A stretch of DNA of 64,000 nucleotides, taken from Lachnospiraceae bacterium (lineage in GTDB: Bacteria; Bacillota; Clostridia; Lachnospirales; Lachnospiraceae). Position 1 is the stretch's first letter. The number at the start of each line of letters is the position of its first letter. Made by a program: the position numbers and the translations under genes. The DNA lies in contig JAETTM010000003.1 of the NCBI GenBank assembly GCA_021769135.1, forward strand, positions 1 through 64,000. Direction: 5' to 3'. Positions 1-64,000 of the stretch are shown piece after piece. The notes under the pieces were generated by a model. That model saw only the letters and a program-made list of their open reading frames with translations, was not told the origin of the DNA and ran no database searches.

Positions 1-194
<194 letters not shown>

Positions 195-463
195 AAAAGT
201 CCATCCAGCCAGGGATGCTGCTGGCAAGTCCTCCTTGCTCTCTGCGATCCCATCCGTCCTGCACCCTTGTGCAGGCTTTACTGTTTTTGGTTCTTGTTCT
301 TTCTGAATTTCCCTCTTGCCTTTTCAGGCTGCCCCTTGCTTGGGGCTTCTTCTTTAAGGATTTTCAGGGTTGCATTGCTGTTCATTTGCCAAGGTTCGTT
401 ATATCCTGGGCACCCTTTGCGGGGCCCCGCTGCCGTTTCCTTATCTCGCCGGCAACGAAATTG
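195..463 (-). other. rRNA operon leader
   Basis: This is the transcribed leader between the rRNA promoter and the 16S gene, with no supported coding sequence. A hairpin with CCTGCAC/GTGCAGG arms lies near 259-276. A CCAGC-rich stem just upstream of the 16S start (about 205-225) could be part of the 5' processing stem. No clear boxA was identified by eye. Reading frames through here are not credible genes. Confidence 0.7.
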
Positions 464-492
464 AGTATAGCATCATTGGACGCTGTTGTCAA
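464..492 (-). promoter_or_regulatory. rRNA operon promoter
   Basis: On the minus strand, TTGACA (487-492) and TATACT (464-469) are separated by exactly 17 bp, which is a near-consensus vegetative promoter. It lies about 270 bp upstream of the 16S gene and points into it. The stretch 493-611 beyond it is AT-rich and shows no gene. Confidence 0.9.
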
Positions 493-611
493 CCAAAAAA
501 ATAACATTTTTTACAATTTTTTATGTTTTGCAAAAAAATGAAAAAAACTTTTCGTTTTCCAGGATTTCTTTTCTCCAAAAGCTAAGAGCCAGCAGCCTTC
601 CGCCTTATCAT

Positions 612-1355
612 CTAGTTCAAGGTAAGCTGCGCATCTTCCAACGCGTTTTTCATCAGCAGCGAAATCGTCTGTATGGAACCGGACTCTTCCTCCGGTATCT
701 CGCTGACCAAAACAAGCTTTTCCGAAGCTCCCGCAGGAATTGTGCCGGTAAAGGATGCCAAATCATCCAACAGCATCGTCGTCAAAATATACTTGGGAGA
801 CTCCCCATTAATGGATATTTTAAATTTTGTATCATAAGCTGCCATATCCAGATTCAAATCTTGCCCGCTCACGTTCGTCACATCGAAGCTGAACACTAAA
901 AGTTTAGCACCTGCCGATGCATTCATAGCAAAGAACAAGTTATCCTCTGTCACTTCAGGATAAGTGTCTTTTATCTCATATCCTGTATAAGCAATGGTCA
1001 CTCCTTCTATCCCGTAAAATTCCTCAATGCTTTTCTCCGCAATTTCTTCCCCCATCTGAACTTCATCCGGTGCCTGCGGATTTTCAACCGCTTCCGCAGC
1101 CTCCTGTTCTTCCGGTTCTTCCGCGGCCGGCTCTTCTACCGCAGTTTCCGGTTCTTCCACAGGCGCCGGCTCTTCTTCTATCTCTACTATCCTGCCATGA
1201 TAGTTTTCGTCATATTTTAAAAGCAGCCCCGCCGCGTATTCCACAATCAGCCTGTTTTGTTCTTCCGTCAATTCCGGCATCGAAGAACCGCATGCCGCCA
1301 TCGGCAATACGGCTGCCGCAATTAACGCCGCTCCAAGTTTCCTAAACTTCCTCAT
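612..1355 (-). CDS. putative lipoprotein of unknown function
   Basis: A 247-residue protein. I chose the ATG at 1355 because it gives a typical lipoprotein signal: basic MRKFRK, a hydrophobic stretch, then a lipobox ending LPMAAC at about residue 22. A longer reading frame exists upstream but would bury this signal. Residues about 55-100 are a Glu/Pro/Ala-rich linker. The C-terminal half (from about 105) contains a beta-rich segment resembling extracytoplasmic domains that follow such linkers. I do not recognise the family. It lies about 130 bp downstream of a two-component system on the same strand, so it may be co-transcribed with it or controlled by it; that is inference. Confidence 0.75.
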   Translation of the reverse strand: MRKFRKLGAALIAAAVLPMAACGSSMPELTEEQNRLIVEYAAGLLLKYDENYHGRIVEIEEEPAPVEEPETAVEEPAAEEPEEQEAAEAVENPQAPDEVQMGEEIAEKSIEEFYGIEGVTIAYTGYEIKDTYPEVTEDNLFFAMNASAGAKLLVFSFDVTNVSGQDLNLDMAAYDTKFKISINGESPKYILTTMLLDDLASFTGTIPAGASEKLVLVSEIPEEESGSIQTISLLMKNALEDAQLTLN

Positions 1356-1487
1356 AATATCCCCGCACCTTTCTGTGAGCCGCAGTTTTCCGACCGCAGA
1401 CACACGCCTTCTTATTTTTAATCCCACTTTATCTCACGCCATATTATTATACACTACATTGTTCGTTCTGAAAAGATGCTGTTATAA

Positions 1488-2960
1488 CTAATTTCTTCCT
1501 AATTCAAACCAAAAAGCCACACCGTTATTATAATTGGTTACCCCATATTCCCGGTTCATGGATTCCATAATCGCTTTTACAATGGATAAGCCTACGCCGC
1601 TCCCGCCGTACTCCCTTGTCCTGGCTTTGTCTACTTTATAAAACTTTTCCCAAATATGCTCCAAGCTGTCTTCCGGAATGGGTTCTCCCGTATTAAAAAC
1701 GGAAACCCTCACCTTATCTTCCATCCTTATCAATCTCACGTCGATTACTTTGTCCCCTAAAGCATGATTAATGGCATTGCTGAAATAATTGCTGAATACT
1801 TCTTCCGTTTTGAATTCGTCCGCCCATACATACACCGGCGGCAAATCTTCGAACCTGACCTGAATCCCTTTCTGCCGCGTAAGTATTTCCGCCGACTGGA
1901 TATAATTTTTAATCAAAGCCACAATGTCGAACCGTTCCATGGAAGTTACATCGTTTCCAAATTCCATTTGGTTTAATGTCAGCAGTTTTTTTACTATATT
2001 ATTCATTTTAGAAGCTTCATCCATGATGACGTCGCAGTAAAACTCCCTGCTTTCCGCATCGTCATTAATCCCTTCCTTCAGTCCCTCCGCATAACCCTGA
2101 ATCAGCGCAATGGGCGTTTTCAGTTCATGGGACACGTTGGAGAGGAATTCTTTGCGCATTTCATCTATTTCATTCTTATTCTCAATATCCTTCTGCAATT
2201 CATTATTGGCCGTCTTAAGCTCTGAAATGGTGTTTTCCAAAGCACAGGACAGTTCGTTGATGTTATTTCCCAGCAGCGCTATTTCCGTCTTGCTGTTCCC
2301 GCAATACTTTGCATCGAAATCCAGCCTGGCCATCCTTTCGGATATTTCCGTCAATTCCAAAATAGGCTCGGTAATCCTGCCGGAAACCTTCATAATAATT
2401 ATCCCGCTTATCAAAACCGCCGCCATTCCAATATAAGCCAACAAGCGGTTGGCGATGGTCACACTATCACGAATCCCTTCCACTGCCGTCCGGAAGAGAA
2501 AAATATTCCCGTTATCAAAAACCCCCCATATTTCAATATATTCCGTCAGCGTCCTCGTATCGGTAATCCGCTGTATGGTATAATTTTCCCCTTCTTCCAA
2601 AATCACATCCCCCGACTCTTCTTCAAATTCATTGAAAAAATTATCCCATAACCTTTTGCTCATAATTTCCTGGTCATTCCTGGAGGTTATGAGCATCCTG
2701 GAGTCGGTATCCAGCACGATTAGGCTTATATTGTAGGTCTCTATAATTTTCTGAAGCTGTATATCGAATTCCTCCGTCATCACATTACCCGCGGCGAAGG
2801 CACGGTTAACCACACCATAGGCATTCTTCAACGCCTTCGTTTTATCCTCAATATACAGCCTTCCCAGAAAAGTGCTGTTGATAAACCAGCATAACAGAAT
2901 AGTCGCAGACATCAGCCCTATAAAAATCATTGCAAACTGCTTTTTAATCGAATATTTCAT
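1488..2960 (-). CDS. sensor histidine kinase (HAMP, VanS-like)
   Basis: A 490-residue membrane histidine kinase. TM1 is at about residues 9-31 and TM2 at about 172-192, enclosing an extracytoplasmic sensor domain of some 140 residues. A HAMP linker follows (about 193-245) and then a coiled coil. The HisKA box has the form SNVSHELKTP with the phospho-acceptor His at about 278. The C-terminal ATPase domain has an N box (SNAINHA), a VFNTGEPIPE segment and a GGSGVGLSIVK G box. The start at 2960 (MKYSIKK) was preferred over an upstream ATG because it has a GGGAAG ribosome site and puts TM1 near the N-terminus. It sits 38 bp after its cognate response regulator. The signal sensed is not evident. 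Confidence 0.93.
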   Translation of the reverse strand: MKYSIKKQFAMIFIGLMSATILLCWFINSTFLGRLYIEDKTKALKNAYGVVNRAFAAGNVMTEEFDIQLQKIIETYNISLIVLDTDSRMLITSRNDQEIMSKRLWDNFFNEFEEESGDVILEEGENYTIQRITDTRTLTEYIEIWGVFDNGNIFLFRTAVEGIRDSVTIANRLLAYIGMAAVLISGIIIMKVSGRITEPILELTEISERMARLDFDAKYCGNSKTEIALLGNNINELSCALENTISELKTANNELQKDIENKNEIDEMRKEFLSNVSHELKTPIALIQGYAEGLKEGINDDAESREFYCDVIMDEASKMNNIVKKLLTLNQMEFGNDVTSMERFDIVALIKNYIQSAEILTRQKGIQVRFEDLPPVYVWADEFKTEEVFSNYFSNAINHALGDKVIDVRLIRMEDKVRVSVFNTGEPIPEDSLEHIWEKFYKVDKARTREYGGSGVGLSIVKAIMESMNREYGVTNYNNGVAFWFELGRN

Positions 2961-2998
2961 TTCAATCTTCCCAAACAATGAACGTACGTTCTTATCTC

Positions 2999-3676
2999 TT
3001 ATTCCACTTCGAATTTGTATCCCATACCCCAAATGGTTTTGATCAAATTGCCTTTTTCCCCCATTTTGCTGCGCAGCTTCTTCACATGGGTATCTATGGT
3101 TCTTGCATCCCCGAAATAATCATAGTTCCATACGCTGTTCAATATTTTTTCACGGGACAGGGCTAACCCTTTATTTTCCATAAAATAGGTTAACAATTCG
3201 AATTCCTTATAGCTTAAATCAATCTGCCTGCCATCAATAAGCACGATATGGGCCGCCTTATTCAACTGGATTCCCCCAGCCTCGAGCACATCGTCCGCCG
3301 ACACCTGTCCGGTCCTGCGCAAAATCGCTTCCACCCTTGCCACTAGAATTTTAGGGCTGAACGGTTTGGAAATATATTCATCCACCCCCAGCTGAAACCC
3401 TTGCAGTTCGTCCCGTTCGTCAGCCTTGGCCGTCAACATAATAATCGGCACCTTGGAATAGCTCCTGATTTCCCTGCACACTTCCCAGCCATCTACCTTC
3501 GGCATCATCACATCCAGGATCACCAAAGCGATGTCTTTCTGTTCAAAGAAAATATCCAAAGCCACGCTCCCATCCTCCGCTTCCACCACATCGTAGTTAT
3601 TTTTCACAAGGAAATCCTTTACCAGCTTCCTCATCCTGCTTTCGTCATCGACAACTAAAATTTTCAGCCTATCCAT
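2999..3676 (-). CDS. response regulator, OmpR/PhoB family
   Basis: A 225-residue response regulator. The receiver domain occupies residues 1-120, with the acidic pair near 10-11, the phospho-acceptor Asp at 55 (VILDVMMPKVDG) and the conserved Lys in DEYISKPF. A winged-helix DNA-binding domain follows (about 128-225) with the family ending DTHVKKLRSKMG and IKTIWGMGYKFE. An AAAGGAG ribosome site lies about a dozen bases upstream of the ATG. It is followed by its histidine kinase on the same strand, so the two are a cognate pair. Likely targets include its own operon and perhaps the downstream lipoprotein, but no binding site was recognised. Confidence 0.95.
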   Translation of the reverse strand: MDRLKILVVDDESRMRKLVKDFLVKNNYDVVEAEDGSVALDIFFEQKDIALVILDVMMPKVDGWEVCREIRSYSKVPIIMLTAKADERDELQGFQLGVDEYISKPFSPKILVARVEAILRRTGQVSADDVLEAGGIQLNKAAHIVLIDGRQIDLSYKEFELLTYFMENKGLALSREKILNSVWNYDYFGDARTIDTHVKKLRSKMGEKGNLIKTIWGMGYKFEVE

Positions 3677-3800
3677 AATACCACAAGCTCCTTTGCCCTA
3701 TTGGTTCTCCGATATTATCCCGCTATGGTTCATTCCTGCTTTTTTATATTTTTCTAACTGTTTTTTAGTATAACCGTAAATTATGTATAATTTGTGAAAT

Positions 3801-4373
3801 TTATCGATCTATCATAAGATTCCTTTCCTTTTCACGCACTGTATTTTCCCTCTCCGTCAATTCCTGCTCCCATTGGGCATATTTATTCTGCAAATTATTT
3901 TCATAATTAAGGATATTCGGGTTATCGCTGGTCAGGGCAATATAAAACATGGCGGCCACTGCGGCTGCCAGCATGACATTTATGATAACCGAGGCAATCA
4001 TCCCCCTTCTGACATCACGTTTTTCTTTCTTTTGAGGGATTCTGGGAGCGGGAACCTTGATTTCGTCAGCTGTCCTATGGGCAAAAACAGTATACAGCCC
4101 TATCGGGGGAACTTCTTCTTTCAAATCATCCCTCCGGTTCAGCTCGTTTTGAATCCTCTTCAGGTATTCCCATCCTATCGGCGTACTGAAAATACGGCTT
4201 TCTATCGCCTTTTTATAGACTAACAGCATATTTTCCGTCTTTTCATAATCCATGTGGCTTTCCAAATATTCAATTTTTTTCTCCTCCTGCCTTGCCATCT
4301 CGGCATCCTGTGCCGTTCCAAAGCAATATCCGCCTACAATATTCCCATTGCTGTTATTATTTTTTTCTTCCAT
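3801..4373 (-). CDS. hypothetical single-pass membrane protein with coiled coil
   Basis: About 190 residues, family not recognised. The N-terminal half is soluble and charged (residues about 20-110), with an Asp/Glu/Lys-rich helical segment. A basic stretch (KKEKRDVRRG) precedes one transmembrane helix at about 124-148. After it comes an Asn/Gln/Glu-rich C-terminal segment likely to form a coiled coil (about 155-190). I prefer the third codon Met (4373) because the AGAGG ribosome site is too close to the ATG at 4379. The ATG at 4379 overlaps the stop codon of an upstream 45-residue reading frame, which suggests translational coupling. There are no catalytic motifs; a scaffold or anchoring role is possible but unproven. 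Confidence 0.7.
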   Translation of the reverse strand: MEEKNNNSNGNIVGGYCFGTAQDAEMARQEEKKIEYLESHMDYEKTENMLLVYKKAIESRIFSTPIGWEYLKRIQNELNRRDDLKEEVPPIGLYTVFAHRTADEIKVPAPRIPQKKEKRDVRRGMIASVIINVMLAAAVAAMFYIALTSDNPNILNYENNLQNKYAQWEQELTERENTVREKERNLMIDR

Positions 4374-4375
4374 AT

Positions 4376-4513
4376 TCATCCTCTTTTCAAAAAATCGCTG
4401 AACTCCTTCGATTCTTTCTTCCTGTCTTCTGAAAGGCTATTGATTTCAAAAATGTTTCTTCTGCTCCCGTTTGGGTCAGTTTCTCCTCCGCTATCTTTAT
4501 AGCTTTTTACCAT
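4376..4513 (-). CDS. small hypothetical protein, 45 residues, coupled to the next gene
   Basis: A short reading frame beginning MVKSYKDSGG and ending EFSDFLKRG. It is charged and hydrophilic, with no membrane segment and no recognised family. Its TGA overlaps the ATG of the next gene in an ATGA arrangement. An extended -10 element (TGATATAAT, hexamer at 4525-4530) lies only 11 bases upstream of the ATG and no Shine-Dalgarno is visible, so the mRNA would be nearly leaderless. The coupling and promoter support a real gene, but codon evidence is limited by its size. Confidence 0.45.
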   Translation of the reverse strand: MVKSYKDSGGETDPNGSRRNIFEINSLSEDRKKESKEFSDFLKRG

Positions 4514-4524
4514 CAGCGCAATTT

Positions 4525-4530
4525 ATTATA
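4525..4530 (-). promoter_or_regulatory. extended -10 promoter for the small coupled gene pair
   Basis: Minus-strand TGATATAAT is an extended -10 motif. The hexamer 17 bp upstream (CTGAAA) matches the -35 consensus only partly. Transcription would start within a few bases of the ATG at 4513. Confidence 0.55.
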
Positions 4531-4574
4531 TCACGTTTCCAGGCTTTTTTCAGCTACTTACTTCACTGTTTTTC

Positions 4575-4650
4575 CGGCTTTTGCAAACAAAGGCTTAATC
4601 CAATTGCCGCGAGATGCATTCCGGATGCTGTGGGATGATAAGCAGCACAT
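4575..4650. repeat. imperfect direct repeat, copy 1 (end of AgrC-like gene)
   Basis: This 76 bp segment covers the last codons of the AgrC-like gene and about 20 bp beyond. It matches 6736-6809 in the same orientation at roughly 70-75 percent by eye. The best core is GGC-TAA-CCAATTGC-GC--GATG, followed by ATGCTG-GGGATG. The two copies bracket the whole two-component pair. Confidence 0.6.
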
Positions 4651-5953
4651 GAAGAATAAATGCCCTTCCTTCCGTTTTTATGCTCATCGCCCCATAATAC
4701 TTTTCGGCCACCGCCTTTATGTTTGACAAGCCCGTTCCCTTTTTAAACATGGAATTTCCCCGAAAACTATTCTCCACTTCCATCAAAATAAAATCCCCCT
4801 GAATGCGCCCCGCCACACGGATATATCTTTTCTCGTTTTCCTCCATATTTTTGCATGCATGAATCGCATTATCCAAGGCATTAGACAGGATGATGCAGAC
4901 AACAATATCCCGCAATCCGCACGGATAAGGCAGAAAAAGCGAACAGCTAACGTCAATTCCCATACTTTCGGCAATTCCCAGTTTTTTTCCTGCCAGAATA
5001 TCAACCACCGGGTTATTGGTGCTGCATGGGAATGACAATTCCTCCGCCATCCCGCCCATATCCCCAATATAATTTAACGCTTGCTCTGTTTTTCCCTTTT
5101 GCAGCAGTTCTTTCACCACCGCGATGTGGTTCTTGATATCATGGCGGAATGACCTTGTTTTCCCATAATAAGCCCTTGCTTCCTCCATATACTGGTTCAG
5201 GGAGCGTTCTTCCTGCTCCAGCAATGACAGTTCCGTGCTGAGGCGGAAGCTCTGCAAAAGTTTTTTATAGGCAAACAGGATGCAAAACAGGCTTGCCAAC
5301 CCCAAAAGCTGTATCGCCAGCATATGGTAATGGTTTGCATATACTATAACCCTTCTGTCATCCGTCATGCTGAAACCGTAAAGGGAAGAATTGATATATT
5401 CCCCCATAAAAAACATCATCAAAATCGGGATTAAAACCATCATCGCATATTGTTTTTTTATGGCTTCGTAATAAGAAAAATACCGGTATACCATATGGTA
5501 ACAAAACCCGGCCAGCAATAGGGAAACCATATTTCCCAACAGCATGAACGCCAAGCCGATTATTTTCTGATTATAAGAAAACATCAATGGATATAAAACG
5601 CCCAGCAGGGAATTCACAATCCCATAGCAAAGCTGCATAATCTCAACTGTCAATGCGGCATACAAAAAAGATTGCTTCGCGGCCTCAAACATCTTCCCCG
5701 ATGAAATAACAGGCATCCTATCCCTATGGCATATAAAGATTCCGCTTACCGTAAGCATAAGGACATATGCCGCAAACTCAGCTATTCTGCCATCCGGGCC
5801 ATAATGTATAACAGCAATGCTGCATACCGCAAACAAAAGATAACAATAAAACTTTATTTCCTTATGCAAAAGCCGGGCAAAGAAATGAAATCCTGTCATC
5901 ATTTGGATGCATCCCATAATATATATGTTGAAAAAATCCATATAATCAGCCAT
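4595..5953 (-). CDS. AgrC-like sensor histidine kinase (GHKL type)
   Basis: A 452-residue membrane kinase. The N-terminal 225 residues are very hydrophobic and contain about six transmembrane helices with no large extracytoplasmic domain. A linker helix leads to the phospho-acceptor region TRSFRHDIKNH, the motif typical of AgrC/VirS-like kinases. The ATPase domain has an N box LSNALDNAIHA and a G box KKGTGLSNIKAV. It starts 11 bp after the LytTR regulator gene. Kinases of this type usually sense cyclic peptides made by AgrB/AgrD or CAAX-like enzymes, but no peptide or processing gene is visible here. Its 3' end is part of an imperfect direct repeat found again upstream of the regulator. Confidence 0.92.
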   Translation of the reverse strand: MADYMDFFNIYIMGCIQMMTGFHFFARLLHKEIKFYCYLLFAVCSIAVIHYGPDGRIAEFAAYVLMLTVSGIFICHRDRMPVISSGKMFEAAKQSFLYAALTVEIMQLCYGIVNSLLGVLYPLMFSYNQKIIGLAFMLLGNMVSLLLAGFCYHMVYRYFSYYEAIKKQYAMMVLIPILMMFFMGEYINSSLYGFSMTDDRRVIVYANHYHMLAIQLLGLASLFCILFAYKKLLQSFRLSTELSLLEQEERSLNQYMEEARAYYGKTRSFRHDIKNHIAVVKELLQKGKTEQALNYIGDMGGMAEELSFPCSTNNPVVDILAGKKLGIAESMGIDVSCSLFLPYPCGLRDIVVCIILSNALDNAIHACKNMEENEKRYIRVAGRIQGDFILMEVENSFRGNSMFKKGTGLSNIKAVAEKYYGAMSIKTEGRAFILHVLLIIPQHPECISRQLD

Positions 5954-5964
5954 TTCCCATCCCC

Positions 5965-6669
5965 TTACATCGTTTTCATATACTGCAAAACAGCGCCGGA
6001 AAACTCTTTGCCCCGCAGCCGCGACACGGGCACTTCCATGCCGCCTTCCATATAGGCCATCCCGTTTTTATAGCTTTTTACATATTTGAGATTGATTAGA
6101 TAGCTTCTGTGGCATCGGAAAAACCTGCCGTCCAGTTTTGTTTCCAGTTTTTCAATCCGGGCATAATAATCAATAATCTCCGATGAAGATAAATGCAAAT
6201 ATATTTTCCTGTCAATAATTTCGCAAAACACAATTTCATCCAATGGAACAATCCGGCTTTCATAGCCTTTCCGGACAAGCAAGTTCGCTTCACTGGCATT
6301 TTGCATGGACATAAAAAGGCGCTCCATAGTTTTTTCAAAATGCCTTTCTTCTATCGGCTTTACCAGATAATCAAAAGCCTGTACCTCAAAAGACTGAAAT
6401 ACCATTTCTTTAAGAACCGTAATGAAAATCAGAATCCCCTTAAACCCGCGCTCCCGCAGCTTTCTTGCCGCTTCCATCCCATCCATTCCCTTCATCTGAA
6501 TATCCAGGAATAAAACATCTATCGTTTTGTCATATTTTAATAATTCTTCCCCGCTGGAAAACTGCAGGATTGCCACCTCCATATTTTTCCTGCAAAAGAA
6601 GCCCGTTAACATTGCCCGGATTCTATCGGACATATATTTTTCATCATCGCATACTCCAATGCGTATCAC
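5965..6669 (-). CDS. LytTR-type response regulator (AgrA/LytR family)
   Basis: A 234-residue regulator. I chose the GTG at 6669 because a GGGAGGTGG ribosome site stands at good distance, and the protein then begins directly with the receiver strand (IRIGVCDDE). The phospho-acceptor Asp lies in VLFLDIQMKGMDG and the conserved Lys in FDYLVKPIEE. The C-terminal LytTR DNA-binding domain (about 140-234) shows FFRCHRSYLINL and the ending PVSRLRGKEF. It is followed after 11 bp by its kinase. LytTR regulators bind paired 9-bp repeats upstream of targets; none was identified with confidence. Confidence 0.93.
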   Translation of the reverse strand: MIRIGVCDDEKYMSDRIRAMLTGFFCRKNMEVAILQFSSGEELLKYDKTIDVLFLDIQMKGMDGMEAARKLRERGFKGILIFITVLKEMVFQSFEVQAFDYLVKPIEERHFEKTMERLFMSMQNASEANLLVRKGYESRIVPLDEIVFCEIIDRKIYLHLSSSEIIDYYARIEKLETKLDGRFFRCHRSYLINLKYVKSYKNGMAYMEGGMEVPVSRLRGKEFSGAVLQYMKTM

Positions 6670-6809
6670 CGAACCACCTCCCGGTTTTGCTGCCGAACAT
6701 GCCGCCCGCAAAGTTCCGCCCTTCTATATTTTTTTCGGCTGCCCAAAGCATTGGCGTAACCCAATTGCTGCAGGATGTTGTTTGAATGCTGCGGGATGCA
6801 GCAGGACAT
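6666..6809 (-). pseudogene. remnant of an AgrC-like gene 3' end (47-codon frame)
   Basis: A short minus-strand frame encodes IPQHSNNILQQLGYA near its start. This resembles the last residues of the adjacent AgrC-like kinase (IIPQHPECISRQLD), and the DNA is similar too. Its stop overlaps the GTG start of the regulator. No ribosome site precedes its ATG. The simplest reading is a leftover of a tandem duplication or rearrangement of the kinase gene rather than a functional peptide, although a coupled leader peptide is not excluded. Confidence 0.45.
6736..6809. repeat. imperfect direct repeat, copy 2 (upstream of LytTR regulator)
   Basis: The partner of 4575-4650, in the same orientation. It lies between the regulator gene and the BrnT promoter. 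Confidence 0.6.
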
Positions 6810-6838
6810 ATTAATATAATTAACCATACTATTTAACA

Positions 6839-6867
6839 TTGACGTATAAGTAAAAAATAATTATAAT
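6839..6867 (+). promoter_or_regulatory. brnTA promoter
   Basis: TTGACG (6839-6844) and TATAAT (6862-6867) are separated by 17 bp. The -10 ends only 6 bp before the BrnT start codon, so transcription should begin at or next to the ATG. The surrounding AT-rich, partly palindromic sequence would suit autoregulation by the BrnT-BrnA complex, as known for this family. Confidence 0.8.
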
Positions 6868-6873
6868 ATAATT

Positions 6874-7191
6874 ATGGATAATATAAACTTTGAATGGAAC
6901 GAAAAGAAAAACCAAATTAACCAAAGAAAGCATGGAATTAATTTTGAGGAAGCGAAAACTGTTTTTTTTGATGACAATGCAATTCTCTTTGATGACCCCG
7001 AACACTCTATGGAGGAAGAGCGGTTCTTGATACTCGGTATTTCAAAGAATGAAAATTTATGTATTGTGAGTCATTGCTACCGTTTAGGGGATAATATCAT
7101 CAGAATCATTTCGGCGAGGAAAGCAACCAAAAATGAAACAAAAATTTATAACCAATTTGCGGGAGGTGAAATGTATGAAAGAGGAATATGA
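6874..7191 (+). CDS. brnT: BrnT family toxin
   Basis: A 105-residue protein with the family N-terminus (FEWNEKKNQINQRKHGINF), the DDPEH segment and the conserved RIISARKATKNE near the C-terminus. BrnT proteins have an RNase-like fold and cleave RNA; activity is neutralised by BrnA. The start at 6874 matches the family N-terminus. No Shine-Dalgarno precedes it, and the promoter -10 is so close that the message is probably leaderless. The gene overlaps the antitoxin start by 17 bp, the usual toxin-first BrnTA order. Confidence 0.92.
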   Translation: MDNINFEWNEKKNQINQRKHGINFEEAKTVFFDDNAILFDDPEHSMEEERFLILGISKNENLCIVSHCYRLGDNIIRIISARKATKNETKIYNQFAGGEMYERGI

Positions 7192-7390
7192 TATTGAAAA
7201 ACTGAATCCCAGAAAAAATCCTTATTCCAAAAGGCTAAAGCAACAAGTCACTATCAATATTGACCGCGATACAATTGATTTCTTCAAAATGCAAAGCGAG
7301 GATTCAGGCATACCATACCAGACGCTTATCAACCTATATCTTTCCGATTGCGCAAAGCAGAAAAAGAAATTACAAATGTCCTGGAAGTAA
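7175..7390 (+). CDS. brnA: BrnA-type antitoxin
   Basis: A 71-residue protein (MKEEYDIEKLNPRKNP) with the segment VTINIDRDTIDFFK followed by GIPYQTLINLYLSDCA, which is the ribbon-helix-helix pattern of BrnA/CopG-like antitoxins. The ATG at 7175 has a GGGAGGTG ribosome site (7161-7168); a nearby ATG at 7171 belongs to the toxin frame. It neutralises BrnT and should repress the shared promoter. The strong site here, against none for the toxin, fits the need for excess antitoxin. Confidence 0.88.
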   Translation: MKEEYDIEKLNPRKNPYSKRLKQQVTINIDRDTIDFFKMQSEDSGIPYQTLINLYLSDCAKQKKKLQMSWK

Positions 7391-7427
7391 AGCGAACGCC
7401 GCCACGCTCTGCGAGCCAGCTTATCGT

Positions 7428-7476
7428 AATAAATCCATCCGCTATTTCTTTAAAATTAACCGCGGATGGATTTATT
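7428..7476. terminator. bidirectional terminator between brnA and ssrA
   Basis: Perfect 15-bp inverted arms (7428-7442 and 7462-7476, AATAAATCCATCCGC type) around a 19-base loop. The element separates the convergent brnTA and tmRNA genes. The plus-strand side is followed by a short T-rich stretch. Confidence 0.8.
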
Positions 7477-7485
7477 GTTTAATTA

Positions 7486-7822
7486 TGGAATAGGCGGGAG
7501 TCGAACCCGCGTCCAAAGACCCATTCCCTGTCCTTCTACTATCATAGTCAATTATATTTCATTCCCTCCTATACCGGGAAATTGACAGCCCGGTATATTC
7601 AGTAGCTTCATATTACGCCCATAAGCTCAAAGCTTTGCTTATGTCGTTTCCTACATAGTCGATGCCCGCATCCTCACGTGTAGGTGCGCCAGGGCGAACA
7701 GCTGCCATTAGGCAGCGTATGCTAAATTATCTTCAGCGTTTATATTTAGATTCGCGATTTGACGCATCGCCTGCGGATAGCTTCTCCAGCTGCAAGACCC
7801 CTGTCGAAACCTTTACTATCCC
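7486..7822 (-). ncRNA. ssrA: tmRNA (transfer-messenger RNA)
   Basis: The tRNA-like ends pair as GGGATAG (5', 7816-7822) with CTATTCC (3', 7487-7493), and the T arm GGTTCGACTCCCGCC is present. The 5' region carries the typical GGTTTCGACAGG. The tag frame at 7708-7737 on the minus strand reads AEDNLAYAA followed by TAA, ending in the hydrophobic degradation signal. The base after the acceptor stem is A and no CCA is encoded, so the end must be added by nucleotidyltransferase. It lies just downstream of smpB, its protein partner. Confidence 0.96.
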
Positions 7823-7864
7823 TCATTATGAGACAGCAAATGTTATTTGCCTTACTGCTTTCTT

Positions 7865-7893
7865 ATTATATTATATTTTTAAAAAAATATCAA
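7865..7893 (-). promoter_or_regulatory. ssrA promoter
   Basis: On the minus strand, TTGATA (7888-7893) and TATAAT (7865-7870) are separated by 17 bp. It lies immediately after the smpB stop codon and about 40 bp before the mature tmRNA 5' end, giving a short precursor leader. Confidence 0.75.
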
Positions 7894-7910
7894 GTTTTTA
7901 AATAAATCCC

Positions 7911-8363
7911 TTACACCCGCATTTTTATTTTCAGTTCCTTCTCCGCCTCCCTTTTTTGGTCTTTCCGCGCTATATCCTGGCGCTTGTCATACATTTTCTT
8001 TCCCTTTGCCAGGCCTATTTCCACTTTCGCCTTTCCATCTTTGAAATAAACCTGCAAGGGGACAAGAGTATATCCTTTCTCTGCAATTTTTCCCGTCAAC
8101 TTATTGATTTCCTGTTTATGCAAAAGGAGTTTTTTCACCCGGAGCGGGTCCTTATTAAAAATATTCCCCTTTTCGTAAGGGCTCACATGCATCCCATAAA
8201 CGAAAACTTCCCCGTTCTCTATGCGGATAAAGGCTTCTTTAATGCTGCACTTCCCCATCCGCATGGATTTTACCTCGGTTCCATGCAGCACAATGCCCGC
8301 CTCGTGTTTTTCCTCTATAAAATAGTCATGATATGCTTTCTTGTTATTGGCAACCAATTTCAT
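7911..8363 (-). CDS. smpB: SsrA-binding protein SmpB
   Basis: A 150-residue RNA-binding protein that delivers tmRNA to stalled ribosomes. It begins [15 protein letters not shown] and shows the family motifs [15 protein letters not shown] and [10 protein letters not shown], then the basic C-terminal tail ([18 protein letters not shown]) that mimics mRNA in the decoding centre. Start at 8363: the ATG follows the rnr stop by four bases, suggesting coupling. A longer frame upstream is only the rnr sequence in another frame. Gene order rnr-smpB-ssrA is classical for the trans-translation cluster. Confidence 0.97.
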
Positions 8364-8367
8364 CGCT

Positions 8368-10515
8368 TCACCACTCATCGCCGTCTTCCTCCGCATCATC
8401 CTCCACAAAATCCACCGTCCGGCTAAACCGGTCTGTCTTTGCCACCAGGATGGATATCCTCTGGCCCAGTTTATACTTCTTTCCGGTATCCCGTCCAACC
8501 ATCTCATAGTTGGCTTCGTCATAATAGAAATAATCGCCGTTCAAATCGGAAACATGAATCAGGCCTTCCACCGTATTGGGCAGCTCCACATAAATCCCCC
8601 AGGCCGTAATCCCTGAAATCACGCCCTCGAAACGCTCCCCGATATGCTCTTCCATATATTCCGTCTTTTTCAGCTTATCCGTTTCCCGTTCCGCCGTTTC
8701 CGCGCGCCGCTCCATCTTGGATGACTGGTCCGCCACCTGGGGCAGGATGGCGGCATAATGCTGGATACGCTCTTCCTTCAGCCGCTCCCTTAGATGCTCT
8801 TTGATAATCCTGTGAATCTGCAAATCAGGATACCGCCGGATAGGGGATGTGAAATGGCAATAGTATGAGCAGGCCAAACCGAAATGGCCGGTGCAGTCTA
8901 TGGAATACCTGGCCTGTTTCATGCTGCGCAGTGCCAGACGGCTGATGAGCGCCTCTTCCGGCGTGCCTTCCACTTTTCCTAACAGTTTCTGTATTTCCTT
9001 CGGATGTATTTCTTCCTTTGCCGTTTTTATGCCCAGGCCAAAATTGCTGATAAATATCCCCAGCTGGTTAATCTTATCCGGGTCAGGGGTATCATGGGTC
9101 CTGTAAACAAAAGGTATTTCCAGCCAATAAAAATGCTGGGCCACCGTCTCGTTGGCCAATAGCATAAAATCTTCAATTATTTTAGTTGCGGTATTCCTCT
9201 CATAAGGTTTGATATCCAGAGGCTTCCCTTCCTTATCCAGTATAATCTTTGTTTCCGGAAAATCGAAATCAATCGCGCCCCTTTTTTTCCTTTTTGCCCT
9301 CAAAATCCCGGACAAAACTTCCATCTCTTCGAACATGGGCACAAAGGCTTCATACTCTTTTCTTTCCTCCTGGTCCTTATCTTCCAGAATCTTCTTTACG
9401 CTTGTATAGGTCATCCTCTTATCCACGCGGATTACCGATTCCACAATCCGGTAATCCTTCACTTCCCCGTCGCGTCCTACCTTCATCAGGCAGCTTAAAG
9501 CAAGCCTGTCCACCCCTTCGTTTAAGGAGCAGATGCCATTGGACAGCCTGTGGGGAAGCATGGGTATTACCCGGTCCACCAAATATACACTGGTGCCCCG
9601 TTTCAGGGCTTCCCTGTCCAAAGCGGAATTCTCCTGTACATAATTCGTCACATCCGCAATATGGACCCCCAAAAGGAAATCCTCACCTTCCATGGAAAGG
9701 CTTACCGCATCGTCCAAATCCTTGGCGTCTTCCCCGTCAATAGTCACCATCATCAGCTCCCGCAAATCCTCGCGGCCCTGCATATCGGCTTCGGACACTT
9801 CCAGATTAATCCGGTTGGCCTGTTTCATTACCTTATCGCCAAATTCCATAGGAATGTCAAATCCCTTCACTATGGAAAGGATGTCCACTCCCGGATCATT
9901 CACATGGCCAAGAATCTCTGTCACTTTCCCTTCCGGGCTTTTCCGCTCATCGCCATAGTTCGTCAGTTCCACCACTACTTTATGGCCGTCCATCGCTCCC
10001 TTGGACCATTCGATGGGGATAAAAATATCCGTGGCAAGCTTCATATTGTCGGGAACTACAAAGCCATAGTTTTTTCCTTTCTGGAAAGTTCCTACCACTT
10101 GCGTTGTTCCCCGGCTTAAAATCCGGATTACTTCCGCTTCCTGTCTCTTCCCGCCCTTTTCCTCCAACAGCCTTACCTGAACGGTATCGTTATGAAAAGC
10201 ACCGTTCACATACTCTTCAGGGATGAACAAATCGGTTTCCATCCCTTCAATTTCCACAAAGCCAAAACCTCTGGCGTTGCTGATAAAAACTCCTTTCAGC
10301 ATGTTTTTGCCGGGTTTCACATATTTTCCCCTTTCCGTGATATTTAATTTCCCTTCACGCAAAAGTTCGCTTAACAGTTCATGGAAATCCTCCCTGTCCT
10401 CTTTCGCCACCTGCAGGAAGGCCGCCATCTCTTTTTCCTTCATCGGAATATAGATTTCATCCTGAACAAGTTCACATATAATTTTTTTCCGCTTTTCTTG
10501 TAATTGTTTATCCAT
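8368..10515 (-). CDS. rnr: ribonuclease R
   Basis: A 715-residue 3'-5' exoribonuclease of the RNase II/R family. The N-terminus has a helix-turn-helix/cold-shock region (about 1-200). The RNB catalytic domain (about 240-570) contains the acidic motif [16 protein letters not shown]. The C-terminal S1 domain (about 615-695) contains [17 protein letters not shown]. It degrades structured RNA, including non-stop messages released by trans-translation, which fits the next genes smpB and ssrA. The ATG at 10515 has a GGGG ribosome site; an ATG 48 bp upstream lacks spacing. The leader shares the motif GCGCAGAAATG-GG with eno and ilvD. Confidence 0.96.
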
Positions 10516-10658
10516 TTTATCCCCATTTCTGCGCGGCATTTTGCGCATGTCATTTCTCAACATTCCCCGCTGCGATGCAGGCCAAATTTCAATTTCCTGA
10601 ATAAAGTTCCATCAGGCGTTGAAAGGCTTTTCCTTCCATATATTCCTTATCACACGCA

Positions 10659-10691
10659 AAAAGCGCCCTTGATTTTTGCAAGAGCGCTTTT
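10659..10691 (-). terminator. hairpin between secG and rnr
   Basis: Arms AAAAGCGC-CTTG (10659-10671) and CAAG-GCGCTTTT (10679-10691) surround a 7-base loop, with T residues on the minus-strand exit side. It may terminate or attenuate transcription after secG before rnr. Confidence 0.7.
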
Positions 10692-10702
10692 GTATTCTTT
10701 CC

Positions 10703-10942
10703 TTAAAAAACATTCAGGTTTAAAACAACTGCTAAAGCGATGAAACCAACCGCCAGGAACTTGGTAATTTTCACTAAAGCGCCTTCCATGGAACGGCCTT
10801 TGTTCTTTCCCCAGTACGTCTCCGCCGCACCGCCGATTGCTCCTAATCCTGCTGATTTCCCTTCCTGCATCAATACCAATACAACTAACGCTATGCAAAT
10901 TATGATAAATACAATCAGTAATACTGTCCTCAAAGCCTGCAT
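10703..10942 (-). CDS. secG: preprotein translocase subunit SecG
   Basis: A 79-residue membrane protein of the SecYEG channel. It has two transmembrane helices (about 5-25 and 58-77) around a loop with the family motif VLMQEGKSAGLGAIGG. The ATG is preceded by an AGGAGGTG ribosome site at good spacing, and a promoter stands about 30 bp upstream. It leads the secG-rnr-smpB-ssrA cluster found in many Firmicutes. Confidence 0.96.
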   Translation of the reverse strand: MQALRTVLLIVFIIICIALVVLVLMQEGKSAGLGAIGGAAETYWGKNKGRSMEGALVKITKFLAVGFIALAVVLNLNVF

Positions 10943-10971
10943 TTTTACACCTCCTAGTACATGTAGATTTT

Positions 10972-11000
10972 AGTTTAGCATAGTTGCAAACGGTTTTCAA
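10972..11000 (-). promoter_or_regulatory. secG promoter
   Basis: On the minus strand, TTGAAA (10995-11000) and TAAACT (10972-10977) are separated by 17 bp, about 30 bp upstream of the secG start. Confidence 0.65.
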
Positions 11001-11029
11001 GTGTTTTGGAGAAATTTTCAAGTAATCCT

Positions 11030-11102
11030 GTAACAATTCAGCCTTCGGCTTCACTGTTACTGACTTTGCAGCAAGTGCAAAGCCCTGGACTGAATTATTA
11101 TG
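11030..11102. repeat. MITE-like inverted repeat element, short form
   Basis: About 73 bp bounded by inverted ends, GTAACAATTCAGCC at the left and the complement of ATAATAATTCAGTCC at the right. An inner hairpin (CAGCC-TTC-GGCT) and the module CTTTGCAGCAAGTGCAAAG are present. A longer relative is at 37719-37860. The right end contains the stop codon of the phosphoesterase gene. Confidence 0.7.
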
Positions 11103-11811
11103 TAATCCTATTCAAAATCCCATCCACATCCACTCCGGGATGGGTTAGGTACATACGGCAAATCTGCTCCGCCAGTTCCTTGCTGATATGGCTGCTGTCC
11201 GCTATCTGCTCTATCGTTTTCCCTTTATCCACATCCTTCATCACCGTTTCCACGAGCTTTTTTCTATCCAAATTCCTGTCCAAATTCCCATCCGCGTTTT
11301 TGCCAAAACTATTATCCAGGCTGTTTTCCTGCACTTTTCCGGGCTCTTCCCGTTTTTCATGGGGGATGTCAATCCTTTCAACTTCATAGCTGCCATTCCC
11401 CTCCGTCTCAATCACCGCCATAGTAATGGGCTGATGAAACCTTCTCGGCCCGCAGCTTCCCGGATTCAAAAGGCGAAGGCTCCCTTCCATCTGGTCTACA
11501 TATTTATGGGAATGGCCAAACACAAGCAAATCCACCCCTGGCAATTCCCCCGGCCATTCCTTTTTATTATGAATCATGGCAATGCGCAGGCCAAAAAGCT
11601 CCAGATTTAAAATGGCTGGCAAGTCCGCCGCCCATTCTTTGTCCGCATTCCCACGCACAATATACAAGGGCGCTATCCCTTGCAGTTCCTTCATCACGGA
11701 TTCTTTGTGGATATCCCCTCCGTGCAGGATTGCATCGCAGCCTTGCAGCTGATTTTTCACCTCTTCCCGCAGAAGGCCGTGGGTATCCGATATCACTCCT
11801 ATACGAAACAC
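11098..11811 (-). CDS. metallophosphoesterase, YfcE/MJ0936 family, with C-terminal extension
   Basis: A 237-residue protein. The phosphodiesterase core (about 1-150) shows the metal motifs VISDTHG, LHGGDIH, VRGNADKEW and VFGHSHK, then LLNPGSCG. A polar Asn/Asp-rich linker (about 165-190) leads to a helical tail (about 190-237) with TIEQIADSSHISKELAEQI, which looks like a small helix-turn-helix. That tail is not part of the usual YfcE domain. The start is the GTG at 11811, which has an AAGGAG site six bases upstream; an upstream ATG has none. It is third in a minus-strand operon after the isochorismatase-like and radical SAM genes. The substrate is unknown. Confidence 0.9.
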   Translation of the reverse strand: MFRIGVISDTHGLLREEVKNQLQGCDAILHGGDIHKESVMKELQGIAPLYIVRGNADKEWAADLPAILNLELFGLRIAMIHNKKEWPGELPGVDLLVFGHSHKYVDQMEGSLRLLNPGSCGPRRFHQPITMAVIETEGNGSYEVERIDIPHEKREEPGKVQENSLDNSFGKNADGNLDRNLDRKKLVETVMKDVDKGKTIEQIADSSHISKELAEQICRMYLTHPGVDVDGILNRIT

Positions 11812-11852
11812 TTTTTTCTCCTTTATGCCATATTTTTCCGAAATCATCCTTA

Positions 11853-12950
11853 TCAATGCATTTTTACTTCCTTTGCAATCTCCGCCAGCTGGGGATAGCA
11901 ATTTTCAAAGAAGTACCGGTATCCGGCACAAAAATAATTATCCTTTTCCCCTTCCCGGCTTCTGTAGCATCCGCCCCTGCAAAGGGCAAACCACCTACAT
12001 TCCCGGCATTCCCCGGAATGATTCCTGGATCTGTCGATAAACCCAATCTCTTCCCTCTTTTTCTGGATATCCGCCATGGAATCCTTATTTAAATTTCCCA
12101 GGCAGAATTCATCCAGCACATAAAAATCGCAAGGATAGACGCTCCCGTCCGCTTCCACCACATTCTGAATCCCGCATATCCCCCGCTGTTCGCAGGATTC
12201 CGGCTGATATCCGGCCAAAATGCCGATATAATTTTCGAACTGCCGGATAAAAGGCTGCCTGCCCCTCCTCCAATCCTTGTACCACAGCTGGAACAGCTCC
12301 GTCAAAAACCGGCCATAAGTTTCCGGCAAGAGGGAATACCTTTCCTGCCCCCTCTTTTCCCCCAAAGGGTCCAGGCAAGTGATAAACTGCAAATACCCCC
12401 ATCCCCTTCTCTGGTAATCTTTATATATTTCGCGGATATTCTCCGCCACATCCTTATGTACCACCGTTAAAATATTGTATTCCACCTGATATTCGTCGAA
12501 CATGGCCGCAGTTTCCAAAACCCTCCGGTAAGTTCCCTGCCCCTGGTGGTTATGGCGGTATTCGTCATGGATTTCCTCCAGCCCGTCCACAGAAAGGCCC
12601 ACGAGAAAATGATTGTCATGCAAAAAGCGGCACCACTGCTCATCTATCCCATATCCATTGGTTTGCAGGGCAAATTCCAGCCGGACTCCCGGCTTTTTAT
12701 ACTGCTTTGCAAAAGAGATGATGTGCTTAAAAAAATCCAGACCGCACAAAGTGGGCTCACCGCCCTGAAATGCTACCGTGCAGCTCTTTTTCGCATATAA
12801 GATGCCTTTTCTTAATACGTTTTCGGCCGTTTCTATGGACATCAGGCCATAGGATGCCTGTTTCCTCTTCTCCGTCTCATCGCAATAGAAACAATATTCG
12901 CATTCCATATTGCACATCCCGGATGCCGGCTTGATTAACAAATTTACCAT
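11853..12950 (-). CDS. radical SAM/SPASM protein, anaerobic sulfatase-maturase (anSME) type
   Basis: A 365-residue radical SAM enzyme. The cluster motif CNMECEYC (C-x3-C-x2-C) is at about residue 12, and FQGGEPTL follows near 64. The C-terminal SPASM region has the cysteine sets CEQRGICG, YPCDFYV and CRECRWFALCRGGC for two auxiliary [4Fe-4S] clusters. Known relatives convert Cys or Ser to formylglycine in sulfatases. No sulfatase lies in this window, so the substrate is elsewhere or this is a related peptide-modifying enzyme. It starts 13 bp after the isochorismatase-like gene and is followed 41 bp later by the phosphoesterase. Confidence 0.9.
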   Translation of the reverse strand: MVNLLIKPASGMCNMECEYCFYCDETEKRKQASYGLMSIETAENVLRKGILYAKKSCTVAFQGGEPTLCGLDFFKHIISFAKQYKKPGVRLEFALQTNGYGIDEQWCRFLHDNHFLVGLSVDGLEEIHDEYRHNHQGQGTYRRVLETAAMFDEYQVEYNILTVVHKDVAENIREIYKDYQRRGWGYLQFITCLDPLGEKRGQERYSLLPETYGRFLTELFQLWYKDWRRGRQPFIRQFENYIGILAGYQPESCEQRGICGIQNVVEADGSVYPCDFYVLDEFCLGNLNKDSMADIQKKREEIGFIDRSRNHSGECRECRWFALCRGGCYRSREGEKDNYFCAGYRYFFENCYPQLAEIAKEVKMH

Positions 12951-12963
12951 CTTCCCATCCCCG

Positions 12964-13485
12964 CTAAACCACTTCTATCTGGCACATTTTCATAGTAACA
13001 AGCGCTGCCTCATGGCTTTCCGGCGTCACCCCGGCGCAGCAGGAGGCATCCACGCTGATTTTCACTTCCGGCAATTCGGTTTTCAAAAGCAGCGCATTGG
13101 TCACAACGCAAATATCCGTGCACAGCCCGGCCAGCTCGATTTCTATCTCTTCCTTTTGGCTTTCTTCAAACAGCCTTCGCGCCAACTCTTTTGAGCCGAA
13201 GGTGGGTTTATCGATTATCGCGGCCTGGGGCATAGCCTTGGCCACTTCCGGCCGGATTTCCCACCCTTTTGTACCTTTTATGCAATGTTTTACGGGGAGG
13301 TGTCTGCCCTCCGACGTTTCCATGTAATCTTCCTCATGGGTATCCCTGGTGGCATAAATGCAGTCTGCCGGATAACTCCGTATCTTATCAACTACCTTCT
13401 CCACAATTCCTGCCGCCTCCGCCGTTCCCAGCGCCCCGTCAATAAAGTCATTCTGCATATCGATTACTGCCAATATTTTTTTCAT
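12964..13485 (-). CDS. isochorismatase-family cysteine hydrolase
   Basis: A 173-residue hydrolase beginning MKKILAVIDMQNDF, with the catalytic Asp in that motif. The Lys lies in the IDKPTFGS region and the catalytic Cys in ELAGLCTDICVVTNAL. This triad is shared by nicotinamidases and isochorismatases, so the substrate could be nicotinamide or another amide. The ATG at 13485 is preceded by AGGAGACG. A terminator of the upstream enolase gene lies only about 30 bp before it, so expression may depend on readthrough. It is the first gene of a three-gene minus-strand group. Confidence 0.88.
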   Translation of the reverse strand: MKKILAVIDMQNDFIDGALGTAEAAGIVEKVVDKIRSYPADCIYATRDTHEEDYMETSEGRHLPVKHCIKGTKGWEIRPEVAKAMPQAAIIDKPTFGSKELARRLFEESQKEEIEIELAGLCTDICVVTNALLLKTELPEVKISVDASCCAGVTPESHEAALVTMKMCQIEVV

Positions 13486-13520
13486 GCTTTTCGTCTCCTG
13501 CTGTAATTGTAATAGAAAAG

Positions 13521-13563
13521 ACTCCCGGATTCCCACAAAGTCAAATCTAAGAAATCCGGGAGT
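13521..13563 (-). terminator. eno terminator
   Basis: Perfect 11-bp arms ACTCCCGGATT (13521-13531) and AATCCGGGAGT (13553-13563), followed on the minus strand by CTTTTCTATT. It lies about 70 bp beyond the enolase stop. Confidence 0.85.
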
Positions 13564-13630
13564 GCATCCGCTGCGTTTCTCTATATGCTACAGTATAGAC
13601 TTTAATCTTCCTAACGTCAATAGATGAAAC

Positions 13631-14935
13631 CTATATCTTATTAAACGGCTCCTTATAAGCCCCCACTTCTCCTAGCTCCTCCTCAATCCGCAGCAGCTGG
13701 TTATACTTGGCAATCCTGTCCGAACGGCAGGGCGCCCCTGTTTTTATCTGGCCCGCATTCACTGCCACGGCCAAATCCGCGATAAAGGTATCCTCCGTTT
13801 CCCCGGACCTGTGGGAAATCACCGCACGGTATCCATTCTTATGGGCCATCTCTATGGCTTCCATAGCTTCTGACACCGTTCCTATCTGGTTCACCTTCAC
13901 CAGAATCGCATTGGCAACTTCCAGCTTAATCCCCGCATCCAGGCGCTTTGTATTGGTCACGAACAAATCGTCCCCCACCAGCTGAATTTTGTTCCCCAGC
14001 CGTTTCGTCATCTTCTTCCAGCCATCCCAGTCATCCTCTGCCAGGCCGTCCTCAATGGAAATCACCGGGAACTTTTCAATCAGCTCTTCATAATAGGAAA
14101 TCATTTCCGCCGTATCCCTTACCACTTCGCTTCCGGTCAGCTTGCTTTCCCCAGGGAAATGGTACATTCCCGTCTTTTCGTTATACAGCTCGCTGCTTGC
14201 CACATCCAGAGCAATCTTAATGTCCTGCCCCGGAATGTATTTGCTCGTTTCAATCGCTTCCACAATCAGGGAAAGCACCGCCCCCGCATCGGGCAAATCC
14301 GGCGCAAAGCCGCCTTCATCCCCCACGCCGGTGGAAAGCCCCCTGTCATTCAATATTTTTTTCAGGTTGTGGTAGATTTCCGCGCAAATCCGTAATCCGT
14401 CCGCAAAGCTTTCCGCCTGCACGGGCATAATCATAAATTCCTGGAAATCCACCGTATTGGCCGCATGCTTGCCCCCATTTAAAATATTCATCATGGGAAC
14501 CGGCAGCAGCCTGGTATGCACTCCGCCTAAATAGCGGTACAGCGGCATCTCCAACGCTTCCGCCGCCGCCCTTGCGCACGCCATGGATACGCCCAGGGTG
14601 GCATTTGCCCCTAAGCTGCCTTTATTGTCCGTTCCGTCCGTCTCCACCAATATCCTGTCTATCAGCCCCTGCTCCAGAACATTTTTCCCTACCAAAGCCT
14701 CCTTCAGCTTGGTATTGATATTTTTTACTGCATTTTTAACGCCCAGGCCGAAATATCTGGTTTCCCCATCCCGTAACTCCACCGCTTCGAACCGCCCTGT
14801 ACTGGCGCCCGATGGAACCGCCGCGCGCCCTACGATGCTTCCTTCCACAACCACTTCCGCTTCTACCGTGGGATTCCCTCTGGAATCCAGTATTTCTCTG
14901 CCGCGTACATCCGTAATCTTTAAATATAGATTCAT
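13631..14935 (-). CDS. eno: enolase
   Basis: A 434-residue glycolytic enzyme converting 2-phosphoglycerate to phosphoenolpyruvate. It begins [16 protein letters not shown] followed by the DSRGNPTVE motif. It also contains [11 protein letters not shown], metal ligands in [16 protein letters not shown] and [10 protein letters not shown], and the catalytic Lys in LVKVNQIGT with SHRSGETED. The ATG at 14935 has a GAGGAG site; the longer upstream frame is not conserved sequence. The leader carries the GCGCAGAAATGAGG motif shared with rnr and ilvD. It stands alone between terminators. Confidence 0.97.
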
Positions 14936-15310
14936 CCTTCTCCTCATTTCTGCGCTGCCTTCTATTTTATTATGACTGTGCCAAAAAACTTTTATTAACC
15001 AAATACTTTTGGTTTTCAAGCGCTTTTGACATTCAGACGCTTCAAACTTCCGGGTCTGCGGGTACAGCGCGGCGCAAACCTGGAAAACCCTTTCAGACAT
15101 TCCTCCATATCTGAACAATCCTATTTTTACACCTATATTTATCTCCTTATTTTTTCAATTCATTCTATATTTCTATAAAAATTCTATCGGCAGCACAGCT
15201 TTTGCCCGAAAAGCTTTTAACAACCTAATCCTATAATTTAAAAAAAGTTAGCCCTACAGCCAACTCCTGACAGCTTACAACGCTGTTGCACAATTTCCTA
15301 TTAGTATCAC
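14936..15310. other. intergenic DNA upstream of eno
   Basis: No gene is supported here. A short hairpin (AACCAAA/TTTGGTT) lies near 15000-15017 on the presumed eno promoter side; a TTGAAA/TAATAA pair around it has 16-bp spacing and is only a weak promoter candidate. The part 15040-15090 vaguely resembles sequence at 37620-37660. Confidence 0.4.
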
Positions 15311-15347
15311 AACGGATGCCAGGCTTCGCCAGCCATTCTTATGTTAA
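15311..15347. repeat. dispersed 37-bp repeat, copy 1
   Basis: The sequence AACGGATGCCAGGCTT, one variable base, then GCCAGCCAT-CTTATGTTAA recurs at 19351-19387 with only two or three differences. Both copies are intergenic, on either side of the GntR/ABC transporter operon, and in the same orientation. Confidence 0.7.
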
Positions 15348-15382
15348 AAAAAGCAGCCCATCCCATCGACGAACCGCTTTTT
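15347..15382 (-). terminator. probable terminator downstream of the ABC exporter operon
   Basis: On the minus strand an AAAAGCGG...CTGCTTTT stem of eight pairs (one G-U) is followed by a run of seven T. It is some 340 bp beyond the permease stop. Confidence 0.55.
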
Positions 15383-15454
15383 TCCATATTTAAAACCATA
15401 TTCCTTTTAAATTCTCCCCTCATTCAGGCAATTGCGAAACCAATAACCTTGGCC

Positions 15455-15612
15455 GAATATTCTGGCAATGTAGTCTGCGAAAAGCCCTTTTGTGCCATGG
15501 AGGCAAGACCATAAATCATGGAGGCGCTATCGCCGACATGATTTTGCCCTATTGGGCTTGACGGAATGCCCGGCACAATGGGATTTGAGCAAACTATATT
15601 GCCAGAATATTC
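15455..15612. repeat. 158-bp long inverted-repeat element
   Basis: The outer arms begin GAATATTCTGGCAAT at both ends and remain similar over about 41 bp (15455-15496 and 15572-15612). In the centre is a second hairpin, AAATCATG-GA-GGCG / CGCC-GA-CATGATTT. The whole element could fold into one long hairpin. It has no coding capacity. It may be a MITE-like transposon derivative or a structured RNA. Confidence 0.75.
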
Positions 15613-15722
15613 TCACAGCCTAGATACTAACACATTCTCATTTCCCTACCCCTTCCCTTTCACCACTTTCTCTGCACCACAATCCCGCACCCTGTGAAAT
15701 AGATAAAAGTGCCGTCTTCTCT

Positions 15723-17879
15723 TCATTTATAGGCGGTTTCCTCATCCAGCCAGTCGGGTATCCTGTCTGCAATCAGCGAAGCGTAAGGAGAACCGCGGTA
15801 AACCGAACTGTCTATTTCCCCGCTTTTATACTGAATCTCCACATCGTACTCGCTGGAAAGCGCCCCCGGCAGCTTCCACCGCCTGCTTAAATTCGATGGA
15901 TACAACGCTTCCGCCAATTCCTTTATCTCTTCTTCCTCCGTAAACACCTTTGTCACCGACAAATCCTCCCTGCCCACGGACAATTGCGCTTCCGCATCCT
16001 CCATCTCATTCCTTCTTTCCTCATACAGCTTTCTTTCCTCTTCCGTATGGAGGTTAGTCACTTTAATGCTGGCGATTTGCTCTACATCCAGATAATTCTC
16101 TGTGCTAATCCCTTTTTCTTCCAGATACTTGCGAAGGTTCGTACAGGAGGGATACACATCAAACGATAAACTGTCGGTATAATAGGAATTGTTCCTCCAA
16201 CTTGTTTTCTTTTCTATTTCTATCACCCCGCATTTGAACTCATCCCTGAAATTGGTATAGGACAAGTTTTCCATATCCTTTTTCCACATTTCCCGGATAG
16301 TGGATACATCCCCAGGAGACAGATTGACTATCCGCAAGCCGTTGTTGAAGACCACCTCTTCCACTTCCTGCTTCTCCATCCGTCCATAATCCGCATCGTC
16401 ATAAGCCTGATATACCATCTTCTTATATTCTTCGCTTCCGGTTATCCTGTCCAGCAATTCATCCTCCATAGCGCTTACCGGAAAGTTTCTCCATACCACT
16501 TTCCCGCTTTTCATCCGATATGCCACATCCAGCCAAAAATACGGGGAATCCCCTTCTTCCTCTTCTGCCGCCTTCCGTGCGGACAGCTCGCATATGGCTT
16601 CGATATCCGTCACCCCCGGCTTGGACAGGGCATAATCTTCCACGCTGATATAATGCAGATTCTCGTCCATATAGGCCTGCCCCCAGGAATCGGGGAATAA
16701 AAATACGGCATCCTGCAGTTTTTCCGGCGAAGGTTCCCATGCATCATAACCTATCAAGTCAAAAACAAAAATACATGCAATGGCCGCCGTGCATGCCCCG
16801 GAAATCAATATCTGATATTTTTTCCTGAAAGCCGCCTTAATGTCCGCTTCATATATGACTTCAATCACGCAATTGCCCAATATCAGCGCAAGCGCTGCGC
16901 CGAAAATAACAAAGACTGCGCCGGCCATTACGATATTATCCACGGCTACCGCCACCACTAAAGATAAAGGCACCGTAAGAAGCAGTTTGACAACGGCCTT
17001 TGTCTTTTCAAAAGCCATCGCTTTCCCTGCCGCTTCCGCCGGCCTTTTGCTATAGCAATAATAGGCGATTCCGGAAAAAATTGCCGCCAGCAGCATACCC
17101 GCCATCACATAAGGAAGTGCGCCCAAAAAGCCGGTTCCCATCCCCGCCCCTGCATCATTCAGCCTGCCCACGGCTTTGCCATACCAATAGATAGGCGATG
17201 AATAAACGGCATTTTTACTGGAATAATTGCAGTAATAGGAAAAACATCTGCTTTCCAAGGTTTCCAGCAATGCCCTTATGACCAATTCATACCCCAGAAA
17301 AATCATCGCGGCAAAGATAGTTATAATAATATTCCCGGTCATCATTACCGCTACCGCAGTCAGCGCAAAGATGCCTATATACAATATGAGATGCATCAAT
17401 AGGGCGATGGCCGCCTGCTGAAAGATAGCTCCGGTCATGCCTCCGCTCACCCCTGCCACAAGCACTGCCAATAGCAGATTTACCAGATAAGGAATGAAAT
17501 AAATCATCACTCCATTGATAAAGATGACAGCGAATCTGCGGGATTTTTTTACCGGAACGCTGTGGTACATATCCACTTTCTTCCTGCTGTACAAATAGGA
17601 AAATCCCTGAATCGCGCAGATAATAGCGGCGCATACCACTATGGCTGCGGTTACGGCATTGCCTGCCTCCAGCCACCCTCTGCATGCTTCCACAAGCCTG
17701 AGCCTGGCCGCTTCGCCCACCAGGTTATCCATACGGTTATGCTCCATTTTCCGCCCCATCAGCATGGCCATGCCCACCGGGAAGTATACGAACCAAAGCA
17801 ACCCCGAGACAATCCAAATCCATATCCTTCGTTTATTGTTCTCCCTCAAACTAGCCCAAAATGAGTTTTTTGATGTCAT
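15723..17879 (-). CDS. ABC transporter permease, large ABC-2-like
   Basis: A 718-residue membrane protein. The N-terminal half (about 20-395) contains about ten transmembrane helices. The C-terminal 320 residues are soluble and probably extracytoplasmic, rich in charged residues. The start MTSKNSF at 17879 overlaps the ATPase gene by 28 bp and has a GGAGGTGG site. With the preceding ATPase and GntR regulator it forms a YtrA-like cluster of the kind that responds to cell-envelope stress or antibiotics. The exported substrate cannot be told from the sequence. Confidence 0.85.
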   Translation of the reverse strand: MTSKNSFWASLRENNKRRIWIWIVSGLLWFVYFPVGMAMLMGRKMEHNRMDNLVGEAARLRLVEACRGWLEAGNAVTAAIVVCAAIICAIQGFSYLYSRKKVDMYHSVPVKKSRRFAVIFINGVMIYFIPYLVNLLLAVLVAGVSGGMTGAIFQQAAIALLMHLILYIGIFALTAVAVMMTGNIIITIFAAMIFLGYELVIRALLETLESRCFSYYCNYSSKNAVYSSPIYWYGKAVGRLNDAGAGMGTGFLGALPYVMAGMLLAAIFSGIAYYCYSKRPAEAAGKAMAFEKTKAVVKLLLTVPLSLVVAVAVDNIVMAGAVFVIFGAALALILGNCVIEVIYEADIKAAFRKKYQILISGACTAAIACIFVFDLIGYDAWEPSPEKLQDAVFLFPDSWGQAYMDENLHYISVEDYALSKPGVTDIEAICELSARKAAEEEEGDSPYFWLDVAYRMKSGKVVWRNFPVSAMEDELLDRITGSEEYKKMVYQAYDDADYGRMEKQEVEEVVFNNGLRIVNLSPGDVSTIREMWKKDMENLSYTNFRDEFKCGVIEIEKKTSWRNNSYYTDSLSFDVYPSCTNLRKYLEEKGISTENYLDVEQIASIKVTNLHTEEERKLYEERRNEMEDAEAQLSVGREDLSVTKVFTEEEEIKELAEALYPSNLSRRWKLPGALSSEYDVEIQYKSGEIDSSVYRGSPYASLIADRIPDWLDEETAYK

Positions 17880-18756
17880 AACCGGCCACCTCCGTTTCAC
17901 TGATAAATATTTCTTCCAAGGAAAGGGGCAGGGCCTCAAAAAATACCGTATCCACCGTAGCGAAATGCCCTACGATTTCTTCCCTTGTTCCCCTTACCGT
18001 CAGAGTATATAAAGACCCTCTCTCTTCCTTTTTGATTATTTCAATCCCTTCCATGCCTTTCTGCTTATCCTCCTGGGTGGAAAAGACGCACTGCACCTTC
18101 TGGATATTGCATTTCATATCTTCCAATTCCCTGGAAAGAAGCACGCCCCCTTTATGCAAAAGCCCTACATGGTCGCAAATGTCTTCCAGTTCCCTTAAAT
18201 TGTGGGAAGCAATAATGGGTGTAAGCCCCCGGCTCCCCATTTCTTTTGCAAAAATACTTTTGATTCCCTGGCGCATTACCGGGTCCAAACCGTCAAAAGT
18301 TTCATCGCACAAAAGGTATCTCGTTCCCGAACAAATGCCGCACAAAAGAGCCAGCTGTTTTTTCATGCCTTTGGAAAATGTGTTGATTTTCCTCTTTTTA
18401 TCCAGGCCAAAACTGTCCAGGTAACGGTAAAAATCTTCCTTCCTGAATTCTTCATATACTGTAGAAAAATACTTTTCCATCTCCGCTGCATTGGCATTGG
18501 CAAAGAAATAAGGCTCATCCGCTATGAAAAATATTTTCTTCTTCGCCTCCACATTGTCGAATACCGGAATCCCATCCACCGTTATGCTTCCCTCATCCGC
18601 CTTCAAAACCCCTGCTACCATACGCAGAACCGTGCTTTTTCCTGCCCCGTTTGTTCCGATAAGGCCGAACACCGTGTTTTCTTTCATGTCTACGCTTACC
18701 CGGTCCACTGCCAATATGTCCGCAAAGGATTTGCTTATATTTTTTATTTCAATCAT
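17851..18756 (-). CDS. ABC transporter ATP-binding protein
   Basis: A 301-residue ATPase. Walker A is GTNGAGKST at about residues 34-42; the signature segment is the variant FSKGMKKQLAL; Walker B is YLLCDETFDGLD, followed by the H-loop ASHNL. The C-terminal 80 residues are an accessory domain. A GGGAGGGATGAAAGG site precedes the ATG. It pairs with the overlapping permease gene to form an exporter, under a GntR repressor encoded 110 bp upstream. Confidence 0.93.
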   Translation of the reverse strand: MIEIKNISKSFADILAVDRVSVDMKENTVFGLIGTNGAGKSTVLRMVAGVLKADEGSITVDGIPVFDNVEAKKKIFFIADEPYFFANANAAEMEKYFSTVYEEFRKEDFYRYLDSFGLDKKRKINTFSKGMKKQLALLCGICSGTRYLLCDETFDGLDPVMRQGIKSIFAKEMGSRGLTPIIASHNLRELEDICDHVGLLHKGGVLLSRELEDMKCNIQKVQCVFSTQEDKQKGMEGIEIIKKEERGSLYTLTVRGTREEIVGHFATVDTVFFEALPLSLEEIFISETEVAGYDIKKLILG

Positions 18757-18866
18757 CCTTTCATCCCTCCCTTTCTGCTTCCTTTTTTCCGTTGCTGCCT
18801 GACCGTCCTCCCTGCAGCCTCCCTATCCCATATGCCCTCTCCATCCTGCCTTTCCCTTTTTCAGGG

Positions 18867-19226
18867 CTATTCCTCCATTTCCTGCAAGCGCCCTATAAAA
18901 TCCGCCTTTGTCATTCCCAGCTCTTTACCTTCTTTATAGAGCAAAACCATCCTGTTTTTCAGTTCTTCTTTCCTCTCGTCCAAAAGATTTTTGCTATCTG
19001 AAATAAAATTCCCCCTGCCTTTCACTGTATAAATATATCCTTGCCGTTCCAGTTCCGCATACGCCTTTTGAATTGTATTCGGATTGATGGAAAGCTCCAC
19101 CGCCAGGCTTCGCACTGACGGCATCTGCTCATCCTTTTGTATGACGCCTTTCAATATGAGCAGCTTGAATTTTTCCACTACCTGCTCATAAATCGGCCTG
19201 GTATCTTTATAGTCAAGAATTATCAT
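18867..19226 (-). CDS. GntR-family transcriptional regulator, YtrA subfamily
   Basis: A 119-residue regulator. The winged-helix domain (about 8-75) contains PIYEQVVEKFK, MPSVRSLAVELSINPNTIQK and YIYTVKGRGNF. The short C-terminal tail (about 80-119) is the helical dimerisation part typical of YtrA proteins, with no ligand-binding domain. The ATG at 19226 has an AAAGGAG site; upstream in-frame codons are in intergenic DNA. It most likely represses its own operon, including the ABC exporter, through the palindrome overlapping its promoter region. Confidence 0.92.
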   Translation of the reverse strand: MIILDYKDTRPIYEQVVEKFKLLILKGVIQKDEQMPSVRSLAVELSINPNTIQKAYAELERQGYIYTVKGRGNFISDSKNLLDERKEELKNRMVLLYKEGKELGMTKADFIGRLQEMEE

Positions 19227-19245
19227 AGGCACTCCTTTCCTTTTT

Positions 19246-19264
19246 ATAGTATATACTGTACTAT
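19246..19264 (-). promoter_or_regulatory. probable GntR operator
   Basis: Inverted repeat ATAGTA-N7-TACTAT, 20 bp upstream of the gntR start, in an AT-rich promoter region (the minus strand contains TATACT). Its position suits autorepression by the adjacent YtrA-like regulator. Confidence 0.55.
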
Positions 19265-19350
19265 CACAACTAATACACATAATATACATCTTATATACCC
19301 GCCTGTCAACTGCTATTTTCTCATCAAGCTTGAAACGCCCCAAAGTAAAC

Positions 19351-19387
19351 AACGGATGCCAGGCTTTGCCAGCCATCCTTATGTTAA
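19351..19387. repeat. dispersed 37-bp repeat, copy 2
   Basis: Partner of 15311-15347, in the same orientation. Confidence 0.7.
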
Positions 19388-19630
19388 TCAAAAAAACACA
19401 AGGACATAGGCCCTCGCATTTTCGATTGTTCCATAGTGAAAATTTTTCTGAACTAATTGCCGGAATATCGGCAAATAGTAACTGATGCGCCTTATAGAAA
19501 GCCAAAGCAGGACGGCAAACGAAACACGGTCAAGGAAAATGCGGATTGATACAAAACTAATTGTGCGAGAGTCTGTAACGGCAGTTTCCGGCAGCCTTCC
19601 GCAGGCAGGGCTTTTGATGCCCGAATCCTA
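19388..19630. other. intergenic DNA with possible LacI-type gene remnant
   Basis: No intact gene is seen. The plus-strand frame at 19485-19590 encodes RIDTKLIVRESV, which resembles the extreme C-terminus of LacI-family regulators (a P-T-x-L-V-V-R-E-S type ending). No upstream domain remains in frame. A 9-base direct repeat AACTAATTG occurs near 19452 and 19556. This is a weak hint of a decayed gene only. Confidence 0.25.
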
Positions 19631-19633
19631 TAA

Positions 19634-19677
19634 GAAAAAACTCCTTGCGTGCGGAAAAACCTCCGTCGCAAGGAGTT
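19634..19677 (-). terminator. gpmI terminator
   Basis: Perfect arms ACTCCTTGCG and CGCAAGGAGT enclose a CGGAGGTTTTTCCG inner hairpin, followed on the minus strand by TTTTTT. It lies immediately after the gpmI stop. Confidence 0.88.
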
Positions 19678-19682
19678 AAAAA

Positions 19683-21227
19683 TTATTTCTTTATCAGCAA
19701 AGACTTTCCTGTCATCTCTTTCGGCTGTTCCATACCCATTATCTCAATCATTGTAGGTATAATATCCGCCAGGCAGCCGCCTTCCCTCAAAGTATAGCCC
19801 TGGTCATAGTTTACAAGGATAAACGGCACCGGATTAGTGGTATGTGCGGTGAACGGCTCTCCCGTTTCATAATCCACCAGCTGCTCCGCATTTCCGTGAT
19901 CGGCGCAGATAAACATTGTTCCATCCACTTCTTTAATCGCCTCCACAGCCTTGCCTACGCATTCGTCTACGGCTTCCACAGCTTTAATCGCCGCCGCCTC
20001 CACGCCAGTATGGCCAACCATATCCGGGTTTGCAAAATTAATGATTATTACGTCATATTTGCCGGATTTAATTGCCTCCACCAGCTTATCGCATACTTCG
20101 TAGGCGCTCATCTGGGGCTTCAAATCATAAGTCGCCACATCCTTCGGGGAATTTACCAAGATTCTGTCCTCCCCTTCATTAGGCTTCTCCACCCCGCCGT
20201 TAAAGAAAAACGTAACATGGGCATATTTTTCCGTCTCCGCAATCCTGGCCTGGGTCATATGGTTCGCTGCCAGCCATTCTCCAAAAGTATTTTCTACGGT
20301 TATTTTGTGGAAAGCCACTTCCTTATTGGGAATAGTGGGGTCATAGTCGGAAAAGCAGACATAAGTCAAATCCAGCCTTTTTCCCCTGTCAAAAGCGGTA
20401 AATTCATCGTTGCAGAAGCATCTTGTAATTTCCCTCGCCCTGTCCGGCCTGAAATTGAAGAAGATGACCGAATCCTTATCCTGGATTGTCGCTACCGGTG
20501 CGCCATCCCTCACTACTACCGTAGGCTTTACAAACTCATCCGTTTCCCCTCTTTCATAGGACTCCGCGATAGCGGCCGGCCCTCCTGCCGCAGTCAGCCC
20601 TTCCCCTTTCGTCAGGGCATCATAAGCCAGTTTAACCCTGTCATAATTGTTATCCCTGTCCATCGCATAGTAGCGGCCCATAACGGACGCCACTTCGCCT
20701 ACGCCGATTTCTTTCATTTTCGCTTCCAGCTCTTCCACAAAGCCCTTTCCGCTTTCCGGAGGGGTGTCCCTTCCGTCAAGGAAGCAGTGGGCATACACCT
20801 TGGACAGGCCATTCCGCTTAGCCAGTTCCAGAATGCCGTAAATATGCGTATTGTGGCTGTGCACGCCTCCATCGGACACCAGCCCGAACATATGGAGGGC
20901 GGAGTTATTGGCTTTGCAGTTATTCACCGCATCCATTAAGGCGGGATTTTCGAAAAAGGTTCCATCCTGAATCTCTTTGGTAATCCTTGTCAGCTCCTGA
21001 TAAACAATGCGCCCGGCCCCCATATTCAGATGCCCTACTTCGGAATTCCCCATCTGGCCTTCCGGAAGCCCTACAGCCATACCGCTGGCATTTCCCTTTA
21101 CAAAAGGATATTCCTTCATCAAGCTGTCCATGACCGGCGTTGCGGCTTCCGCCACCGCATTGCCGTCCTTTCTTTCATTCAGGCCATAGCCGTCAAGAAT
21201 CATTAATACCGTTGGTTTTTTGCTCAT
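19683..21227 (-). CDS. gpmI: 2,3-bisphosphoglycerate-independent phosphoglycerate mutase
   Basis: A 514-residue glycolytic enzyme interconverting 3- and 2-phosphoglycerate. It begins MSKKPTVLMILDGYG, and the catalytic Ser lies in GQMGNSEVGHLNMGAGR. Metal-ligand motifs of the alkaline-phosphatase fold are present: HSHNTHIYG, DGRDTPPESG, NFRPDRARE, NFANPDMVGHTG and ADHGNAEQ. The ATG at 21227 has a GGAGAAG site; the longer upstream frame is not family sequence. It is monocistronic, with its own terminator, and divergent from the CDF transporter gene. Confidence 0.97.
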   Translation of the reverse strand: MSKKPTVLMILDGYGLNERKDGNAVAEAATPVMDSLMKEYPFVKGNASGMAVGLPEGQMGNSEVGHLNMGAGRIVYQELTRITKEIQDGTFFENPALMDAVNNCKANNSALHMFGLVSDGGVHSHNTHIYGILELAKRNGLSKVYAHCFLDGRDTPPESGKGFVEELEAKMKEIGVGEVASVMGRYYAMDRDNNYDRVKLAYDALTKGEGLTAAGGPAAIAESYERGETDEFVKPTVVVRDGAPVATIQDKDSVIFFNFRPDRAREITRCFCNDEFTAFDRGKRLDLTYVCFSDYDPTIPNKEVAFHKITVENTFGEWLAANHMTQARIAETEKYAHVTFFFNGGVEKPNEGEDRILVNSPKDVATYDLKPQMSAYEVCDKLVEAIKSGKYDVIIINFANPDMVGHTGVEAAAIKAVEAVDECVGKAVEAIKEVDGTMFICADHGNAEQLVDYETGEPFTAHTTNPVPFILVNYDQGYTLREGGCLADIIPTMIEIMGMEQPKEMTGKSLLIKK

Positions 21228-21467
21228 TTCTTTCTTCTCCTTTTCCATAAATTTACTATCTGAACATAATATGAAAATGCTTTCAAAAATGCATGGATAA
21301 AAATATTGGAATCCGCTAGTAATTATACCCATTTTTCCTTCTCTTGTAAAGGAGATTTCCGCGATGGCAAAAAGTAATAGTTGTATTTTTTCCCAAAAAG
21401 AGATAAAATAGGCATATTATTCCCATAGACATATATACATTCAGATAATTTATCAGGAGATTTTATT

Positions 21468-22646
21468 ATGATATCGTTGCTTTCCAGATTATTTATTGCA
21501 GACAGAGAAAACACTTCAAATCCTGAAGTGCGCAAGGCTTACGGGGTACTTTGCGGCGGCGCGGGAATCGCCTTGAACATACTGCTCTTTGCCGGGAAAT
21601 TCCTTGCCGGCTTCCTCAGCAATTCCATTGCCATAACGGCAGACGCTTTCAACAACCTGTCCGATGCCGGCTCATCCCTCATTACCTTAGTGGGATTCCA
21701 GATGGCCGGGCAGAAACCGGATCCCCATCATCCCTTCGGCCATGGACGTATTGAATATTTGTCCGGGTTGTTTGTATCCGTGGCCATCCTCATTATGGCC
21801 TTTGAGCTCATTCAATCCTCCGTGGACAAAATCCTTCATCCCCAGCCCGTCATATTCAACTGGCTTACTATCGTTATCCTTCTTGTTTCCATTGCCGTCA
21901 AGTTTTATATGGCTTTTTACAATAAAAGTATAGGCAAAAAAATCGACAGCGCGGCCATGAAAGCCACGGCCACGGACAGCTTAAGCGACACTCTTGCCAC
22001 TACCGTGGTGCTGGCCGCTTCCCTGACCGCCCATTTTACCGGGCTTAAAATCGACGGCTATTGCGGCATCCTGGTCGGGCTGTTCATTTTCTATGCCGGA
22101 TACTCCGCCGCCAAAGATACCATCAGCCCTTTGCTGGGCCAGCCTCCCCAGCCCGACTTCGTAAAAAGCGTGGAAACTATCGTTATGAGCTACGAACATG
22201 TACAAGGCATCCATGACATGGTTGTCCATGACTATGGCCCCGGCCGGGTCATGATTTCCCTGCACGCGGAAGTTCCTGCAGACGGCAACCTCCTGGTGCT
22301 CCATGATATGATCGACAATATTGAGCACAGGCTCCATAACGAACTGCATTGCGAAGCCGTCATACATATGGACCCCATCATCACCGATGATGCGCAGACG
22401 AACCAGTTGAAAGGGCAGCTGGCAAATTTGCTTCATAACAATTACCCGGAAATCCGCTTCCACGATTTCCGCATGGTAAAAGGGCCTACCCATACGAATA
22501 TTATTTTCGATATCGTAGTTCCTTTCGGCTATAAGGCAAGCGATGAGACAGTCACCGACTTTTTACAAAAGGAAATCCACCGCATCGACAATACTTATTT
22601 TGCGGTTATCCAGGTGGACAAAGCTTATACAAGCAATGCCCTGTAA
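21468..22646 (+). CDS. cation diffusion facilitator (CDF) metal transporter
   Basis: A 392-residue metal/H+ antiporter of the inner membrane. About six transmembrane helices occupy residues 25-215. The metal site is indicated by TADAFNNLSDAGSS in TM2 and ATATDSLSDTLAT in TM5, and DPHHPFGHGRIEYLSG lies in the loop between. The C-terminal cytoplasmic domain (about 220-305) is the CDF dimerisation fold; a further 80-residue tail (about 310-390) extends beyond the minimal family length. The ATG follows an AGGAGATTTTATT site. Zn2+, Mn2+ or Fe2+ are possible substrates; the sequence does not decide. Confidence 0.94.
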   Translation: MISLLSRLFIADRENTSNPEVRKAYGVLCGGAGIALNILLFAGKFLAGFLSNSIAITADAFNNLSDAGSSLITLVGFQMAGQKPDPHHPFGHGRIEYLSGLFVSVAILIMAFELIQSSVDKILHPQPVIFNWLTIVILLVSIAVKFYMAFYNKSIGKKIDSAAMKATATDSLSDTLATTVVLAASLTAHFTGLKIDGYCGILVGLFIFYAGYSAAKDTISPLLGQPPQPDFVKSVETIVMSYEHVQGIHDMVVHDYGPGRVMISLHAEVPADGNLLVLHDMIDNIEHRLHNELHCEAVIHMDPIITDDAQTNQLKGQLANLLHNNYPEIRFHDFRMVKGPTHTNIIFDIVVPFGYKASDETVTDFLQKEIHRIDNTYFAVIQVDKAYTSNAL

Positions 22647-22709
22647 CGTATCTGACGCGCCCTCTTCGACCGGGCATTTCCTGCAATCCTTGTAAAATCC
22701 AAAATATAA

Positions 22710-22738
22710 TTGACTTTCTTCGCCTTATAGTTTATAAT
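22710..22738 (+). promoter_or_regulatory. promoter of the small membrane/YbjQ pair
   Basis: TTGACT (22710-22715), 17 bp, TATAAT (22733-22738). It is followed by an AAGGAGG ribosome site before the ATG at 22782. Confidence 0.88.
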
Positions 22739-22781
22739 AAATGCTGTATTATTTTACTAATACAATAAGGAGGTTGGTTTT

Positions 22782-23009
22782 ATGGATAGCCATACGAAGA
22801 AAATGATTGCACCTGTTATTATCGCCATACTTTTAGTCCTTTATTATATAGGTTTCTTCATTCTCTGTATCTGCATCCCGATACCTCCTGCATTGAAGCT
22901 TCTGCTGGGGCTTGTGCCCCTCCTGCTTGCAGGGGTGAGCATTTATGTCCTTGTGGAAAGGATTAAAGAGATAAGGAGTGGTGAGGAAGATGATCTTAGT
23001 AAATACTGA
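22782..23009 (+). CDS. small two-helix membrane protein
   Basis: A 75-residue protein of unknown function. Two transmembrane helices (about 8-32 and 36-60) are joined by a Pro-containing turn (CIPIPPALK) and followed by an acidic tail (EEDDLSKY). It has a strong promoter and ribosome site. The last 20 bases overlap the following YbjQ gene, so the two are probably translationally coupled and may form a complex; that is inference. Confidence 0.8.
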   Translation: MDSHTKKMIAPVIIAILLVLYYIGFFILCICIPIPPALKLLLGLVPLLLAGVSIYVLVERIKEIRSGEEDDLSKY

Positions 23010-23301
23010 TTACATTTCAGGCAAAAATCTGGAAATGCTTGGGCTTGTCAAAGGCAGCACCATACAGTCCAAAAATATTGGGAGGGATATTACCCAAAGT
23101 TTCAAGACCCTTGTAGGCGGCGAGTTGGGTGCCTACACGGAAATGATGAACGATGCCAGGGCCCTGGCTACCAAAAGAATGGTGGGTGAAGCGGAAGCCT
23201 TAGGGGCCGATGCTATTGTCAATATCCGCTATGCTTCCGCCGCCGTTATGCAAGGTGCTGCAGAAGTCATGGCCTATGGCACAGCGGTTAAATTCGTATA
23301 A
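22990..23301 (+). CDS. YbjQ/UPF0145 family protein
   Basis: A 103-residue cytoplasmic protein of the heavy-metal-binding (UPF0145) family. It begins MILVNTDYISGK and contains GLVKGSTIQSKNIGRDITQSFK, GGELGAYTEMMNDAR and GADAIVNIRYAS, which span the whole family length. The fold is pentameric in known structures and the function is not settled. The ATG at 22990 was chosen because of the family N-terminus; a GTG at 22978 is in frame. It overlaps the upstream small membrane-protein gene by 20 bp. Confidence 0.9.
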   Translation: MILVNTDYISGKNLEMLGLVKGSTIQSKNIGRDITQSFKTLVGGELGAYTEMMNDARALATKRMVGEAEALGADAIVNIRYASAAVMQGAAEVMAYGTAVKFV

Positions 23302-23336
23302 CTGCTTTGCGTATCCGGGCCTCTGGAAGGAAAAAT

Positions 23337-23367
23337 CGAGTAGGGGGATGTCCTTCTCCCCTACTCG
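23337..23367 (+). terminator. hairpin downstream of the YbjQ gene
   Basis: CGAGTAGGGG/CCCCTACTCG, ten perfect base pairs around an 11-base loop. There is no T-run directly after it, but a second hairpin follows. Confidence 0.6.
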
Positions 23368-23385
23368 CCGCGCGGGGCGCGTAAA

Positions 23386-23420
23386 AAAGGATGTTTCCAC
23401 CTAATGGAAAACATCCTTTT
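23386..23420. terminator. bidirectional terminator between the YbjQ gene and tRNA-Thr
   Basis: AAAGGATGTTTCC/GGAAAACATCCTTT arms with T-runs on both strands. It ends the plus-strand operon and the minus-strand tRNA-Thr transcript. Confidence 0.85.
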
Positions 23421-23425
23421 TTATC

Positions 23426-23498
<73 letters not shown>

Positions 23499-23557
23499 AC
23501 TCAACAAAAGTTATTATAAAGGCTATTTCCTTTTTTTGCAAGACAAATTTTCAAATT

Positions 23558-24469
23558 TTATAAATTTTTATTTTCTTTTTTATTTTCCGTTTCCATCAAA
23601 TGGACATCCATCTGAGGATAAGGTATGACAATGCCGGCTTCATCCAGGGCATACTTCACGTTCTCCGTCAATCGCCATTTGCCCGCCCAATACTCCTCCG
23701 ACATAAGCCAGCAGCGGATTCCCAGGTTCACAGAACTTTCCCCCAGTTCATCCACATAGATAAAATGCTCTTCTTCCTTCAAAACGGCTTCCTCTTCCTC
23801 CAGCACTGTTTGGAGAACTTTTTTAGCCAAACGGATATCCGCATCATATGCTATCCCTACTTTGATGTCCAACCGCCTTCTGTCGCAAGCCGTTACGTTG
23901 GTCAGGCTGGAATTGGCCAAGGCGCCGTTAGGAAGCACGATCACCCGGTTGTCGGGGGTTGTCAGCTTAGTATAGAACAATTCGATGGAAGCCACCGTTC
24001 CTTCATTGCCGTTAGTATCTTCTTTGATATAATCCCCCACTTTAAAGGGTTTTAGCAGCAGAATCAGTACCCCGCCCACAAAATTGGACAGGCTTCCCTG
24101 AATGGCCAGGCCGATAGCCACACCGGCCGAGCCCAACAGCGCCAGAATGCTGGCTGCATCCAGCCCAAAGCCTGAGGCTATCGTAATGAGAAGCACAACA
24201 TAAAGAGAAGCCTTTAAAAAGGAATCGATAAACTGAATCACCCCTTTATCCGCATTCCCTCTCGCCAAGGATTTTTTCACCAATCCGCGAATGACTTTAA
24301 TCAGCTGAACCCCTGCAAACAACACCAGGGCGGACAAAACAATCCGCATCCCCAAATTCCATGCCTTTTCCGGCAATTCCTGGAGGAATTTTTCTATCAT
24401 CCCCCTGTCAATTTCCTCTTCCGGCAAAAGCGCTGCCAGCATCTTCCAATCATTCATATATTTCCCCAT
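23558..24469 (-). CDS. small-conductance mechanosensitive channel (MscS family)
   Basis: A 303-residue membrane channel that releases solutes under osmotic downshock. It has about three N-terminal transmembrane helices (30-55, 75-100, 105-135). TM3 carries the Gly/Ala-rich pore pattern LALLGSAGVAIGLAIQGSLSN, and then GVLILLLKPFKVGDYI. The beta domain includes VIVLPNGALANSSLTN. The C-terminal alpha/beta domain ends near residue 280 with PYPQMDVHL. The start is either 24469 (MGKYMNDW) or the Met four codons later, which has a GGGGAAATAT site. Confidence 0.95.
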   Translation of the reverse strand: MGKYMNDWKMLAALLPEEEIDRGMIEKFLQELPEKAWNLGMRIVLSALVLFAGVQLIKVIRGLVKKSLARGNADKGVIQFIDSFLKASLYVVLLITIASGFGLDAASILALLGSAGVAIGLAIQGSLSNFVGGVLILLLKPFKVGDYIKEDTNGNEGTVASIELFYTKLTTPDNRVIVLPNGALANSSLTNVTACDRRRLDIKVGIAYDADIRLAKKVLQTVLEEEEAVLKEEEHFIYVDELGESSVNLGIRCWLMSEEYWAGKWRLTENVKYALDEAGIVIPYPQMDVHLMETENKKENKNL

Positions 24470-24524
24470 TTCCCTGCCGTTTTTCCCGCCATAAGCATCC
24501 CAGCCTTATTCCCGCGAGCAATGA

Positions 24525-24622
24525 GCCAAGTGCCGTGCTTAAACCCAACCTTTGGTTGGGTTGAGCATCTTGGCGAATGCCGCGAGGGTCAATACTCCGC
24601 TGCTTGCAGTGGGGTTATTGAC
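24525..24622. repeat. two long intergenic hairpins
   Basis: First hairpin 24525-24574: GCCAAG...CTTGGC outside a perfect AACCCAACC/GGTTGGGTT stem. Second hairpin 24588-24622: GTCAATA...TATTGAC with a CTCCGCTGC/GCAGTGGGG inner stem including G-U pairs. They lie between glgB (downstream end) and the MscS gene. Either may act as a terminator, but their length suggests an extragenic palindromic repeat. Confidence 0.6.
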
Positions 24623-24633
24623 TTTACCTGCTT

Positions 24634-27162
24634 CTATGATTTTTTCTTTTCTTGAGCCGCCTTCTTTCCTTTCCCCTGAGCCGCTTTCTTTCCTTTTGCC
24701 TTTTTCTCCTCCGCCAGCTTCTGTTCCTCTATCGCTTTTTCTTCTTCCAGCTTCGCCTGTTCCGCTTCTTTCATCATCTGTTCCGCCCGCTTTTTCGCCT
24801 CTTCCGCTTCCAGAAGGGCACGTTCCGCTTCGGCCTGTTTAGCGAGGCGCTCCTTTTCCAGCTTTTCTATTTTTTCCAGACGCTCCCTCTCCAAAGCCTC
24901 TTCCCGCTCCCTCCTTGCCTTCTCCGCTTTCTTTCTGGCGATTTCCTTTTTCTCCCCTTCCGTATATGGGGTATAGCCGAAAATGCTTAAGGATAACGGT
25001 GCGCTGACCATGCGGATGGAGTTCTCCCTGCCGTCATAGGCTTCCTCTTCGGAACAAATCTCTTTTTCGTTCACGTCGCCCTCTCCGCCAAATTCTTTCC
25101 CATCCGTATTCAAAACTTCCTTATATTTGCCCGCATAAGGAACACCTATAGCAAACTCCCGGCGCACATTGGCGAAATTGGCCACTATCACAAGGGTTTC
25201 CTCTTCTTTATCCGCTTTGCGCATATAAGCAAGCATACAGTCGTTGGACGAAATACAGTTAATCCATTCAAATCCTTCCCATGAAGTATCATATTGATAC
25301 AATGCTGGCGAAGAAGTATAAACCCGGTTCAGGACCTTTACCAGATTTTGTACCCCTTTATGGCTGTCATAGGCCGTAAGCCCCCATTCCACTTCCCGTT
25401 CTTCGTTCCACTCATCGAATTCCCCTATATCCTGCCCCATAAATAGCAGCTTCTTTCCGGGATGGGTCATCATATAAGCATATGTCAGCCTTAGATTAGC
25501 AAATTTGTCCTTTATTTCCCCCGGCATTTTGCCGATTAAAGTTCCTTTCCCGTGAACCACTTCGTCATGGGAGAACACCAGCATAAACTGTTCGCTGTAA
25601 GCGTATATCATGCTGAAAGTGAGCTCGTTATGGTGATGGGCACGGAAATATGGGTCACAGGAAATATATCCAAGGAAATCGTTCATCCACCCCATATTCC
25701 ATTTGATATTGAATCCAAGCCCATTATCTTCCACATCCCCCGTTACCTTCGGCCATGCGGTAGATTCCTCCGCAATCATCAAAACGCCGTCATCGCGCCT
25801 TTTCACAATGGAATTCAGATGCTTTAAGAATTCTACGGCTTCCAGGTTTTCCCGGCCCCCGTAAATATTTGCCACCCATTCCCCGTCATTTTTCCCATAA
25901 TCCAAATAGAGCATGGAAGCTACCGCATCCATCCTGATGCCGTCCGCATGATACTGCTCAATCCAGTATAGTGCATTGGCGATGAGATAATTGGAGACCT
26001 GGGGCCGTCCATAGTTATAAATCAAGGTTCCCCAATGGGGATGGCTCCCCTTCCTTGGATCCTGATGCTCATAGAGGCACGTACCGTCAAAATTGGATAA
26101 TCCATAGGTGTCTCTGGGGAAATGTGCGGGAACCCAATCCAAAATCACCCCTATCCCCGCCTTATGCATTTCATTCATAAAGAATTTGAAATCCTCATTG
26201 GTGCCATATCTTGCCGTAGGCGCATAGTACCCGATGACCTGATACCCCCAGGAGCCATCGAAAGGATGCTCCATCACCGGCATCAATTCAATATGGGTAT
26301 ATCCCATTTCCTTTACATATTCAATCACCAGCGGCGCCAATTCCCTGTAATTTAAATAGCTGCCGTCTTCCGCCCTTTTAAAAGAGCCCAGATACAGCTC
26401 ATAGACGCTAATCGGCTTATCGCTTCCCTGCCTCTCTTTCCGGCCATCCATCCACGCCTTGTCTTCCCATTTTATCTTGCCCGTCCCTTCCCTTATTACG
26501 GAAGCCGTATCCGGCCGAAGCTGCTGGCCGAAAGCATATGGGTCGGCTTTCAGGTAAGTCAGTCCGCCTTTGACCTTTATTTCGTATTTATAATTCTGCC
26601 CTGCCTTTGCCCCAGGTACAAAAATTTCAAAAATACCGGAGCTGCCCAGCTTGCGCATTTGATGGACGCGCCCATCCCATTCGTTAAAATCCCCCACTGT
26701 GCTGACCCGCATCGCATTCGGCGCCCATACTGCAAAATACACGCCTTTCACCCCATCAATTGTCATCGGGTGTGCCCCCAGCTTCTCATAAATGGTATAA
26801 TGGATCCCCGCCGCAAACTTGTCCATATCGTTTTCATCTATTTGGGGCGGGAAATTATAAGCATCCTTCACTTTTTTTAAACTGCCATCCTCATATTCCG
26901 CAATGTACTCATAGGTAAAAGGAGTTTTCCCCGGAACGAGCACGGCGAAAAACCCCTCTTCATCCGCCATTTCCATCTCATAGCTTTTCTTGTCCTTCTT
27001 GTTCTGCAAAATAACGCTTTTGGCCCCCGGCAGGTATGCCTGTACAAGGGTGTTATTCCCTGCCGTATGTGCCCCCAGTATGCTGTGGGGATTCTCCGAT
27101 TCCGAATAAATAATTTCTTCAATTTCCGGCCACTTCATTAACTTATACAGTTTGTTGTTCAT
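24634..27162 (-). CDS. glgB: 1,4-alpha-glucan branching enzyme with long coiled-coil tail
   Basis: An 842-residue enzyme that makes alpha-1,6 branches in glycogen. There is an N-terminal CBM48-like domain (about 135-215) and a GH13 barrel from about 250. The catalytic residues are Asp412 (GIRMDAVAS), Glu465 (LMIAEEST) and Asp533 (SHDEVVHGKG); the typical HFPRD, PFDGSWGYQ and GQDIGEF motifs are present. Residues 735-842 form an added tail very rich in Glu, Lys, Ala and Arg, predicted as one long coiled coil ending in a KGKKAAQ repeat. Ordinary GlgB proteins end before this tail. It starts 40 bp after the DUF1015 gene. Confidence 0.95.
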   Translation of the reverse strand: MNNKLYKLMKWPEIEEIIYSESENPHSILGAHTAGNNTLVQAYLPGAKSVILQNKKDKKSYEMEMADEEGFFAVLVPGKTPFTYEYIAEYEDGSLKKVKDAYNFPPQIDENDMDKFAAGIHYTIYEKLGAHPMTIDGVKGVYFAVWAPNAMRVSTVGDFNEWDGRVHQMRKLGSSGIFEIFVPGAKAGQNYKYEIKVKGGLTYLKADPYAFGQQLRPDTASVIREGTGKIKWEDKAWMDGRKERQGSDKPISVYELYLGSFKRAEDGSYLNYRELAPLVIEYVKEMGYTHIELMPVMEHPFDGSWGYQVIGYYAPTARYGTNEDFKFFMNEMHKAGIGVILDWVPAHFPRDTYGLSNFDGTCLYEHQDPRKGSHPHWGTLIYNYGRPQVSNYLIANALYWIEQYHADGIRMDAVASMLYLDYGKNDGEWVANIYGGRENLEAVEFLKHLNSIVKRRDDGVLMIAEESTAWPKVTGDVEDNGLGFNIKWNMGWMNDFLGYISCDPYFRAHHHNELTFSMIYAYSEQFMLVFSHDEVVHGKGTLIGKMPGEIKDKFANLRLTYAYMMTHPGKKLLFMGQDIGEFDEWNEEREVEWGLTAYDSHKGVQNLVKVLNRVYTSSPALYQYDTSWEGFEWINCISSNDCMLAYMRKADKEEETLVIVANFANVRREFAIGVPYAGKYKEVLNTDGKEFGGEGDVNEKEICSEEEAYDGRENSIRMVSAPLSLSIFGYTPYTEGEKKEIARKKAEKARREREEALERERLEKIEKLEKERLAKQAEAERALLEAEEAKKRAEQMMKEAEQAKLEEEKAIEEQKLAEEKKAKGKKAAQGKGKKAAQEKKKS

Positions 27163-27202
27163 ATATCATCAATCCCTTTCTTTTTATTTTTCCAATCCTT
27201 TA

Positions 27203-28498
27203 TTATATTTCGTGGATAAACAGCCCGCTTCTTAACTTCGGCTCAAACCAGGTGGATTTAGGCGGCATCAGCCTTCCCGCATCCGCCACGGCGAACAGCT
27301 CTTCAATCGAAGTGGGGAACATGGAAAATGCTGCGGCAGCATCCGTATGTACTCTCCGTTCCAGTTCCTTAAGCCCGCGGATTCCTCCTACAAAATCAAT
27401 CCTTTTATCCGTCTTCGGATCCTGAATCCCAAGCACCGGAGCAAACAGCCTATCCTGCAGTACCGACACGTCCAGCTCCTTTTCCGGGTATGCGGCGCAC
27501 CGCCCTTCCGCATCCTGCCCGGCATTTCCCCGGCATTCTTCCCCATCCCGGCCCATGTCTTCCTCTCCTATCGCTTCTAAACGATACCAGCCATCCTCAA
27601 GGCACATCCCAAAGCGCCCCTTCCTGTCCGGCCGGTACGGCTCCTTCCCCATCTTTTCAACCCGAAAGCTATGGGAAATCCGTTCCAGGAATTCCTCCCT
27701 GCCCATCCCGTTCAAATCTTTAACCACCCGGTTATAGTCCATAATCAAAAGCTGGTCGTCCGGAAACAGCACTGACAGAAAATAATTGAATTCCTCTTTT
27801 CCGGTATAGCCCGGATTGGCTTCCCTCCGCTTTAGGGATACCTTAACCGCGGAAGCGCATCTGTGATGGCCGTCGGCAATATATATATCCCCAATTTCAT
27901 GAAAAGCTTTCCTGATCCTTTCTATCGCCCCCGCTTCTTCTATTCTCCATACTCTGTGGATGACCCCGTCGTCAGCCCTGAAATCATAAAGGGCCTCTTT
28001 TTCCATCGCTTTTTCAGTCTCTTCGCTTATGACCGGATGCGCCCGGTATGCCAGAAAAATAGGGCCGGTCTGCGCCCGGCAGCAATCCACATGGCGGATA
28101 CGGTCCAGTTCCTTATCCTCCCTTGTATTTTCGTGCTTCTTTATCACTTGATGTAAATAATCATCCACCGCAGCGCAAGCCGCAATCCCGGTCTGCGGCC
28201 TTCCGTTCATAACCAGTTCATACACGTAATAGCATTCCGTCCGTTCCCTGGCCAAATCCCCTTTCTCCACCATTTCCCAAAGCAAATCATGGGCTTTTTC
28301 ATAAACTTCGTCCGCGTAAATATCCACATCATCGGAAAGCTGTGTTTCCGCCCTGTCAATCCTGAGAAAAGACAGCGGCTCCCTTTCCACCTCCCGCCTT
28401 GCCTCTTCCCTGCTGTACACATCGTATGGAAGCGCCGCTATCCTCTGCTCCAATCCTTTTCCCGGACGGATTGCCCTGAATGGTTTTATGTCCGCCAT
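27203..28498 (-). CDS. DUF1015 family protein
   Basis: A 431-residue cytoplasmic protein of the conserved DUF1015 (COG4198) family. It begins MADIKPFRAIRPG and contains LPYDVYSREEA, the conserved YIADGHHRCASA and the C-terminal PPKSTWFEPKLRSGLF. The biochemical role is not established. Members are often encoded next to serine or sugar-phosphate genes, and here serA and serC lie about 2 kb upstream on the same strand. Residues about 310-340 (Gly/Glu/Arg-rich) look like a lineage-specific insertion. A GGAAGGAT site precedes the ATG. Confidence 0.9.
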   Translation of the reverse strand: MADIKPFRAIRPGKGLEQRIAALPYDVYSREEARREVEREPLSFLRIDRAETQLSDDVDIYADEVYEKAHDLLWEMVEKGDLARERTECYYVYELVMNGRPQTGIAACAAVDDYLHQVIKKHENTREDKELDRIRHVDCCRAQTGPIFLAYRAHPVISEETEKAMEKEALYDFRADDGVIHRVWRIEEAGAIERIRKAFHEIGDIYIADGHHRCASAVKVSLKRREANPGYTGKEEFNYFLSVLFPDDQLLIMDYNRVVKDLNGMGREEFLERISHSFRVEKMGKEPYRPDRKGRFGMCLEDGWYRLEAIGEEDMGRDGEECRGNAGQDAEGRCAAYPEKELDVSVLQDRLFAPVLGIQDPKTDKRIDFVGGIRGLKELERRVHTDAAAAFSMFPTSIEELFAVADAGRLMPPKSTWFEPKLRSGLFIHEI

Positions 28499-28641
28499 AA
28501 ATTTTATCCTTCCAAAATTATTTTTCTATCTATATTCTAACAAATTAAACTATACAGCACAAGCGCCAAGTGGTAAAATATCCTATGTTGAGTAACAGTC
28601 CAGCCAGCAATACCATTAAAAACCGTCAGGAGGAATTCTAT

Positions 28642-28920
28642 ATGACAAATGAAAATAGAAAAATATGGGAGAGAATCAGCGCTTATGCGGAAGAGGTCCT
28701 GAAGGATATCGACCCGCAGAAAACGCAGGTATCCGTACAGCTGGATGCCCTAAGACCTGTGATGGAAGAAATCGCCAGCGAAAAAGGGATGAGCCTGGAA
28801 GATGTTTTCATCCTTTATATGGATCTTGCCAGCGAAGCCGCCGTGGAAGCCGAAGCGAAATTCCAGGCGGATTTGGGGGAAGAAGGGCAGGGGTTTTCCC
28901 GCCAGGCAAATTCTCTATAA
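28642..28920 (+). CDS. small hypothetical protein
   Basis: A 92-residue acidic, helical protein with no membrane segment. It contains a patterned helix (VSVQLDALRPVMEEIASEKGMSLEDVF). I do not recognise the family. The ATG at 28642 has a strong AGGAGGAATTCTAT site. It lies alone between the divergent DUF1015 gene and a convergent lipoprotein gene, and a strong hairpin terminator follows. Confidence 0.7.
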   Translation: MTNENRKIWERISAYAEEVLKDIDPQKTQVSVQLDALRPVMEEIASEKGMSLEDVFILYMDLASEAAVEAEAKFQADLGEEGQGFSRQANSL

Positions 28921-28938
28921 GGATTGGACATCAAAGAA

Positions 28939-28980
28939 GGAAAGCTGCCTGTACAGAAAATGTTGCTCAGGCAGCTTTCC
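28939..28980. terminator. bidirectional terminator
   Basis: Perfect 13-bp arms GGAAAGCTGCCTG (28939-28951) and CAGGCAGCTTTCC (28968-28980) followed by TATTTTTC on the plus strand. It separates two convergent genes. Confidence 0.9.
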
Positions 28981-28993
28981 TATTTTTCAATAA

Positions 28994-30295
28994 CTATTCT
29001 TCTATCGTATCCCCGCTTTCCAGCAGTTCTTTTACCAACTCGAAAGTGTCCATTTCCAGCCATTGGTACTGCATCCCTACGATGAAATATATATTCCCCG
29101 CCTTCTCCCCCAAATAAAACTGGCAGTCTGTCCTTTCACCGTCCGAAAGACAGGAAAATTTGGCCAAAGTAGTCTCGCCGATGCATGTTTCCCCGTAATA
29201 TCCGATTTCCAGCCCTTCTACTTCTTCCAGGCTCTCCATTAGCATCTCTTCAAAATATTCATCGTCCATCAGCCAGTTCCAGATATCATCCGTACTTTCT
29301 TCTTCCCTATAGGACGCGACTGCAATACCGCATCCGGCCCCGTCGCAGTCTCCGCCCGGCGCATAAATGACGATTTCCCCATCGGAATATCTTTTATCCC
29401 TTTCCCATCCTTCCGGGAAACTAAAATCCACCCCTGGCAATATGACCGCCTCATCCGCCTTCCCCGCCGTATAATTTTCCAGCTTTTTTTCCGCCTCGTC
29501 GCTATCCCAGGGAATATCCACCTCGTAAAAGGCCTCCAGCTCCGCCAGTATTTCCGGCGTCTCTTCCGTTGCCTCGCTGCCGTCTATTTCTACCTCCATG
29601 AAAAACAGCAAGTCCGGCTCCAGTTCTTTCATATAGTAGGTTATATAAGATATCCGGTAATCTTCCGCTTCATCCGGACGCCAATACTGCACCACTGTTG
29701 TAACCGCAGCATCCTTTCCAATCTTATGTATACCCGAAACCTCCACTTCATTCCGGCTGCCATAAATATGCTCGATATAGCTTTCCAATTTCTCTCCTGC
29801 GGACATATCTTCCCTTGGAAATGTTATGCCGGGGTTCACATCCGCATAAAAAGAAATCCCCTGGGTATCGGAATTGACGGTGCCGGGAAAGTCTCCGCTG
29901 ATACGGATGTCATTCCCCATGGGAACGTATACGATAACGTTTTTACGCTTTATTCTTCCGCTTTTCACATCTTCATCCATATAAGCAGTAAGCTCTGTCT
30001 CGAAGAGGTGTTCAAATCCCTGATAACCCTCCACCCTTTCCCCACCCAGTACCGGCTGGGAATCCGCACTTTCCTTTTTTACCCGTTTGTCCTCATCCTG
30101 ATTTTCGTTCTCTTGATATCCGTCTTCCTGTTGTCCTTCCCCCTGATGCCCTTCCCAATTCGAAGCTTCTCCTGCCCCTTCTTCCCTGGATGCCATCGCG
30201 GCCCGCCGGGTCTGCCCCATCAGGCCGCATCCGGTCAATCCCATGCACAGAAGCAGGCATCCCACTATACTCGGAATAACTAGCTTTCTCCTCAT
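28994..30295 (-). CDS. putative lipoprotein of unknown function
   Basis: A 433-residue secreted protein. The start at 30295 gives MRRKLVIPS, a hydrophobic core and the lipobox GLTGC with Cys at about 23; a GGGGAAAAG site precedes it. Residues about 35-75 are an Asn/Gln/Glu/Asp-rich linker. Two similar-sized alpha/beta regions follow (about 90-250 and 265-430). The second contains FSFPEGWERDKRY and resembles folds that read a polypeptide against a baseline, but I do not recognise a family. It follows serA by 48 bp on the same strand and may share its transcript. Confidence 0.75.
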   Translation of the reverse strand: MRRKLVIPSIVGCLLLCMGLTGCGLMGQTRRAAMASREEGAGEASNWEGHQGEGQQEDGYQENENQDEDKRVKKESADSQPVLGGERVEGYQGFEHLFETELTAYMDEDVKSGRIKRKNVIVYVPMGNDIRISGDFPGTVNSDTQGISFYADVNPGITFPREDMSAGEKLESYIEHIYGSRNEVEVSGIHKIGKDAAVTTVVQYWRPDEAEDYRISYITYYMKELEPDLLFFMEVEIDGSEATEETPEILAELEAFYEVDIPWDSDEAEKKLENYTAGKADEAVILPGVDFSFPEGWERDKRYSDGEIVIYAPGGDCDGAGCGIAVASYREEESTDDIWNWLMDDEYFEEMLMESLEEVEGLEIGYYGETCIGETTLAKFSCLSDGERTDCQFYLGEKAGNIYFIVGMQYQWLEMDTFELVKELLESGDTIEE

Positions 30296-30343
30296 CTTTT
30301 CCCCATTTCTTCCCATTTTGGGTCCACGTTAAGCGTATGGGCG

Positions 30344-31507
30344 TTATTTCACTACCCTTACGCGGAATACTCCGGCAATCGCCTGCAGCCTGCTAATCAT
30401 TTCATCGGTAGCCGGACTCTCCAAATCCATCATGGTATAGGCCACTTCGCCTTTGGACTTATTCATCATATCGGTAATATTTACGCCTTCATCGCCAAAG
30501 CAGGCCGTAAACTTGGTAATCATATTCGCCTTGTTCCTATGGAAAATAGCAATCCTCCCCGCCTGCGTACAGATTCCCATATCGCATTTCGGATAATTCA
30601 CGCTGTTAATGATATTGCCGTTTTCCAGATAATCCATCAATTCTTTTACTGCCATCTTCGCGCAGTTGTCTTCCGACTCCTCGGTGGAAGCCCCTAAATG
30701 GGGAATTACGATACAGCCGTCTTTTCCCGCGGTGGTCGTATTGGGGAAATCGGTAACATATTTCCTTATTTTCCCTTTCTCAATCCCATCCAGCACAGCT
30801 TTCTCATCCACCAGCAAATCCCTGGCGAAATTAAGGAGAATCACGCCCTCCTTCATCTTGCTGATAGCCGCTTCGTCCACCATGCCCCTTGTGCTGTCCA
30901 AAAGGGGAACATGCACCGTAATGATATCGCAGCTTTCATAAATTTCATCCACACTCAGCGCATGCTTCACATCCCGGCTCAGATTCCATGCGGCATCCAC
31001 CGATACATAAGGGTCATATCCATATACTTCCATCCCCATATGCTTCGCCACGTTTGCCACTTTAACGCCGATAGCGCCCAAACCGATAATGCCCAGCCGC
31101 TTATCCTGCACTTCCGTTCCCGCGAATTTCTTCTTCTCCTTCTCCGCCGCTTTGGCGATATTTTCGTCGTCCTTATGGTCGGCCACCCAATTGATGCCTC
31201 CCACGATATCCCGGCATGCCAGCAGCATGCCGGCAATCACCAGTTCTTTTACCCCGTTGGCATTGGCCCCCGGCGTATTGAATACGACGATTCCTTTTTC
31301 CGCGCATTTATCCAACGGAATATTGTTGACCCCTGCCCCGGCCCTGGCCACAGCAAGAAGTTTTTCCGGCAGTTCCATATCGTGCATAGCCGCGCTGCGG
31401 ACCAGTATCCCATCCGCCTGGTTCACATCTTCCGTCTTCTCATAGTCTCCGGTAAATTTTTCCAATCCGACCCCGGCAATCGGATTTAGGCAATGATACT
31501 TAAACAT
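30344..31507 (-). CDS. serA: D-3-phosphoglycerate dehydrogenase
   Basis: A 387-residue NAD-dependent dehydrogenase for the first step of serine synthesis. The substrate domain includes VRSAAMHDMELP. The Rossmann motif is GIIGLGAIGVKVANVAKHMG. Catalytic Arg, Glu and His lie in NFARDLLVDEKAV, CIVIPHLGASTEE and neighbours. A C-terminal ACT domain (about 320-387) begins RIAIFHRNKAN. The length fits the short ACT-containing type. I prefer the ATG at 31507 because the GGAGG site is directly against the ATG at 31513. It follows serC by 12 bp. Confidence 0.96.
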   Translation of the reverse strand: MFKYHCLNPIAGVGLEKFTGDYEKTEDVNQADGILVRSAAMHDMELPEKLLAVARAGAGVNNIPLDKCAEKGIVVFNTPGANANGVKELVIAGMLLACRDIVGGINWVADHKDDENIAKAAEKEKKKFAGTEVQDKRLGIIGLGAIGVKVANVAKHMGMEVYGYDPYVSVDAAWNLSRDVKHALSVDEIYESCDIITVHVPLLDSTRGMVDEAAISKMKEGVILLNFARDLLVDEKAVLDGIEKGKIRKYVTDFPNTTTAGKDGCIVIPHLGASTEESEDNCAKMAVKELMDYLENGNIINSVNYPKCDMGICTQAGRIAIFHRNKANMITKFTACFGDEGVNITDMMNKSKGEVAYTMMDLESPATDEMISRLQAIAGVFRVRVVK

Positions 31508-31519
31508 TTCCATCCTCCG

Positions 31520-32602
31520 TCAAACATTTTCCGCTTCAAATTTTTCCATAAATTCCACCAGCTTTTCCACGCCTTCTATGGGCATGGCATTGTAAATACT
31601 GGCGCGCATACCTCCTACGCTCCTGTGCCCTTTCAGGTTTTCAAAGCCCGCCTCTTTCGCTTCTTTTACAAATTTGGCATCCAGTTCCTCATTCCCCGTT
31701 ACAAAAGGAACATTCATCAAGGAACGGTCTTCCTTTCTCACCGTTCCCCGGAAAAGCTTGCTCCTGTCCAGGAAATCATATAAAATTTTGGCCTTTTGTT
31801 CATTATACTCCTTCATTGCGCCAAGGCCGCCCATTTTTTTCAACCATTTAAATACTTTGCCGCAAATATAAATTCCGTAAGCCGGAGGCGTATTATAGAG
31901 GGAGTCCGCATCCGCATGGGTTTTATACTTTAACATGGTCGGCGTTCCCGGAAGCACGTCCTCGGTAATCAGGTCTTCCCGGATAATAACGATGACAACG
32001 CCGGCCGGGCCTATATTTTTCTGTACGCCGCCATAAATCACCCCGTATTTCTCCACATCCACCGGCTCGGATAAAAAGCAGGAGGAAACATCCGCCACCA
32101 ATGTATGGCCCTTTGTATTGGGCAGCGTCTTGAATTTTGTTCCGTAAATCGTATTGTTTTCACAAATATAAATATAATCGGCCTCTTCCGGAATATCCAA
32201 ATCGGAGCAGTCCGGAATATACGAAAAAGTTTTATCCGCCGAAGAAGCTACCTCTACCGCCTCTCCGTAAATTTTCGCTTCCTGGTAAGCTTTCTTTGCC
32301 CACTGCCCGGTTACGATATAAGCGGCCTTCTTATTTTTCATCAAATTCATCGGTATCATGGCGAACTGCTGGCTTGCGCCGCCCTGTAGAAACAGCACTT
32401 TATAATTATCGGGAATCCCCATAAGCTCCCTTAAATCCGCCTCCGCTTCCTTGATAATGGCGTCATATGCTTTGGATCGGTGGCTCATCTCCATAACGGA
32501 CATGCCCGTTCCCCTGTAATCCAACATTTCATCCGCCGCTTCTTTTAACACTTCCTCTGGCAGCACCGCCGGGCCTGCCGAAAAATTATATACTCTGGAC
32601 AC
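31520..32602 (-). CDS. serC: phosphoserine aminotransferase
   Basis: A 360-residue PLP enzyme converting 3-phosphohydroxypyruvate to phosphoserine. It begins MSRVYNFSAGPAVLPEEVL and contains FLQGGASQQF, DVSSCFLSEPVD with the cofactor Asp, and YGGVQKNIGPAGV with the PLP-binding Lys. The C-terminal end GHRSVGGMRASIYNAM is family-typical. It is the first gene of the serC-serA pair under its own promoter. No serB is visible nearby. Confidence 0.97.
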   Translation of the reverse strand: MSRVYNFSAGPAVLPEEVLKEAADEMLDYRGTGMSVMEMSHRSKAYDAIIKEAEADLRELMGIPDNYKVLFLQGGASQQFAMIPMNLMKNKKAAYIVTGQWAKKAYQEAKIYGEAVEVASSADKTFSYIPDCSDLDIPEEADYIYICENNTIYGTKFKTLPNTKGHTLVADVSSCFLSEPVDVEKYGVIYGGVQKNIGPAGVVIVIIREDLITEDVLPGTPTMLKYKTHADADSLYNTPPAYGIYICGKVFKWLKKMGGLGAMKEYNEQKAKILYDFLDRSKLFRGTVRKEDRSLMNVPFVTGNEELDAKFVKEAKEAGFENLKGHRSVGGMRASIYNAMPIEGVEKLVEFMEKFEAENV

Positions 32603-32646
32603 TTTTCTCTCCTCCTCTTCCCTTTCCGTTGCTATAACAATATTTC

Positions 32647-32675
32647 ATTTTACATTTATCCCGTTTTTCCGTCAA
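32647..32675 (-). promoter_or_regulatory. serC-serA promoter
   Basis: On the minus strand, TTGACG (32670-32675), 17 bp, TAAAAT (32647-32652). The serC ribosome site follows about 35 bp downstream. Confidence 0.78.
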
Positions 32676-32711
32676 CTGTTAATTTCCTCCCTGCGCCCTC
32701 CCCATTGTCCA

Positions 32712-34109
32712 TCAGTAAAACATTACCACCGGGGTTCCGATTTCCGCCATATCGTACAGCTTGCTCATAGCTTCATAAGGCGTATTAATGCATCCGTGGG
32801 AGCCGCCTGTCTTATATATTTCCCCGCCGTACTCGCTGCGCCAGGCCGCATCATGGATTCCGATATTCCCTTTCACCGGCATCCAAAAATTCACATGGGA
32901 TTCATATCCCTGGCCATGCAAAATCCTGTTTCGCGCCTTGCCGTAAATATAATTCACGCCTTCCGGCGTTCCCCATCTGCGCCCCGTATTCCCGGTCACG
33001 ATGGGGGTTTCCAGTTCCAGTTTCCCGTTCAGATAATAATACATCATCTGCCGGTCCATATCCACTTCAATATAAGTGCTGCCGATATCATCCTTTCCCT
33101 GCTGCCATCCTTGCTGGATGTACTGCGGCGTATGGACTTCCTCCGCCTTCCCGGCAAAAGCCTGTTTCAAATACTCCTTTTCCGCTTTCACGTCCATCCT
33201 ATTCCCGTAAGTACCCCCTTCGATTGCCACCGTCTCTCCCCTGGTAGCGTTAAAATAACGGATGGTGCCTACCGTATCGTATTCTGCAGCCAATTCATCG
33301 ATGAACGCTTCTATTTTCCCATTGTCCGGCTTTATATTGCCGGCTTCATCATAAAGGAATTCCCCGTTTTCGTCCACCGCCATCCAGTCGCAGGCGACAG
33401 AAGCGTCAATGGGAACCAATTCTTTCCCGAATTTATACACAATGCGGCAATCCTGAAACCGGCTGATTTTCTCCCACCTATCCAGCTCCGCTTCCATAGC
33501 TTCCGTATAGGGAAGGTCTTCATAACAGCCGCTTTCCTCCAAATCCAACACAGTTTCGCCGTAAAGCAATCCCCGTTCCACCGCTTCTTTTGCCCTTTCC
33601 ACGTTAAGGACATGCTTTCTTTCATCCACCAGCCGATACCCGCCTGCATCCTTTTGGATAGATACCGTCCTCTCATCCGGCCCCTTCCCTCCAAAAGCAG
33701 GCGCCGACTCCAGGGCTTCCTGAAGCCGATCCTCATCATAAGAAATTACCGGCGGCAATATTTCCTCTCTGGCCATAAATAGATTGTTAAACCAAAGATA
33801 AGCATTTTGCCCGGCCAAACAAGCCTGAAGGGCTTCCTTATAATCAAAGGCATATTCCACGTCCTCCGCACTTATGTTGAAAGCGTTCCCTTCCCCGTCA
33901 TATATTGTCAGGCCTGAATAAGAACAGTATCCCGCCAGTTCTTCATTCGCTTCCTCCACCGTTTTCCCCGTACAGTAGATGCCGTTGATCCATGTTCCAT
34001 AGCTGAACCTGTTTTTATAATATTCCGCCAGTTCCATATAGGATACTAAAAGAAGGGAAGCCGCTGCCAGCAGAATAAAGCAGATTTTTCTAACTGTTTT
34101 CTTTCTCAT
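32712..34109 (-). CDS. L,D-transpeptidase (YkuD domain)
   Basis: A 465-residue membrane-anchored enzyme. An N-terminal transmembrane anchor (about 8-26) is followed by repeats of the PG-binding type (about 40-310, with TGKTVEEANEELAGY) that are usual in Firmicute L,D-transpeptidases. The C-terminal YkuD domain (about 345-465) has IGIHDAAWR and the catalytic SHGCINTP with its Cys. It cross-links peptidoglycan 3-3 outside the membrane. The ATG overlaps the ilvB stop in ATGA, so it is translationally coupled to a branched-chain amino acid gene, which is an odd partnership. Confidence 0.93.
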   Translation of the reverse strand: MRKKTVRKICFILLAAASLLLVSYMELAEYYKNRFSYGTWINGIYCTGKTVEEANEELAGYCSYSGLTIYDGEGNAFNISAEDVEYAFDYKEALQACLAGQNAYLWFNNLFMAREEILPPVISYDEDRLQEALESAPAFGGKGPDERTVSIQKDAGGYRLVDERKHVLNVERAKEAVERGLLYGETVLDLEESGCYEDLPYTEAMEAELDRWEKISRFQDCRIVYKFGKELVPIDASVACDWMAVDENGEFLYDEAGNIKPDNGKIEAFIDELAAEYDTVGTIRYFNATRGETVAIEGGTYGNRMDVKAEKEYLKQAFAGKAEEVHTPQYIQQGWQQGKDDIGSTYIEVDMDRQMMYYYLNGKLELETPIVTGNTGRRWGTPEGVNYIYGKARNRILHGQGYESHVNFWMPVKGNIGIHDAAWRSEYGGEIYKTGGSHGCINTPYEAMSKLYDMAEIGTPVVMFY

Positions 34110-35794
34110 TTTTTTGCCAAGTCTGTTTCGTCAAACGCTTCGCTGATTGCCTCCCCCGCCGGCACCATAGGGAAAACCTTATCATCCTCCGGTATCACGC
34201 ATTCGATAAGCACGGGCGCTTTCATAGCAATGGCCTTTTCTATGGCCGGCCCCACTTCTTCCTTCTTTGTCACCTTGATTGCCCCGCACCCCAGGCCCTG
34301 CGCCACCATGCAGAAGTCCACTTTATCGTTTAACACCGTCTGGGAATATCTTTGCCCGTAGAACAAAGTCTGCCATTGGCGCACCATTCCCAGCACATGG
34401 TTGTTGATGACGATCTGAATAATCGGTATATTATAACGGCTGGCCGTGGCCAATTCGTTCATATTCATCCGGAAGCAGCCATCCCCGGCAATATTCACGC
34501 ATATCTTCTCCGGCCTACCCATCTTTGCGCCAATACATGCGCCCAGGCCGTAGCCCATCGTTCCCAAACCGCCGGAACTAATAAACGTACGCGGTTTTGA
34601 GTATTTATAATATTGGGCCGCCCACATCTGATGCTGCCCTACATCGGTCGTCACAATCGCTTCCCCGCCCGTTATCCGGTCCAGCTCTTCTATGATATAT
34701 GGGCAGGACAATTGGTTTTTATTATAATTCAGCGGATATTTCTCTTTCATCTCCTGAATATGCTCTACCCATTCCTTATGCTCCATCTGGGGCAGGAGGC
34801 GGTTAATCTCCGTGAGAACTTCCTTTAAATCGCCTACCACCGATGCCTCCGTATGGATATTTTTGTTGATTTCCGCCGCATCGATATCGATTTGAACCAC
34901 TTTGGCATGGCTGGCAAAGCTGGCTGCGTTTCCCACCACCCGGTCGGAGAACCTGGCGCCCAACGCTACTAAAAGGTCGCATTCGCTGACTCCCAGATTG
35001 GAAGTCTTCGTTCCATGCATGCCAATCATCCCCGTATATAGGGCGTCGTGGCCGTCGAAAGCCCCTTTCCCCATCAAAGTGTCGCACACTGGAGCATCCA
35101 GCTTTTTGGCAAACTCCGTCACTTCTTTGGCCGCTTCCGAGATTACGGCGCCGCCGCCCACATAAACATAAGGTTTTTGGGCCTTCTGCATCAGTTCCAG
35201 CACTTTCTCTATATCTTGCCCTGTATATTGTTTATCCTTAGAATTATCCCTTGCAAGGGAATCCGCCGTTCCAGGCTCATATTCGCAAAGGTTCGCCGTC
35301 ACATCTTTCGTAATATCCACCAGCACCGGGCCGGGGCGTCCGCTCCCTGCTATTTTAAAAGCTTTCCGCAGGGTATCCGCCAATATATTCACATCCTTTA
35401 CAATATAGCCATGCTTGGTAATCGGCATGGTAACGCCCGCAATATCCACTTCCTGGAAGGAATCCTTTCCCAAGAGGGGGAGGTTCACATTGCAGGTAAT
35501 GGCCACCATAGGCACGGAGTCCATATAGGCCGTTGCAATCCCCGTCACCAGGTTCGTGGCCCCCGGACCGCTGGTGGCGAGACATACCCCTACTTTCCCC
35601 GTCGCCCTTGCATAACCATCCGCCGCATGGGCCGCCCCCTGTTCATGGGAGGTTAAAATATGGTTGATTTCACCGCTATGCTTATATAACGCATCGTATA
35701 CGTTTAATATAGTTCCTCCCGGGTAGCCGAAAACGGTATCCACACCCTGTTCCTTTAAGCACTCCACTACTATTTCCGCGCCTGTAAGCTGCAT
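34106..35794 (-). CDS. ilvB: acetolactate synthase large subunit
   Basis: A 562-residue ThDP enzyme for the first common step of isoleucine and valine synthesis. It shows GYPGGTILNVYDAL, the catalytic Glu in SHEQGAAHAADGYARATG and the ThDP/Mg2+ motif GDGCFRMN...N. The FAD-binding region between (about 200-330) marks the biosynthetic type. The start at 35794 (MQLTGAEI) has GGAGG at good spacing; the ATG at 35809 overlaps that site. It follows ilvD by about 80 bp. No ilvN regulatory subunit follows; the next gene is an L,D-transpeptidase overlapping by four bases. Confidence 0.95.
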   Translation of the reverse strand: MQLTGAEIVVECLKEQGVDTVFGYPGGTILNVYDALYKHSGEINHILTSHEQGAAHAADGYARATGKVGVCLATSGPGATNLVTGIATAYMDSVPMVAITCNVNLPLLGKDSFQEVDIAGVTMPITKHGYIVKDVNILADTLRKAFKIAGSGRPGPVLVDITKDVTANLCEYEPGTADSLARDNSKDKQYTGQDIEKVLELMQKAQKPYVYVGGGAVISEAAKEVTEFAKKLDAPVCDTLMGKGAFDGHDALYTGMIGMHGTKTSNLGVSECDLLVALGARFSDRVVGNAASFASHAKVVQIDIDAAEINKNIHTEASVVGDLKEVLTEINRLLPQMEHKEWVEHIQEMKEKYPLNYNKNQLSCPYIIEELDRITGGEAIVTTDVGQHQMWAAQYYKYSKPRTFISSGGLGTMGYGLGACIGAKMGRPEKICVNIAGDGCFRMNMNELATASRYNIPIIQIVINNHVLGMVRQWQTLFYGQRYSQTVLNDKVDFCMVAQGLGCGAIKVTKKEEVGPAIEKAIAMKAPVLIECVIPEDDKVFPMVPAGEAISEAFDETDLAKK

Positions 35795-35877
35795 TGTTAT
35801 ATCCTCCATTCCAGTCCTATATCCGCCGTCCAGTTCCGATGGTGCCAGCGGTGGACTCTATCTTGCATCTATTATAT

Positions 35878-37548
35878 TTACCTGCGGGGCACTTCCAAAA
35901 TTGCGCCCTTATTGCCGCTGGTCACCAGTTCTCTGTAACGCGACAGATAACCGGCAGTCACTTTCGGTTCCCTGGGCTGCCATTTTTCCCTTCTCTTTTC
36001 CAGTTCCTCTTCCGATACTTTCATATTAATGGTATTCTCCGGGATATTGATGCTGATAATATCCCCTTCCTCTACCAAGGCAATGGGGCCTCCTACAGCC
36101 GCTTCCGGAGATACATGCCCGATGGATGCCCCCCGGGATGCCCCGGAAAAACGCCCGTCCGTGATCAATGCCACGCTGGCCCCCAGCCCCATTCCGGCGA
36201 TGGCCGATGTGGGGTTCAGCATTTCCCTCATTCCCGGCCCTCCTTTAGGCCCTTCATAACGGATAACCACCACATCCCCGGCCACGATTTTCCCGCCTTT
36301 AATGGCATCTATCGCATCTTCTTCGCAGTCGAAAACCCTCGCAGGGCCTTCATGCACCATCATTTCAGGCACAACCGCCGAACGTTTCACCACGCACGAA
36401 TCCGGCGCCAGGTTCCCTTTTAACACGGCAATGCCGCCTGTCTGGCTGTAAGGGTTTTCCAATGGGCGGATTACTTCCGGGTTCTTGTTCGTACAGCCCT
36501 TAATATTTTCCCCTACGGTCTTTCCCGTCACCGTCATCAAATCCGTATACAGCAGGCCCTTTTTATTCAACTCATTCATAACCGCATAAATGCCGCCCGC
36601 TTCGTTTAAGTCCTCCATATAGGTAGGGCCGGCCGGTGCCAGGTGGCAAAGGTTGGGCGTTTCCGCCGAAAGCCGGTTAGCCACTTCCAAATCCAGTTCC
36701 ACTCCCGCTTCATGAGCGATGGCCGGAAGGTGCAGCATGGAATTGGTGGAACATCCCAGGGCCATATCCATTCGAAGGGCATTTAAGAAAGCTTTCTCGG
36801 TCATGATATCACGAGGCTTGATATCCTTTTCCACCAGCTCCATGATTTTCATGCCCGCATGCTTTGCCAGGCGGATTCTTTCGGAGTATACTGCCGGAAC
36901 CGTTCCGTTCCCTTTCAATCCCATTCCCAGCGCTTCCGTCAGGCAGTTCATGGAATTGGCCGTATACATACCGGAACAGGAACCGCAGGTAGGGCATACC
37001 TTCTCTTCAAATTCGCAAAGTTCCTCCATGGACATAGTTCCCGCCGCCACGCTTCCTACCGCTTCAAACATGGAGGAAAGGCTTCTCTTCTCCCCTTTCA
37101 CATGCCCCGCCAGCATAGGGCCGCCGGAACAGAATATAGTCGGGATGTTCAGTCTGGCCGCCGCCATCAAAAGCCCCGGCACATTTTTGTCGCAGTTGGG
37201 CACCATTACCAGGCCGTCGAAGCCGTGGGCAAGTGCCATGCACTCCGTGCTGTCAGCAATCAAATCTCTTGTAACCAGGGAATATTTCATTCCGATATGC
37301 CCCATGGCAATCCCATCGCACACCGCGATGGCCGGAAACACCACCGGCATCCCCCCTGCCATAGCTACTCCCATCTTAACTGCTTCCACAATTTTATCCA
37401 GGTTCATATGGCCCGGCACTATCTCATTGTAGGAGCTTACAATGCCTATCATGGGGCGTTTTCTTTCTTCCTCGGTATACCCCAAGGCGTTGAACAAACT
37501 TCTGTGCGGCGCCTGTTGGGTGCCTGTTTTTACGGAATCGCTTCTCAT
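35878..37548 (-). CDS. ilvD: dihydroxy-acid dehydratase
   Basis: A 556-residue iron-sulfur dehydratase of valine, leucine and isoleucine synthesis. Cluster cysteines lie in [10 protein letters not shown] and [18 protein letters not shown]. Other family motifs are [35 protein letters not shown] and [17 protein letters not shown]. It begins [19 protein letters not shown], the normal N-terminus. The leader carries the GCGCAGAAATGAGG motif shared with rnr and eno. A MITE-like repeat lies upstream between it and the membrane protein gene. Confidence 0.97.
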
Positions 37549-37624
37549 GTTTACCTCATTTCTGCGCGGCTTTTATATTTTTCTAATTGGTATTGCCCGG
37601 CTTTTCCGGAATTATATGCCTCAT

Positions 37625-37657
37625 CAAGTTTGTGGACACCGCGCAGGCACAAACTTG
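37625..37657. repeat. short perfect palindrome upstream of ilvD
   Basis: CAAGTTTGTG/CACAAACTTG, ten base pairs around a 13-base GC-rich loop. It stands next to a larger repeat element and has no T-run. Confidence 0.5.
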
Positions 37658-37718
37658 GAATGACGGATTCAAGCCATAAGGCAGTCAATGCATATGTGAA
37701 GCCGTCTGCGCTTTCACT

Positions 37719-37860
37719 GTAACATTTCAGCCTTCCGGCTTCCTGTTACGGAATCTGCCCATTCCAAGTCGCCTTCGGCGAGGGGCAGATTCTTTTTCGC
37801 TAAATTTACGAGCTCTTACGGACTTTGCAGCAAGTGCAAAGTCCTGGGCTGAACTGTTAC
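37719..37860. repeat. MITE-like inverted repeat element, long form
   Basis: A 142-bp element bounded by GTAACATTTCAGCC and the complement GTAACAGTTCAGCC. Inside are a strong hairpin GAATCTGCCC/GGGCAGATTC (37751-37792, followed by TTTTT on the plus strand) and the CTTTGCAGCAAGTGCAAAG module. A 73-bp relative at 11030-11102 lacks the GAATCTGCCC hairpin. It lies between the GT-C-like gene stop (37864) and ilvD. Confidence 0.78.
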
Positions 37861-37863
37861 CTT

Positions 37864-39465
37864 TCACTTCTTTTTATATACAATATATTCTTCATTCTCA
37901 TAAACCGGATTCATTTCGCCTTCCAGCCATTCCCATGGAACCGTTTCATAAGTCCGGTAGAATTCCCAGCGGAAATTCCCCGTTTCCGGTATTGTCATTT
38001 CTTTATGGAGCAATACCGTATCCGCCCCCTCTATCTCCTGGCTTTCACACTCTATACCATAATAAAATTTTAGCAGATATTGCTGGTAACAATCGGTAAC
38101 GCAAAGGTTTTCCCCTTCCTGAATCCCCGCTTTTTCCAAAGCATCCTTCGCGTAATATTCCGACATGCCGTATTCCCCATTATACCCCTTTGACATCAAC
38201 AGAGCAATCGATATCAGGGCACATGCCGTAACCGCAATATTTTTGACCGCTTTTCTTTCCCGGCAGAATTTTTCCAGCATCTGCCCCAGACAGCATAAGA
38301 GCATAGCCACTGGTATCCCTATATATGAATAAACCCTGAAATAGGGCAAAGCGCATTGAATTATTAAAAATATCGGCATAAGGAGAAGAACAGCCGCAAT
38401 CAGCAGCGGGAGGAAATAATGCTCCTTATCTTCCGCCTTATATTTCCTCCATCCCCACAGAAGGACAAAAACAATGCCTGCCGCTGTAATAATCAGCAGA
38501 AAGCCGCCAATCCGGGGATAATATAGGTCGAACAGCGACCGGAGCCATTCCGACAGCCTGGCCAGATACCCCTGACGCTCCACGCTTTGAATATAGGGCG
38601 TGGCCAGCATATAATCCATCCCCGTGCGCAGCGACAGAACAGGCGCCGAGCGAATAATGCCGATATGCCCCTGTCCGTAGAACGCTCCCCCTTCCGCCTT
38701 GCTTAACAGATTCGAACCGATTGCCAGCCAAATCACCCCATACAGCAGCAATGTATTTAGGGCTGCCGCCAGGCTGCTTATGATAAGATGCACCAACGGC
38801 TTCATTTTATGCAGGGAGAGCAGGAAAAGCCCTCCCGCAACGCAAACCGGAACCACCCAGTAAACGCTGCTGGGCAGGATATACAACCCTAAAGTCAGGG
38901 AAACGGAAAAAGCCCCATAGTATATGAAATCCCTTTTCGTCTCCGCCCCTTCCTTCCAGCCGATTTCCTGCAGCATACAAACGGCCATCAGGAAACAGGA
39001 TACCGCCAGCGTATAGCCCCGCCCCTGCACCGCCAGCTGATTCACCAGATTCATGCAGGAATATAGAAGCACGCAGCAAAAGGACCATCCCCAGGAAAAA
39101 CATTTCCTGCATATCCTGTAAAGCAAAACCAGATTCAACAAAGCCGCCAGATAGGACATCCCCCGCAGGCCGATGAGAGGATTGCCAAACAGATTCAGGA
39201 AGCCGGAAAGAACGGAATAGCCCACATGATTGTTGGGCAAAGGCCAATGGATAGCGGCATATACCGGACCCCTGCTGATAAAATAATAGTATGTATACAG
39301 TTCATCATACCAGGGGGTCAGGGCGAACAGCCGGAAGCCGTAATAAACCGCCATCCATAAAAGCCACAGGACAAACAGCCCGTTTTCCCTATCTTTTATA
39401 AATTTCCTATTTATGAAGTTTTTCCACAAGCAAATCACCCATCTTCGAACAGGACACCTTCTCAC
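37864..39465 (-). CDS. multi-pass membrane protein, GT-C glycosyltransferase-like (PMT/ArnT type)
   Basis: About 520-533 residues. There are ten or more transmembrane helices over residues 28-400 and a soluble C-terminal part. Near the first loop lies [17 protein letters not shown], whose Asp-Glu pair is the usual catalytic site of lipid-linked-sugar (GT-C) transferases; [14 protein letters not shown] fits the same loop. The donor and acceptor are unknown. The frame opens inside the 3' end of leuB (59-bp overlap) and no ATG has a clear ribosome site, so the true start may be a TTG or GTG a little downstream. Confidence 0.78.
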
Positions 39466-40495
39466 AGCCTTCCGACATAATGTCCACCGTCCTGTAGCCT
39501 TCTTTCAGTACTTTTTTCACGGCTGCTTCCACCGCATCCGCCTCTTTATCCAAATCAAAGGAATATCTTAACATCATCGCCGCCGAAAGGATTGTGGCTA
39601 TCGGGTTTGCAATATTCTTCCCCGCAATATCCGGTGCCGAACCATGGCTGGGCTCATACAGGCCAAACTTTGTATCGTTCAAAGATGCGGAAGAGAGCAT
39701 CCCGATTGAGCCGGTTACCATGCTCGCCTCATCGGAAAGAATATCCCCGAACATATTTTCCGTCAAAATCACATCGAACTGGGCCGGGTCTTTCACAAGC
39801 TGCATGGCACAATTGTCCACCAGCATATGTTCCAGCGTCACATCAGGATAATCCTTCGCCACTTCTTCCACTACCGCCCTCCAAAGCCTTGACGAATCCA
39901 GCACATTGGCTTTGTCCACGCTGGTTACCTTTTTCCTTCTCTTCCTTGCAATGTCAAAGCCTTTAACGGCGATACGGCGGATTTCATTTTCGTCATAAGT
40001 CAGGGTATCTATCGCCTTTCTTACCCCGTTTTCCTCCACCGTCTTCCTTTCTCCAAAATAAAGCCCGCCGGTCAGTTCCCTCATAATCAGCATATCAAAG
40101 CCCCTTGAGCTGATTTCCTCTTTTAACGGGCAGGCCCCTGCCAGTTCTTCATACAATACCGCCGGGCGCAAATTGGCAAAAAGGTTCAACGCCTTGCGAA
40201 TGCCAAGAAGCCCTGCTTCCGGCCTTAAATTCGGCGGCAATTGATACCATGGGGATGTGGTAGTGTCGCCGCCGATGGAACCCATCAGCACCGCATCCGC
40301 TGCCTTTGCGTCCGCCACCGCTTCCTCTGTCAGAGGAACCCCGTGCACATCGATGGACGCGCCGCCCATAAGAATATCCTTATATTTTATTTCATGTCCG
40401 TAAAGCTGGGCTACTTTGTCCAGTACTTTTTTCGCCTCCCTTACGATTTCCGGCCCAATGCCGTCGCCCGGAATACAGGTAATATTTAATTCCAT
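39407..40495 (-). CDS. leuB: 3-isopropylmalate dehydrogenase
   Basis: A 362-residue NAD-dependent dehydrogenase of leucine synthesis. It shows GDGIGPEIV, the substrate arginines ([25 protein letters not shown]), the Lys/Tyr pair and the metal Asp motif [17 protein letters not shown], and the NAD loop [13 protein letters not shown]. The ATG follows GAAGGAGTGAAGC. It has its own promoter. leuA, leuC and leuD are not in this window. The downstream membrane protein gene overlaps its end. Confidence 0.96.
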
Positions 40496-40548
40496 AATGC
40501 TTCACTCCTTCTGTTTAGCATAGTAAAGTATCAAAGACTACTTTCAAC

Positions 40549-40577
40549 ATAATATCGTATAATAGGGGAAAATTCAA
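40549..40577 (-). promoter_or_regulatory. leuB promoter
   Basis: On the minus strand, TTGAAT (40572-40577), 17 bp, TATTAT (40549-40554), about 55 bp upstream of leuB. No T-box or leader peptide was recognised. Confidence 0.65.
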
Positions 40578-40632
40578 GGGGATTGGACGAAAAATGAAGG
40601 TGAATGGCAACAGTTCAGCCCAAAATAAAAAT

Positions 40633-40657
40633 CAATGCCCAGGCAGCCCAGGCATTG
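40633..40657 (-). terminator. yajC terminator
   Basis: CAATGCC/GGCATTG arms followed on the minus strand by ATTTTTATTTT. It is about 40 bp beyond the yajC stop. Confidence 0.8.
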
Positions 40658-40694
40658 GTATGTTTACTATTTACTATGATTGGCCAAAAAAATC

Positions 40695-41018
40695 TTATTT
40701 TGTTTCCGCGTCCGGTTTTTCCACTTCCGCTATGGCCGCTTTTCTCATCGGAATCCTGCAGTTTTTGTTATTTCCAAACTCTACAATAACAGTGTCGTCG
40801 GTAATATCAATGATAACCCCATACATTCCGCTGCTCGTAAGGACATAATCGCCTATTTCAAGTGCAGACAACATCGCCGTCATCTTTTTCTGTTCCTTTT
40901 TCTGCGGACGAATCATCAGGAAGTAAAATACACCGATAATCAGGATTATTTCTATAATCATGATTGCGCCCATTCCTTCGCCGCCTGCTGCCGCACCTTC
41001 TGCCAAAAGTATACCCAT
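40695..41018 (-). CDS. yajC: preprotein translocase accessory subunit YajC
   Basis: A 107-residue membrane protein. One N-terminal transmembrane helix (about 18-38) ends with FYFLMIRPQKKEQKK, the family signature. It is followed by a small cytoplasmic beta domain (LEIGDYVLTSSGMYG). An AGGAGGAATTACAA site precedes the ATG. It works with SecDF in protein export. The tgt-yajC order is common across bacteria. Confidence 0.95.
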   Translation of the reverse strand: MGILLAEGAAAGGEGMGAIMIIEIILIIGVFYFLMIRPQKKEQKKMTAMLSALEIGDYVLTSSGMYGVIIDITDDTVIVEFGNNKNCRIPMRKAAIAEVEKPDAETK

Positions 41019-41181
41019 TTGTAATTCCTCCTAAAAATTTATCTTCACTCCGGCCCTGAAAAATAGCCTAATACATATCATACACAAAATTGAGGCATAA
41101 AACAAGTACTTTGTTGAGAATTTCATAAACACTGGTATCAGTTCAGCCTTTCGGATTCTTTGCCGCATCTGCATACCTGTC

Positions 41182-42309
41182 CTAACCGTTATCCATCCCT
41201 GCCAGTTTCCTTCTTTTATATTCCCCAAAACGCCCTTCGTCCAGCGCCTCCCTGATTTCTTCCATCATAGTGTTATAAAAATAAAGATTATGAAGCACAC
41301 AAAGCCTCATGCCCAGCATTTCCTTCGCCTTCAGCAGATGGCGGATATAGGCTCTGGAATAGCGCCTGCAGGCAGGGCAGCCGCAGCCTTCTTCAATAGG
41401 GCGGCCATCGGTCTCATATTTGGCGTTGAAAAGATTGATTTTTCCGTGGTTGGTATATAAATGCCCATGGCGCCCGTTGCGGCTGGGATAAACACAGTCA
41501 AAGAAGTCCACGCCCCGCTCCACCCCTTCCAGAATATTGGCAGGGGTTCCTACCCCCATGAGGTACGTGGGCTTGTCCACGGGAAGATGGGGAACCGTTT
41601 CTTCCAGAATATAATACATTTCCTCGTGGCTCTCCCCTACGGCCAGCCCGCCGATGGCATAACCGTCCAACTCCATTTCCGATATCCGTTTGGCATGTTC
41701 CACACGGATATCCGCAAACACCGCCCCCTGGTTAATGGCAAAAAGCATTTGGTTCTTATTAATCGTATCTTCCAGCCCGTTCAACCGTTTCATCTCTTCT
41801 TTACACCGCATAAGCCAACGGGTCGTCCGGTCTACGGAAGCCTGCACATATGCCCTGTCGGCACGGCTGGAAGGACATTCGTCAAAGGCCATAGCTATGG
41901 TGGAAGCCAGATTGGATTGAATCCCCATGCTTTCCTCCGGTCCCATGAAAATTTTCCTCCCATCCACATGGGAATTGAAATAAACCCCTTCCTCCTTTAT
42001 TTTCCGTAAGGAAGCAAGGGAAAAAACCTGAAATCCGCCGGAATCCGTTAAAATAGGTTTATCCCATGACATAAACTTGTGGAGCCCGCCCATTGCCTTC
42101 ACAATTTCATCCCCCGGCCTCACATGGAGATGGTATGTGTTGGACAGCTCCACCTGAGTTTTTATCCCTTCCAAATCCTCTGTGGAAACCGCCCCTTTAA
42201 TCGCTGCCGCCGTTCCCACGTTCATGAACACCGGCGTCTGGATAATTCCGTGCACCGTATGAAATTCCCCTCTTTTAGCTCTTCCTTCCTGTTTTAACAA
42301 TCGATACAT
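41182..42309 (-). CDS. tgt: tRNA-guanine transglycosylase
   Basis: A 375-residue enzyme that exchanges guanine 34 for the preQ1 base in GUN-anticodon tRNAs. It has LTDSGGFQVFSL with a catalytic Asp, GYAIGGLAVGES, FDCVYPSRNGRHG with the nucleophile Asp, and the zinc site CGCPACRRYSRAYIRHL. The start MYRLLKQEGRAKRGEF is normal. It is followed by yajC. Together with queH at 50 kb it indicates queuosine modification; queCDEF are not in this window. Confidence 0.97.
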   Translation of the reverse strand: MYRLLKQEGRAKRGEFHTVHGIIQTPVFMNVGTAAAIKGAVSTEDLEGIKTQVELSNTYHLHVRPGDEIVKAMGGLHKFMSWDKPILTDSGGFQVFSLASLRKIKEEGVYFNSHVDGRKIFMGPEESMGIQSNLASTIAMAFDECPSSRADRAYVQASVDRTTRWLMRCKEEMKRLNGLEDTINKNQMLFAINQGAVFADIRVEHAKRISEMELDGYAIGGLAVGESHEEMYYILEETVPHLPVDKPTYLMGVGTPANILEGVERGVDFFDCVYPSRNGRHGHLYTNHGKINLFNAKYETDGRPIEEGCGCPACRRYSRAYIRHLLKAKEMLGMRLCVLHNLYFYNTMMEEIREALDEGRFGEYKRRKLAGMDNG

Positions 42310-42520
42310 TTTCTTTCCTCTGTTCTCCTGACAAATTGAGTAGTTATTATGTTATGTATTTTATAACCTTCTTTTTCAACAGTGCTATTATACCAAAAGG
42401 GTAATCAGGTGTAAAGAATCTGTGGGCGGCCAACAGTGCATAGTACATATCGTGCTTTCAATTCCATATACTATCTATGTATATAACAATATCCTATTAC
42501 CGTCGAATGGAGGTTTTCCA

Positions 42521-43009
42521 ATGAAAAAACTGAAATCTTATATCATAGCCGGCATCATTTTTGTTTTGACAGCCGGAACGCTTTCCCATTTTCTCTATGG
42601 CTGGACCGGAAATAACTTTATTATCGGATTCTTTGCCCCGGTCAGCGAATCCGTCTGGGAACATATGAAACTGGTATTTTTTCCCATGCTTTTCTATTCG
42701 CTCTTTGCCGTCATAAAGTTAAAGGGCGATTACCCGTGCGTAGCTTCTTCTTTATGCTTTGGCATCTTGGTCGGCACATGGCTGATTCCTCTTCTTTTTT
42801 ACCTTTATACTTATCTCCTCGGCAAAAATATCCTTATTCTTGATATTGGAACCTTTGCCCTAAGCACTGCCGCCGCATTCTTTATCGCTTATAAGCTTAC
42901 TCTGTCCTGCCGCCTGCAGCCCTATGCCCTTTGGCTGTACTGTGCGGTGGGCGTTCTTCTTATCTGTTTTGTGTTATTTACTTATCGGTCTCCCATACCC
43001 CATTCCTGA
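42521..43009 (+). CDS. DUF6512-like membrane protein
   Basis: A 162-residue protein with about five transmembrane helices. The segment FAPVSESVWEHMKLVFFPML near residues 40-60 is typical of DUF6512 proteins. The function is unknown. The ATG at 42521 has ATGGAGGTTTTCCA before it; earlier in-frame codons lack a site. It is a lone plus-strand gene divergent from tgt, followed by a terminator hairpin. Confidence 0.8.
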   Translation: MKKLKSYIIAGIIFVLTAGTLSHFLYGWTGNNFIIGFFAPVSESVWEHMKLVFFPMLFYSLFAVIKLKGDYPCVASSLCFGILVGTWLIPLLFYLYTYLLGKNILILDIGTFALSTAAAFFIAYKLTLSCRLQPYALWLYCAVGVLLICFVLFTYRSPIPHS

Positions 43010-43042
43010 TACGTTTGCTCGTTGGGCCCGCCAAAAGCAAAA

Positions 43043-43095
43043 AACAGCCATTGATACCCGTCTCTGCAGATGTGATTCGGATTTCAATGGCTGTT
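43043..43095 (+). terminator. terminator of the DUF6512 gene
   Basis: AACAGCCATTGA/TCAATGGCTGTT, 12 perfect pairs around a long loop, followed by ATATTTTATG. Confidence 0.75.
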
Positions 43096-43216
43096 ATATT
43101 TTATGCTTATAAAAAACAACGGATATCGATGGCAAGTCGCTATTTTGCCGCCTTTGCTCCAAAAGTGGGCTTGTAAGAAGTTATAAGACGATTTCCGTCT
43201 ATAAAATCATTAAAAA

Positions 43217-43252
43217 GGTGTAAAGCCTTAATAATTCAATAGACTTTACACC
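43217..43252. terminator. hairpin downstream of the 49-residue ORF
   Basis: GGTGTAAAG/CTTTACACC arms on either side of an AT-rich loop, just beyond the stop of the small minus-strand reading frame. There is a T-rich stretch on the minus-strand exit side. Confidence 0.55.
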
Positions 43253-43263
43253 CGGTTATGTGA

Positions 43264-43413
43264 CTAATTTACTTCTTTGTTGTTTGCAAGAATGTTTTTT
43301 TTACGCATTTTGAGTTTCTCTTTCTCTTTCTCATCCTTTTCTTTATCTATTAATTCATCTACAAAGTTTATTAAAGCGTTATATACTTCAAATTGTTCAT
43401 CACTCATGCCCAT
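43264..43413 (-). CDS. small hypothetical protein, 49 residues
   Basis: A short frame beginning MGMSDEQFEVYNALINF and continuing with a highly charged helix (ELIDKEKDEKEKEKLK) and ending NNKEVN. An AGTAGGTGAT segment precedes the ATG and a hairpin follows the stop. The amphipathic, charged sequence and AT-rich codons differ from the neighbouring housekeeping genes. The family is not recognised. Confidence 0.5.
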   Translation of the reverse strand: MGMSDEQFEVYNALINFVDELIDKEKDEKEKEKLKMRKKNILANNKEVN

Positions 43414-43599
43414 ACAATCACCTACTTTCTATATTGTTGTGGCTTGTATTGTTACAATATAAGTATATCACAACTTAGATGCAAAGTCTATTCAATTATC
43501 AAGATAGATTGTGTCCGTTAAATGAAATATTAATAGTCAAAAAAATAACCTGAATCCTGTCTTGGCAGCAAACTTCCTTATGCGGGCCTGCGCATAAAC

Positions 43600-43630
43600 A
43601 AAAAAAGCCTGAAACATCGTGTTTTCAGGC
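43600..43630 (-). terminator. terminator of the tRNA-Val/tRNA-Met operon
   Basis: GCCTGAAA/TTTCAGGC arms followed on the minus strand by seven T. A second small palindrome (TATGCG/CGCATA) lies just beyond at about 43579-43596. Confidence 0.88.
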
Positions 43631-43641
43631 ATTCTCTATCA

Positions 43642-43715
43642 TAGCGAGAGGGGGACTTGAACCCTCGACACTACGGGTATGAACCGTATGCTCTAGCCAG
43701 CTGAGCTATCTCGCC
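43642..43715 (-). tRNA. tRNA-Met (anticodon CAT), elongator type
   Basis: A 74-base cloverleaf with acceptor GGCGAGA/TCTCGCT (one G-U pair), D arm GCTCAGCTGGCTAGAGC, anticodon stem TACGG/CCGTA with loop TTCATAC and T arm GGGTTCAAGTCCC. It lacks the three G-C pairs of initiator tRNA in the anticodon stem, so it is elongator Met; tRNA-Ile with a modified CAT is less likely. No CCA is encoded. Confidence 0.92.
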
Positions 43716-43747
43716 ATATAATCTCCCACCGGATATCCGGTAAGAGA

Positions 43748-43820
43748 TGGGACCTATAGGGCTCGAACCTATGACCCTCTGCTTGTAAGGCAGATGCTCT
43801 CCCAGCTGAGCTAAGATCCC
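43748..43820 (-). tRNA. tRNA-Val (anticodon TAC)
   Basis: A 73-base cloverleaf with acceptor GGGATCT/AGGTCCC, D arm GCTCAGCTGGGAGAGC, anticodon stem TCTGC/GCAGA with loop CTTACAA and T arm AGGTTCGAGCCCT. Discriminator A, no encoded CCA. First gene of the two-tRNA operon. Confidence 0.96.
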
Positions 43821-43855
43821 ATATGAGTGGGCTGCTTTCCGCAACCCGCTCTGCT

Positions 43856-43885
43856 ATTATACAATTATATTCCAAGACTTGTCAA
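43856..43885 (-). promoter_or_regulatory. tRNA operon promoter
   Basis: On the minus strand, TTGACA (43880-43885) and TATAAT (43856-43861) are both perfect hexamers with 18-bp spacing. Confidence 0.9.
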
Positions 43886-44018
43886 CAACTTTTTTTAAAT
43901 TTTAAAAAAATTCTGGCTGGCTGGACTTTTGTTTTGCAAATTACTTTATTTAACTCCACTGTTTTACATTACTCTAATTATGATACCCGTACACTTTATT
44001 TTAATTTAGGAGAGGAAC

Positions 44019-44411
44019 ATGGACATAAACTTCAAATTAATCGGGAAACGGATTCAAGAAACCCGCACCCAGCATGGATTATCGCAGGCAGCGCCTGCAG
44101 AACTAACTGAACTTTCAACTTCTTACATAAGTTACATAGAAGCTGCGAAAAAACAGCCAAGCCTCACATCATTAATCCAAATATCAAATACCCTGGGCTT
44201 GACAGTAGACGAATTGCTATGCGGCAACCAGCTCCACAACCCAACAGATTATCAGACGGATATCGATCTGCTTATGGCAGATTGTACCTCCCGTGAGAAA
44301 CGTTTTATTTATGAACTTATTTTAAGGGCAAAGCAGATTCTCCGGGAGAACGAATGGGTTCTGATAGAACATGATAAACTTAAAGAAATCCAAAAAAATA
44401 CTTCTAATTGA
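44019..44411 (+). CDS. XRE-family helix-turn-helix regulator
   Basis: A 130-residue regulator. The HTH (about 8-62) contains IGKRIQETRTQHGLSQ, then STSYISYIEAAKKQPS and ISNTLGLTVDELL. The C-terminal 65 residues are a helical tail. A TAGGAGAGGAAC site precedes the ATG. It lies 100 bp upstream of the serine recombinase on the same strand and is probably the control gene of that cassette. Its AT-rich codons match the cassette rather than the flanking housekeeping genes. Confidence 0.9.
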   Translation: MDINFKLIGKRIQETRTQHGLSQAAPAELTELSTSYISYIEAAKKQPSLTSLIQISNTLGLTVDELLCGNQLHNPTDYQTDIDLLMADCTSREKRFIYELILRAKQILRENEWVLIEHDKLKEIQKNTSN

Positions 44412-44512
44412 TTTCCAAATATGACTGGCGGTTAATCTCTTGACTGCTGCTCTATTTTCATTTTTTCCAGAAAATATATAATTTCTATATCAAAGCGAAA
44501 GGCGGTATTCAA

Positions 44513-46387
44513 ATGATTGAATCGGAACACGCAAAAACTGTTCAAGAGCAGAAAGCAAAGATTCGGGAGAGATATAAAGGCATTGATACAAGCGAACTGG
44601 AATGCGTTCCTGCAAAAGAAGCGGAAGACGTATTTAAAAGCAAACGCGAACTTCATGTTGCCGTATATGCGAGAGTGTCCACCGATGACCCCCGTCAGAC
44701 TTCCTCATACGAATTACAAAAAAACCACTATTTGGACGTAATAAGCCGAAATCCAAATTGGAAACTGGTTGAAATCTATGCAGATGAGGGAATATCAGGT
44801 ACTTCCCTCATGCACCGTGACGCATTTAAACGCATGATTGAAGATTGCGAAAAAGGAAAAATCGATTTGATTATTACCAAAAGCGTCTCCCGGTTTGCCC
44901 GCAATATCATTGACTGCATTGGATATGCCAGGGAACTGCAGGCGATGACGCCTCCCGTTGGGATATTCTTCGAAGCGGAAAATATACACACTTTCAATCC
45001 CAACAGTGAAATGACCCTTTCTTTTATGGCTGCAATGGCACAGGAAGAAAGCCACAATAAAAGCGAGATTATGAATGCCTCTATTGAGATGCGCTTCCGT
45101 AGGGGTATTTTCCTTACCCCACCGCTTCTTGGTTATGACCTCAATGAAAAAGGCGAGCTTGTAATCAACGCAGACGAAGCAAAAACTGTCCGCCTGATTT
45201 TTTATATGTATCTGTCTGGCAGTACGTGTCAGGACATTGCAGATACCCTGACCGAATTAAAACGCCCAACCAAAAAGGGCAACATTACATGGTCGGCCGG
45301 AAGTATTTTACGTATTCTTCAAAATGAACGGCACTGCGGGGATGTCCTGTCACGGAAAACCTGGACTCCTAACTACCTAAACCATAAATCCAAAAAGAAT
45401 AAGCAGAACCGGAACCAGTACAGAAAATACGGACATCATGAAGCGATTATTTCCAAAGATGATTTTATTGCCGTACAAAGGCTAATCCGGAATGCCCGGT
45501 ATGGCGGGAAAGGCATCCTGCCGGAATTGAAAGTCATCACAGATGGAGCATTAAGAGGCTATACCTCCATAAACACAAGATGGGCAGGATTTAAAGCATA
45601 TGACTACATTTCCGCCTGCCAGAGTCTCCAACCTCCTGCCCTTCAAAATGATTCCAGCGAAGTTAATGCGCAGGCCGGCGAATTTGACCTTAGAGGTTTT
45701 GAAGTCACAAGATCTCAATTTATGAACCCAAAGGAAAAGCCTTATATCCTCATCACGCCAAAGATGCTCAAATTTAATATGAACAGCTTGTCAAGGATAC
45801 CTAATACCCAGTATGTGGAACTGCTCATAAATACTGTCAGCCAAACGCTTGCAGTCCGCTCCCGACCGGCAGATTCCGCAAATTCTGTTCCATGGGCGCA
45901 AATGAAGAATGGCAGGTTAGTTCCACGGGAGATTGCTTCTGCCGCGTTCATCCCCACCTTTTATGAATTGTGCGGTTGGAATCTGCATTATAAATATCGG
46001 TGTATCGGAGTTTCCCGGCATAAAGATAACGAAAATGTACTGCTTTTCAATCTATCGGAAACGGAAATTTTTATTCCAAAATCCGACTCCGGACAGGATA
46101 TAGACACTCCTGGCAACTCTCCCGCTCCATATTTTGGAGCAACAAAATCAGACATTATGGGATATCCCGCACCATGGTGCCATACTTTTGGAAACGGTTA
46201 TTATTATCAGGCACAGGCGGAAGAACTTGCCGCATTTACCCGCACCGGGGAATGGATTATTCAATCGGAAGGCATCACCTTCCATACAGAGCATCTGAAT
46301 GCCACGCCTCCGGACGAGGCGCTCCAGCACAGTGCGGAACTTATAAACTCTATGAGGGTTGAAGACAAAAATGAACTCACTATCTGA
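44513..46387 (+). CDS. large serine recombinase with C-terminal accessory domain
   Basis: A 624-residue site-specific recombinase. The resolvase domain (about 48-195) has the catalytic Ser56 in AVYARVSTDD and ITKSVSRFARN. The recombinase domain (about 203-325) follows, ending with the HHEAIISKDDFIAVQRLI pattern. The usual Cys-rich zinc ribbon of integrases is missing after that. Instead residues 391-522 form a domain strongly similar to the next encoded protein (LLINTVSQTLAVRSR; LCGWNLHYKYRC). An AAAGGCGG site lies before the ATG. It may move this cassette, invert DNA, or have been adapted to another target. Confidence 0.9.
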   Translation: MIESEHAKTVQEQKAKIRERYKGIDTSELECVPAKEAEDVFKSKRELHVAVYARVSTDDPRQTSSYELQKNHYLDVISRNPNWKLVEIYADEGISGTSLMHRDAFKRMIEDCEKGKIDLIITKSVSRFARNIIDCIGYARELQAMTPPVGIFFEAENIHTFNPNSEMTLSFMAAMAQEESHNKSEIMNASIEMRFRRGIFLTPPLLGYDLNEKGELVINADEAKTVRLIFYMYLSGSTCQDIADTLTELKRPTKKGNITWSAGSILRILQNERHCGDVLSRKTWTPNYLNHKSKKNKQNRNQYRKYGHHEAIISKDDFIAVQRLIRNARYGGKGILPELKVITDGALRGYTSINTRWAGFKAYDYISACQSLQPPALQNDSSEVNAQAGEFDLRGFEVTRSQFMNPKEKPYILITPKMLKFNMNSLSRIPNTQYVELLINTVSQTLAVRSRPADSANSVPWAQMKNGRLVPREIASAAFIPTFYELCGWNLHYKYRCIGVSRHKDNENVLLFNLSETEIFIPKSDSGQDIDTPGNSPAPYFGATKSDIMGYPAPWCHTFGNGYYYQAQAEELAAFTRTGEWIIQSEGITFHTEHLNATPPDEALQHSAELINSMRVEDKNELTI

Positions 46388-47147
46388 AGCACAGGAAAAT
46401 AAAACAGTACAAAACACCCTTATGAAAAGGGAAATGGAGATTATACAGGATAATTCTTTCGGCTGTGACGGATTCCAAGTAGTCCGTGGAGAGTTTTTCT
46501 CCCATGTTTACGAACCCTGCATTACCTTCAACAACTACAAAGTATACGTTAATACCGCTTGCGTAAAAAAGCTTCCAGATACTGATTACATACAAATCCT
46601 GGTAAATCCCACAAAGAAAAAGCTGGCTGTACGTCCATGCCTGGAAGAGGACAAGGATTCTGTCCGCTGGTGCAGTGCAACCACAAAACGCTCCCCAAAG
46701 TAAATTACATGCCCTGTATTCTTTGCCAAAGTAATAAGCCTGATGGGATGGAATCCGGATTACCGTTACCGCCTCGTTGGAAAGCTAATCCAATCTAATG
46801 ATAAGTTTCTCTTTGTATTTGACCTTGATGCCCCGGAAATATTTGTCCGTACCATAAAAGATGGGAAAAAGCCGCAATCATCCCGGACTCCATCCTATCC
46901 CGCAGAATGGAAGTACCAATTTGGTATCCCCTCAGACGAACATCAAAAATCATTGCGGATAGATATCTTTAATGAATATACCGTGTTCAGCATGCAGGAA
47001 AAACCTGCCAAAACACCAAAAACCAAAGAAAGAGAGGAACCGGAGTATGGAAACCAAACAGAATACGCTGCCCCAGGCATTGCGTGTTGGTTTCCTATGG
47101 ATGAGGCTGTTCCCGTGGAATATGCCACATTGAACGGAGGGATGTAA
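46371..47147 (+). pseudogene. paralogue of the recombinase C-terminal domain, split by an in-frame stop
   Basis: One frame of about 258 codons interrupted by a single TAA at 46701-46703. The first part (to 46703, 110 residues) contains CDGFQVVRGEF and ILVNPTKKKLAVRPC. The second part (from about 46704; a Met at 46743) contains LMGWNPDYRYRLVGK and FVFDLDAPEIFV. Both align in order with recombinase residues 391-522, and the stop falls where the recombinase has Glu473. The second part extends with a Pro/Lys/Glu-rich tail. It could be a recent nonsense mutation, two separate proteins, or stop readthrough. The start at 46371 overlaps the recombinase end by 17 bp. Confidence 0.7.
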
Positions 47148-47148
47148 T

Positions 47149-47439
47149 ATGGAATTGCATTATGGACCAACTTTAAAATTTGATGAGGAATTTCTATGTC
47201 TGATGCAGCCGCTTTCCGACAAAGAACTATCGGTTATGAAGCAAACTCTATCGGGCAACAGAATGCTACATTCCATCGCAGCATGGATGATTTATTACTG
47301 CAATATGTTCCAAATGTACACTTTGAGCAGATACCAATCAAAAACCTTACATCCAACCAAGAATACCAACGTAACCTGTCAATCAAGCACGTCCAAAAAG
47401 CGGCAGAGAACTTCGATCTCTACCAGATTAACCCTATAA
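47149..47439 (+). pseudogene. truncated or frameshifted N-terminal ParB-like fragment
   Basis: A frame with the best ribosome site in the area (GGAGGGATGTAAT before the ATG). It begins MELHYGPTLKFDEEFLCLM and PLSDKELSVMKQ, which resembles the beginning of ParB-type domains (L-x-x-E-x-x-x-L). It loses that character after about residue 35 and runs into the DUF6551 gene in a different frame. I read this as a decayed or rearranged start; programmed frameshifting into the next gene is an alternative. Confidence 0.4.
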
Positions 47440-48197
47440 AAGTCAGCCGAAGAGATGGGAAAAACTATGTATTTAATGGCCAGCATACCATTGAGATTAT
47501 TGCCACTGTCTCAGGCTCACGTGAAACTCCGGTCTGGTGCATGATTTATGATGACCTCGAATATCAGCATGAAGCCGACATTTTTGCAAACCAGATGAAA
47601 TATGTAAAGCCGCTGCTTCCTTATGAAACTTTCATGGCCAATATTGAAGCCGGGAGCGATAAGCACATACTTATCAATGACCTCGTGGAATCCTTTGGTT
47701 TGGAGATTGCCGCTTCTTCCGGACCGGGCGGAATCTGTGCCGTATCGACGCTGGAATATATTTATGATAAATACGGATTCCGGATGCTCGACCATGTGCT
47801 TACGCTCTGTATCGGTACTTGGGAAGGTTCCCCATCCTCTTTAAGCGGCAACATGCTCAAAGCAGTTGCAAGAATTCTATATGTATATGGCGATAATGTT
47901 AAGGATGATATGTTCAAGGAGAAACTTGGAAAAGTATCCATGAAAGAGATTACCCGCACCGCAAGAGAAAGGCGGGAAGGCTCCCTCGGATATGCCGAAA
48001 CACTGCTCATCCATTATAACAAGAAAATGCGGAATCAGTTACGGATGGGGTATCTCTATAACAAAAAGCCGTCACAACCAAACTATATAGAGGATTCCCG
48101 ACCCGAATCCAGAGAATCCAATCTGTCTGACGGCTCCCCATCCCCCGATTTTGAGCCAGGAAACGCCGGGCAGCTTGGCCTGTTCAATAACGATTGA
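47196..48197 (+). CDS. DUF6551/ParB-like protein
   Basis: A 333-residue protein of the DUF6551 (ParB N-terminal domain-like) family. From about residue 29 it shows LLLQYVPNVHFEQIPIKNL, YQRNLSIKHVQKAAENFD, INPIKVSRRDGKNYVFNGQHTIE and PVWCMIYDD, the ParB-like nucleotide-binding core. The middle (about 150-260) is helical. The C-terminal 45 residues are a disordered Ser/Pro/Asp tail. The start at 47196 has GAGGAA but its first 28 residues are another frame of the upstream ORF, so the true N-terminus is uncertain. It may bind DNA during cassette maintenance. Confidence 0.82.
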   Translation: MSDAAAFRQRTIGYEANSIGQQNATFHRSMDDLLLQYVPNVHFEQIPIKNLTSNQEYQRNLSIKHVQKAAENFDLYQINPIKVSRRDGKNYVFNGQHTIEIIATVSGSRETPVWCMIYDDLEYQHEADIFANQMKYVKPLLPYETFMANIEAGSDKHILINDLVESFGLEIAASSGPGGICAVSTLEYIYDKYGFRMLDHVLTLCIGTWEGSPSSLSGNMLKAVARILYVYGDNVKDDMFKEKLGKVSMKEITRTARERREGSLGYAETLLIHYNKKMRNQLRMGYLYNKKPSQPNYIEDSRPESRESNLSDGSPSPDFEPGNAGQLGLFNND

Positions 48198-48203
48198 GCC
48201 TCT

Positions 48204-48231
48204 CCTGCCGGAGAAAAACCGGCAGGAATCA
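48204..48231 (+). terminator. terminator at the end of the cassette
   Basis: CCTGCCGG/CCGGCAGG stem with a 7-base loop, followed by AATCATTTTT on the plus strand. It ends the cassette transcript before the convergent argS. Confidence 0.85.
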
Positions 48232-48251
48232 TTTTTACCGCTTTCCTGTTC

Positions 48252-50018
48252 CTACATCCTCTCCGGCGCCGAAAATCCCAGCAAATCAATGCAGGTCTCC
48301 AGAATATCCTTCGCCAGCAAAAGCAAGGCAATCCAGCCTTCTTTCTTTGCCTCGTCTTCTTCCGCCAGTATCTTCGTCTCATGGTAGAAGCGGTTAAAGG
48401 CATTGGCGATATCATAGATGTAAGCGCATACCTTATGGGGGGCGATTTCTTCATAAGCATTTTCTATCATTCCGATAAATCCGGCCAGTTCCAGCATTAA
48501 CGCTTTTTCCGGCTCGCTGCAGGCCGGCCGCAGGGCTGCAGCTTCCAGCCGCCCGCCCGCTTCTTTATATTTGGACAGAATGGATTTGATGCGCACAAGG
48601 GTATACAGGATATATGGGCCGGTATCCCCTTCCGAAGAGGTGAAGCGCTCAATATCGAAAATGTAATCTTTGGAAGCCTGGTTGGACAAATCCCCATATT
48701 TCACCGCTGAAAGCGCCACCACCTGGGCCGTCTGCCTCGCCTCTTCCTCCGGTACGGAGCGGTTCTGTATGATTTTCCCATACATCACTTCATTAATTTC
48801 ATTTATCAGGTATTCCAGGCGCATAACCCCGCCTTCCCGCGTCTTAAAGGGCTTGCCGTCCTTGCCGTTCATCGTTCCGAAGCCAAGGAATTTCAATTTT
48901 GTCTCTGGAGACACAAGCCCTGTCTTGCGCGCACAGCGGAAGACCTGCTCGAAATACAGTTCCTGGCGCTTGTCCACCACATAAATTATTTCATCCGGAT
49001 GATACTTTTCCATCCGTTCCTTAATCGTTGCCAAATCCGTAGTATTGTACAAGGATGCCCCGTCAGATTTCAATATCATGCACGGGGGGATTTCTTTCGT
49101 ATCCGTCTCCTCTTTCACGTCCACCACTAAAGCGCCCTCGCTGATATAGGTATGCCCGCCCGCTTTCATCTCTTCCACCATCTGGGGGATTAAATCGTGG
49201 ACATCGGATTCCCCTTTCCATAAATCGAACTCCACATTCAGTTTATCATAGTTTTTCTTAAGATCCGCCACCGACACCCGGATAATGTGGTTCCAAAGGG
49301 CGCGGTACCCCCTTACGCCGTTTTGCAGCTTAAAGGTGGCATCCATGGCCTTTTCCTTATACGCGCTGTCTTCTTTGGACTTCCCGCTGGCCGTGGGATA
49401 GATTTCTTCCAGTTCGGCAATGGTAAAAGGCGCTTCCTCAGGATATTCCCCGGTAAAGCTGTCATCAAAATATACCAGCTCCGGTTTCCTCTCCTGCAAT
49501 TCCGTGATAATAAGCCCCATCTGCAGCCCCCAGTCACCCAGATGGATATCCCCGATTACTTCATGGCCCGCATACCTGGCGATTCTCTTCACGCTTTCAC
49601 CGATAATGGCCGACCTAAGGTGCCCTACATGGAGGGGCTTAGCCACATTCGGCCCGCCGTAATCGAGCATGATTCTCTTTGCCTTTTCGGGCATTTCCAG
49701 CCCGAATTTATCGCTCTTGGACATGCCGTCCAAATATTCCTTCAAAAACTCAGGGCTTATTTTCAAATTCAAAAAACCCGGGGGCACCGCGCCCACTTCT
49801 TCGAACACTCCACTGCCTTCCAGTTCCTTCGCCACATCCTGCGCTATCATCATAGGGGCTTTCTTATAGCGCTTCGCCCCCGCCATCGCTCCGTTGCACT
49901 GATATTCGCACAAATCCGGACGGTTGGATGCAGTCACCTTACCCAGTTCCCCGTCATATCCCGCCGACTGGAACGCTTTCTTCATTTCTTCCGATATTAC
50001 TTCCAGAATTTTTTTCAT
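48252..50018 (-). CDS. argS: arginyl-tRNA synthetase
   Basis: A 588-residue class I synthetase. It has an N-terminal tRNA-recognition domain (about 1-100) and the active-site motif GGPNVAKPLHVGHLRSA, whose HVGH is the HIGH signature. The second class I motif is the variant GTMNGKDGKPFKTR instead of KMSKS, as in several arginyl enzymes. The DALR anticodon-binding domain is C-terminal (about 460-588), ending LLGFSAPERM. The ATG at 50018 has a GGAAAGGAAAG site. It faces the recombinase cassette. Confidence 0.97.
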   Translation of the reverse strand: MKKILEVISEEMKKAFQSAGYDGELGKVTASNRPDLCEYQCNGAMAGAKRYKKAPMMIAQDVAKELEGSGVFEEVGAVPPGFLNLKISPEFLKEYLDGMSKSDKFGLEMPEKAKRIMLDYGGPNVAKPLHVGHLRSAIIGESVKRIARYAGHEVIGDIHLGDWGLQMGLIITELQERKPELVYFDDSFTGEYPEEAPFTIAELEEIYPTASGKSKEDSAYKEKAMDATFKLQNGVRGYRALWNHIIRVSVADLKKNYDKLNVEFDLWKGESDVHDLIPQMVEEMKAGGHTYISEGALVVDVKEETDTKEIPPCMILKSDGASLYNTTDLATIKERMEKYHPDEIIYVVDKRQELYFEQVFRCARKTGLVSPETKLKFLGFGTMNGKDGKPFKTREGGVMRLEYLINEINEVMYGKIIQNRSVPEEEARQTAQVVALSAVKYGDLSNQASKDYIFDIERFTSSEGDTGPYILYTLVRIKSILSKYKEAGGRLEAAALRPACSEPEKALMLELAGFIGMIENAYEEIAPHKVCAYIYDIANAFNRFYHETKILAEEDEAKKEGWIALLLLAKDILETCIDLLGFSAPERM

Positions 50019-50104
50019 AGACACTTTCCTTTCCAAAATAAACCTTTTTCTTCACTTAACCAGTTCTTCGCCCGCTTTCGAGTCAACACTCCCGCCGCAA
50101 TCTA

Positions 50105-50800
50105 TCATTCGGCCCGCTGCCCGCGGGAATATATGCATCCGCAATAGTTCTGCCGGTACAGGTCAAACTGTTTCGACAATTCGATAGAACGCTTGTACCC
50201 GTCTTTTTTCTTAAAATCCGAAGGGAGGAAAAAAACGCCATATTTTTCTCCCAGCTCTTCGCCGATTTCATTTAGCTTATGGGCGTTTTTTAGCGGGCTT
50301 ATGCTCAAAGTGGTGGTGAAACAGTCAAAACCCTGCTCCGCCGCAAGTTTGGCCGTTTTCTCTAACCGCAGCGCATAGCATTTGAAACAGCGTTCCCCGC
50401 CTTCCGGGCATTTTTCCAGCCCTTTTGTCAGCTTGTAAAAGCAATCCGGCTCATAATCCCCTTCTATCACTTCAATCCGCTTCGCATTTGCGGTAGAATG
50501 CATATTCTTAAAATCGGCTTCCTCCACCTGGCGGTTATATTCCCCTATCAGCCGTTTCTGCTCTTCCACCCGTTTTCTATATTCTTTGTCTTCAGTAATA
50601 TTGGGATTATAATAAAATACAGTAATATAAAAATATTCCCTCAAATATTCCAGGACATAGCTGCTGCATGGCGCACAACAGCTATGAAGGAGCAGCTTTG
50701 GGCCTGGGATTTTCCTGGCTTTTCCCTCCCAATCCCCAGCTAGTCTCCACCCCTCGATTAGTTTATCCAATTCCTTCGCATAATTCCTGTTTCTACACAT
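50105..50800 (-). CDS. queH: epoxyqueuosine reductase QueH
   Basis: A 231-residue enzyme of the DUF208/QueH family, the non-cobalamin alternative to QueG for the last step of queuosine synthesis. The CCAPC motif (LLHSCCAPCSSY) and the later cysteines CFKC and CGC of the iron-sulfur site are present. FTTTLSISPLKN is also family-typical. The start at 50800 (MCRNRNYAKEL) is the most family-like, though its ribosome site is weak; the frame stays open 60 bp further up. With tgt in the same window it supports a complete or partial queuosine route. Confidence 0.93.
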   Translation of the reverse strand: MCRNRNYAKELDKLIEGWRLAGDWEGKARKIPGPKLLLHSCCAPCSSYVLEYLREYFYITVFYYNPNITEDKEYRKRVEEQKRLIGEYNRQVEEADFKNMHSTANAKRIEVIEGDYEPDCFYKLTKGLEKCPEGGERCFKCYALRLEKTAKLAAEQGFDCFTTTLSISPLKNAHKLNEIGEELGEKYGVFFLPSDFKKKDGYKRSIELSKQFDLYRQNYCGCIYSRGQRAE

Positions 50801-50954
50801 TTCTTTTTCCCACACTCCATAGACTGCCCACCGCTGTTTCTCCACCCAATGGCATCCTCCCATAGCCGGCCTGCAAAGCAGATTCCGCTAACGCAGCGAT
50901 GGCAGCGGCCTGGAAATCCCACACAAACAACGCAGCAGCCCCGATGGCATGCCG

Positions 50955-53900
50955 CTACATCGACGCAATATCCACCAAAGTCAGCTTCTCTTCCTCTCCG
51001 ATATGCTCCAAACTGGTCACCAATGCCCTTGCCGTATCCAGCGAAGTCAGGCAGTTGACGCCTGTCTCTATGGCCGTCCGGCGGATTAAGAAGCCATCCC
51101 TGGATTTATCCCTCCCCTGGGTAGGGGTATCGATGACCAAATCGATTTCATGCCCCAAAATAAGGTCCATCACCGTAGGGGATTCCTGCTGTATTTTATT
51201 TACTTTACGCGCTTTTACTCCCGCCTCCTGCAAAGCGTTCGACGTGCTTCGGGTGGCATAGATTTTGTAGCCCAGGGCTTCAAACCGTCTGCCGATTTCA
51301 ATAGCTTCCCCTTTGTCCGCATCCTTTACGGTTATTATCATCCTGCGGAATCTGGGCAAATGCACCCCGGCGCCGAGAAATGCCTTATAAAGGGCTTCGT
51401 GGAAGGTTCTGGAAATCCCAAGGCATTCCCCGGTGGACTTCATTTCCGGCCCCAGGCTGATTTCCGCCCCGCGGATTTTTTCAAAAGAAAATACCGGCAT
51501 TTTAATGGCCACATATTCCGCTTCCTTCTGCAATCCCGGCTCATACCCCAGTTCTTTGATGGTCTTGCCGATTATCACTTCCGTTGCCAAGTCCACAATC
51601 GGGATTCCCGTCACTTTGCTGATATAGGGCACCGTTCGGGAGGAACGGGGATTTACCTCGATGACATAAACTTCTTCCCCTACCGCGATAAACTGGATAT
51701 TAATCAGCCCGATTACATGCAGGGCTTTCGCCAGCCTTCTCGTATATTCCGCAATCGTAGCCTTCACATTTTCACTGATGCTCTGGGCCGGGTATACCGA
51801 TATACTGTCGCCGGAATGGACGCCTGCCCGTTCGATATGCTCCATAATGCCCGGAATTAAAATATCCGTGCCGTCGCAGACCGCATCCACCTCGATTTCT
51901 TTCCCCTGTAAATATTTATCCACCAAAATGGGATGGTCCTGGGCTATCCGGTTAATGATTTCCATAAATTCTTCCACTTCCTCGTCGGAAATGGCAATCT
52001 GCATCCCCTGGCCGCCAAGGACATAGGAGGGGCGCACCAAAACCGGATATCCCAGCCTGCCTGCCACCCTTTTCGCCTCCTCGGCAGTATAGACGGTTCC
52101 CCCGGAGGGCCTGGGGATTTTGCATTCCTCCAAAATAGCATCAAACAGTTCCCTGTCCTCCGCCGCATCCACATTTTCCGCACTTGTTCCCAGGATAGGA
52201 ACGCCCATCTTCATCAGGCTTTCCGTCAGTTTAATGGCCGTCTGACCGCCAAACTGCACCACCGCCCCGTCCGGCTTTTCTATATTAACGATGTTCTCCA
52301 CGTCCTCGGGAGTCAGCGGTTCGAAATAAAGCTTGTCCGCGATATCGAAATCCGTGCTCACCGTTTCCGGGTTATTGTTAATGATAATTGTCTCATATCC
52401 CGCCCTGGCAAAAGCCCATGTGGCATGCACGGAGCAGTAGTCGAATTCAATCCCCTGCCCGATGCGGATAGGGCCGGAGCCCAAAACAAGCACCTTTTTT
52501 AAAGGATGGGTCTGCACCGCCTCGTTTTCGCTGCCGAAACAGGAATAATAATACGGAGTAGCCGCCTGGAATTCTGCCGCACAGGTATCCACCATCTTAA
52601 AGGCAGCCGTAATGCCGTTCTCATAGCGCATCTTTTTCACCGCCTCTTCCGGCAGGCCGGCCAGCCTTCCGATAACGCTGTCCGGGAATTCCAGCCGTTT
52701 TGCCTCTTTTAACAGCTCCAGCGTTAACGGCCCCTCTTTCAAAGCGTTCTCCATCTCCACAAGAATGGCTATTTTATCGATAAACCAACGGTCTATCATA
52801 GTCATTTCGTAAATCCTGTCATAATCTATCCCTTTTCTCAACGCCTCCGCAATGACATAAATCCTCTGGTCATCCACCCGCTTCATCCTCTCCAGCAGTT
52901 CCTCCTGGGAAAGGGAAGAAAAGTCATAGCTAAGCAGGCAGTCCACATGCTGCTCCAGGGAGCGGATTGCCTTCATCAGCGCCCCTTCGAAGCTGGTGCA
53001 TATGCTCATCACTTCGCCGGTGGCCTTCATCTGGGTGGTCAGCGTCCGTTTCGCCGTTATGAACTTATCAAAAGGCAGCCTGGGGATTTTGACCACGCAA
53101 TAGTCAAGAGCCGGTTCGAAGCTGGCATAGGTTTTTCCCGTAATGGCATTTTTAATTTCATCCAGGGTATAGCCCAGCGCAATCTTAGCCGCCACTTTGG
53201 CAATGGGGTATCCTGTAGCCTTGCTGGCCAGCGCCGAAGAACGGCTTACCCGCGGGTTTACTTCTATAACGCAATATTCAAAGCTGGTAGGGTGCAGGGC
53301 AAACTGTACGTTGCAGCCCCCTGTGATTTCCAGTTCATTGATAATATTCAATGCCGAACTGCGCAGCATCTGGTATTCCTTGTCCATCAGCGTCTGGGAA
53401 GGGGCCACTACGATGCTGTCGCCAGTGTGCACGCCTACCGGGTCGATATTCTCCATATTGCAGACCGTAATGCAGTTTCCGGCGCTGTCCCTCATTACTT
53501 CATATTCGATTTCTTTCCAGCCGGCAATGCACCGTTCCACCAATACCTGCCCTACCCGGGAAAGCCGCAGCCCGTTTTCCAGTATTTCTTCCAGTTCCAT
53601 CCGGTTATGGGCAATGCCCCCGCCCGAGCCCCCTAATGTATAAGCCGGGCGCAAAACTACTGGATATCCTATTTCCCCGGCAAATGCAACGCCGTCCTCC
53701 ACATTTTCCACCACCAGGGAAGCTGCGCAGGGCTCGCCTATTTTTTCCATCGTCTCTTTGAATTCCAGCCGGTCTTCCGCCTTTTTTATCGTCTTGGCCG
53801 TAGTACCCAAAAGGGTTACATGATGTTTGGCCAAAAAGCCGGATTCGTCCAGTTCCATCCCAAGGTTCAGCCCGGCCTGCCCTCCCAGGGTAGGCAGCAC

Positions 53901-54155
53901 GCTGTCCGGCTTTTCCTTTTCTATAATCTGCTCTAGAACCTTCACCGTCAAAGGCTCGATATAAACTTTATCCGCAATATCCCTGTCCGTCATAATGGTG
54001 GCAGGATTGGAGTTTACCAGCACCACCTCTATCCCTTCCTCTTTCAGGGAACGGCAGGCCTGGGTTCCCGCGTAATCAAACTCCGCCGCCTGCCCGATGA
54101 CTATCGGCCCGGAGCCGATAACAAGCACTTTTTTTACATTTGGATTTTTAGGCAT
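50955..54155 (-). CDS. carB: carbamoyl-phosphate synthase large chain
   Basis: A 1066-residue enzyme with two ATP-grasp halves. The N-terminal half (about 1-400) has [19 protein letters not shown], and the C-terminal half (about 550-930) has [20 protein letters not shown] repeated [20 protein letters not shown] site is also present. The last 130 residues are the regulatory MGS-like domain ([19 protein letters not shown]). It directly follows carA: the carA stop TAA abuts this ATG. It makes carbamoyl phosphate for pyrimidine and arginine synthesis. Confidence 0.98.
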
Positions 54156-55346
54156 TTATCCCCGCCCCCTTTCCAGCATTTCCAGGAACTTATCAAACAG
54201 ATACCCTGAATCCTGCGGCCCCGGGCAGGCTTCCGGATGGAACTGCACCGTAAAAATGTTTTTTCCCGTGTAGGCCAGACCTTCATTGGTTCCGTCATTT
54301 ACATTGATGAATGCAGGAACGGCAATTTTTTCATCCAATTTATCCGTATCCACCACATAGCCGTGGTTTTGGGAAGAAATATACACCTTCCCCGTCCGCA
54401 GATCCTTCACCGGATGATTTCCTCCCCGGTGCCCGTATTTCATCTTATAAGTATCAGCCCCGGTGGCCAGCGCCATCAGCTGATGCCCCAGACAAATGGC
54501 AAAGATGGGAATATCCGTTTCGTATAATTTTCTGATTTCTTTTATAATGGAGGCGCATTCCTTCGGGTCTCCGGGGCCATTGCTCAGCATAATGCCGTCC
54601 GGTTTTTCCGAAATGATTTCTTCCGCTTTGGTCAATGCCGGGTATACTGTCACATCGCATCCCCGCTTCACCAGGCAGTCCGCAATATTATCCTTCGCCC
54701 CCAAATCCAGAAGGGCCACTTTCTTTCCAATCCCCCTTAACCGGCGCACCATGCTTGGCTTCCTTTCATGTATTCCGGCTTCGTAATCTTCCCTGCAAAA
54801 CCTTGCGCTGCCGGATAAAGGCCCGTTTTCCTCCAATGTCCTGGAACCTTTCAGCACATATTTCTCCCTGCAGGTAACCTTTTCCACCACTTTTCCTGTA
54901 ACATATGCCTTTAAACGGGGGATGATTTCTTCCAGGCAATAACCCTCGTTTGTGGTTATCATGCCGTTCATCGTTCCCTTTTCCCTCAATATCTTCGTCA
55001 AAGCCCTCGTGTCGATTCCCGCAATTCCCGGCACCTCATATTCTTCCAGGAACTGTCCCAAGGTCAAGTCCATGCGGAAATTGCTTCCCATCCTGGATAA
55101 TTCCCTGACAATCAGCCCGTCCGTCCACGGCCTTTTGGACTCCATGTCTTCTCTGCAAATCCCATAATTGCCAATCAGGGGGTAGGTCATACAAACAGCC
55201 TGTCCGGCATAGGACGGGTCGGTAAGCACTTCGGGATACCCTGCCATGGAGGTGTTAAAAACAATTTCACTGATAACTTCCTTCCTGGTGCCGATGCTCA
55301 TCCCCTCAAAAACCGTGCCGTCTTCCAAAATTAGAAATGCCCGCAT
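54156..55346 (-). CDS. carA: carbamoyl-phosphate synthase small chain
   Basis: A 396-residue glutaminase subunit. The N-terminal domain has EDGTVFEGMSIG and EIVFNTSMAGYPEVLTDPSYAGQ. The class I GATase domain (about 205-390) has the catalytic Cys in FAICLGHQLMALA and the His/Glu pair in VQFHPEACPGP. A GAAGGGAGAG site precedes the ATG. The carA-carB order and abutting genes are standard. Two promoter candidates lie upstream; no PyrR site or pyrimidine attenuator was recognised. Confidence 0.97.
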   Translation of the reverse strand: MRAFLILEDGTVFEGMSIGTRKEVISEIVFNTSMAGYPEVLTDPSYAGQAVCMTYPLIGNYGICREDMESKRPWTDGLIVRELSRMGSNFRMDLTLGQFLEEYEVPGIAGIDTRALTKILREKGTMNGMITTNEGYCLEEIIPRLKAYVTGKVVEKVTCREKYVLKGSRTLEENGPLSGSARFCREDYEAGIHERKPSMVRRLRGIGKKVALLDLGAKDNIADCLVKRGCDVTVYPALTKAEEIISEKPDGIMLSNGPGDPKECASIIKEIRKLYETDIPIFAICLGHQLMALATGADTYKMKYGHRGGNHPVKDLRTGKVYISSQNHGYVVDTDKLDEKIAVPAFINVNDGTNEGLAYTGKNIFTVQFHPEACPGPQDSGYLFDKFLEMLERGRG

Positions 55347-55402
55347 TTTCTCTCCCTTCCTGCGCCAGGCTTACGGCGCATCTTGTCTCAACAAATTGTT
55401 CT

Positions 55403-55408
55403 ATTATA
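55403..55408 (-). promoter_or_regulatory. carAB proximal promoter, extended -10
   Basis: The minus-strand sequence TGCTATAAT is an extended -10, about 60 bp before carA. No good -35 is visible at 17 bp. Confidence 0.6.
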
Positions 55409-55466
55409 GCATATGTCACCAATTCCCCCCAGAAATTGATGACCTGCCTGCGCTTCAGCGCAATTC

Positions 55467-55496
55467 ATTGTAGCACAAACCATTTATACACTTCAA
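55467..55496 (-). promoter_or_regulatory. carAB distal promoter candidate
   Basis: On the minus strand, TTGAAG (55491-55496), 18 bp, TACAAT (55467-55472). A small GCGC-TGAA-GCGC hairpin follows. It overlaps the 3' flank of the membrane protein gene upstream. Confidence 0.55.
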
Positions 55497-55502
55497 CGTT
55501 TT

Positions 55503-56969
55503 TCAAAAAATTACCCAATACGCCGTATCTTCAATGATTATCAGCTGCTCGGATGCATCGAAGTAATTCCAGTCCTTTCCTTCAAAGTACGTCCGGAATA
55601 CATCTTCATCCATCGGCGCTTTTTTAAACTCCCTTTCCGTCACAATATTCACCAAAGTATTTGTAACCAAACCGAGGGCGCGTTCGTTAATCTGATCCGT
55701 TTTATAGTATACATTGTCATAAGTAAACGGGCAGTTCAAATCTTTTGCCACGGCCAGCTTTTCCACCCGTTTTCCCGTCTCTTCCTCGTATTCCAGGATT
55801 TTCTCATAAACCATCATCGCATAAGTCTTGTCCAGCGTGTTGCTGGTCATATGGTTGGAAACAATGATATTGCAAAACAAGATATGAATCAGCAAATAAC
55901 CGCAGCTCAAATAGCATAGCGCTTCCTTCCCCTTCCCCGGCATACGCCAGAAGGCGATCAGCAGCAGCATGGACTGCGCCGCGTAAAAAGTCCATACAAA
56001 CCGGGGATATGTCTGGGCATACTGTACTATCGAAAGAATGTATACCATCATGAGAAGGGCAATCACAAGTAAAAGGTAATAAACAATCTGTTTCCATTTC
56101 CTTTCCTTCCCCAGTATCCAAAGGGTAATCCCCACCGCAATGCATAGAATAATCAAGGGCAGCCCTACTTTGGGAAGGAGTCCTTTGCTGTTCAGCAATA
56201 TGTTTCCGAAATCCTGCAGGCATTTCCTTGCATTTCCCAGCAAATCAACTTGACCCATGGTCCGCCCTGCCCCTTCCACCAGCCCCACCTTCGAGACCAG
56301 GCTTAAGCTAAGGATGTTCAGCACACCGGACCCTACCGTAACACACCCGCATAACAACTCCTGAATCACTGTTTTTACCGTAATCACACATTCATTTTCA
56401 ATAAATATCCATGCGGAAAGAACGATGGCCGCATAAATAACCGCAGCCTGATATTCCGCCGTGGAAAGAAAAAATAAAAGCAGCGCCCATAAATATTTCT
56501 TTTTCGTAAAGAGCCATATCCCTACAGTTGCCAGAAAATATGCCATCCCGAACATCAGGGCGCATTCCCCGAACATAAAAGATTCCGCAAACAATACGTT
56601 AGAAAACAGCAGGCCGGTCAGGGAAATCCAAGCTAATTGGCCGCCGATTCCCGCAGGCTTCCCAATTTTTTCTTCAAAGCATATTTGTACAATGCATACT
56701 GAAAATGCCAGCAAAATGATTTCCGCCAATGCCGTTATTCCCGTATGGGTCGCTGTAGACAGCCCCAGCTGATAGAGAACCCAATCCTGAAAAGCTGACA
56801 AATAACGCCCATGCTGCATCATGGAACTGATATCATCCCATGCAAACCACATATGAGTCAGGGTATCGCAGTTAAAAGAGCGTCTTAACATGCCTCCCCA
56901 CGCCAGAACAAGCACTGCGAAGTTCACCAGATAGCGGTCAAACAATGCTTTTAACTTTCCCAAATCCAT
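55503..56969 (-). CDS. multi-pass membrane protein, GtrII-like glucosyltransferase domain
   Basis: A 488-residue protein with about eleven transmembrane helices. Near the N-terminus it shows RRSFNCDTLTHMWFAWDD, followed by GRYLSAFQDWVL, the arrangement seen in GtrII-type (PF14264) proteins that glucosylate cell-surface polymers. The C-terminal 110 residues are soluble (KRVEKLAVAKDL...). I chose MDLGKLKALF at 56969, but its ribosome site is weak and the frame is open 96 bp further. Substrate unknown. It lies between purL and carA on the same strand. Confidence 0.78.
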   Translation of the reverse strand: MDLGKLKALFDRYLVNFAVLVLAWGGMLRRSFNCDTLTHMWFAWDDISSMMQHGRYLSAFQDWVLYQLGLSTATHTGITALAEIILLAFSVCIVQICFEEKIGKPAGIGGQLAWISLTGLLFSNVLFAESFMFGECALMFGMAYFLATVGIWLFTKKKYLWALLLFFLSTAEYQAAVIYAAIVLSAWIFIENECVITVKTVIQELLCGCVTVGSGVLNILSLSLVSKVGLVEGAGRTMGQVDLLGNARKCLQDFGNILLNSKGLLPKVGLPLIILCIAVGITLWILGKERKWKQIVYYLLLVIALLMMVYILSIVQYAQTYPRFVWTFYAAQSMLLLIAFWRMPGKGKEALCYLSCGYLLIHILFCNIIVSNHMTSNTLDKTYAMMVYEKILEYEEETGKRVEKLAVAKDLNCPFTYDNVYYKTDQINERALGLVTNTLVNIVTEREFKKAPMDEDVFRTYFEGKDWNYFDASEQLIIIEDTAYWVIF

Positions 56970-57145
56970 ATATACAATCAAACCCTTTCCATAATCTGCA
57001 AGCCTGCATGCGCACATATAACATAACGTCAAACAGCTTTTCTCTTTTTCTTTCTTACGAACCATGAAATACCGCTCCCAAGCGGCCGGCGTTCTTCCGG
57101 CCAGCTTATGAAGCGGCTTTGCTCATCCTTCTTATAGTTGCTTAG

Positions 57146-60100
57146 TTACAGAAAATAGTGGACACCGGATTCAAAAATCTTCATATCCTGTTCCCCATAA
57201 ATATTCATCGCCACAGCTTCCCCCCGGCGTTCCGCATGGGCCATTTTGCCAAAGCATCTCCCGTCCATGGAAGTAATGCCTTCTATCGCTTTATAGGAGC
57301 CGTTAATATTCCATTCCTCATCCATGGATACATTTCCGTCTATGTCGGCATACTGGGTGGCCACCTGGCCGTTGGCAAACAGTTTATCGATCCATTCCTT
57401 CGGCGCCACGAAACGCCCTTCCCCGTGGGATGCAGGAACCACATAAGTCTTTCCCAGTTCCGCTTCCTGCAGCCAGGGTGATTTGTTGGACACTACTTTT
57501 GTATAAACCATTTTGGATATATGGCGGTTAATCGTATTGAAAGTCAGGGTAGGAGAGCTCTCATCCTGCCCTACGATTTCTCCGAAAGGCACCAATCCCA
57601 GCTTAATCAAAGCCTGAAATCCGTTGCAGATTCCCAAAGCCAGTCCGTCTCTTTCGGACAGCAGGCGCATTACCGCTTCTTTTATCTTCTCATTCTGAAA
57701 AGCGGTAGCGAAAAACTTGGCGCTGCCGTCCGGCTCATCGCCTGCGGAAAAACCGCCGGGGAACATAATAATCTGCGCCCTGTCAATCGCCTTTTCAAAC
57801 TCATCCACCGATTCCCTGATATCCTCCGCCGTCCGGTTTTTAAACACCTTGGTAATCACTTTCGCACCGGCGCGTTCAAACGCCATCCCGCTGTCATATT
57901 CACAGTTTGTGCCGGGGAATACCGGGATGAACACAGTAGGTCTGGCAATTTTCTCTTTACATACATAAACCTTATCCGCCTTATACAGAGGGGAATCCAC
58001 CGCCGATATGTCCTTTTCCGCCCTGGTGGGGAATACCTTCTCCAGTTTGGAAGTCCATGCCTGCAGAGCCTCCTCCATCGGAATAGAGACCTCTTTATAG
58101 ACGAATTCCGCTTTTTCCGTCACTTCGCCTATCATCTGGCAGTTTTCGATTTCCTCCAGCCTTTCCGTTTTGTCTTCCGCCACTTCCGCAATGATATCTC
58201 CCAAACCGTTTTCAAACAGCTCCTTTGCCGGGAGTTCTTCCGAAAGCTTTACGCCCATCTTGTTTCCGAAAGCCATCTTGCTCAACGCCGCCGCAATGCC
58301 TTTGGCGTCCACCGCATAAGCGGAGACAATCACGCCCCCGTCTATCAATGCGGTAATCTGATGGTACAAGGCTAAAACATCCTCATAAACCGGAATGTCA
58401 TATTCATCCTTCTCTATTGGGAATCTTACCAGCTTATTGCCCGCCTTTTTCAGCTCCGGCGTCACAATATTCCCTTCTTTTGCCACATCTACGGCAAATG
58501 ATACCAACGTGGGGGGCACATCGATATCGTTAAATGTGCCTGACATACTGTCTTTGCCACCGATAGAGGGCAGCCCGTACCCAATCTGCGCGTCATATGC
58601 CCCTAAAAGGGCCGCGAAAGGCTGGCTCCACCTTTCCGCTTCCGAAGTCATCCTGCGGAAATATTCCTGGAACGTAAAGCGGATATTCCTGCAGTCGCCG
58701 CCGCTTGCCACGATTTTTGCCATGGACTCGGTCACCGCATAGATTGCCCCATGATAAGGGCTCCAGGAAGATAAATAGGGGTCAAAACCATAGCTCATCA
58801 TAGTAACGGTTTCCGTCTTTCCCTTTAATACCGGAAGCTTCGCCACCATAGCCTGCGTCTCCGTCAGCTGATATTTGCCGCCATAGGGCATCAGCACTGT
58901 GGCCGCACCAATGGACGAATCGAACATTTCCACCAGCCCCTTTTGGGAGCATACGTTCAAATCGTTCAGCCCGGCCAGCCAGGCTCCCTTAATATCGTCC
59001 TTTTTCAATAGCTCTTCCACTGCCGGCGTTGCTATTTTCTGGAAATAATTATCTTCTTTCTCCGGGATATCCACCTTCACATTGGTTTCCTGATGGGCCC
59101 CGTTTGTATCTAAGAATGACCGCTTAATATTGACAATTTCCTTTTCCCGCCATTTCAGCACAAGCCTGGGTTCCTTAGTCACTTCCGCCACAGGCACTGC
59201 CTCTAAGTTTTCCTCCGCAGCATAATCTAAAAAGGCATCCACATCGGCCGGCGAAACCACTACCGCCATTCTCTCCTGGGACTCCGAAATGGCCAGTTCC
59301 GTACCGTCCAGCCCTGCATACTTTTTCGGAACCTTATCCAAATCCACTACCAGCCCGTCCGCCAGTTCCCCAATGGCAACGGAAACGCCGCCAGCGCCGA
59401 AATCATTGCACTTCTTTATCAGACGGCTCACTTCTTCCCGTCTGAAAAGCCTCTGTATCTTGCGTTCCGTAGGGGCATTCCCTTTCTGCACCTCTGCTCC
59501 GCAAGTCTCAATGGAGCTCTCCGTATGTACCTTGGACGAGCCGGTTGCTCCGCCGCAGCCATCCCTTCCTGTCCTGCCGCCTAACAGGATAATAATATCT
59601 CCCGGGTCGGAATTTTCACGGATAACGTTGCTTCTGGGCGCCGCCCCCATTACCGCGCCGATTTCCATTCTCTTCGCCACATAATTGGGGTGGTAAATTT
59701 CTTTCACATAGCCTGTGGCCAGGCCGATCTGGTTTCCATAGGAAGAATATCCGCTGGCCGCACCGCGCACAAGCTTTTTCTGGGACAATTTGCCCTTCAG
59801 TGTATCCGCCACCGGCACCGTAGGGTCCGCAGCCCCTGTCACCCTCATAGCCTGATATACATAGCCCCGCCCGGAAAGGGGGTCTCTGATTGCGCCGCCA
59901 AGGCAGGTGGCCGCGCCCCCGAAAGGCTCTATTTCCGTAGGATGGTTATGGGTTTCATTTTTAAAGAATACAAGCCATTCCTCCGTAACCGGCCCTTCCC
60001 CGTAATCTATTTCTACCGGAACGATAACGGAACATGCGTTAATTTCATCCGATTCCTCCATATCTTCCAGCTTGCCGTCTTTTTTCAATTTACGCATCGC

Positions 60101-60943
60101 CATCAGCGCCAAATCCATCAGGCAGACAAACTTGTCCTCCCGGCCTTGAAACAGCTCTTCCCTCGTATCCAGATAACTCTGATAGGTAGTTTCAATGGGA
60201 GATTTATAATACCCCTCGCCGAATTCCACCTTTTTCAGTTCCGTGGAAAACGTAGTATGGCGGCAGTGGTCCGACCAGTATGTATCCAAAACCCGGATTT
60301 CCGTCATCGTGGGGTCTCTGTCCTCTTCCCCTTTAAAGTAATTCTGGATATGGCAAAAGTCCTTAAACGTCATCGCCAGCCCCAGCGATTCGTACAGCTT
60401 CCTCAAATCCTTTTCCGGCATATCCTTAAAACCGTCTATTACGGCCACATCCTCCGGCTCTTTAAATTCAGCGGCAAGGGTATCCGGCTTCTCCATGCCC
60501 GTTTCCCTGGAATCTACCGGATTGATGCAGTACCCTTTTATCTTATCGAATTCATCATCGGAAATATCCCCTGTTACAAGATAAGTCACCGCCGTCCGAA
60601 TCATCGGTTGCTCATCCTCTTTCAGGAACTTCACGCATTGCACTGCCGAGTCCGCCCTCTGGTCGAACTGCCCCGGGAGAAATTCCACGCTGAACACCCT
60701 CCCGTCCGCCGGCACATCAAAAGACTCCCTGTAAAGGATATCCACCGGCGGCTCCGAAAACACAATCCGGCAGGCCACTTCAAAAGTCTCCTCCGAAAGG
60801 TTCTCCACATCATAACGAATAAACACCCTCACATCCTTCACGCCTGGAATATCAAGATAGCTTTGGATTTCTTCCTTCAGTTCCCTCGCTTTTACCGCAA
60901 ACGGCTCTTTCTTTTCTACATAAATGCGTTTCACATTTCCCAT
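57146..60943 (-). CDS. purL: phosphoribosylformylglycinamidine synthase
   Basis: A 1265-residue single-chain enzyme of purine synthesis that combines the functions split into PurL, PurQ and PurS elsewhere. The N-terminal PurS-like part is about 1-150. The two AIRS-type synthetase halves span about 180-950 with KNETHNHPTEIEPFGGAATC and GGRTGRDGCGGATGSS. A C-terminal class I glutaminase (about 1000-1265) has PGTNCEYDSGMAFERAGA, ALGICNGFQALIKLG with the catalytic Cys and HGEGRFV, then HAERRGE. The ribosome site GGAGG lies about 14 bases from the ATG. Confidence 0.97.
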   Translation of the reverse strand: MGNVKRIYVEKKEPFAVKARELKEEIQSYLDIPGVKDVRVFIRYDVENLSEETFEVACRIVFSEPPVDILYRESFDVPADGRVFSVEFLPGQFDQRADSAVQCVKFLKEDEQPMIRTAVTYLVTGDISDDEFDKIKGYCINPVDSRETGMEKPDTLAAEFKEPEDVAVIDGFKDMPEKDLRKLYESLGLAMTFKDFCHIQNYFKGEEDRDPTMTEIRVLDTYWSDHCRHTTFSTELKKVEFGEGYYKSPIETTYQSYLDTREELFQGREDKFVCLMDLALMAMRKLKKDGKLEDMEESDEINACSVIVPVEIDYGEGPVTEEWLVFFKNETHNHPTEIEPFGGAATCLGGAIRDPLSGRGYVYQAMRVTGAADPTVPVADTLKGKLSQKKLVRGAASGYSSYGNQIGLATGYVKEIYHPNYVAKRMEIGAVMGAAPRSNVIRENSDPGDIIILLGGRTGRDGCGGATGSSKVHTESSIETCGAEVQKGNAPTERKIQRLFRREEVSRLIKKCNDFGAGGVSVAIGELADGLVVDLDKVPKKYAGLDGTELAISESQERMAVVVSPADVDAFLDYAAEENLEAVPVAEVTKEPRLVLKWREKEIVNIKRSFLDTNGAHQETNVKVDIPEKEDNYFQKIATPAVEELLKKDDIKGAWLAGLNDLNVCSQKGLVEMFDSSIGAATVLMPYGGKYQLTETQAMVAKLPVLKGKTETVTMMSYGFDPYLSSWSPYHGAIYAVTESMAKIVASGGDCRNIRFTFQEYFRRMTSEAERWSQPFAALLGAYDAQIGYGLPSIGGKDSMSGTFNDIDVPPTLVSFAVDVAKEGNIVTPELKKAGNKLVRFPIEKDEYDIPVYEDVLALYHQITALIDGGVIVSAYAVDAKGIAAALSKMAFGNKMGVKLSEELPAKELFENGLGDIIAEVAEDKTERLEEIENCQMIGEVTEKAEFVYKEVSIPMEEALQAWTSKLEKVFPTRAEKDISAVDSPLYKADKVYVCKEKIARPTVFIPVFPGTNCEYDSGMAFERAGAKVITKVFKNRTAEDIRESVDEFEKAIDRAQIIMFPGGFSAGDEPDGSAKFFATAFQNEKIKEAVMRLLSERDGLALGICNGFQALIKLGLVPFGEIVGQDESSPTLTFNTINRHISKMVYTKVVSNKSPWLQEAELGKTYVVPASHGEGRFVAPKEWIDKLFANGQVATQYADIDGNVSMDEEWNINGSYKAIEGITSMDGRCFGKMAHAERRGEAVAMNIYGEQDMKIFESGVHYFL

Positions 60944-61031
60944 GATGAATTTATTATCCTCCGTTTTTTTATACGGATAGCTTCTTACACTACCCTGGCA
61001 AATATATGTTTTTTAAGCATATGACATAACT

Positions 61032-61059
61032 ATTATAACGAATCTGCCGCATTTTTCAA
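61032..61059 (-). promoter_or_regulatory. purL promoter
   Basis: On the minus strand, TTGAAA (61054-61059), 16 bp, TATAAT (61032-61037). The leader is about 85 bp. No purine riboswitch was recognised in it. Confidence 0.75.
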
Positions 61060-61117
61060 TGGGGAATGGGTAGTTTTTTTCTAAATAGGGAATATTGTTG
61101 GGTATTCCAAGGCGGAC

Positions 61118-61269
61118 GCGGGGAGGAAGGTTCATATCTTCGTCGCCGCACTCCCGCTCCACAAAAAGCGTAGCGGACACTAAGCTCGTGAGTTGCTTTG
61201 CAACTCATAACCTCGCTAAGTGCCGACGCTTTTTAAGGGGCTCCTTAAGATATGTACCTTCCTCCCCGC
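61118..61269. repeat. 152-bp inverted-repeat element
   Basis: Arms GCGGGGAGGAAGGTTCATATCTT (outer bases 61118-61140, one mismatch) pair with 61247-61269. Inside, AAAAAGCGT/ACGCTTTTT arms enclose a partly paired CTAAGC region and a perfect GAGTTGC-TTT-GCAACTC hairpin. The octamer TGGGTATT occurs just outside at 61099-61106 and 61270-61277. It has no coding capacity. It is a candidate MITE or structured RNA. Confidence 0.72.
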
Positions 61270-61423
61270 TGGGTATTGGCTATACCAAAAAGGGGGGGAT
61301 GACACACTGCCCACCGCATATCGCCTTCTCCGCACACAATAAAACACCATCCTATCACCCAATCGCACACCCACAACAAACCGCCAGCACAATCCCCCCT
61401 ACTTTCCGCCTGGAAAGGTGTAA

Positions 61424-61653
61424 GCCCGCGGCAGTCATACTATGGGGTGTGGCTGCTCTGTTTTGGAGGGTAGATTTTCTTAACAGAAGCCTCAATAACC
61501 CAGGGAAAAGCAGCCACGGACGGCTGCTTTAGGAAGCATGGGCACGGATGCCCATTGCTTCCGGCCCGGTCGGTGTCAAAGCCTACACCTTCTGTTTAGA
61601 AAATCCCCTCCAAAACAATGCAGCCACACCCCATAGTATGACTGCCGCGGGCG
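61424..61653. repeat. 230-bp inverted-repeat element with internal hairpins
   Basis: Outer arms of about 65 bp (61424-61489 and 61590-61653) are nearly perfect, with the first 33 bases (GCCCGCGGCAGTCATACTAT and on) identical. The 100-base loop contains two more hairpins, AAAGCAGCC/GGCTGCTTT at about 61507-61530 and GGAAGCATGGGC/GCCCATTGCTTCC at about 61532-61562. It lies just beyond the end of the M14-like gene at 61671. It has no coding capacity. Confidence 0.8.
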
Positions 61654-61670
61654 CAGCTTCTCCCCATCCC

Positions 61671-62606
61671 CTACTCATGCAGCCGATGCACCAGATAATA
61701 TGCCAAATCCCCCTCCGCAATCAACGATTCCGAATGGGCAAAAAACACAATACCATCCGTAGGGGCCAGAATCGTTTCCTTTGTATTCCCCCGATAAGGG
61801 TCGATAATCTCCGCCATGGCATCCCCGTATCTGATATCCTGACCCACCTTTGCTTTTCTCCGGAAAATACCCCCGCACATGGTATGCACCGCAGTTAAAT
61901 CTTTTTCCTTCAGCACGTGGCTGATATAGCCGCTATGGCTTTCATAACGGATAATCCCCATTCTCGTCAGGAATCTCAGGATAGCTGCCAACGCCTGCTT
62001 CGCGCTTTTTACCGACACTTTTTCATTGCTGTCGGTATATAGGGAAAAAGCCGCCGTCTGCATGCTTTGCCAATTATAATTCAAGGTTTTCGTATCGATA
62101 GGCTTTGCTTTTTTTACCACTACAAACGGAAGCCCAAATAAATTCGCCAGGGAAGAATTCTGATAGCCGTTCTCCACCATGCGGATATGGGGTACCGATT
62201 CCCCCGTCATGTGGAAAGCGGTCAGCTGTATCCCAAAGCTGTAATCCTTGATACGGTTAAAAACTGCGGCGGCTATTTGTTCCGCCGTATCGCCATAGGT
62301 TCTCCCAGGGAACTGGCTGTTGATGTCTTCCCCTTCCACCCCAAAGAAATTAGTTCCAATATTCATGGAATAGCTGTTGACCACCGGGATTACCATCACT
62401 TCCCTGCCCGAACAGATGCATCCGTTGGATTCCAGCTCCTTTAGCGTCTTTACCAGCTGAGAACAAATATACATCTGCTGTACGCCTTTTCCCCGCATGG
62501 GCCCTATGATACATGCAGACTGCTCCCCTTTGCCGAAATGATATCCTTTCACCGACATGTCTTCCCTATACGGTGTGGAAAGCGTATAAATATCCTCCGC
62601 GAACAT
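61671..62606 (-). CDS. M14/AstE-AspA-like protein lacking most metal ligands
   Basis: A 311-residue paralogue of the next gene upstream. The position of the zinc motif has IIGPMRGKGVQQ instead of the HxxE motif, NSQFPGR replaces the Asn-Arg substrate motif, and the catalytic Glu region is absent. A His remains in QLTAFHMTGES. The C-terminal beta domain (about 235-311, LAPTDGIVFFAHSES) is kept. It is probably not a peptidase or deacylase by itself and may be a regulatory partner. Its ATG directly follows the stop of the active-looking paralogue (TAAATG), so the two are coupled. Confidence 0.82.
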   Translation of the reverse strand: MFAEDIYTLSTPYREDMSVKGYHFGKGEQSACIIGPMRGKGVQQMYICSQLVKTLKELESNGCICSGREVMVIPVVNSYSMNIGTNFFGVEGEDINSQFPGRTYGDTAEQIAAAVFNRIKDYSFGIQLTAFHMTGESVPHIRMVENGYQNSSLANLFGLPFVVVKKAKPIDTKTLNYNWQSMQTAAFSLYTDSNEKVSVKSAKQALAAILRFLTRMGIIRYESHSGYISHVLKEKDLTAVHTMCGGIFRRKAKVGQDIRYGDAMAEIIDPYRGNTKETILAPTDGIVFFAHSESLIAEGDLAYYLVHRLHE

Positions 62607-63557
62607 TTACTCCCCCTCCTTTGTCTTTATGTCCGTCAATATCCTGGCTAACAGCGCTCCTTTGCTCACCATGGGATACTCTCTTAACGTAAATACGAGC
62701 CCGTCCTTCTTGGCAACAATTTCCCTTTCCACCTTTCCTTCCACAGGTGTTATAATTTCCCCGATTTTATCCCCTTTTTTCACAAAATGGCTATGCTCAA
62801 TGGCAGGAATGAACACCCCGCTGCAATCCGCCCGTATAAACTCCACCTCTCCATCTGTGGAAAGCACCGGATACTGAATATGCTTCGGCCTTTCTTTCCA
62901 GATGCCCAATTCATACAGGAGATTAAAAATCCCTTCCGCCACCTGCCTGCCGTAGCTGCGGTTTACCCGCATGCCAAGCCCCATCTCCACTACCAGCGTA
63001 GGTACCCCCATGGAATTCATGGCATGGGCCAATGTGGCCTCATGCACGGTTTCTGTGGCATTGGTCCATATCATATCCACATTCATATGCCTGGCATAAG
63101 AAATCAGCTTTTCGGAAAATTCTTCACAGAGCCGTACCTGGGGTATTTCTTTTACAAACCGGTTGCTGGCATGGACATCAATGCACAAGTCGGCCCCTGC
63201 CAAATCCTGGACAATAGCGGCAGCCACCCTTTCAAAAGAGGTTCCATTTTCGTCTCCCGGAAACATACGATTCATATCCATATCCAATTTGGGTATCATA
63301 CGGTTCGCTACCGTTATCCCCACCGGGTTCAATGCCGGATATACATCCACCACTCCATTCAGGAGCTCCGGCCTTTCTTTTATCCGCCTTACCATCTCGT
63401 AGCAGACATACTGCCCTTCCAGTTCATCCCCGTGGATTCCCGTTACAATAGCGACCTTTTTCCCCTTTCCATGGCCCCCTGTACCTTCCAGCCGGTTCTT
63501 TTTAATTACTAAATTTTCCCCTGTGGACAAGCCTATAGAAAATACAGTTTTCACCAT
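62607..63557 (-). CDS. M14-family succinylglutamate desuccinylase/aspartoacylase-like enzyme
   Basis: A 316-residue zinc hydrolase-like protein. Metal ligands are present in VTGIHGDELEG (His and Glu) and LCIDVHASN (His). The substrate motif is MDMNRMFPGD, and the catalytic Glu probably lies in TLVVEMGLGMR. The C-terminal domain is a beta-barrel of the lipoyl-like type (GVFIPAIEHSHFVKKGDKIGEI). Family members hydrolyse N-acylated amino acids. A GGAGGAAACGGTT site precedes the ATG. A TetR-type regulator is encoded about 100 bp upstream, and the degenerate paralogue follows directly. Confidence 0.9.
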   Translation of the reverse strand: MVKTVFSIGLSTGENLVIKKNRLEGTGGHGKGKKVAIVTGIHGDELEGQYVCYEMVRRIKERPELLNGVVDVYPALNPVGITVANRMIPKLDMDMNRMFPGDENGTSFERVAAAIVQDLAGADLCIDVHASNRFVKEIPQVRLCEEFSEKLISYARHMNVDMIWTNATETVHEATLAHAMNSMGVPTLVVEMGLGMRVNRSYGRQVAEGIFNLLYELGIWKERPKHIQYPVLSTDGEVEFIRADCSGVFIPAIEHSHFVKKGDKIGEIITPVEGKVEREIVAKKDGLVFTLREYPMVSKGALLARILTDIKTKEGE

Positions 63558-63596
63558 AACCGTTTCCTCCTCATGTCAACGCGTACTTTTCCATGC

Positions 63597-63645
63597 TGAT
63601 TCGGATGTTAAAAGCCTTGGCCATGGAGGCGCTTGGCATTCGAAT
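63597..63645. repeat. imperfect hairpin between the TetR and M14 genes
   Basis: GATTCGGATG pairs with CATTCGAATC around a GCCT...AGGC inner stem. No T-run is present, so a terminator role is uncertain; it could be regulatory. Confidence 0.4.
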
Positions 63646-63655
63646 CCCAACGCCC

Positions 63656-64000
63656 CTACTCTTCCTCAATTACAAGCCCCTGCATAATATACAGCACTTC
63701 CCGGTCTACCATTTCTTCCGTAATACCCCTCGTCTGAGAAGCGATTTTCAGCCCCTCCAGCACATACATAATATTCCGTGCCGCGCCCTTTGCATCTTCA
63801 CAATAAAATTCCCCCACTTCGATGCCCGCCTCTATCAGCTTCTCAATAATTTTTACGGCGGCATCGAACTGCTGCTTTAACGGATTTTCCTTTTTGGGAA
63901 CTTCCTTCTCAAAATAATATTCGTAGACAGCTTTCGTTAAGCTGTTCTTCTTCAACAGCATTTCCCTTTTCTGTTCTTTCAAAAAGAGGGCGAGAATATC
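63656..64000 (-). CDS. TetR-family regulator, C-terminal part (5' end beyond window)
   Basis: About 114 C-terminal residues of a TetR-type regulator; the reading frame stays open to the right window edge, so the N-terminal HTH is not visible. The visible part has a charged helix (KAVYEYYFEKE), then LKQQFDAAVKIIEKLIEAGIEVGEFYCEDAKGAARN and YVLEGLKIASQTRG, typical of the dimer and ligand domain of TetR proteins that regulate export systems. It may control the downstream M14-like pair. Confidence 0.75.
   Translation of the reverse strand, partial: DILALFLKEQKREMLLKKNSLTKAVYEYYFEKEVPKKENPLKQQFDAAVKIIEKLIEAGIEVGEFYCEDAKGAARNIMYVLEGLKIASQTRGITEEMVDREVLYIMQGLVIEEE

Follow-up and report, generated by a model that had tools for sequence, protein, structure and literature searches.

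The question raised by this locus is whether a serine recombinase gene directly followed by a gene resembling its own C-terminal part is an oddity of one genome or part of a larger recombination system. The window is a stretch of 64,000 nucleotides from a Lachnospiraceae bacterium (GCA_021769135.1, contig JAETTM010000003.1, positions 1 to 64,000), and the cassette lies within its positions 44,019 to 48,231. A literature search yielded no paper that we recognised as describing a recombinase together with a protein made of its own tail domain. The cassette belongs to a conserved module found on mobile elements of Clostridia and in the temperate phages of these bacteria. The copy seen here is decaying, and the interest lies in the family, not in the window copy.

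The left host flank contains tRNA-Met and tRNA-Val (43641..43821, minus strand; ARAGORN). The right host flank is argS (48252..50036, minus strand), recognised by its Pfam arginyl-tRNA synthetase domains and from the empty sites. On the left, sequence shared with the empty sites of congeneric species extends to about 43903, and 43904..44018 forms the left boundary zone of the insert with the upstream region of the first gene, the exact junction being approximate in this same-genus genome comparison. Compared with the empty sites in eight same-genus genomes, the insert is the module alone. Between 43903 and 48252 there is room for module ORFs only, and only these are seen; nine Heliusvirales genes, taken from the gene list in the accessible part of PMC9226167, are absent there.

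All genes of the insert lie on the plus strand. The first encodes an XRE-family repressor-like protein of 130 aa (44019..44411; Pfam HTH_3, E 3.7e-11), with an RstR-type NCBIfam match below the cut-off. It is separated from the recombinase gene, rec, by a hairpin with a T-rich run (44417..44462, plus strand). Relatives conserve this hairpin with compensatory changes, both sides having changed at 8 of 11 pairs in a set of 19 sequences that includes near copies; it is weaker in the window (-11.9 kcal/mol, 49 nt) than in three relatives (-15.5 to -24.4 kcal/mol). rec is an open frame of 624 aa (44513..46387), followed by dom, a stand-alone copy of the rec C-terminal domain (46374..47147, start codon picked by eye). 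Then comes the stub of a putative ParB-like gene (47149..47286), detected by tblastn with the homologue from locus L028 (E 4e-11). This match covers 47149-47352 at 35%, and the stub end was set by eye where DUF6551 homology starts. The last ORF (47196-48197) matches DUF6551 (Pfam PF20188, E 2.2e-29) and also a ParB-like PHROG. Its homologous part, based on Pfam and tblastn, is 47283..48197; the ORF opens in other sequence, and about 28 of its residues precede the onset of homology near 47280. This gene and argS stand tail to tail, 54 bp apart. The XRE and DUF6551 neighbours named by the sequence-only reading are hereby confirmed.

That reading had also taken 46371-47147 as an encoded protein, which did not hold: an in-frame TAA at 46701-46703 lies inside the span and breaks dom. 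The same position is Gln in 41 of 63 relatives and another residue in the other 22, all 63 having been picked beforehand as unbroken (alignment A2). For orf3, the gene following dom in relatives, the window gave no match separate from dom and rec. Together with the ParB-like stub, these features rule out an intact cassette, and it would be wrong to regard the window copy as functional. Broken dom genes occur at other loci as well, e.g. L071 and L065.

Intact relatives show the block XRE-rec-dom-orf3-ParB-like-DUF6551, in Clostridia genomes and in temperate phages; prophages of Kineothrix and Blautia (L063, L107) provide examples. We surveyed 80 genome loci (the best of 102 confirmed relatives) and 80 viral loci (the best of 517). 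Stand-alone homologues of the domain exist, so that it is more than a conserved C-terminus of these recombinases; dom comes after rec in 78/80 loci of either set, and two stand-alone domain copies and two ParB-type genes are usually found together. An arrangement that had been called unusual is instead the rule within its family. Divergent XRE genes lie upstream of rec in many phages, and a subset of the 80 viral loci encodes a small recombinase-like protein, 25 of 26 small copies lacking the catalytic serine. The module is found in phages, in islands and alone. Some copies lie among host-like genes, and the flanks retrieved for them show no phage genes that could be recognised; among plasmids, one record carried the tail.

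In its head, rec resembles the large serine integrases (phiC31, TP901-1 and relatives). A Resolvase domain (PF00239, residues 49-198) is followed by a Recombinase domain (PF07508, residues 221-326, E 1e-23), and Foldseek matches rec to solved integrase complexes over 294-375 columns. Ser56, Arg54, Arg127 and Arg130, which we take to be the catalytic residues, are invariant in 69 aligned recombinases (alignment A1: the window and 68 of the 80 genome loci). rec thus shows two features of a large serine recombinase, a catalytic domain with Ser and Arg and then PF07508, and no zinc ribbon was detected. As had been noticed from the sequence, no Zn_ribbon_recom (PF13408) match was obtained in a Pfam scan at E 1, though the comparison phage integrases intA and intB both carry one. 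Unlike large serine integrases, rec ends in another C-terminal domain that has stand-alone paralogues. CcrA, CcrB and CcrC of the staphylococcal cassette chromosome are similar to rec in the catalytic half, far below family cut-offs (CcrB: E 1.6e-28, 99.7 bits versus an NCBIfam cut-off of 900). The staphylococcal cassette chromosome elements are serine-recombinase cassettes with varied cargo.

The similarity of the rec tail to the next gene goes well beyond chance. Residues 393-595 are homologous to dom in profile-profile comparison (probability 100, E 6.3e-39 over 190 columns), and BLASTP of the tail against the two pieces of the window's own broken dom gave E 5e-12 and 5e-10. Given this homology, a common fold is expected. 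orf3 is a third copy of the domain in relatives, which supports the earlier claim of a domain present in cis and in trans and brings the number to three copies per module. Foldseek matched no known fold (best hit for dom: E 5.5e-3, probability 0.23), and searching PDB sequences by HMM gave nothing convincing either, also for the AbrB-like fold that the strand-helix pattern had suggested to the eye. DNA binding by the tail is thus backed by no structure match. The tail is the fastest-changing part of rec, with a mean identity of 35% versus 72% for the catalytic half. Identity of dom is 53%, and exceeds that of the tail in 98.7% of 1953 locus pairs. Fast change of the tail would fit a role in specificity, and a putative target- or direction-setting role, as previously suggested, is possible. 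In a tree of 73 copies over 144 columns (24 of the 56 loci having all three copies, plus the window tail), rec tails form one group (91/100; 89% of bootstrap trees), as do orf3 copies (100/100); dom is not resolved as one group. The row closest to the window tail comes from L027, where comEC is a flank and intA/intB are present. Across loci, tail distances follow dom distances (r 0.68, against a maximum of 0.21 in permutations), hardly better than those of catalytic half and dom (r 0.64), so that no specific co-evolution of tail and dom is shown.

Module-bearing phages mostly contain further serine integrases, two or more of them in 51 of the 80 viral loci. We also analysed 20 genomes, picked mostly for lacking an intA/intB-type pair nearby. 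No second large serine recombinase was found on the rec contig in 18/20, nor anywhere in the genome in 4/20; these contigs measure about 24 to 922 kb, with some rec genes near a contig end (1.2 kb in G009). Hence, rec is not merely a helper of intA/intB. Strains with a rec-only island include Bilifractor porci and Butyrivibrio XPD2006. As the simplest reading, rec as the comEC integrase was rejected, since a comEC flank comes with at least two other serine recombinases (5/5 genome loci showing comEC within the fetched flank); the phages with related intA and no dom match, and the tandem pair of Phi1207.3, both described below, speak for the same rejection. The only prophage mapped to the base lies in comEC and carries intA/intB, and the comEC reaction is best assigned to this zinc-ribbon pair. 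The loci examined revealed neither an att site nor a junction or excision product attributable to rec; empty sites of L067 and L104 were looked for and not found, and no shared motif downstream of DUF6551 was apparent by eye.

Like the Kineothrix prophage studied here, comEC prophages (Phi1207.3, Ca. Heliusvirales) have tandem serine recombinases at one end and integrate into comEC at a dinucleotide. In Kineothrix this dinucleotide is GG; Phi1207.3, with its tandem pair at one end, enters at GA according to the accessible part of PMC4260502. Relatives of intA occur in Streptococcus phages at about 50% identity, and dom had no match in 20 records of such phages. The module itself marks a difference, as an addition that some Clostridia phages carry. 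Phages with a related intA and no dom match at E 1e-5 exist, so the module is optional.

Judged from its encoded proteins, the intact module is composed of rec with a tail domain unmatched in PDB searches, dom, orf3, two ParB-type proteins (one of them putative) and an XRE regulator. We favour, with a chance of about one half, a hetero-oligomeric serine-recombinase module whose proteins come together on DNA in a single recombination machine. In such a machine rec would cut and rejoin DNA, the variable rec tail together with dom and orf3 would recognise and bridge the recombining sites, and the ParB-type proteins would use nucleotide to load or switch the complex. Binding of CTP or ATP has been published for proteins that combine a ParB-CTPase fold with DUF6551 (PMC12704722); the module likewise has a DUF6551 protein, and the main text of that paper, as far as accessible, is without the word recombinase. 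A single complex, DNA binding by the tail, and integration or excision of the carrying element as the reaction are our inferences. In favour of this reading are the invariant catalytic residues, the homology of tail and dom, the correlation of their distances, the near-constant pairing of rec and dom, the contigs on which rec stands alone, the unlike flanks, the insert made up of the module only, and the lack of PADLOC models. Against it speak the missing recombination site of rec at the loci examined, the further serine integrases of most module-bearing phages, the lack of a shared motif after DUF6551 and of a structure match for the tail, the absence of specific co-evolution, and restriction genes that also lie on the DUF6551 side. 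More tentatively, and with somewhat greater doubt than belief, rec may work as a hetero-oligomer built from separate versions of its own domains. Besides the full enzyme there would be two subunits consisting of the tail alone (dom, orf3), a catalytically dead subunit consisting of the head alone in some phages, and two ParB-type nucleotide switches. It would be site-specific or target-selecting, and regulated like a multi-subunit transposase, not like a single-protein integrase.

Which side of the phage att site the module occupies varies, as could also be expected of passive cargo and as a further point against the favoured reading. The module could be accessory cargo that protects its carrier: the recombinase and ParB-type switches would act against incoming DNA, in anti-phage defence or superinfection exclusion. 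We consider this unlikely. Type I, II and IIG restriction genes, C5 methyltransferases and Vsr adjoin the module in several islands, and a protective role would agree with an optional module that adjoins the phage att site and occurs in phages, in islands and alone. Its XRE gene matches only HTH families in PADLOC, control proteins among them. However, rec, dom, orf3 and the ParB-like and DUF6551 proteins are without a PADLOC match at E 0.01, in a library limited to systems described by 2023, and the invariant catalytic residues fit ordinary strand exchange. The flanks are also unlike each other, with restriction-modification genes mostly left (on the DUF6551 side as well in G014, L086 and L087) and many housekeeping genes right, the latter counting against protection; this holds for the families listed (25 per table, of 209, 68, 124 and 80), with no random control. 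These neighbours come from 43 loci hand-picked for having no Heliusvirales-type intA/intB nearby, with 149/159 left proteins (within 5.5 kb) and 89/92 right proteins (within 3.5 kb) scanned.

The sequence-only reading saw dom as a recombination directionality factor that binds rec via the shared domain and switches integration to excision. The common domain, the position directly after rec and the stronger conservation of dom than of the rec tail agree with this. Yet we know of no directionality factor that is a paralogue of an integrase tail, and two stand-alone copies plus two ParB-type genes exceed the needs of a one-protein switch, so we regard this role as improbable. Similarly small is the probability we assign to an early phage function, i.e. 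a lytic-phase module that is controlled by a Cro/CI-like pair and serves genome circularisation, resolution or replication, whose chromosomal copies would be prophage remnants. It would account for the divergent XRE genes preceding rec in many phages, the decay of the window copy and the proximity of its tail to L027. Against it stand the phages with related intA and no dom match, the copies between host-like genes, and the nine genes common to Ca. Heliusviridae (DUF2800, DUF2815, polymerase, terminase, capsid genes and others), which do not include the module in the accessible part of PMC9226167.

Serine integrases are valued as single-protein tools with only one directionality factor. If the hetero-oligomeric module is real, a widespread family that keeps head and tail paralogues and ParB-type switches would represent a different way to build and control a serine integrase, and tail domains other than the zinc ribbon could do the zinc ribbon's work. 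The module may explain the movement of restriction islands and phages of gut Clostridia, or may reveal an accessory system riding on them.

Between tRNA-Val (43746-43821) and argS (48252-50036) the cassette comprises an XRE gene, a gene for a 624-aa serine recombinase (Rec) and a DUF6551 gene, in agreement with the sequence-only reading. The claim that the recombinase shares its C-terminal domain with the product of the next gene (dom) also held: the Rec tail matches both halves of the window gene (E 5e-12 and 5e-10). These are halves of a broken gene, which had been taken for an intact one; a TAA at 46701-46703 interrupts the frame, which ends at 47147. Among 63 relatives, picked as unbroken, 41 carry Gln at this position and 22 another residue. 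The putative ParB-like gene is a stub from 47149 that merges into DUF6551, and no separate orf3, encoding a further stand-alone protein of the same domain, was found in the cassette. Between XRE and rec lies a covarying hairpin with a T-rich run (44417-44462), conserved across 19 sequences that include near copies; both sides have changed in 8 of its 11 pairs, and in 18 of the 19 a TATAAT comes next. The hairpin could be a terminator for XRE or an operator. Three relatives fold it more stably (-15.5 to -24.4 kcal/mol) than the window does (-11.9 kcal/mol). Given the stop codon in dom, the ParB-like stub, the failure to find a separate orf3 and the weaker hairpin, we regard the window copy as a relic, despite an open rec frame with its catalytic residues kept.

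Of 12 further genomes of the genus that match argS, 8 have a module-free site, with 33-152 bp from the tRNA genes to the argS end; the tRNA side gave no match in the remaining four, and three more genomes had no argS match. Since the spacer has diverged, the exact junctions of the window insert are unreadable. Neither comparison of the window site with same-genus genomes nor the loci of relatives yielded a recombination site for Rec. An Rfam TwoAYGGAY RNA lies at 61458-61618, and the same genome carries, outside the window, three serine recombinase frames in tandem (G000:C110:2846-6738).

A profile of 69 recombinases could be aligned with one of 63 stand-alone proteins across 190 columns (E 6e-39). 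The stand-alone family had no significant match in Pfam, NCBIfam or PHROGs, and neither HMM search of PDB sequences nor Foldseek gave a significant relative. Structure models are confident in the domain core (about residues 410-520 of the recombinase and 60-170 of Dom) and unreliable in the tails. The model of the recombinase matches integrases of known structure, most closely over its catalytic half. Over 1953 locus pairs, mean pairwise identity is 72% for the catalytic half, 53% for Dom and 35% for the tail. In a tree of 73 domain copies, built on only 144 columns, the tails form one group (91/100) as do the orf3 copies (100/100), dom being unresolved. A single old duplication history is the simplest interpretation.

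The gene block recurs widely. In the best 80 of 102 confirmed genome loci, XRE precedes rec in 70, and dom (78), orf3 (64), a ParB-like gene (69) and DUF6551 (65) follow; all four following genes are present in 38 of the 46 loci whose sequence extends 5 kb or more past rec. The best 80 of 517 viral loci gave similar figures (dom 78, orf3 71, ParB-like 75, DUF6551 73, XRE 70). Of 393 genomes of the class, 16 match the dom profile, that of the window among them, and in 10 of these a dom match adjoins a recombinase-tail match; several of the other matches are short orf3-like proteins. The fourth gene was called ParB-like on visual inspection; Pfam yielded no more than a weak resolvase-type HTH (E 0.0097), NCBIfam no match and PHROGs a family of unknown function. 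A published assay (PMC12704722) showed binding of CTP or ATP by proteins of the ParB-CTPase fold with DUF6551. A relative of the catalytic half, about 200 aa long, is encoded ahead of rec in 26 of the 80 viral loci; by alignment 25 lack the catalytic serine, and the sole exception (L207) resembles a piece of a broken recombinase. In a second subtype (L163, L165, L168) the recombinase has 720 aa and is accompanied by a 260-aa gene and an unclassified protein of about 800 aa, with dom- or orf3-like copies in some of these loci; one lies between phage tail and replication genes.

Dom matches occur in 20 GenBank phage records, 16 of them in one accession series (PV0364xx), and the two inspected are classified as Ca. 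Heliusvirales. PV036434 reads ComEC fragment, XRE, rec, dom, orf3, ParB-like and DUF6551, then on the other strand intA and intB, large serine integrases with a zinc ribbon; lysis, tail and head genes and replication lie beyond. At least two large serine recombinases other than Rec are found in 51 of the 80 viral loci and none in 20. In a Kineothrix genome, the window's genus, a prophage (G014:C1:288398-346441; L152, L279, L280) is inserted in comEC, as supported by Pfam Competence; its flanks, mapped to the base by comparison with G008, where comEC is intact, share a two-base overlap, GG. Near its two ends lie restriction genes and, judged by eye, a kinase-like gene. By eye, a similar ACGGG precedes ComEC in six other loci. 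In G014, and apparently in G469 too, the module is found on the DUF6551 side of the att site; in the PV036434 type it is found on the XRE side. We assign the comEC reaction to IntA/IntB and not to Rec on three grounds: all 5 of the 5 genome loci with a comEC flank also have intA/intB; some phages carry a relative of intA but give no dom match; and Phi1207.3 is described as entering comEC and having a tandem pair (PMC4260502). In the window genome comEC is open (766 aa). Other module-bearing elements adjoin a DprA C-terminal fragment (L160:5885-6268) and a 368-aa Mg-chelatase (ComM-like) protein (L158:13812-14915); therefore competence genes other than comEC may be interrupted as well. Two module copies about 58 kb apart on one 113-kb viral contig (L189, L194) are perhaps two related prophages.

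What the module does was weighed among four readings. In 20 genomes, chosen mostly for lacking an intA/intB-type pair nearby, no other large serine recombinase was found on the rec contig in 18 (intA query, E 1e-20), the exceptions being G742, where another lies within 10 kb, and G746, where one lies at a distance of 96 kb; Rec was the only one found in the whole genome in four of the 20. A multi-subunit serine-recombinase module is the reading we favour, at about even probability. A directionality factor, which the sequence-only reading had suggested for the shared domain, seems to us improbable, and so does, to a like degree, an early phage function; the module is not among the nine genes reported to be common to Ca. 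Heliusviridae (PMC9226167).

An accessory defence system is somewhat likelier than these two and still unlikely. Of the module proteins, only XRE had PADLOC matches, and these were to HTH families. The neighbours of 43 loci chosen for lacking Heliusvirales-type intA/intB nearby were counted over spans of different size (5.5 kb left, 3.5 kb right) and without a random control. The matches listed of 149 left neighbours include five C5 methyltransferases, three N6 methylases, three type I specificity proteins, two MspI-type and two Vsr proteins; four of the 149 have a tyrosine integrase domain, and host genes (e.g. aldolase, prmA) occur. Those listed of 89 right neighbours include one C5 methyltransferase, one type III enzyme and two Fic proteins, beside housekeeping genes (e.g. 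gatB, groEL, gcpE, M50 peptidase). Two degenerate copies sit tightly between host genes: in L067 less than 50 bp separates the module from each neighbour, and for the window copy the gaps measure no more than 115 and 54 bp. The original observation was thus real, made on a broken copy, and the finding is the module family, for which we favour a multi-subunit serine-recombinase module, rather than the copy in the window.
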